IMG/VR virus record: IMGVR_UViG_3300050821_001002
Location: 1-22,820 of that record
Length of the DNA stretch: 22,820 bases
DNA from: a virus
Reading direction: 5' to 3' (one strand)
Below the pieces are notes generated by a model that saw only the letters and a program-made list of their open reading frames with translations, was not told the DNA's origin and did no database searches. Every line of letters begins with the position of its first letter. Position 1 is the first letter of the stretch. Made by a program: the position numbers and the translations under genes. Of the stretch, positions 1-22,820 are shown one piece after another.

Positions 1-30
1 ATGCGGAACGTGAAGGTGAAAGCGCGATGA
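1..30 (+). CDS. 3' end of an upstream gene (partial)
   Basis: The first ten codons of frame 1 are open and stop at a TGA at 28-30. That stop overlaps the ATG of the next gene as ATGA, the junction style used throughout this array. This suggests the tail of a gene that begins left of the window. Only nine residues are visible and nothing can be said about function. It could equally be non-coding leader. Confidence 0.35.
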   Translation: MRNVKVKAR

Positions 31-206
31 AGGCCCAAGTCATCAAATTTCCGAACCGCTTTCTGCCTGCGAAGGAGCCCGCAGCGCTGCTGAAATTCGC
101 GGACGGTTCGGGGGGGGGGATCGCCTTGCTGGATCGCAGGCCGGCGTCCGAAGGGCAGCGCCCGTTTGACGCAGGCTCGCATGAAGTCCGGAGGAATTTC
201 GAATGA
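27..206 (+). CDS. Small protein of unknown function, 59 aa
   Basis: I do not recognise this protein. The ATG at 27 has a purine-rich AAGGTGA about 8 nt upstream, and the TGA overlaps the ATG of the next gene as ATGA at 203-206. These two junctions are the main support for it being real. The N-terminus (MKAQVIKFPNRF) is a mixed basic-hydrophobic start common in small phage proteins. A run of ten G at 110-119 encodes the end of a Ser codon plus three Gly codons, so slippage there would shift the frame. Confidence rests on spacing and coupling, not homology. Confidence 0.6.
   Translation: MKAQVIKFPNRFLPAKEPAALLKFADGSGGGIALLDRRPASEGQRPFDAGSHEVRRNFE
110..119 (+). repeat. Homopolymer tract of ten G inside a small gene
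   Basis: Ten consecutive G lie within the 59-aa gene that starts at 27. The tract is read as the last base of a TCG codon followed by three GGG codons, so the frame is open only at this exact length (or plus or minus three). Such tracts are prone to replication slippage and to sequencing length errors. Confidence 0.9.
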
Positions 207-466
207 ATGACGAACCTCGTGGCTGCATCTGCCAAGATCAACAGCGTCGCGGGTACTGCGCCGAACCAGGATGTCCGTATGCAGAGGTAGTGCGCGATCA
301 GGCGTCGCGGATCGCCAAAGAAGCGAACCCGGCTCTGCAGCGAAGGCCTATCGTCACCATTTTCGTTCCGGAAGGCTACGCCGACGCCGCCGAGTTCTTG
401 AAAGATTGCCAATTTGAGCGCGTCGAAAGCGATACGCAATTCGCAGCGGACGCAAAGGCGATTTGA
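203..466 (+). CDS. Small Cys-containing protein, 87 aa
   Basis: The function is not recognised. The start is well supported: GGAGG at 190-194 lies 8 nt before the ATG, which overlaps the preceding stop as ATGA. The N-terminal 25 residues hold four cysteines spaced C8-x-C10-x8-C19-x4-C24, which could bind a zinc ion. The rest is a soluble alpha/beta-looking sequence with a hydrophobic strand (PIVTIFVPEGY). There is no signal peptide or membrane segment. It ends an early small-gene group, and the next 284 bases carry no convincing gene. Confidence 0.75.
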   Translation: MNDEPRGCICQDQQRRGYCAEPGCPYAEVVRDQASRIAKEANPALQRRPIVTIFVPEGYADAAEFLKDCQFERVESDTQFAADAKAI

Positions 467-583
467 ATTTCGTAAGCGTAAGCGTGAGTGCGTACGGATC
501 ATGACGGGCAGTTATTTCAAATCTTGAAACAACTGAATCCGCCGCGATCCGATTGTAAAGTAAGCGTTGGCGAACGGGCATTT

Positions 584-607
584 CTCGCACTGTAGCAGTG
601 TAGCGAG
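584..607. promoter_or_regulatory. Imperfect hairpin in the gap before the clamp gene
   Basis: The bases CTCGC-ACTG-TAG-CAGT-GTA-GCGAG form a 9-bp stem with a 3-nt loop and a 3-nt bulge. No U-run follows, so it is not a standard intrinsic terminator. It sits in the 467-750 gap, which is the longest gene-free stretch of the window, between the first small genes and the sliding-clamp gene. It may be a processing or regulatory structure, or chance. Confidence 0.35.
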
Positions 608-636
608 AGCGTCAAGGTGACGGGAAGCCAATTCGG

Positions 637-677
637 TTTTCCACATGTCGCCGTCCCCGTTGTCCGAGTTTTCCACA
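637..677 (+). promoter_or_regulatory. Two DnaA-box-like sites upstream of the clamp gene
   Basis: The 9-mer TTTTCCACA occurs at 637-645 and again at 669-677 in the same orientation, 32 bp apart, about three helical turns. It fits the relaxed DnaA-box pattern TTWTNCACA, although the best-known box has A at position 3. The pair lies in the gap directly ahead of a DnaN-like gene that starts at 751. DnaA boxes near dnaN-type genes or replication origins are established. Whether host DnaA binds here is inference. Two copies of a relaxed 9-mer could also arise by chance. Confidence 0.4.
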
Positions 678-750
678 GTTGCGTTTGTTGTGTTGCGTTC
701 GCCGACTCGCATTCCGCGGGCCGGATTTTTCGTTTTCATGGGAGGCGAGC

Positions 751-1425
751 GTGACGGAACCAAAAGCTGACGGCCTGCAGACATCGACAATCAACCTACG
801 CATTCTGGCGGCTGCGGTTGCTTTCGCCTCGAAAGACGAGGCCCGATATTACATCAACGGCGTCTGCTTGGAAATTGAACCTCGCGCCGTGACCTACATC
901 GGAACCGACGGTCACCGGCTTATCGCCTATCGCGACGAGAAGCTGGACCCGGAATCGCCGGACAATCTGCTGATCGGAAAATTCATCATCCCGACGGCGC
1001 ATTGCAAGCCTCACAAACTCGACAAAGAGGACAGCGGTGAAGCCAAGATTTTCGGGACGGGTCGCCTTACCATCGCGCATGATTTCTGCGACGTGACCTT
1101 TCTGCCGATCGATGGCGTCTATCCGAACTGGCGCAAGACGGTGCCGCAGGCTGCGGTCACCGGCAAGCTGGGCCAGTACAATTTGGATTATCTCGCCAGC
1201 TTCAGAAAATTCGCGGTCGCGCTCGACCTGCCAAGCCCATTCGTCGCGCACAATGGCGAGGAAGCTCCGGCGCTGGTCTGGTATCCGGGCCAGGGCGCGG
1301 TGTTCGGCGTTATCATGCCGATCAAATCCACCAACGAGCTTGGCCACCCGGTGCCGGAATGGGCGCGAGGCGGGGGCGATCATGAGCAAGCCGATATCGA
1401 GGACGTTACGACCAAGGCCGCCTGA
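751..1425 (+). CDS. Compact DnaN-like sliding clamp (beta subunit homologue), 224 aa
   Basis: This resembles the DNA polymerase III beta clamp, the ring that tethers polymerase to DNA. Residues 16-60 match clamp domain II, including RYYINGVCLE (32-41) and TDGHRLIAY (52-60). Residues 112-131 (VTFLPIDGVYPNWRKTVP within) match the domain II/III junction, and IMPIK (188-192) matches the MPMRL-type C-terminus of DnaN. At 224 aa it is well short of the usual 360-380, lacking domain I and about half of domain III. A GTG start at 751 is chosen because GGGAGG lies just upstream (740-745), whereas the ATG at 679 would prepend an unrelated Phe/Arg-rich tract. The stop overlaps the next ATG. No polymerase gene is in the window, so it presumably works with host replisome proteins (inference). 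Confidence 0.8.
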   Translation: MTEPKADGLQTSTINLRILAAAVAFASKDEARYYINGVCLEIEPRAVTYIGTDGHRLIAYRDEKLDPESPDNLLIGKFIIPTAHCKPHKLDKEDSGEAKIFGTGRLTIAHDFCDVTFLPIDGVYPNWRKTVPQAAVTGKLGQYNLDYLASFRKFAVALDLPSPFVAHNGEEAPALVWYPGQGAVFGVIMPIKSTNELGHPVPEWARGGGDHEQADIEDVTTKAA

Positions 1426-1949
1426 TGCCCCGACGCCGCACCAGCGCGCGGCCCGAGGATCAAATCCAGCGGGCCGTCTTTCAGCACATCCGTTCGCGCG
1501 GCGTGCCGGGCCTTGTCGCCTGGCACACCCCGAACGGCGGGAAGCGCAAGCCTATCGAAGCCGCGATCTTTAAGGGCCTCGGCGTGCGCGCCGGCGTGTC
1601 AGACATCATCGCGGTTCACAAGGGCGCTGTGTTCGCGCTTGAACTGAAAGCCGACGGTGGCCGCGCGACGGAATCGCAGCTTGAATTTCTTGCCGATATC
1701 GGCCGCGCCGGCGCGTTCACTGCGCTCGCCACGGGTATCGACCAAGCGCTGACTACATTGGAGGCGTGGGGCCTGTTGCTCGGCGCCGCACAGTTGCGTG
1801 CCCCGGCATCTAAGGGGACATCGGGCCGCAGTCCCAGCGAACCAACCGGACCTGCAGTGTCGCCGGGGGCCGTCCAAAGCGGTGCAAGCGGCGAAGGTAC
1901 GGAAGCGGCCCAACAATTCGACCGGGTGACTTTGAGGCCGTGCGCATGA
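1425..1949 (+). CDS. VRR-NUC domain nuclease, 174 aa
   Basis: The VRR-NUC fold is a PD-(D/E)XK nuclease found in phage and in FAN1-type structure-specific enzymes. Expected motifs are visible in order: an N-terminal Glu/Gln helix (E11, Q13), GVSD at 57-60, ELK at 73-75 and a downstream Gln (Q85) followed by the ATGIDQAL helix. Phage stand-alone VRR-NUC proteins are usually 90-130 aa. Here residues about 120-174 are an extra Ser/Pro/Gly/Ala-rich tail. The ATG overlaps the clamp stop (TGATG), so it is probably translated with the clamp. A role in replication or recombination intermediates is likely but not shown. Confidence 0.85.
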   Translation: MPRRRTSARPEDQIQRAVFQHIRSRGVPGLVAWHTPNGGKRKPIEAAIFKGLGVRAGVSDIIAVHKGAVFALELKADGGRATESQLEFLADIGRAGAFTALATGIDQALTTLEAWGLLLGAAQLRAPASKGTSGRSPSEPTGPAVSPGAVQSGASGEGTEAAQQFDRVTLRPCA

Positions 1950-2527
1950 CCGATACCCTCACAACCCCGATCAACGCGCATGCATGGCAGCGTGAAGTCC
2001 ACGAGCATTACGTCGAACCGCATTGGTGTTCGGAGCGGCTGTTTGCGGAGGAGAAATTCGATGGTCCGATTTGGGACCCTTGCTGCGGATTCGGGCGAAT
2101 TGTGGATGCCGCAGTCAGGGCCGGATATTTAGCGGTCGGCACGGATATCGTTGACCGCGGTTATCGCGACTTCGGCGGCGTCAACAATTTTCTCCAGACG
2201 CCAGACCACCGCGCGCACGGACCGGCCATCGTCTGCAACCCGCCGTTCAAGATCGTCCGCGAGTTCGCACTGCACGCCTTGTCGTTCGCTGCCGTTCAAA
2301 AGGTAGCGATGATCTTCCCTACACGCCGTCTGAATGCTGCTCACTGGCTGCACGGGACGCCGCTGGCGCGCGTATGGCTGATGACGCCACGACCGAGCAT
2401 GCCGCCCGGTCACACGATAGCGACCGGTAAAAAGGTCAAAGGCGGCATACCGGAATTCTGCTGGCTGATTTGGACGAAAGGCCGCGTCGGGCCGGCGAGC
2501 ATTCAATGGCTGCGGAGGGACGCATGA
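1946..2527 (+). CDS. Adenine-specific DNA methyltransferase-like protein, 193 aa
   Basis: This is a Rossmann-type SAM-dependent methyltransferase. The SAM-binding motif I region is DPCCGFG at 44-50 followed by TDI (66-68), and the catalytic motif is NPPF at 98-101, of the N/D-PP-Y/F class used by N6-adenine and N4-cytosine enzymes. No separate target-recognition domain is apparent at this length, so it is an orphan-type phage enzyme. The ATG at 1946 is preferred over the GTG at 1940: it forms an ATGA overlap with the nuclease stop, and GAGG at 1934-1937 is 8 nt away. It may protect phage DNA from host restriction or mark it for processing (inference). Confidence 0.8.
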   Translation: MTDTLTTPINAHAWQREVHEHYVEPHWCSERLFAEEKFDGPIWDPCCGFGRIVDAAVRAGYLAVGTDIVDRGYRDFGGVNNFLQTPDHRAHGPAIVCNPPFKIVREFALHALSFAAVQKVAMIFPTRRLNAAHWLHGTPLARVWLMTPRPSMPPGHTIATGKKVKGGIPEFCWLIWTKGRVGPASIQWLRRDA

Positions 2528-2778
2528 CCTGCCCGAATTGCCGATGCAAGAAATGCCGAGCCGCTGCGGTCAACGCCGTGCTGTCGCGACATATCGCTTC
2601 ACGTGAAACGGAATCGCCACGCCAGCTTGACGAAAGTTGCGACACGTTCGGTGGACCACGACCCCGCCGATTCTTGGAGCCCCGCGAACTCGGCAAGCCG
2701 CCCATCGATCCCGATGCCGAGCAATTAGCCGGGCAGGTTGGGGAATTGGCGCGGGAATTGGAGAGGGGTGTGGGGTAG
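2524..2778 (+). CDS. Small CxxCxCxxC protein, 84 aa
   Basis: The family is not recognised. GGAGG at 2514-2518 and an ATGA overlap with the methyltransferase stop fix the start. The first eleven residues carry Cys 3, 6, 8 and 11 (TCPNCRCKKC), a compact metal-binding knuckle. The middle is polar, and the C-terminal 20 residues (AEQLAGQVGELARELER) look helical and amphipathic, which could allow dimerisation. The stop TAG is immediately followed by the ATG of the endonuclease gene. Confidence 0.7.
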   Translation: MTCPNCRCKKCRAAAVNAVLSRHIASRETESPRQLDESCDTFGGPRPRRFLEPRELGKPPIDPDAEQLAGQVGELARELERGVG

Positions 2779-3309
2779 ATGGCTAGGGTCGAATTTAATC
2801 TGGAAGAACAGGTTCATCGCGTTGTCGCCGCCGTGCAGAACAGTTTGCTCGGCATGGTTCGGTATGATGCCCTTGTTCTTAGTCGAATTTGCGAAAGCCC
2901 TATCGAGGTCGCGCTTGGCGGCGCGATACTAATGCTCGATCGGATTGATCCCTTCACTAGGGGTCATGAGATTGCCATCGCTAGCAGCAAGGAGATACCT
3001 GATTACAAAGCAGAAAAGTGGCTCCTGGTCCCTCAATATGAGTGGCAGGATTTTAGGATCGACCTCGCTCTAAGGGTTCCTGAATATCGATTCAAGTGGG
3101 TTTTTATCGAGTGCGATGGTCATGATTTTCATGAGCGCACGAAAGAGCAGGCTGCACGAGATCGGCAAAAGGATCGGGAAATCCAAGCCTCAGGAATCCC
3201 GGTACTCCGATTTACCGGGTCTGAAATTCATCGCAATTTGGAGAGCTGCGCTGAACAGGTATTTCAATTTATAGAAGATCGTTTTGACGACTGGGTTGAT
3301 GCGCCGTGA
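2779..3309 (+). CDS. PD-(D/E)XK endonuclease (DUF559/Vsr-like), 176 aa
   Basis: The sequence follows the DUF559/very-short-patch-repair layout. An early Glu lies in ESPIE (39-43), then VPQYEW (84-89), RIDLAL (93-98) carrying the catalytic Asp, IECDGHDFH (110-118) as the E-x-DGH/H motif, a helix with RDRQKDRE (127-134), and VLRFTGSEI (142-150). Proteins of this fold cut DNA. The substrate here is unknown. By hand count GC is about 49 percent over the gene against nearer 60 percent in neighbouring late genes, suggesting later acquisition. It starts one base after the previous stop and its TGA overlaps the next GTG. Confidence 0.8.
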   Translation: MARVEFNLEEQVHRVVAAVQNSLLGMVRYDALVLSRICESPIEVALGGAILMLDRIDPFTRGHEIAIASSKEIPDYKAEKWLLVPQYEWQDFRIDLALRVPEYRFKWVFIECDGHDFHERTKEQAARDRQKDREIQASGIPVLRFTGSEIHRNLESCAEQVFQFIEDRFDDWVDAP

Positions 3310-4244
3310 GCGAGCGCGGTGTATTCGCTGTCGATCGTGGCATCTGGGATCACCCAGGGTTCGCCGACGAACCGTTTACGGAACGGGAAGCTTGGCAATG
3401 GCTGATCGGGGACGCGGCTTTTAAGGAGCGGATCAAACGCGTCGGGTCTGTGGTTGTCACGCTCCAGCGCGGGCAGTGCGCAAATTCGACCCGCTTCCTG
3501 CAAGAGAGATGGAAGTGGGGAAGTGAGACGCGCGTAAGGCGATTTTTGGAACGTCGAAAAATCGCCGCAGAGATCGTCGTAGATACCGACGCAGGTGTCA
3601 CGGTTGTAACTATCTGCAATTACAATAAATATCAACGCGTTTCATTACCGAGCGTCGCAGATATCGACGCACCAGGCGTCGCAGCGGCGTCGCAGCAGCG
3701 TCGCAAAATAGAAGACACTGAAACCAAGGAAACAGATTCAGAAGCTAAAGCTTCTGGCGCTGATGCGCCGGTCTACACGGATTCACGCCACGAGCTTTGG
3801 GGCGAAGGTGTTCCAATCCTGAAAAGCATGGGCGTCAGCGAAAAAGACGCTCGAGGCAACATCGGACGATGGCTGAAAACGATGCGCGACGACGCGCAGG
3901 GTGTGCTGAGCGCGATCCAGCGCGCTCGAGATAACCGCGTGCACGGTCCGATTCCATGGATCACGAACGCCCTCAAAGGACCGCAGTATGTCAACGCAAA
4001 TAGCCCTCCTCGAGCCAATCAAACTACCGGAGCCGCGCAGACCCGCGATTCTGCCGTCATTGCCGGTATGGGCAGAGCGCTTAACCAGCGCCGTGCGGAC
4101 AGAGCTGCAGCTAAATCCAGCGGGGACGAGCTTCGAGGACAACATTCTGGTCCTGCCGGCGAACCTGATGCCGAACCCGACGCAACGGCAGGCGATGGGC
4201 GATCATCTCGACAGCTTACGCTCTTGGCTGCGGGAAACGGGTGA
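3306..4244 (+). CDS. Phage winged-helix replication-type protein, 312 aa
   Basis: Residues 5-110 resemble the N-terminal helix-turn-helix domain of phage replication/DNA-binding proteins. Features are FAVDRGIWDHPGF at the start, then TLQRGQCANSTRFLQERW (52-69) and a recognition helix and wing around ETRVRRFLERRKIA (74-87). A polar linker (130-160) leads to a second helical part ending at GPIPWITNALKG (about 214-225), which looks like the natural family C-terminus. The last 85 residues are Ala/Arg/Gly/Asp-rich and overlap the next gene in another frame, so they may be an unselected extension. The start is GTG in a GTGA junction. A role in origin recognition or helicase recruitment is inferred from type and position only. 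Confidence 0.7.
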   Translation: MSERGVFAVDRGIWDHPGFADEPFTEREAWQWLIGDAAFKERIKRVGSVVVTLQRGQCANSTRFLQERWKWGSETRVRRFLERRKIAAEIVVDTDAGVTVVTICNYNKYQRVSLPSVADIDAPGVAAASQQRRKIEDTETKETDSEAKASGADAPVYTDSRHELWGEGVPILKSMGVSEKDARGNIGRWLKTMRDDAQGVLSAIQRARDNRVHGPIPWITNALKGPQYVNANSPPRANQTTGAAQTRDSAVIAGMGRALNQRRADRAAAKSSGDELRGQHSGPAGEPDAEPDATAGDGRSSRQLTLLAAGNG

Positions 4245-4773
4245 ATTCAGCGAGGAAGCGGAAACTAAGGTCGCTGCGGCGGTTTCGAAGCTGCTCACGG
4301 TGCTGCCCGGCGAGAGAAAGTCGGATCTTGTGGAACAGGGGCGCAGCGAGGTTTACTTGGATGTTCTTGAGGATGTGCCGTGGTGGGCCGTAGAAACCGC
4401 GGTAAAGCGCTGGTTTAAACACGACTGCGGGACAGACGAGCGCGGCAAGCCCTTCGATTACAAATGGGCGCCGGACCCGGGGACACTTCGGATGATCGCG
4501 CTGGAATCGGTCTACGCCGTGGGCGCGCGCATCGCCAAGGTGCAGAAGGTGCTTGACGCTCGGCCTTACGTCGATTGCTCAAAGCACCTCGAGGCCGGCC
4601 GGGCTGCAATGACTGGTTTGAACCTTGTGCTGAAATCCGGCGATTTGGACGGCGCCAAAGTCCTGACATTCGATCGCGCGGTAGAACTCGGCAACGATCC
4701 AAACTTGCTCAATAGCCGCACCACGGCCGCGCAACAGCCCACCGACACATACCAGGAGGCGGAAACCCTATGA
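3988..4773 (+). CDS. Replication-region protein of unknown function, 261 aa
   Basis: The protein has no catalytic motif I can identify. The ATG at 3988 has AAAGGA at 3975-3980 with a 7-nt spacer. The N-terminal 85 residues overlap the tail of the preceding gene by 257 nt. They read like real protein in this frame, with varied composition and a hydrophobic core (NILVLPANLMPNP). The middle contains YLDVLEDVPWWAVETAVKRW followed by FDYKWAPDPGTLRMIA. That layout recurs in phage replication-module proteins that test P-W-A-V and A-P-x-P-x-E/T-L-R type patterns. It may be a loader-like or accessory replication factor (tentative). Confidence 0.75.
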   Translation: MSTQIALLEPIKLPEPRRPAILPSLPVWAERLTSAVRTELQLNPAGTSFEDNILVLPANLMPNPTQRQAMGDHLDSLRSWLRETGEFSEEAETKVAAAVSKLLTVLPGERKSDLVEQGRSEVYLDVLEDVPWWAVETAVKRWFKHDCGTDERGKPFDYKWAPDPGTLRMIALESVYAVGARIAKVQKVLDARPYVDCSKHLEAGRAAMTGLNLVLKSGDLDGAKVLTFDRAVELGNDPNLLNSRTTAAQQPTDTYQEAETL

Positions 4774-5021
4774 GACTGATCATTTTCGCAATCTATCTCG
4801 GGATAGGCGCGATGCTTCATGCGCTGTTTGTCGGCGCAACATTCGACTGGTCGTCCGCATGGACAATCGGCTGGTTGCTGGGTTGGCCGATCATGATCTT
4901 CATCAGCTTTTGGGCGGCTCTGATCGGAATCGCCGTGGCAATCGGGATCGTTGTTTGTTTATGGATGTGGCTGGAAAGCATAGCGGAATGGCGCGAGCGT
5001 CGCAGGAAGAAAAAGGCTTAG
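4770..5021 (+). CDS. Small membrane protein, 83 aa
   Basis: The protein has about three hydrophobic segments, near residues 2-22, 31-49 and 50-68, the last ending VVCLWMWL. A strongly basic cytoplasmic tail (RERRRKKKA) follows. The start forms an ATGA overlap with the preceding stop, and AGGAGG lies just upstream. It sits in the early/replication block rather than next to a lysin, so calling it a holin is not justified. Membrane anchoring of some early function or superinfection exclusion are possibilities without direct support. Confidence 0.75.
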   Translation: MRLIIFAIYLGIGAMLHALFVGATFDWSSAWTIGWLLGWPIMIFISFWAALIGIAVAIGIVVCLWMWLESIAEWRERRRKKKA

Positions 5022-5084
5022 TTTCACCGCACCACCGGCCCTGTTTCCACGCCGGTACGGTCATCAGAAAGCGGAGGAGGTTGA

Positions 5085-5408
5085 ATGGACGGCTTATTTG
5101 CCAACGTGGCGTGGAAGTGCACCGCCTGCGGGAAGCCGCCGGGGTGTGGCTGTTGGGTTAAGTGCGAGTGCGGGCACAGCCGTCACCGCGACGAGGAGTG
5201 CGGGAATAAGATTTGGCATATTTCAAAGCGGTTTGCAGAAGAAGCCGCCGACCTGATCGTTGAGGACATGGCCGAAAGCTACAAGCTGTTCCAGCGCGAA
5301 CACATGGCCGCCCGGCTCAAGCGAGCCGTGATACGGCAGACACAGCCGATCATCCTTGCGACCTTTGCGGGCGTGGAAGCCGCAGAAAGGGAGAGGGCGG
5401 GAACATGA
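5085..5408 (+). CDS. Cys-rich zinc-binding-like protein, 107 aa
   Basis: The family is unknown. GGAGGAGG lies 6 to 8 nt before the ATG. The N-terminal 40 residues contain Cys 12, 15, 21, 23, 27, 29 and 39 and His 31 and 34 (KCTACGKPPGCGCW then CECGHSRH), enough to bind two metal ions. Residues 45-107 are a helical, charged segment. A 63-nt gap separates it from the membrane-protein gene. The stop overlaps the next ATG as ATGA. Confidence 0.75.
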   Translation: MDGLFANVAWKCTACGKPPGCGCWVKCECGHSRHRDEECGNKIWHISKRFAEEAADLIVEDMAESYKLFQREHMAARLKRAVIRQTQPIILATFAGVEAAERERAGT

Positions 5409-5614
5409 TCCGTACATTGATCGAAATCACGTCGGAAACGACGTGGGATCACAACAGTCAATTGAGGGACACGCTCGATAAGCTTGGCTTTGAGCCGAAG
5501 CCTGGTGCGGATCACGTCAGATTTATGAACGACCTATGGCGAGAATTGGCGGATAGAGGGCTTGATCCGCAAAAACTTGTTGAAGCGCAACGAGAAAAAC
5601 GAGACGCCGCCTAA
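5405..5614 (+). CDS. Small soluble protein of unknown function, 69 aa
   Basis: The product is not recognised. The ATG is part of an ATGA overlap with the Cys-rich gene, so the pair is probably co-translated. The sequence is a short amphipathic protein with two predicted helices (QLRDTLDKLGF and MNDLWRELADRGL) and no cysteines or membrane segment. It is the last gene before an 88-nt gap that shows no clear promoter or hairpin. Confidence 0.65.
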   Translation: MIRTLIEITSETTWDHNSQLRDTLDKLGFEPKPGADHVRFMNDLWRELADRGLDPQKLVEAQREKRDAA

Positions 5615-5702
5615 ACACCCATCAACTTCCATTCCATAGCAGGGGCAGAGAACGTGGGACGACTGAATAGCTCGGCAAATTCCAATTAGAGGGCGGTATT
5701 AA

Positions 5703-6356
5703 ATGCTCGAGGCAACAGCAATGGCATCACCAAAGGTTCGACGGCCTCCAATTGAGGTCAAGCCCAGCGCAATTCCAAAGATGGAAACCGCCAAGGTTGC
5801 CCATCCCAGGCTGGAAGGTCACGTCGAGATCGTGCAGCGCGTGGTCGATACCATCGAAGTGATGCGAAAGCGCAAGCAATTGGGAGAGCGGGAATACCAG
5901 GCTGCCGACCATTACCGCACATGCTGGGCAGCGATTCATGGAGCCATGGGAGGGTCAATGGACTTTGATCGGCCTCGTGGCGGCTCGTTGCCGGGACAAC
6001 CGCCTGCACCCCATTACATGCTGGCCAGCGAAGCCGTCAGCTCGGTAAAAAAATATCTATACCCCAAGGACTACGCCGTCGTTCATCGCGTGTGCGCGCT
6101 CGGCATGACGATAGAACAGGCAACGGATCAGCTTTATTCACCGGCCAATAGATCGGCGCGAGAAGATTGTGGCCGCCGGCTTCGGGAAGGCCTTTCCCAA
6201 ATGGCGGACAGGTGGTTTCCTGAAAATAGAGGGGAGGGCAATCGCATGCGCAGCCATGTATCAGAACGGGCAACGGTGACGGATGTTGAATCCGTTCCGC
6301 AATCATCAAGTGTGGCGCATGCGACGAGGGATAGGGTTTATCGGGGTGAAAGATGA
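5703..6356 (+). CDS. Possible phage regulator (DUF6456-like), 217 aa
   Basis: The central part (residues about 55-165) has the pattern of helical alphaproteobacterial phage proteins thought to act as regulators. It shows LGEREYQAADHYRTCW, a Gly/Pro-rich linker, and a C-terminal helix-turn-helix-like run VVHRVCALGMTIEQATDQLY followed by GRRLREGLSQMADRWF. The similarity to DUF6456-type proteins is from memory and weak. The ATG at 5703 has GAGGG 8 nt upstream; an internal ATG at 5721 is the alternative. The 3' end overlaps, by 19 nt, the convergent minus-strand ribbon-helix-helix gene. Confidence 0.65.
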   Translation: MLEATAMASPKVRRPPIEVKPSAIPKMETAKVAHPRLEGHVEIVQRVVDTIEVMRKRKQLGEREYQAADHYRTCWAAIHGAMGGSMDFDRPRGGSLPGQPPAPHYMLASEAVSSVKKYLYPKDYAVVHRVCALGMTIEQATDQLYSPANRSAREDCGRRLREGLSQMADRWFPENRGEGNRMRSHVSERATVTDVESVPQSSSVAHATRDRVYRGER

Positions 6357-6553
6357 CGCTTCTTGATCCGCTCGCGGCGCTTCAGCTCGGTCTCAATTGC
6401 TTCTCGGATTAAATCTAGCCGATCCTCGCCCTCCTCAAGTGCCGCGTCCATGCGCGCCTTAGCGCCCTCTGGAAGGGTAAGGTTGACGTTCTCGGCCCAT
6501 AGTTTTTTGCGCCCCATCTTGCGGGGAATATCGCGTACATGAATTTCGGTCAA
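6338..6553 (-). CDS. Ribbon-helix-helix DNA-binding protein, 71 aa
   Basis: This is the only supported minus-strand gene. Residues 21-28 (ENVNLTLP) form the beta-strand that contacts DNA in MetJ/Arc-type repressors. Helix A follows (GAKARMDAAL), then helix B (RLDLIREAIETELKRRE), and a basic tail. I prefer the TTG start at 6553 because AAAGGTGG lies just upstream. The alternative ATG at 6517 has no such site and would give 59 aa. A perfect inverted repeat lies immediately upstream (6562-6605), the expected position for an autoregulated operator. No partner toxin is visible, so it looks like a repressor rather than half of a toxin-antitoxin pair. Confidence 0.75.
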   Translation of the reverse strand: MTEIHVRDIPRKMGRKKLWAENVNLTLPEGAKARMDAALEEGEDRLDLIREAIETELKRRERIKKRHLSPR

Positions 6554-6561
6554 ATTCCACC

Positions 6562-6605
6562 TTTATCGTGTACATGGTATTGACTTTTATCATGTACACG
6601 ATAAA
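6562..6605. promoter_or_regulatory. 15-bp perfect inverted repeat, likely operator
   Basis: The arms TTTATCGTGTACATG (6562-6576) and CATGTACACGATAAA (6591-6605) are exact reverse complements separated by 14 nt. Each arm carries its own TGTACA palindrome (6569-6574 and 6593-6598; centres 24 bp apart), suiting two dimers of a small repressor. GTACATG recurs at 6535-6541 inside the ribbon-helix-helix gene. The repeat lies between that gene and the divergent 6648 gene and overlaps the + strand promoter candidate. Ribbon-helix-helix proteins commonly bind such tandem palindromes. Binding here is inference. Confidence 0.75.
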
Positions 6606-6607
6606 TT
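6580..6607 (+). promoter_or_regulatory. Promoter candidate for the gene at 6648
   Basis: TTGACT at 6580-6585 and TAAATT at 6602-6607 are separated by 16 nt. The right operator arm fills most of the spacer and the edge of the -10, so a bound repressor would block RNA polymerase. Transcription would begin near 6614, downstream of the TTG at 6606 and upstream of the ATG at 6648, supporting the later start. Confidence 0.5.
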
Positions 6608-6647
6608 GCAAGGACGACGACTACAGAAATTGAGAGATGAGCAAAGC

Positions 6648-7031
6648 ATGAGTTGGCTGTATGGCGAGCCCGTCACCGGAGACATCGCGGACTTCCGTCA
6701 GGTGCGCATGGATTTTTGCTACGGCGCATCGAACGAATACATCATGCACAAAGATCACGTCGCGCGCTTTGTCGAAGCGAGCGTGAAGCTTCACCACACG
6801 CCCGGCATCAATCCAGCAAACAAAAACACCACTGCGCCGATCTGGCGCATCACCAGCGCCCCGCTGCACGGTTCTAGCTATTGGTGGACGACGCCTAGTC
6901 TCAAAGGGAACGACGATCCTGCGGGAGCGACAGTCGTCAATGGTGGCCCTTCGGAGACCGTTTTCGTTGACCGGGAATATGTCGATCGGATCAACCGCGA
7001 AGAGGATGAAATGGAAGCGGCGGGTGAATAG
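6648..7031 (+). CDS. Protein of unknown function under the operator, 127 aa
   Basis: The protein is not recognised. The ATG at 6648 is chosen because the TTG at 6606 lies upstream of the predicted transcription start; a GAGAG stretch near 6632 is the only upstream purine-rich site. The sequence is soluble and mixed, with RVRMDFCYG-like strand content (QVRMDFCYGASNEY), aromatic residues (SSYWWTTP) and an acidic C-terminus (REEDEMEAAGE). It is the first gene rightward of the divergent repressor, so it and the genes to 8096 may be the repressor's target operon. Confidence 0.65.
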   Translation: MSWLYGEPVTGDIADFRQVRMDFCYGASNEYIMHKDHVARFVEASVKLHHTPGINPANKNTTAPIWRITSAPLHGSSYWWTTPSLKGNDDPAGATVVNGGPSETVFVDREYVDRINREEDEMEAAGE

Positions 7032-7051
7032 GGATAATGCGGAGGTGCGAC

Positions 7052-7231
7052 ATGATGCGCTGGCTTGAACAATGGTGGTGCCCGCACATGGGCAAAACTA
7101 TCGCCGTCCCGCTTGTTCGGCAGAGGCAAGGCGAGCCGGATTTTGATGCCACGATATGCTGCGATTGCGGCAAGGTTTTGGTCCGCTCATGGACTGACAA
7201 TGCGGGCACAGAGGTAAAGGAAAGCACATGA
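7052..7231 (+). CDS. Small Trp/Cys protein, 59 aa
   Basis: GGAGG at 7041-7045 lies 6 nt before the ATG at 7052, which is therefore preferred over the ATG at 7037. The protein has an N-terminal MMRWLEQWWCPH and a C-terminal ICCDCGKVLVRSW, so four cysteines and a histidine could form a zinc ribbon. Similar short zinc-ribbon proteins are common in phage early regions. The function is unknown. The TGA overlaps the next ATG. Confidence 0.65.
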   Translation: MMRWLEQWWCPHMGKTIAVPLVRQRQGEPDFDATICCDCGKVLVRSWTDNAGTEVKEST

Positions 7232-7875
7232 CCGAAGCACCAAAGCAGCGCGTGGAACTTACGGCACCGCGCCGCGACGGCCGCAGTGCGCTCCAATGGG
7301 ACAAGGAAGCGCGGGCGCTAAAGACATTCGATCCTAATCCCTCAAAGGTCGTTTGGGATCGGACACAGAAGCGTCCCGCCGGCTCAAATGCCGAAGAGTG
7401 GCAATTGTTCTTGTCGGAATATCTTGAAAGCCGTCCAGCGACACCGGCCGCGTTAACTTACGTCGCCGTCCAGATCGCCGAAGCGATTGAAGCGGCGGCA
7501 AACAAGCCTCCCTGCGGGGAGTGCCACCTCAAGCCCGGCGAAACTTGCGACATCTGTCGAAAGCAAGGGCAGGCCCTTCTAACGATTGCTGACATCGCCG
7601 AAGGCAGCGGGACCGTCAACAGCCTGCCTCACATCGCCAAGGTCGCGCGGGGTGCCTGCGCATGTTTGCAGCCCGGCGGCAATCCGCTCGGCAATTGCGA
7701 AGCGTGCGCTGGAGACGGCGTGCAGCAACCCGATGGCGGCGGATGCGAGAGATGCAACGGCACCGGAAAGTCCTTGAACCAAGAGGCCAAGGAACATCCG
7801 CCGTTTGACAACCCGCGAGATCCATACGCTTCGCCTGATCGGGTACCTCCCGAATATCCGAGAGAGAAGTCATGA
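7228..7875 (+). CDS. Cys-rich protein with DnaJ-like zinc-finger repeats, 215 aa
   Basis: The N-terminal 90 residues are a soluble, partly helical segment. After residue 95 five Cys pairs appear: C96/C99, C107/C110, C144/C146, C157/C160 and C173/C176. CEACAGDG (157-164) and CERCNGTG (173-180) match the CxxCxGxG unit of the DnaJ central zinc domain. There is no J domain (no HPD), so it is not a DnaJ chaperone, only a protein using that zinc module. The start is in an ATGA junction, as is its stop. The role is unknown; protein or nucleic-acid contact through the zinc modules is possible. Confidence 0.75.
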   Translation: MTEAPKQRVELTAPRRDGRSALQWDKEARALKTFDPNPSKVVWDRTQKRPAGSNAEEWQLFLSEYLESRPATPAALTYVAVQIAEAIEAAANKPPCGECHLKPGETCDICRKQGQALLTIADIAEGSGTVNSLPHIAKVARGACACLQPGGNPLGNCEACAGDGVQQPDGGGCERCNGTGKSLNQEAKEHPPFDNPRDPYASPDRVPPEYPREKS

Positions 7876-8096
7876 CCCCTGAAGTGGTCGTCAGCTACGA
7901 GAGCATCAAAATTCGCTTCGGCGGAATATTGCACGTGCATTTGCAGCGACCGATCTTTGCAGTGCAGTCGTGGGTACAGGAGCGGCAGGTAAAATATACA
8001 ATTCAGTACACGACCGCTGGCGGCGACGTGACATCCGAATACGACGACCGTGAGAAGTGGGCATCGATTTTGACTGCTCTCGACAAAATACTCTGA
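7872..8096 (+). CDS. Small beta-rich protein of unknown function, 74 aa
   Basis: The product is not recognised. It begins in an ATGA overlap with the Cys-rich gene and reads as alternating hydrophobic strands (GGILHVHLQRPIFAVQSW, then KYTIQYTTAGGDVTSEY) with a C-terminal helix (WASILTALDKIL). There are no cysteines or membrane segments. It is the last gene before a 174-nt gap holding the late promoter candidate. Confidence 0.65.
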   Translation: MTPEVVVSYESIKIRFGGILHVHLQRPIFAVQSWVQERQVKYTIQYTTAGGDVTSEYDDREKWASILTALDKIL

Positions 8097-8176
8097 TCGG
8101 CTCTCGCGAACTGTCACGTCGGTAAATGGGCTTCGTAACCCTTGACAATGCCCCGTGATTAAGTGGCGGTCGTCTC

Positions 8177-8206
8177 TTGACAACCCCCGGGCTCAAGCTC
8201 CATAAA
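8177..8206 (+). promoter_or_regulatory. Candidate promoter of the late block
   Basis: A perfect TTGACA at 8177-8182 is followed after 18 nt by CATAAA at 8201-8206. It lies in the only sizeable gap before the packaging and head genes, so it could drive the whole late block. The octamer CTTGACAA at 8176-8183 also occurs at 8141-8148, 35 bp upstream, but the first copy has no usable -10. That repeat might be an activator site. Confidence 0.5.
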
Positions 8207-8270
8207 AGCAGAAGATGATTTGCGCCGCCCCGGGGAAACTCGATGGGCGACTTTTTCGTGGGAAATCGCT

Positions 8271-8504
8271 ATGGGCGATGTCGTTAAATTATTCCACGGG
8301 CGCGTGAAGCGCGGCAAGAAATTGCCCAAGCCCGTTTTGTGCAAGGAATGTGACGAGCCGATTGAGGCTGCGAGATTGCAGGCCTTGGCTGGTGATATCC
8401 TCAAATGCACGCGCTGCATTTCCTGCCAACGCGCTATGGAAAGGCGCTTTAACCGCGAAATGGATGCGGTGCGCGACTATCAAACGGTGCAGATCATCCG
8501 GTGA
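8271..8504 (+). CDS. DksA/TraR-type C4 zinc-finger protein, 77 aa
   Basis: The family pattern is clear: C24-x2-C27, then PIEAARLQAL (30-39, the conserved P-x5-R-x2-AL stretch), then C46-x2-C49. A further Cys at 52 gives an extra CISC. DksA/TraR proteins bind in the RNA polymerase secondary channel and change promoter output, and phages carry short versions. At 77 aa it is TraR-sized. The ATG at 8271 is chosen over a TTG at 8220, which would prepend an unrelated Arg-rich segment. Its stop overlaps the next GTG. Its place as the first gene of the late block suggests a transcriptional role there (inference). Confidence 0.8.
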   Translation: MGDVVKLFHGRVKRGKKLPKPVLCKECDEPIEAARLQALAGDILKCTRCISCQRAMERRFNREMDAVRDYQTVQIIR

Positions 8505-9199
8505 AAATCCTGATCTGCGTTCCGGCCTTCGGCCACCAAATGAACTCGCAGACAGCCGTAAGCCTGATTGCCCTGACCAAGGAATTAGCCGATCGGCAGA
8601 TATTCGGCGGCTGCAATGCGGTTTCATTTCCGGATTTAATCGACCTTCGTAATATCTTCCTGACGTTATGGTTCGACCGGTCCGACGCCACGCATTTGCT
8701 GTTGGTCGATGCGGATATGCAATTCGAGCCCCAATTGGTTGGGGATATGTTGCTGGCGGACAAGCCGTTGGTGGGCTGCATTTACCCAAAGAAGCGCTTG
8801 CCGCTATCCTGGGTAGGATCACCGCTGACGCCGCCGGCCGTACCAGAGGACAATCTGCTTGAGCTGGAATACATCGGCGCAGGCGTCATGCTCATTCGCC
8901 GGGACGCAATCGAGGCAATGATCGCCTTTGGCAAGGTGGAGATCGAAACCGATCTGACCAAGACTGCCTTAGCCGGATTGCTGGAGCCTCAAGGCGCAAA
9001 ACGCATTATCAAGGGATTCGACAAGCTGACCAACGAGGAGGGACGATATCTCTCCGAGGATTTCTCGTTCTGCCATCGCTACAGACAGGCAGGCGGCAAG
9101 GTCTATGCCGTCATCAACCATCAAGTGACGCACCTCGGCATTTACCCGTTTACGGGGCGTTACAGCGATATGTATGCGATGAAGGAAGCGGCGGAATGA
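8501..9199 (+). CDS. GT-A fold glycosyltransferase-like protein, 232 aa
   Basis: Residues 1-10 (MKILICVPAF) and 66-75 (LLLVDADMQF) match the GT-A nucleotide-sugar fold; DAD at 70-72 is the DxD-type metal/sugar-nucleotide site. R50-N51 and the later GAGVMLIRRDA, SEDFSFCHRYRQAGGKVY and THLG are also typical of family 2-like phage enzymes. Such proteins transfer sugars to DNA bases, virion proteins or host surface glycans. Which applies here is unknown. A GTG start lies in a GTGA junction with the zinc-finger gene and an ATGA junction follows, so it is part of the packaging operon. Confidence 0.8.
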   Translation: MKILICVPAFGHQMNSQTAVSLIALTKELADRQIFGGCNAVSFPDLIDLRNIFLTLWFDRSDATHLLLVDADMQFEPQLVGDMLLADKPLVGCIYPKKRLPLSWVGSPLTPPAVPEDNLLELEYIGAGVMLIRRDAIEAMIAFGKVEIETDLTKTALAGLLEPQGAKRIIKGFDKLTNEEGRYLSEDFSFCHRYRQAGGKVYAVINHQVTHLGIYPFTGRYSDMYAMKEAAE

Positions 9200-9561
9200 A
9201 TCTGAATGCTGCGATCATCGAGTTTGAATCCGAAGTCGGTAACGTCAGAACCGGCATTTGGTCGGCCGTGTCCCAGACGTGGGAGGAGTACGTTACAATC
9301 ACCTCAGGCGGCCGAAAAACGGAAGCGGCAGCCATTGCCGTTTTCGCCTCGCAAGATGAGGCCGTAGACCGCTGGCTGGAGGCGGTTAGAGTCTATGCAA
9401 AAGGCAAGAACGGGACGCTTTATTGGCGGGCACTGCCCACCCTTGAAAAGGATGAGCGGGGTTGGTTTTCCGTCTATTCTCGTCTGTTGATCTCAGACAG
9501 GCCGGTAACGGCGCGACTTGAGGGCAAAGAACTCGTTCGCTGCTATCCAAAAGCCGCCTAA
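9196..9561 (+). CDS. Protein of unknown function, 121 aa
   Basis: The product is not recognised. The start overlaps the glycosyltransferase stop (ATGA) and its stop overlaps the small-terminase ATG (TAATG). The sequence looks like a compact alpha/beta protein with Trp-rich strands (RTGIWSAVSQTWEEYV, GTLYWRALP, RGWFSVYSRLLI). No signal peptide or cysteine cluster is present apart from one Cys near the end. The position suggests a packaging-operon accessory. Confidence 0.7.
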   Translation: MNLNAAIIEFESEVGNVRTGIWSAVSQTWEEYVTITSGGRKTEAAAIAVFASQDEAVDRWLEAVRVYAKGKNGTLYWRALPTLEKDERGWFSVYSRLLISDRPVTARLEGKELVRCYPKAA

Positions 9562-10046
9562 TGCCCGTCCTCTCCAATCCAAAGCACGAGCGGTTCGCAC
9601 AAGAGCTGGCAAAGGGAAAAACTCAAGCTGAGGCTTACGAAATAGCGGGCTATGTCGCCAGCGAACCCAATGCCTCCCGTCTGACAAGTAATGACAAGGT
9701 TAAGGCGCGGGTCGCTGAGATTATGGAACGCGGCGCTCTCCGGGCCGAGGTGACGATCGCCAGCATCACCGAGCGGCTTATCCGAATATCGGATGCGGGC
9801 GAAGCACTTAAGGATGCCTCTGGCCTTTCCGTTGCTCGGCAAGCGGCCATGGATGCCGCAAAACTTCATGGCCTGATCGTGGACAAGAAGGAAACCGGCA
9901 AGCCCGGCGAGTTCTCGCGGATGGATGAGCATGAACTTGATGATTTCATCGCGCGAGAGAAAGCAGCTCTTGGCGGAGGCCATAGCCGAGAAGCAGCGCC
10001 GGATCATCAAGCGGGAGTGCGAGGAAAGTCTAGCGGCCTTCATTAG
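9561..10046 (+). CDS. terS: Terminase small subunit, 161 aa
   Basis: Small terminase recognises phage DNA and hands it to the large subunit. The N-terminal KHERFAQELAKGKTQAEAYEIAGY (about 8-31) is the classic helix-turn-helix start of this family, followed by a helical oligomerisation region and a C-terminal LDDFIAREKAAL. Length and position directly before the large subunit agree. The last 122 nt overlap the large-subunit gene in another frame, which is long for this window. The C-terminal 25 residues are therefore the least certain part. Confidence 0.85.
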   Translation: MPVLSNPKHERFAQELAKGKTQAEAYEIAGYVASEPNASRLTSNDKVKARVAEIMERGALRAEVTIASITERLIRISDAGEALKDASGLSVARQAAMDAAKLHGLIVDKKETGKPGEFSRMDEHELDDFIAREKAALGGGHSREAAPDHQAGVRGKSSGLH

Positions 10047-11547
10047 GCATGCATGGCATGTTCTGGAGCCGGGCCAGCCTTACACACATGGCTGGCATAT
10101 CGATGCTGGCTGCCAACATCTCGAAGCTGTCACCGATGGGGAAATAACCCGGCTCCTGGAGAACGAACCACCGGGCACGATGAAATCCATGATGGCCACG
10201 GTATTCTGGCCAGCGTGGGTTTGGGGCCCGAAGAAAATGCCGCATAAGCGGTTTCTTGCGACCTCGCACAACGAGCGAAATTCGACCCGCGACACGCTCA
10301 AGTGTAGACGCCTGATCGAATCCGAGTGGTACCAGAGGCTTTGGGGCAACGAGGTCAAGCTGACCGGTGACCAGAACGCCAAGACCAAGTTTGAGAACAC
10401 CGCGACGGGCTTTAGGGAAGGGTGCCCGTTTACTTCAATGACCGGCGTCCGTGCCGATTTTGTGATCCTTGATGATCCGATGTCGGTTGATGACGCCCTG
10501 TCCGACAAGACGCGGGAAGGTATTAACCTGACGTTTCGGGAAGCGTTGCCGACCCGGTTAAACAATCCGGACAGCTCCGCGATCGTTGTTATTATGCAGC
10601 GCCTGCATGAGGACGATACGAGCGGCGTTATCCTGTCCGGGGATTACGGTTACGAACATCTTTGTCTGCCCATGCGGTTTGATCCGCAGCGCAAGTGCAG
10701 CACTTCGATAGGATTTGAGGACCCGCGAACCGAGGAGGGGGAACTGCTGTTTCCCGAGCGGTTCCCTGAATGGGTTGTTGACCGAGACGAGAAGATCATG
10801 GGTCCGACTGCGACGGCTGGGCAAATGCAGCAGTCGCCAATTCCTCGCGGCGGTTCGATCCTCAAGCGCGACTATTGGCAGCTATGGGAAGAAGATAAAT
10901 ACCCGGCCTTCGAATTTGTGCTGGCGAGCGCTGACACGGCCTACACGGAAAAGGAAGAGAACGACCCGACCGGCTTTACGGTCTGGGGTGTATTTCGGGA
11001 CAGGAACGATCAGCCCCGCGTCATGCTGATGTGGGCATGGGCCAAACATTGCGAGTTGCACGGCCAGCCGCTCGAAAAGAAACCCGGCGAGACCAAGAAG
11101 GCGTTCGATATCCGCTCTATGCCGACCTGGGGCCTCGTAGAGTGGATTGCCTATTCCTGCCGCAGGTTCAGGGTGGACAAGCTTTTGATCGAAGCCAAGG
11201 CATCCGGGATCAGCGTCGCCCAGGAAATGCAGCGGCTCTATCGCGAGGATGGCTGGTCAGTCGAGTTGTGTCCGGTGGTGGGCGACAAGGTAGCGCGGGC
11301 GCATGCGGTCGAACCGACGTTCGCTGCTGGTCTCGTGTTTGCCCCGGATGAGGACTGGGCAGAGAAGGTGATCGCCCAAGCCGAGACCTTCCCGAAAAGC
11401 AAATACAAGGATTTGGTGGACTCCACCACGCAGGCCATGAAGTGGATGCGGGCGCAGGGTCTTATCTCGCATAACTTTGAAGCGGCGGCAGAACATCGCG
11501 AGGCGGCGGAGTTAAGGCCGGTTTCTCGTCCATTGTACGATACCTGA
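9925..11547 (+). CDS. terL: Terminase large subunit (ATPase-nuclease), 540 aa
   Basis: This is the motor that pumps DNA into the prohead and cuts it. The Walker A-like P-loop is PPGTMKS at 82-88 and Walker B is VILDDP at 180-185. The C-terminal nuclease has its acidic residues in ASADTAYTEK (D337), LLIEAKASG (E423) and KDLVDSTTQAM (D496, D499). Length is normal for the family. The ATG at 9925 gives a 122-nt overlap with the small-subunit gene. ATGs at 9931 and 9940 are alternatives, but the helical N-terminus (ERKQLLAEAIAEKQRR) looks native, so a long overlap remains in any case. Confidence 0.95.
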   Translation: MSMNLMISSRERKQLLAEAIAEKQRRIIKRECEESLAAFIRHAWHVLEPGQPYTHGWHIDAGCQHLEAVTDGEITRLLENEPPGTMKSMMATVFWPAWVWGPKKMPHKRFLATSHNERNSTRDTLKCRRLIESEWYQRLWGNEVKLTGDQNAKTKFENTATGFREGCPFTSMTGVRADFVILDDPMSVDDALSDKTREGINLTFREALPTRLNNPDSSAIVVIMQRLHEDDTSGVILSGDYGYEHLCLPMRFDPQRKCSTSIGFEDPRTEEGELLFPERFPEWVVDRDEKIMGPTATAGQMQQSPIPRGGSILKRDYWQLWEEDKYPAFEFVLASADTAYTEKEENDPTGFTVWGVFRDRNDQPRVMLMWAWAKHCELHGQPLEKKPGETKKAFDIRSMPTWGLVEWIAYSCRRFRVDKLLIEAKASGISVAQEMQRLYREDGWSVELCPVVGDKVARAHAVEPTFAAGLVFAPDEDWAEKVIAQAETFPKSKYKDLVDSTTQAMKWMRAQGLISHNFEAAAEHREAAELRPVSRPLYDT

Positions 11548-11558
11548 GGATTAATCGA

Positions 11559-11762
11559 ATGCTCGAATCAATCATCACGTTCCTGATCTACATCTGCGTC
11601 GTCGCCATCGTGATCTATCTTGTGATCTGGGTGCTGCGCGACGTGTTGGGCCTACCCATCCCGGCCAAGGTCATTCAGATTTTGTGGGTGATACTGGCGT
11701 TGGTCGCGCTGCTATTCCTGATCAGGCTGTTTCCGGGCATGTCGCACGGGAGGCTGTTTTGA
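11559..11762 (+). CDS. Two-span small membrane protein, 67 aa
   Basis: Hydrophobic segments at about 5-28 (FLIYICVVAIVIYLVIWVL) and 38-59 (VIQILWVILALVALLFLI) are joined by a short LPIPAK turn. This hairpin layout is common in small phage membrane proteins placed after terminase, some of which resemble the Thivi_2564 family (from memory). It could be holin-like, but no lysin is nearby. GAGG lies about 8 nt before the ATG, and the stop overlaps the next ATG (TGATG). Confidence 0.75.
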   Translation: MLESIITFLIYICVVAIVIYLVIWVLRDVLGLPIPAKVIQILWVILALVALLFLIRLFPGMSHGRLF

Positions 11763-12109
11763 TGACCGAGAAACCCGCAACCCTTTCCCTCGATTCGTCC
11801 GAATGGCGGGCGATGCTCGGGCACAACCTCAACCGCGCCGTCGAGTTTCTGCAGGCGAATACGCAGGTCACACCAGAACAGGTGGCCGCGTTCCATCAGC
11901 ATCTCGACCGGATGAAAGCGCTGGTGTCCGCATGGCATCTCAGCGTGCCTCCGGTGGCCAAGGAAGCGGTGAAAGAGGCAGATCAATCCGATGCGCCGGC
12001 TCCGGTGCACTCCAATGGGGAGGCTCCTAAGCCAAGGCGCGGAGGGTGGCCACTCGGGAAGCCGCGCAAGAAGCGCAATGCTCCCGGCATAGCGCAACAG
12101 GTGCAGTGA
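11762..12109 (+). CDS. Small protein of unknown function, 115 aa
   Basis: The start at 11762 overlaps the membrane-protein stop (TGATG) and is preferred over an ATG at 11684 inside that gene. Residues 10-60 are helical (SEWRAMLGHNLNRAVEFLQ, then VAAFHQHLDRMKALVSAW). The C-terminal third is Pro/Arg/Lys-rich (PKPRRGGWPLGKPRKKRN) and resembles an AT-hook-like or nucleic-acid-binding basic tail. The function is unknown. Its stop overlaps the next ATG. Confidence 0.7.
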   Translation: MTEKPATLSLDSSEWRAMLGHNLNRAVEFLQANTQVTPEQVAAFHQHLDRMKALVSAWHLSVPPVAKEAVKEADQSDAPAPVHSNGEAPKPRRGGWPLGKPRKKRNAPGIAQQVQ

Positions 12110-12246
12110 TGAGTGATACGATGATCCACGCACTATCGACCGTTAGTTACAACACCATTCTACGGCGTATTCCGCCTCTGACTTCGGATAGCTATCGCTC
12201 GATCATGATGGCGACTGCGGCATACCTTCGTCCTGATCTTCCGTAA
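12109..12246 (+). CDS. Tiny protein of unknown function, 45 aa
   Basis: It starts in a TGATG overlap and stops in a TAATG overlap with the portal gene, which supports translation although it is too short for homology. The sequence is Ser/Thr/Ile/Met-rich with no membrane segment. Its main role could be to couple translation into the portal gene, because the portal ATG has no obvious ribosome-binding site of its own. Confidence 0.55.
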   Translation: MSDTMIHALSTVSYNTILRRIPPLTSDSYRSIMMATAAYLRPDLP

Positions 12247-14819
12247 TGCCCGTCACCCCGCTCTCCAACGTCCTGCAGTATCCAAAGCCGGACGATGAGG
12301 AAGCGCGCCTTCCGCCGATCGACATAGAGCTCAGCCAGCCCGGCGATGAAATCTCATTCGAGGATGGCGCAAAGAAAACCGAACTGCCCGGCGGCGCGGT
12401 AGAGATAGACCTGAGCGGCGGTAAAACCCGCTCCGGTCCAAAGTCCGACAAGTTTAACGCCAATCTTGCCGAGGATATGGAGGAGGCGGAACTAAGCCGC
12501 ATCGCTTCAGATCTTCTGGAAGGAATCGACCGGGACAACCAATCCCGTTCCGAACATCTCGATATGATCGCCGAGGGCATGAAGCTGCTCGGCTTGGTGA
12601 TCGAAAGCAACAATGCTTCGACCGCATCGTCATCCGCCCCTCTGGAAGGTATGTCCACCGTTCGGCATCCGCTCTTGTTGGAGGCGTGTCAGCTATTCCA
12701 GGCTAACGCGATGGGCGAGTTGCTGCCCGCCGCTGGCCCGGTAAAGGTCAGGGACGACCGCCCGCAAAAGCCGCAGGGCATGATGGGGCATAACGGCGGG
12801 CCTCCGCTTGATGCTCCCAATCCGTTTACAGCACCTTCACCGGAGCCTGCTGCCTCATCCACACAGCCCGGTCTAGGCGCTCCCGGCGCTGGTGCTCCAC
12901 CTCCCGCCAGCGCTGGGGTGCTGCCTGCTTCACCAATGCCAGCCGTGGCTGATAGCGGACAGGCGGGTGGAATGCCCGCAGCACCTATGCAAGCGCTGCC
13001 ACTCGCCCCGCCAGAGCCAATCGAACACCCCCGCGACGAACTCGCCAACGCGCTGGAAAAGGACTTCAACCACTACCTGACCGCGACGGCAAAGGAATAC
13101 GTCCCCGATACCGATCAAATGCTGTTCAAGGTCGGGTTTGGCGGGCTCGGCATCAAGAAGGTTTACAATTGCCCATTGCGGCGCAGGCCGGTATCGGAAT
13201 CGGTCGATATCGAGGACTTCATCGTCTCGAATGCGCTGACCGACCTCAGCAACGCAGGCCGGATCACGCATCGCATCAAAATGCGCCCGTCCACCTTGAA
13301 GCGCATGCAATTGCTCAAGGTGTATCGGGACGTTCCGATCGGCCAGCCTACGGCGGCAGCAGAATCGCCCAATGCAATTGATACGGCCAAGGCCGACATT
13401 GCCGGCGTACAACCTCAGGTCAGCGATCCCCGCGATGCCGATCACGAATTGTTCGAATGCTATTGCGAATTGTCATTGGACGAATTTGCCCCGGCTCAAT
13501 TCAAGGGCAAGGAATTGCCGCTCCCGTACAAGGTCACGATTGAGAAGGAATCGCAAAAGGTATTGGAGATCAGGCGCAATTGGAAAGAGGATGACAAGGA
13601 ATGTCTGGCGAAAGAGTATTTCGTCGATTTCCCGTACATGCGCGCGTTCGGGTTCTATTGCATTGGATTGCTGCATCTACTCGGCAATACCACCAAGGCG
13701 CTGACTGCGCTGTGGCGCGAGTTCATCGATGCCGGCATGTTCGCGAACTTTCCGGGCTTCCTGTACCTGAAGGGGGCGGGGCGGCAATTAACCAATCAAT
13801 TCCGTGTCGCACCTGGTACCGGCGTTGGGCTGGACGCGAATGTAAACGATATTCGCCAAGCCGTGATGGCGCTGCCGTACAAAAACCCGGACGCAGGGTT
13901 CGTGCAGTTCGTCTCTCATGTGGAGGAGTTGGGCCAGCGCCTCGGGGGAACGGCAAATCAACCGACCGCGGAAGGCCGCGCGGATGCGCCGGTCGGGACT
14001 ACGCTTGCTCTGATTGAACAGGCTTCCAAGCCGATAGGCGCGGTCAACAAGCGCCTGCATAACGCACAGGCCCGCGAGTTCGCCCTTCTGAAAGAGCGCT
14101 TCATAGATGATCCGGAGGCGTTCTGGCGGTTCAACAAGCGTCCCACGATGCAATGGCAGAAGGACCAGTTCATCGCAGCGCTAGAGGATTACGACCTCGT
14201 ACCGGTGTCCGACCCGAACAATCCGACTCGTCTGCACCGGCAGGCCAAGGCGGAAGCCTACAAGGGAATCGTGGACAAGGCTCCCGCGCTGTTCAATCTC
14301 AAAAAGGCGATTTTGAAATACTCGACGGACATGGAAATCACAGGCGTTGAGGAGACAATGATCCCCGGCGATGCGCCGCCACCTCAGGCTCCTCCGGTCG
14401 ATCCTGCGAAGATGGCCGATGTTCAGCACAAGAACGAGAAAGCGCAACTCGACGCGACAACGAAGGCGAATAGCGATCAGAACGCGCTTCGCATCAAGGA
14501 AATGGAACTAACCAACAATCGTGAGGAGCGCGCCAACGATCTTCGCATTGCCGAAGTAGAGCAGGGCACCGAACGGCTGCGGTTAGCTGGCACGATTGCA
14601 ATCCACGCCAGCAATGCCGACGAGGCCCAGCGCGCCCTCTCCATGAAGATACTGGGCGAGACCGTCGCCAAGGCTCACGGACAGGTTCACGAAATGGACA
14701 AGCTCGAGGTCACGCAGGCCCACCAAAGCCGTCAAGGCGAGTTGGGTCATGAGCGCGCCAAGGATATGGCGGAACACGCGGCCAATCTCGCTCCTCCCGC
14801 GAGCGAAGCCGCCGAATAA
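12246..14819 (+). CDS. Portal protein, 857 aa
   Basis: The portal is the dodecameric vertex through which DNA enters the head. The long podovirus/P22-like form is indicated by STVRHPLLLEACQLFQANAM (137-156), KDFNHYLTATAKEYVPDTDQ (272-291) followed by GFGGLGIKKVYNCP (297-310), and the SESVDIEDFIVSN segment. A helical, Ala/Glu-rich C-terminal region follows (about 720-850). Residues about 173-258 are a Pro/Ala/Gly-rich low-complexity stretch, including GHNGGPPLD, placed between two conserved blocks. It lies directly after terminase and a few small genes and before scaffold and capsid, as expected. Confidence 0.9.
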   Translation: MPVTPLSNVLQYPKPDDEEARLPPIDIELSQPGDEISFEDGAKKTELPGGAVEIDLSGGKTRSGPKSDKFNANLAEDMEEAELSRIASDLLEGIDRDNQSRSEHLDMIAEGMKLLGLVIESNNASTASSSAPLEGMSTVRHPLLLEACQLFQANAMGELLPAAGPVKVRDDRPQKPQGMMGHNGGPPLDAPNPFTAPSPEPAASSTQPGLGAPGAGAPPPASAGVLPASPMPAVADSGQAGGMPAAPMQALPLAPPEPIEHPRDELANALEKDFNHYLTATAKEYVPDTDQMLFKVGFGGLGIKKVYNCPLRRRPVSESVDIEDFIVSNALTDLSNAGRITHRIKMRPSTLKRMQLLKVYRDVPIGQPTAAAESPNAIDTAKADIAGVQPQVSDPRDADHELFECYCELSLDEFAPAQFKGKELPLPYKVTIEKESQKVLEIRRNWKEDDKECLAKEYFVDFPYMRAFGFYCIGLLHLLGNTTKALTALWREFIDAGMFANFPGFLYLKGAGRQLTNQFRVAPGTGVGLDANVNDIRQAVMALPYKNPDAGFVQFVSHVEELGQRLGGTANQPTAEGRADAPVGTTLALIEQASKPIGAVNKRLHNAQAREFALLKERFIDDPEAFWRFNKRPTMQWQKDQFIAALEDYDLVPVSDPNNPTRLHRQAKAEAYKGIVDKAPALFNLKKAILKYSTDMEITGVEETMIPGDAPPPQAPPVDPAKMADVQHKNEKAQLDATTKANSDQNALRIKEMELTNNREERANDLRIAEVEQGTERLRLAGTIAIHASNADEAQRALSMKILGETVAKAHGQVHEMDKLEVTQAHQSRQGELGHERAKDMAEHAANLAPPASEAAE

Positions 14820-15037
14820 TGAAGCCAGTCGAGAAATCGTCCACGATAGATTCCGTGGGATACGAACCGGCGCATCAACTGCTGAAGATCAAATTCAAAA
14901 GCGGCGGCACGTATCATTTTGAAGGCGTATCGGCAGACCAGCATCAAAAGCTGATCACAGCCGAGAGTGTCGGCAAGTATTTCCACAAGCACATCAAGGG
15001 CGCGTTCAAGTCCATGAGACAGGAAGAGAAACGATGA
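14819..15037 (+). CDS. KTSC-domain protein, 72 aa
   Basis: The whole protein fits the KTSC domain: SSTIDSVGYEPAHQLLKIKF, then GGTYHFEGVSADQHQKL and SVGKYFHKHIKGAF. The domain is named for a Lys-Thr-Ser-Cys-like start and is found alone in many phages and bacteria. Its biochemical role is not established. It begins in a TAATG overlap with the portal stop and ends in an ATGA overlap, so it is in the head operon. Confidence 0.85.
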   Translation: MKPVEKSSTIDSVGYEPAHQLLKIKFKSGGTYHFEGVSADQHQKLITAESVGKYFHKHIKGAFKSMRQEEKR

Positions 15038-15252
15038 GCGAGATTACGATCAATCAGGTCGAAGTTCAGAAGTTGGAACTACAGGACGGCGACATTTTGG
15101 TGGTCAAGGTCCCGCCTAAGTACTCAACGGAGCAATGCACGTTCATTCAAAAAACCGTTGCTGCGGCCGTAGCGCGCACTGGAATGCGCGTACCTGTCCT
15201 TCTTGGCGCATCCGACGTGCAATTTGCAATTATTCGGAAGGAAGTGGCATGA
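15034..15252 (+). CDS. Small protein of unknown function, 72 aa
   Basis: The product is not recognised. Both ends form ATGA junctions. The sequence looks like a small beta/alpha fold: EVQKLELQDGDILVVKVP strands, a helix around CTFIQKTVAAAVARTG, then VPVLLGASDVQFAII. The pattern of a polar strand followed by a helix and a final hydrophobic strand resembles short phage proteins placed near portal genes. Confidence 0.7.
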   Translation: MSEITINQVEVQKLELQDGDILVVKVPPKYSTEQCTFIQKTVAAAVARTGMRVPVLLGASDVQFAIIRKEVA

Positions 15253-15410
15253 GCGACAAAACTCAAAAGGTCGATCCATCCGTTTCGGAACTCGACCTGT
15301 ACAAGAAGGGCGAGCCGCGCGGGTCTGTGCCGATGGCAACCACGATGGGCAAGCCGGAGGCCTATTCCAAGCCCAGCAAGATCAACCCGCCAAAGGATAG
15401 CAACCCATGA
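15249..15410 (+). CDS. Small disordered protein, 53 aa
   Basis: It starts and stops in ATGA junctions. Composition is Lys/Pro/Ser/Asp-rich with no hydrophobic core (SELDLYKKGEPRGSVP, SKINPPKDSNP), so it is likely flexible. The function is unknown. It lies between portal and scaffold and may be a virion or assembly accessory (inference from position). Confidence 0.6.
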   Translation: MSDKTQKVDPSVSELDLYKKGEPRGSVPMATTMGKPEAYSKPSKINPPKDSNP

Positions 15411-15598
15411 AATCGATCAAACACACGGGCGAAAGCCAGAAGCGCACCGAACTGATGCGCCGCCAGATGGGCAACAAGTCTGGCTACGCCAGCGGCGGGC
15501 GCGTCCAGTCCTATCCCGAGATGGATGCTGGCGCGGCGTCGGGGGTTGGCCGGCTCGAGAAGGTCAAGGAGTACGGCGGCAACGCGAAGAAGAAGTAG
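15407..15598 (+). CDS. Small basic protein with ASGGRV motif, 63 aa
   Basis: It is Lys/Arg/Gly-rich, with RTELMRRQMGNKSGYASGGR near the middle and a KKK end. The short ASGGRV motif recurs in the protein starting at 20976, also small and basic. Such proteins recur in podovirus head modules and might bind packaged DNA, which is untested here. The start is in an ATGA junction, and an 11-nt gap follows. Confidence 0.65.
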   Translation: MKSIKHTGESQKRTELMRRQMGNKSGYASGGRVQSYPEMDAGAASGVGRLEKVKEYGGNAKKK

Positions 15599-15609
15599 CT
15601 GAGGTTGGG

Positions 15610-16047
15610 ATGAACATACCCCCGCAAGATATCCCGAAAGGGATTGATTATCAGCTCGTCACCGTTTCGGTGATGGGTGACAAGACATTGGGGCAGATTG
15701 CCAAGTTCGAAGAGAATGGTTGGCGACGCGTACCGGTCGAGCGTCACCCAAGCATTCGCAGTACGGATGCCAAGTGGCTTGAGCAAGGTGGCTTGGCTCT
15801 GGTAGAGCGCCCAGAGTTTCTGACTGATCGGGCCAAGGTCTTTGAGCAAAACAAGGCGGATGCGCAGTTGCTTTCTGTGGTGGAGTTCACAGCAACTACG
15901 GAAATTCCGCCTTCTGTTAACGGGCGATGCATCAATCTTCAGGCGACCGCAAAACGCGAGCGGACGATCAAGGAGTTCTTCGTTCTTCACTTCTGGCAAA
16001 TGCGCGTTTGGTTTCGCAACAAGATCGCGAATTGGCGGTTGCAGTGA
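15610..16047 (+). CDS. Head-region protein of unknown function, 145 aa
   Basis: TGAGG sits just before the ATG. Residues 10-75 have a recognisable phage pattern: DYQLVTVSVMGDKTLGQIAK, ENGWRRVPVERHPSI and WLEQGGLALVERPEFLTDRA. These Trp-Arg-x-Val-Pro-x-x-Arg-His and Gly-Leu-x-Leu-x-x-Arg-Pro elements occur in proteins encoded next to phage co-chaperonin-like genes, but the function is not known. The last 25 residues (FFVLHFWQMRVWFRNK) are aromatic and basic and look unlike the rest. A frame change near the 3' end cannot be excluded. Confidence 0.65.
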   Translation: MNIPPQDIPKGIDYQLVTVSVMGDKTLGQIAKFEENGWRRVPVERHPSIRSTDAKWLEQGGLALVERPEFLTDRAKVFEQNKADAQLLSVVEFTATTEIPPSVNGRCINLQATAKRERTIKEFFVLHFWQMRVWFRNKIANWRLQ

Positions 16048-16238
16048 TCCTCGAATCCAAACTGGTTGAGCGCGTCAACGAAAAGATCGACGCCGAGGAC
16101 GCGCGTGCGATTGAGATCATGTCCGGCGGCAACCTGACGGACTGGGGTCAGTATCAGCGCAGCGCCGGCTACCGCAAAGCCCTTGCCGATTGCAAAACGC
16201 TTCTGACCGAAACCCTTGATGAATTGATGAAGGAATAG
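16044..16238 (+). CDS. Small helical protein of unknown function, 64 aa
   Basis: A GTG at 16044 overlaps the previous stop as GTGA. An upstream TTG at about 16005 would add 13 residues. Residues 1-64 form two likely helices (SKLVERVNEKIDAEDARAIE and GYRKALADCKTLLTETLDEL) around a GNLTDWGQYQRSAG loop. The N-D-x-x-x-Y-Q-x-x-x-G-x-x-x-A/G-L layout is frequent in short proteins of podovirus head modules. It stops 2 nt before the GroES-like gene. Confidence 0.65.
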   Translation: MILESKLVERVNEKIDAEDARAIEIMSGGNLTDWGQYQRSAGYRKALADCKTLLTETLDELMKE

Positions 16239-16240
16239 GA

Positions 16241-16732
16241 ATGCCCGCGAAGAAACAATCCGCCGAAGTCGCGAAGCTTGTAATTCCGACCGCGACCGAT
16301 CTTAATGCGTTCGGAGCGAAGAAATCCAAGATCGAAATGCTGGCCGACTCCAAGGACCAGCGGGCCACCATGAAAGAACTGGTTGGTGACCTCTCCACAA
16401 CCCGAGTGATGGGCAACCGCGTCCTCGTTGGCATCTACATCGAGCCCAGCTACAAGGGAAGTCTGTTCCTGTCGAAGGAAACGCTGAAGGAAAGCGTCTA
16501 CCAAGGAACGGTTGGGCTTGTGCTGAAGAAGGGCCCGCAGGCCTTCAAGGACGACCCGGACAACAAGATCAATTTCCGCGGCGAGAATGCGGAGGAGGGG
16601 GAGTGGGTCGTATTCCGGGCCGGGGATGCCAAGCGCTGCCAGATCAAGGGACTGGATTGCCGGTTCGTGGAGGACACGCTTATCGACATGGTGGTGGCCG
16701 ATCCGAACCTGATAACTCACGAGAAGATTTGA
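16241..16732 (+). CDS. GroES-like co-chaperonin fold protein, 163 aa
   Basis: Residues 52-140 follow the Cpn10 layout: VMGNRVLVGIYIEPSYKGSL (55-74), where the mobile-loop region would lie, then VYQGTVGLVLKKGPQAF, a glycine/charge loop, and EEGEWVVFRAGDAKRCQIKG leading to CRFVEDTLIDMVV. GroES partners GroEL in folding capsid proteins, and phages such as T4 encode their own. It is longer than the usual 95-110 aa because of an N-terminal 50-residue polar arm. Position next to the scaffold and ahead of capsid fits a folding role, but the match is by pattern only. Confidence 0.6.
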   Translation: MPAKKQSAEVAKLVIPTATDLNAFGAKKSKIEMLADSKDQRATMKELVGDLSTTRVMGNRVLVGIYIEPSYKGSLFLSKETLKESVYQGTVGLVLKKGPQAFKDDPDNKINFRGENAEEGEWVVFRAGDAKRCQIKGLDCRFVEDTLIDMVVADPNLITHEKI

Positions 16733-16743
16733 GGGAGCATCGC

Positions 16744-17700
16744 ATGCCGCAACTGCGCGCACTGAAAACGGACGAAGAAATCGCCCTGATCCCGCTGGAT
16801 CAACCGATTTTGGTTGAACTGCCGGGTGGCGTGATTGCCAACGATCCGCCGGAGCAGGAAAACAAAACCGGCAAGACATCGCGAGTCGAACCATCCGATC
16901 CGGATGCGAAGCTTTTGCAACAGCAGTTGGAAGCCGCACAAGCCGCGCAGCAAACCGAACGCGATCGCGCTGACAAGGCCGAGCGCGATGCCGCAGAAGC
17001 CCGCAGGCTGGCGCAGGAAGCCACCACGCGCAGCCAATCGCTGGAGGGCGATATCATCACGGGCGGCCTTGCGGCGGCTCAGAACGAACTTGCCGCTGCT
17101 GAGGCAGAACTTGAGCGGGCTGGCGAAGCTGGCGACTTCAAGGCCATGGCGAAGGCGCAGACCCGGATTGGTCGGGCATCAGCGCAGGTTGTCAGTCTCG
17201 AATCCGGCGCGGCGGAAATCGCAGAGCGGGTAAAAACTCCGGAGCCACGTCAGGAGCAGACCCGCCAGCAAGCACCCGATCCGATGGCTGCGATCGACAC
17301 CAATCCCAATCTGCTTCCTGCCGAGAAGGTTTGGCTCAAAGCCCATCCCGACGCCGTAATGGACCAGCGCCGCAATAACGAACTTGGCGTAGGATACGAG
17401 CGCGCGATCAAGAAGGGGCTGGTTCGCGGAACGCCGGAATATCTTTCATTCCTCGAGGACTTCATGGGCTACGCCAAATCAGAACAACGAGACGAGAACA
17501 ACAACGGGAGCATTGACGTGCAGGCACCTCCAAGCCGGAATGAGCGTGGCAATGACGGGAAGGTGCAGGGCAATCGCATCACGCTTTCCCCGGAACAGCG
17601 CGAGATCGCCAAGAGCATGGGCGTATCCGAAATCGAATACGCCCGGCAAGTCGCCAATTTCGAAACGGCCCGCAAGGCCGATCCTGATAAATACCGCTGA
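16744..17700 (+). CDS. Head scaffolding protein, 318 aa
   Basis: Residues about 54-165 are a long Ala/Glu/Gln/Arg coiled coil (LLQQQLEAAQAAQQTERDR and following). The C-terminal 130 residues are polar and Gln/Asn/Asp-rich, ending in basic helices (VSEIEYARQVANFETARK). Scaffolding proteins of this type guide shell assembly and then leave. The ATG at 16744 is preceded by GAGGGAG; the upstream ATG at 16603 lies within the GroES-like gene. It lies between portal and capsid genes in the usual order. No protease is seen. Confidence 0.8.
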   Translation: MPQLRALKTDEEIALIPLDQPILVELPGGVIANDPPEQENKTGKTSRVEPSDPDAKLLQQQLEAAQAAQQTERDRADKAERDAAEARRLAQEATTRSQSLEGDIITGGLAAAQNELAAAEAELERAGEAGDFKAMAKAQTRIGRASAQVVSLESGAAEIAERVKTPEPRQEQTRQQAPDPMAAIDTNPNLLPAEKVWLKAHPDAVMDQRRNNELGVGYERAIKKGLVRGTPEYLSFLEDFMGYAKSEQRDENNNGSIDVQAPPSRNERGNDGKVQGNRITLSPEQREIAKSMGVSEIEYARQVANFETARKADPDKYR

Positions 17701-17711
17701 AGGAGCACCAT

Positions 17712-18254
17712 ATGCCACGCGCACCACAAAGAGCCACGCCGATCCGGGAAGCCGCCGTTGAGGCGGTCCCGACCACAAACAAGAAAACCCGCCTCCGGAA
17801 ACAGGCCGCCCAACGCTCATTGCTGGATATCGACAGGTCCATTAAGGAGATGGTCGAACAGCAGTACGGGTCCGATCTGCAGTGGGTCACGGATTCCGTG
17901 CTGGGTCAGGCCGCGCCGCAGAACCGCATGGCATTCGAGATCAACGCATGGGAGCCGGTTACGCCGGATATGTTCGGCGGCGTATTTGACGGCATGTTCA
18001 CCCGCAAGGGCCATGCCGGCGAGATCAATTACGAAGGCCTGGTGTTGATGCATCGTCCGATGGAATTGACCGAGGAGGCCAAACAGGAAGAACGTCAGGC
18101 CCGGGACGGTGCCATGGAAGCCCAGCGCAACATGGTCATGAACGGGGTTATCCCGGGTCTCGTGGCAGGATTCGATTCGCAGCATCCGACCGCGATCAGC
18201 AAGCAGACGTTCAACAGGACCGTGAAGCCGCCCATGGACATACCCACGGATTGA
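17712..18254 (+). CDS. Head-module protein of unknown function, 180 aa
   Basis: AAGGAG lies 9 nt before the ATG. The first 30 residues are basic and flexible. The middle has DLQWVTDSVLGQ, MAFEINAWEPVTPDMFGG and INYEGLVLMHRPMELT, and the C-terminus has a helix and Pro tail. It is sandwiched between scaffold and capsid genes, so it is probably a virion or assembly protein. I do not recognise a family. Confidence 0.75.
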   Translation: MPRAPQRATPIREAAVEAVPTTNKKTRLRKQAAQRSLLDIDRSIKEMVEQQYGSDLQWVTDSVLGQAAPQNRMAFEINAWEPVTPDMFGGVFDGMFTRKGHAGEINYEGLVLMHRPMELTEEAKQEERQARDGAMEAQRNMVMNGVIPGLVAGFDSQHPTAISKQTFNRTVKPPMDIPTD

Positions 18255-18262
18255 GGTGCTGA

Positions 18263-18442
18263 ATGGCTCCCGAATTTGAGCAAGAGCATCGGGCTCTAAT
18301 TGCTGTTGCGGAGGCCTGTTGGCGCTCGGAAAGCCCGTCCTATTCGTGGCACGTTTTAGACTGGATGGCGTGGAAGCTTCGACGCAAATATCCTCCAGTT
18401 TGGTCAGTCGGTCCAATAGTGTCGTTGGTAGTCGTGGCATAA
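18263..18442 (+). CDS. Small Trp-rich protein, 59 aa
   Basis: The ATG at 18263 has GAGG 6 nt upstream, and its TAA overlaps the next ATG (TAATG). The protein is helical at first (EQEHRALIAVAEACWRSE), then YSWHVLDWMAWKLRRKYPPV, and ends in a short hydrophobic tail. The function is unknown. With the following gene it forms a small unit inserted between head genes. Confidence 0.65.
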   Translation: MAPEFEQEHRALIAVAEACWRSESPSYSWHVLDWMAWKLRRKYPPVWSVGPIVSLVVVA

Positions 18443-18645
18443 TGCGACGACTTCTGGACTGGGAGCGCGATGCCATTACGGAAGCCATGGGCGCGGGCGA
18501 GAAGCGCGAGTCCATCGCCGCCGAGTTCGGATGCAGCCGTTCCTATCCGTCTATCCTTGCCCGCCGTAGGGGCATAGAGCCGCGTTCTGCCGGTCGTCCG
18601 GCAACCAAAAGGTTACAACTCGACAAAACCGTAGTAGCTACCTAA
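18442..18645 (+). CDS. Small helix-turn-helix protein, 67 aa
   Basis: It begins in a TAATG overlap. Residues 7-40 fit a homeodomain/resolvase-style helix-turn-helix: ERDAITEAMGAGEKRESIA, then AAEFGCSRSYPSILARRRG as turn and recognition helix. A basic Arg/Lys tail follows. It resembles the DNA-binding part of Hin/resolvase or transposase proteins but has no catalytic domain. A regulator of the capsid genes just downstream is one reading, a remnant of a larger element another. Confidence in DNA binding is moderate. Confidence 0.65.
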   Translation: MRRLLDWERDAITEAMGAGEKRESIAAEFGCSRSYPSILARRRGIEPRSAGRPATKRLQLDKTVVAT

Positions 18646-18674
18646 TCCACAGTTTCTCTCGGGCAACGCGCTGT

Positions 18675-18727
18675 TGTCCTTTTCGCCCATCTCGCGAGGT
18701 TCGCAGGGACGGGTTGGCAAAAGGACA
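18675..18727 (+). promoter_or_regulatory. Inverted repeat pairing with the ribosome-binding site at 18734
   Basis: TGTCCTTTT at 18675-18683 is the exact complement of AAAAGGACA at 18719-18727. GCC at 18685-18687 additionally pairs with GGC at 18716-18718, across a one-base bulge and a 28-nt loop. The 3' arm contains AAAAGGA, the only good ribosome-binding site for the GTG at 18734. In RNA this would form a hairpin masking that site. It lies in the only gap (18646-18733) before the capsid genes, so it could set translation timing. Confidence 0.45.
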
Positions 18728-18733
18728 CCCGTT

Positions 18734-19327
18734 GTGGCGAACACTCAATCCCCCAATGGCTTTCAGTATTTCGGACGCCTTGAAGGTGGCTCCCCGACCG
18801 AGGGCCTGACCCCGGCGCTGGTTTCCAGCGGCGATACGGCGGCGCTCGGCTACGGCGATCCGGTCTCGCGAACCGCGGGCGGTTACATCACCAAGGCCAC
18901 CGCAGGCGCAGTGTCGGTTTACGGCATTTTCTACGGCTGTTCCTACCTGTCCACCGCAATCGGACGGGTAGTGTTCCAGAACTATTGGGCCGGCTCGGGC
19001 GCGGGAAGCGATATCTCTGCGCTGGTCTGCACCGATCCGCAGGCAACCTTCGTTGCCCAGTCCGACAATACCGCGATTGCCTTCGCTGACATCGGCGCGA
19101 ACATTCAGTTCGTAACCGGCACGCCGAACGCGACCACGCAGATGTCCACCATGTCGGTTGGTCAATCGACCATCTCGACCACCAACACGCTTCCATTCCG
19201 CATCGTCGGCCTTCTCTCGCAGACCGCCCCTCCGGGTACGGACGGCACAGACAACGCGTCGGCCTACAACCGCGTCATCCTTCAACCGAACAACTGGGAC
19301 CGTCAGTCCTCGTTGGGCATCGTTTAA
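18734..19327 (+). CDS. Capsid-associated (decoration-like) protein, 197 aa
   Basis: GTG at 18734 with AAAAGGA 8 nt upstream is chosen over a TTG at 18674. The protein is Gly/Ser/Thr/Ala-rich and beta-rich (GGYITKATAGAVSVYGIFYG, GRVVFQNYWAGSG), ending with a hydrophilic tail. The pattern LVSSGDTAALGYGDPV, then a conserved GIFYG-like turn and RIVGLL, is typical of short proteins encoded directly before podovirus capsid genes. A head decoration role is likely but not proven. Codons favour C-ending forms, as in the next gene, consistent with high expression. Confidence 0.7.
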   Translation: MANTQSPNGFQYFGRLEGGSPTEGLTPALVSSGDTAALGYGDPVSRTAGGYITKATAGAVSVYGIFYGCSYLSTAIGRVVFQNYWAGSGAGSDISALVCTDPQATFVAQSDNTAIAFADIGANIQFVTGTPNATTQMSTMSVGQSTISTTNTLPFRIVGLLSQTAPPGTDGTDNASAYNRVILQPNNWDRQSSLGIV

Positions 19328-19342
19328 CGGAGGGGATGAACA

Positions 19343-20257
19343 ATGCCCGTCGCACTTTCCAGCATCCGCAATCTTCTCCTGCCCGGCCAGTGGGCCATCA
19401 CCGGCATGTACGAACAGCTTCCCGCTGTCCGGAAGCAAATCTTCAAAGAGCGCAAGTCCAACATGGCGCTCGAGCAGTCCACCAGCATGCGCTACATCGC
19501 GCAGGCCTTCCTCAAGCAGGAAGGCGCGCCGTCGCAGGCGGATAACGCCTCGGGCCAGCGCTACACCTATAACCAGACCCACAACGAGCTGGCGGTTCTG
19601 TTCGCCATCACGCGCAAGGCCATCGACGACAACCTCTACAAGTCGGAGTTCGGCCCGGCGATCATGGGGCTGAACCAGGCTTTCGACCGCACCAACGAGG
19701 CTTTCGCGGCCGACGTGTTCAACTCCGCAACGACCTACGCGGCGGCGAACGGCGGCGACGGCAAGGCGCTTCTGGCGACCGATCACCCGGTGGACGGCGG
19801 CACGTTCTCGAATCTGGCTTCGCCGGCAGCCTCGCTCAACGAGACTTCACTGCTCAATGCCCAGGTCGCGATCAACGCCAACTTCCGCGACAATGCCAAC
19901 CAGCGCATGAACGCCAAGCCGCGCAAGCTGGTGGTGCCGCCGCAGCTGGAGCCGATCGCCATTCGCCTGCTCAAGACCGAGCTTCGGCCCGGCACCGGCA
20001 ACAACGATGTCAACGCGATCCTGTCCACCCAGGGCGGTATCCCCGAGGGCTACGTGGTCTGGAATTACCTGACCTCGCAGTTCGCGTGGTTCTTGCAGAC
20101 CAATCAAGATGGCCTCGTGTACATGAACCGCGTGCCCTACGAGACCGACATGAGCGTGGAGTTCTCGACCGACAACCTGTTGGTCAAGGGTTATCAGCGC
20201 AACTCGTACAACTACAATGAGCCACGCGCCCTGTATGGCAGCAACCCAACCTCGTAA
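19343..20257 (+). CDS. Major capsid protein, 304 aa
   Basis: This builds the icosahedral shell. GGAGGGG lies just ahead of the ATG, one of the strongest ribosome sites in the window. Codon choice is strongly C-ending, fitting a highly made protein. Diagnostic features are a helical N-arm (SMRYIAQAFLKQEG), the ELAVLFAITRKAIDDNLYKS segment, the ALLATDHPVDGGTFSN loop, and a C-terminal PRKLVVPPQLEPIAIRLLKT and NRVPYETDMSVEFSTDN core. These match Mu-gpF/HK97-fold capsids. Position after scaffold agrees. Confidence 0.9.
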   Translation: MPVALSSIRNLLLPGQWAITGMYEQLPAVRKQIFKERKSNMALEQSTSMRYIAQAFLKQEGAPSQADNASGQRYTYNQTHNELAVLFAITRKAIDDNLYKSEFGPAIMGLNQAFDRTNEAFAADVFNSATTYAAANGGDGKALLATDHPVDGGTFSNLASPAASLNETSLLNAQVAINANFRDNANQRMNAKPRKLVVPPQLEPIAIRLLKTELRPGTGNNDVNAILSTQGGIPEGYVVWNYLTSQFAWFLQTNQDGLVYMNRVPYETDMSVEFSTDNLLVKGYQRNSYNYNEPRALYGSNPTS

Positions 20258-20269
20258 GGGAGGCTGACC

Positions 20270-20959
20270 ATGACGATAGGCTACGCGACCACAAATTATC
20301 CCAACGGGGTAACCAATGCCGCCGTTGGCTCTGCCTTGCAGACGTATATCCTGCCAGACCCGACTTCGGCTCACACCTATTTTAACGATTTCGATGTGTT
20401 CACCGCCGCCGACTGGACGGTGACGGAAACGCAGGCCGGCGCGACACAGGCGATTGCGAACGGCAACGGTGGTTGGTTGGCCCTGGTCAATTCAGCAGCC
20501 AATAACGACCTCAACGCGATTCAGGCTCTCAACACCACGTTCGCCTTCACCGCCGGCAAGGCGTTGTGGTTCAAGTGCCGGTTCAAGCTGTCCAACGCGA
20601 CCAACGCTGCCGCAATCATCGGTTTGCAGGTTATCGACACTACGCCGCTGGCGGTGACGGATGGGGTGTTCTTCTCCAAACCGGCGGCGTCTACCACGCT
20701 GAGCCTGGTTGTCGAAAAGACCAGCACGGCCACGACGACAACTGCTGGCACGATGGCGGATGACACCTTTGTCGAAGCCGGCTTCCACTATGACGGGTCG
20801 AACTCGGTTTTCGTGTACTTCAACGGCAACCGCGTCGCGTCGTCTGCTGTGACGAATCTGCCGACAGTTGGCCTGTGTGTCAGCATCGCCGTCGCGAACG
20901 GGACTGCTGCTGCCAACACCATGACCGTCGATTATTATCTGGCTTCAGCCGAGCGCTGA
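20270..20959 (+). CDS. Virion protein with LamG-like beta sandwich, 229 aa
   Basis: GGGAGG precedes the ATG by 6 nt. The sequence is Thr/Ala/Asn-rich with alternating strands. KALWFKCRFKLSNA, GLQVIDTTPLAV, GVFFSKPAASTTLSLVVEK and SVFVYFNGNRVASS give the order of a concanavalin/LamG-type jelly roll, often found on capsid decoration or receptor-binding parts. The N-terminal 30 residues (GYATTNYPNGVTNAAVGSAL) are a flexible linker that may dock on the head. Assignment is by pattern and position. Confidence 0.75.
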   Translation: MTIGYATTNYPNGVTNAAVGSALQTYILPDPTSAHTYFNDFDVFTAADWTVTETQAGATQAIANGNGGWLALVNSAANNDLNAIQALNTTFAFTAGKALWFKCRFKLSNATNAAAIIGLQVIDTTPLAVTDGVFFSKPAASTTLSLVVEKTSTATTTTAGTMADDTFVEAGFHYDGSNSVFVYFNGNRVASSAVTNLPTVGLCVSIAVANGTAAANTMTVDYYLASAER

Positions 20960-20975
20960 GAAGGGACAAAGAGCC

Positions 20976-21233
20976 ATGTCGAGAGCACGTCACGGACTGA
21001 AGCCGAAGGGCAAGATGGACGACTACGCCGGGTCCGGCAAACCGAACGTCGTCAAGGAAGCCATGGAAAAGAAATTCGGTGGCAAAGTCGCCAAGGAAGT
21101 CGAGAAGCCGGAAGGCAAGAAGGCCAAGGCTCGCATGGACAAGCGTCCCCGCAAGGCCAGCGGTGGCCGGGTCGGCTCCGACAAGTCGCCGTTCTCAAGC
21201 GCCGCGACGCCGAAGCAGAACACCGAAGCCTGA
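20976..21233 (+). CDS. Lys-rich basic virion-type protein, 85 aa
   Basis: More than a quarter of residues are Lys or Arg (KKFGGKVAKEVEKPEGKKAK, RMDKRPRKASGGRVGSDKSP). It contains the ASGGRV motif also seen at 15407-15598. It lacks a hydrophobic core and is probably disordered until bound to DNA or capsid. Such basic small proteins occur in podovirus heads. The stop overlaps the next ATG (TGATG). Confidence 0.7.
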   Translation: MSRARHGLKPKGKMDDYAGSGKPNVVKEAMEKKFGGKVAKEVEKPEGKKAKARMDKRPRKASGGRVGSDKSPFSSAATPKQNTEA

Positions 21234-21430
21234 TGGCTAAGTTATCTGCCGGCGACCGCTCTGATCTTCCCAAGGGAGATTTCGCGGGGCCGGACAGAAG
21301 TTATCCAGTCAACGACAAAAACCATGCCCGAGCGCCGTTGTCCCGCGTGAGTGAATATGGCGACCCGGAATTGAAGGCACGCGTTCGGCGCAAGGTTGTC
21401 GAGAAATATCCAGACATCGATATCAGCTAA
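21233..21430 (+). CDS. DUF6582-like small protein, 65 aa
   Basis: The pattern LPKGDFAGPDRSYPVNDKNH followed by ARAPLSRVSEYG matches small phage proteins of DUF6582 type, in which P-x-x-x-F-A-G-P-D-R-S-Y-P and N/D-x-x-H-A-R are conserved. The role is unknown. In other phages it sits near capsid or portal genes. It begins in a TGATG overlap with the basic-protein gene and ends just before the terminator. Confidence 0.75.
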   Translation: MAKLSAGDRSDLPKGDFAGPDRSYPVNDKNHARAPLSRVSEYGDPELKARVRRKVVEKYPDIDIS

Positions 21431-21437
21431 TCCCACG

Positions 21438-21458
21438 GGCTCCTTCGGGAGCCTTTTT
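21438..21458 (+). terminator. Rho-independent terminator with UUCG loop
   Basis: GGCTCC at 21438-21443 pairs with GGAGCC at 21448-21453 around a TTCG tetraloop, followed by TTTTT at 21454-21458. This is a textbook intrinsic terminator. It closes the head operon just after the DUF6582-like gene and ahead of the gene at 21475, whose own ribosome site (GAGG at 21462-21465) starts 4 nt beyond it. Confidence 0.85.
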
Positions 21459-21474
21459 CTTGAGGTCATGCGAG

Positions 21475-22119
21475 ATGCAACCGAAATATCTCACAAAGGT
21501 TCTCGTCGCCGCGTCTGCAACGGCTATCAGCGCCTCACAGACGCCCGCCGGCGCGGGCAATCTGCTGATCAACGGCGGCAGCGCGTCGGGCGGCGTAGCC
21601 ACTCTGGACACGCAGCGGCAAGTCCTGCTGACCTTCGCCGCGGATGAAACCGGACACACGTTTGTGGTTTACGGAACCAGTGACGGCGGACAGGCTATCC
21701 AGGAATCGGTTGCTGGTGCTGCAGCTACCGCCGTCACGACGCAGATGTTCAAGACAGTCACCCGCATTTCGATCAGCGCAGCTGCGGCGGGTGCAATTAC
21801 GGTCGGGACCAACGGGGTAGGCGCTACTCCTTGGCAGATCGTCTCCGCCGACATGACGCCGGTCAATCTCGGGGTCGGTGTGGTGGTGTCCGGGACAGTG
21901 AACTTCTCGCTGCAATACACCTACGATGATCCGAGCGGGACTTATCCGAATCCTGCCGTCACATTCCCAACGGTATGGAACCTGACCGCACTGGCCAGCA
22001 AGGCCGTGGCCACGGATTCGAACATCACTTTCCCGATCGCTGCGTATCGATTGTTGATCAACTCCGGGACCGGCACGGCCACGGCAACCATCGTTCAAGC
22101 CGGGATTGCGGGTAACTGA
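21475..22119 (+). CDS. Beta-rich virion protein of unknown function, 214 aa
   Basis: The ATG at 21475 has GAGG 9 nt upstream; a TTG at 21460 is the alternative. The protein is Ala/Gly/Thr/Val-rich with repeated short strands (RQVLLTFAADETGHTFVVYG, TVTRISISAAAAGAITVG, NLGVGVVVSGTVNFSLQY), typical of phage head or fibre proteins built from beta sandwiches. It lies just past the terminator, so it either has its own weak promoter or is made by read-through. The family is not recognised. Confidence 0.75.
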   Translation: MQPKYLTKVLVAASATAISASQTPAGAGNLLINGGSASGGVATLDTQRQVLLTFAADETGHTFVVYGTSDGGQAIQESVAGAAATAVTTQMFKTVTRISISAAAAGAITVGTNGVGATPWQIVSADMTPVNLGVGVVVSGTVNFSLQYTYDDPSGTYPNPAVTFPTVWNLTALASKAVATDSNITFPIAAYRLLINSGTGTATATIVQAGIAGN

Positions 22120-22178
22120 CGGTGGAAACATCGTGCGGATCAGCCGCGTATTGGCTGGGAAAGCGCCCGGTTGCTTTC

Positions 22179-22820
22179 ATGGCTATCGACCATTCGGTTA
22201 AGTTCGCAGTCTATTGTGCAGTCAATATTGTCAATGGAAAAATATATGTAGGGGCCACGAGCAAAGGCATTACCGCGCGCCGCTCAAGTCATTTCTGTCG
22301 AGCCAGTCGTGGCGCAGACGGAGTTTTCGTCCAAGCCATTAGGAAATATGGACGCGTTAGTTTCGAGTTTGTGATGCTTAAGAAGTGCGTCGATTGGGAC
22401 GACGCGCTGAGCAGTGAGCGGGCAATGATCGCCGCACTATCGCCCGAATACAACATGACCGCCGGTGGGGGAGGGGTGTTTGGGCTGAAGCATTCGGAAC
22501 TGTCTAAAGCAAAAATGAGCGCCGCCAAAATTGGGAAGCCCAGCGTTTGGTCAAAAACCAGCATGCCTCAAGAAATCCGCTTGCGTTTAGCTGAGGCGCG
22601 TCGGGCTGAGCGCGGCAGGAAAATTACGGACCCGAGCCGACTTTTGGAATTGAAAGGCATCACTGAGATGATGAACAAGCGTCGCCGCAAGCGCGTAGTT
22701 TGTCTGACAGACGGGGTAGAGTTCGACAGCGTGACGGCCGCAGCTGCGGCTTACAAACTAACCACAGGCTCAATCGCCTATCTGTGCAAGGGGAGCCATC
22801 GGTCACGACGCGGGCTTCTT
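22179..22820 (+). CDS. GIY-YIG homing endonuclease with NUMOD motifs (3'-partial)
   Basis: The GIY-YIG nuclease domain is seen as VYCAVN (11-16, a degenerate GIY) and KIYVGATS (21-28, the YVG form of YIG). Arg 34/35 follow in ITARRSSH, the conserved Glu is E80 in ALSSERAMI, and YNMTAGGGG lies at 91-99. A NUMOD3-type motif follows at 103-121 (LKHSELSKAKMSAAKIGK). The last 43 residues resemble a NUMOD1/helix-turn-helix DNA-binding repeat (VVCLTDGVEFDSVTAAA). Homing enzymes of this type cut a specific site and copy their own gene there. Sampled lines count near 40 percent GC, well below neighbours, fitting transfer. The frame is open upstream to a GTG at 22122. The gene continues past the window. 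Confidence 0.85.
   Translation, partial: MAIDHSVKFAVYCAVNIVNGKIYVGATSKGITARRSSHFCRASRGADGVFVQAIRKYGRVSFEFVMLKKCVDWDDALSSERAMIAALSPEYNMTAGGGGVFGLKHSELSKAKMSAAKIGKPSVWSKTSMPQEIRLRLAEARRAERGRKITDPSRLLELKGITEMMNKRRRKRVVCLTDGVEFDSVTAAAAAYKLTTGSIAYLCKGSHRSRRGLL

Follow-up and report, generated by a model that had tools for sequence, protein, structure and literature searches.

A predicted phage ribbon-helix-helix repressor whose strand residues covary with its operators beside a variable divergent operon

The stretch of DNA analysed here (the window) is a virus record of 22.8 kb (22,820 nucleotides), with replication-type genes on its left and terminase and capsid genes on its right; comparison of the whole window with phages by megablast gave no match. 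A predicted ribbon-helix-helix (RHH) repressor gene encoding 71 aa occupies 6338-6553 on the minus strand, with a TTG start at 6553 preceded by AAGGTGG, and the list of open reading frames is consistent with the claim of an earlier, sequence-only reading that this is the only minus-strand gene. A convergent gene at 5703-6356 overlaps its 3′ end by 19 bases (6338-6356). The first divergent gene, at 6648-7031 on the plus strand, encodes 127 aa of no known family; three further plus-strand genes in the list (7037-7231, 7228-7875 and 7872-8096), presumed to belong to the divergent operon, have no assigned function, and family searches found no regulator among the window's divergent genes. Elsewhere in the window, the labels for 679-1425 conflict (a DNA polymerase III beta-clamp central domain in Pfam versus a RusA-like resolvase in PHROG), and 2779-3309 carries an MTES_1575-type restriction endonuclease-like domain (Pfam E 5e-11).

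A Pfam search with the 71-aa protein gave no match of its own. Searches of viral and genome contigs found about 50 relatives, and phage and plasmid collections added more; these sit in phages, prophages and rhizobial plasmids, several of them in bacterial genome contigs. We built an alignment, which was clean, and a profile from 38 relatives. The top matches of this profile were two solved RHH-type proteins, a CopG-family regulator and YiiF (7by2 and 2k5j; E 0.008 and 0.024), whose strands and helices aligned with it in register. By sequence alone the RHH assignment is weak, the best E being 0.008. The alignment places a beta-strand at about residues 22-28, and an AlphaFold model (mean pLDDT 80) has an extended stretch followed by two helices, at 31-37 and 45-68; it is a model of a single chain, so the two-stranded sheet is beyond its reach. 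Together they give the short strand and two helices within about 45 residues that characterize the RHH superfamily, and the covariation of residues 24, 22 and 26 described below suggests that here, as in that superfamily, alternate strand residues set the operator bases. The lone Foldseek match was the RHH antitoxin ParD2, which was not significant. One relative, from Sinorhizobium, carries a ribbon-helix-helix annotation, and some relatives match PHROG 31631, 13890 or 30270, phage families without a stated function. The protein had been described as MetJ/Arc-type; comparison strongly supports the RHH part of that description and not the MetJ part, for the nearest solved relatives are of the CopG/YiiF type and MetJ was absent from the Pfam and solved-structure matches.

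Upstream of this gene, the arms TTTATCGTGTACATG (6562-6576) and CATGTACACGATAAA (6591-6605) are exact reverse complements, as the sequence-only reading had reported for its 15-bp inverted repeat, and with one mismatch allowed the repeat grows to 18 nt per arm. The 20-bp palindrome TTTATCRTGTACAYGATAAA is present in two copies in the window, with zero and three mismatches, and is absent from all 100 dinucleotide shuffles. Each arm forms one half of a separate palindrome, so two near-palindromic operators describe the sequence better than one inverted repeat does. Predicted operator O1 has its 14-bp core, ATCATGTACACGAT, at 6589-6602 within a full palindrome at 6586-6605, and lies between the boxes of both promoters described below; predicted operator O2 has its core, ATCGTGTACATGGT, at 6565-6578 within a full site at 6562-6581, its centre 24 bp from that of O1 (neither site is assigned to a strand). 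The window holds no further copies of the palindrome, and the search for more TGTACA-type sites that had been proposed earlier found no others there, nor a second cluster in the genomes of related phages.

The sequence TTGACT-N16-TAAATT (6580-6585 and 6602-6607, spacer 16) lies where a divergent promoter had been proposed, and is the sole plus-strand sigma-70-like match in 5600-8700; the same scan gave one minus-strand match, at 8317-8288. Such matches average 1.6 in shuffles, and the consensus match alone is therefore weak proof of a promoter. Comparison with relatives, in which the TTGAC box between O1 and O2 is kept in nearly all, strongly supports this divergent promoter (6580-6607, plus strand). 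On the minus strand, a putative RHH promoter at 6584-6611 (TTGCAA-N16-TAAAAG) is in itself a poor consensus match; its assignment is based on relatives with TTGAA-N17-TATGA or TTGACT-N17-CTATAG. When relatives are anchored on O1, TTGAA or TTGCTG stands 17 nt ahead of TAT, with O1 held in the spacer of this RHH promoter, and on the other strand TTGAC, the box of the divergent promoter, stands between O1 and O2. The aligned sequences further read as placing O1 within the divergent-promoter spacer as well in the class with a GTAC centre, and, in the class spaced at 34 bp, the divergent -10 within O1. O2 lies directly against the divergent -35 box, on its upstream side. We also weighed a leaderless transcript that would arise from the TTGAC at the RHH start, and dropped the idea, since the -10 positions are poor and the SD-like AAGGTG before the TTG start is conserved in most relatives with the extended N terminus.

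This control region, with O1 within the RHH promoter and the divergent TTGAC between O1 and O2, recurs in almost all relatives. Comparison strongly supports the operators as well: upstream of nearly all the RHH genes lie from two to four palindromes, all of one class at a given locus, against 0.14 sites of the flank pattern expected by chance per shuffled 150-bp upstream stretch. The pattern that placed most of the sites constrained only the flanks and left the central bases free; an automatic palindrome-pair score demanded too much symmetry and missed many sites, so flank-based sites were used instead, and some positions were curated by eye (for example L012, L013 and L020), so that site choice was not fully automatic. 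The O1-O2 spacings vary widely; values of about 24, 34 and 45 bp hint at helical phasing of the two sites, which is not claimed, since spacings of 27 and 39 bp occur too. Operators were absent upstream of the RHH gene in L028 and in the distant L164. In two Ensifer genomes (L017 and L018, about 5001-5167) the RHH remnants are frameshifted and the operators gone. Second copies also occur: L004 has a fragment comprising the helical part only (3363-3449), about 1.6 kb from the intact copy, and L025 has a more distant relative on the opposite strand of the same phage record (6600-6761). A relative on a Sinorhizobium americanum plasmid (L049) has queuosine-pathway genes and a dpdB gene nearby, an arrangement known from DNA-modification clusters, and another is found on many S. 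meliloti pSymA plasmids, with GATATC-centred operators in L050.

We compared each protein column with the central four bases of the operator across 36 loci (L045, L048 and L050 were left out). The outward beta-strand residues 24, 22 and 26 ranked first, second and third among 46 columns for information on the operator centre, and residue 24 gave an MI of 1.77, compared with 0.34 when shuffled. N24 accompanies a GTAC centre in 10 of 10 loci, the group to which the window belongs; H24 goes with GCAC (2 loci), Q24 with ATAC (2 loci) and T24 with ACAT (11 loci, 3 of which show ATAT at one site), and L24 goes with ATAT in 10 of 11 loci, the exception being L010 with ATAC. For 14 loci fetched later, the proteins were read first and the DNA afterwards. 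Three of the four new T24 proteins had ACAT/ATGT centres (L174 at one of its two sites), the fourth, L152, departing from the code with ACTT/AGGT, and all five proteins with P22, L24 and R26, a class known from L048 and L050, had ATAT centres inside GATATC. The distant L164 has N24 yet no operator, and the residue sets of some other new loci allowed no prediction. A tree from which the strand was left out requires at least 9 changes of residue 24 and at least 10 of the operator centre; this tree is poorly resolved, and independent pairs are too few for a significant sign test. Relatedness inflates the covariation, and shared descent contributes to it, but shared descent alone would not be expected to single out columns 22, 24 and 26. 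The RHH protein AmrZ likewise contacts DNA through three alternate strand residues, Lys18, Val20 and Arg22 (PMC3325190).

A third predicted operator, O3, lies inside the RHH gene itself, at 6530-6543 over codons 4-8 (minus strand, TTCATGTACGCGAT). Relatives with a TTG start have a 12-codon N-terminal extension of fixed length, and O3 is usual among them: in most of these extended relatives, the 14-mer whose centre lies 19 nt before codon 13 ranks first or joint first in similarity to O1/O2 of the same locus. The best match peaks one base away in L005, whose sites the O3 test placed one base off, lowering its own-match score, and O3 is absent from L006, L014, L030 and L049. The similarity of O3 to its own O1/O2 exceeded that to swapped operators in all but 57 of 20,000 permutations, a figure that still includes similarity by descent, and the new loci show the same pattern. 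The peptide encoded by O3 follows the operator class (HVR, HAH, RIH, HTY, RTY or PIS), and O3 appears, from these comparisons, to dictate the N-terminal peptide of the repressor. A constraint from DNA binding would here be built into the sequence of a protein.

The genes facing this control region differ from phage to phage. Pairwise blastp among the first divergent genes of 37 loci gave no match at 1e-3, and a few genes deeper on the divergent side are common to small groups of loci. This cargo mostly has no family match; HNH endonuclease, integrase and GapR-like families were matched by single members only, the integrase being the first divergent gene in L046, and no anti-CRISPR family appeared in these general family searches. 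The RHH gene is the only compared window gene common to the examined RHH loci, except that the 9561-10046 gene has a weak match in L019. Across phage records of roughly 9-70 kb, class-specific operator clusters occur only at the RHH locus, bar a few isolated one-mismatch matches. Terminase relatives L051-L053 have the window's packaging genes, and L051 and L052 also have the 8501 gene, upstream of which L051 carries about 2.4 kb of other small genes. The exact operator was found in 0 of 80 terminase-relative loci, many of which are fragments in which its absence is only partly tested. Because the divergent genes are unrelated between phages and terminase relatives lack the operators, the operator-RHH cassette seems to travel as one unit whose cargo varies.

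Taken together, the protein is very probably a local, autoregulated repressor of an exchangeable divergent operon. Sequence comparison shows the parts of the system and how they are conserved, the covariation between protein and operators, and the confinement to one locus; binding, the direction of regulation and timing we infer as follows. RHH dimers would insert their two-stranded beta-sheet, through residues 22, 24 and 26, into O1, O2 and O3. The promoters of the RHH gene and of the divergent operon at 6648-8096 would run antiparallel and overlap almost completely, with O1 between the -35 and -10 boxes of each; occupation of O1, together with that of O2 beside the divergent -35, would block both, and O3 would add a further site where the RHH gene starts. 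Both promoters would be free in a cell that lacks the RHH protein, and both would be turned down as the protein builds up, giving perhaps a burst on entry followed by shut-off, or silence in a lysogen.

The sequence-only reading had seen in this locus the layout of a genetic switch. In its strongest form this would be a bistable lysis-lysogeny switch in which the RHH protein acts as immunity repressor and one of the divergent genes encodes a counter-regulator. The overlap of the promoters, the shared operators, the relatives in bacterial genome contigs and the integrase of L046 fit such a switch, but different loci have unrelated first divergent genes and no divergent gene of the window matches a regulator, the StopSmel relative has a separate annotated c repressor and Ner nearby, and the phages searched have no operator clusters at other promoters; we consider it quite unlikely. 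An autoregulated repressor of variable cargo fits better, because only one regulator is present, family searches found no opposing repressor, and homology common to the divergent genes of different phages is lacking. To call the locus a genetic switch goes further than the evidence. The position of O2 against the upstream side of the divergent -35 is one open to activators, and the protein might stimulate the divergent operon from there while repressing its own gene. Binding at O1, inside the divergent promoter, would however be expected to block polymerase, which makes this dual role improbable.

Many RHH proteins are antitoxins, and the operators might then reflect the usual autoregulation of a toxin-antitoxin operon. 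In favour of this stands the one Foldseek match, to the ParD2 antitoxin and not significant; against it, the window's RHH gene is followed by no partner gene on its strand, open reading frames downstream of the RHH genes are shared between loci only within two related pairs, the first divergent genes have no common family, and the protein is short, with little past the second helix; an antitoxin is very unlikely. Finally, a strong inverted repeat between two genes could be a terminator or an RNA structure unrelated to the protein, but no terminator was flagged there, the sites covary with protein residues and their spacing varies widely among relatives, and we give this explanation almost no weight.

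The preferred reading, an autoregulated repressor of exchangeable genes, can be set beside known systems; the literature searched contained no published description of this RHH family. Arc and Mnt of phage P22 (immI), like the predicted repressor here, are small RHH repressors of phage origin that have operators. In P22, immI governs one defined gene set (antirepressor), whereas here the cargo varies from phage to phage and the repressor's own codons contain a third operator. Bacterial anti-CRISPR-associated (Aca) proteins, too, are small repressors of early, variable small genes. Viral Aca regulators are small repressors thought to silence such genes through a shared regulatory sequence (PMC11065993). 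Unlike Aca8, a predicted winged helix-turn-helix protein (PMC11065993), the regulator here is of the RHH type and is encoded divergently to the operon, and none of the cargo genes has a known anti-defence role. It is possible, though we hold this only tentatively, that a mobile cassette of alphaproteobacterial phages, with its own one-residue code, fronts exchangeable host-takeover or anti-defence genes, and that its operator could be used to find them, as Aca proteins are. More generally, a conserved cassette with unrelated cargo offers a route to the discovery of early or accessory genes of phages in rhizobia and related bacteria, and some 40 natural pairs of repressor and operator, with a single residue following four bases, make a testable RHH recognition code. 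As summarized in PMC3325190, a short N-terminal stretch sets the specificity of Arc and Mnt (Knight and Sauer 1989, cited there). The RHH-type AmrZ represses its own promoter through two sites, with three alternate strand residues contacting bases (PMC3325190), and controls multiple genes elsewhere, unlike the single locus with overlapping divergent promoters described here. The parts themselves are of known kinds; what is new is the recognition code, the placing of an operator inside the repressor gene, and the modular use.
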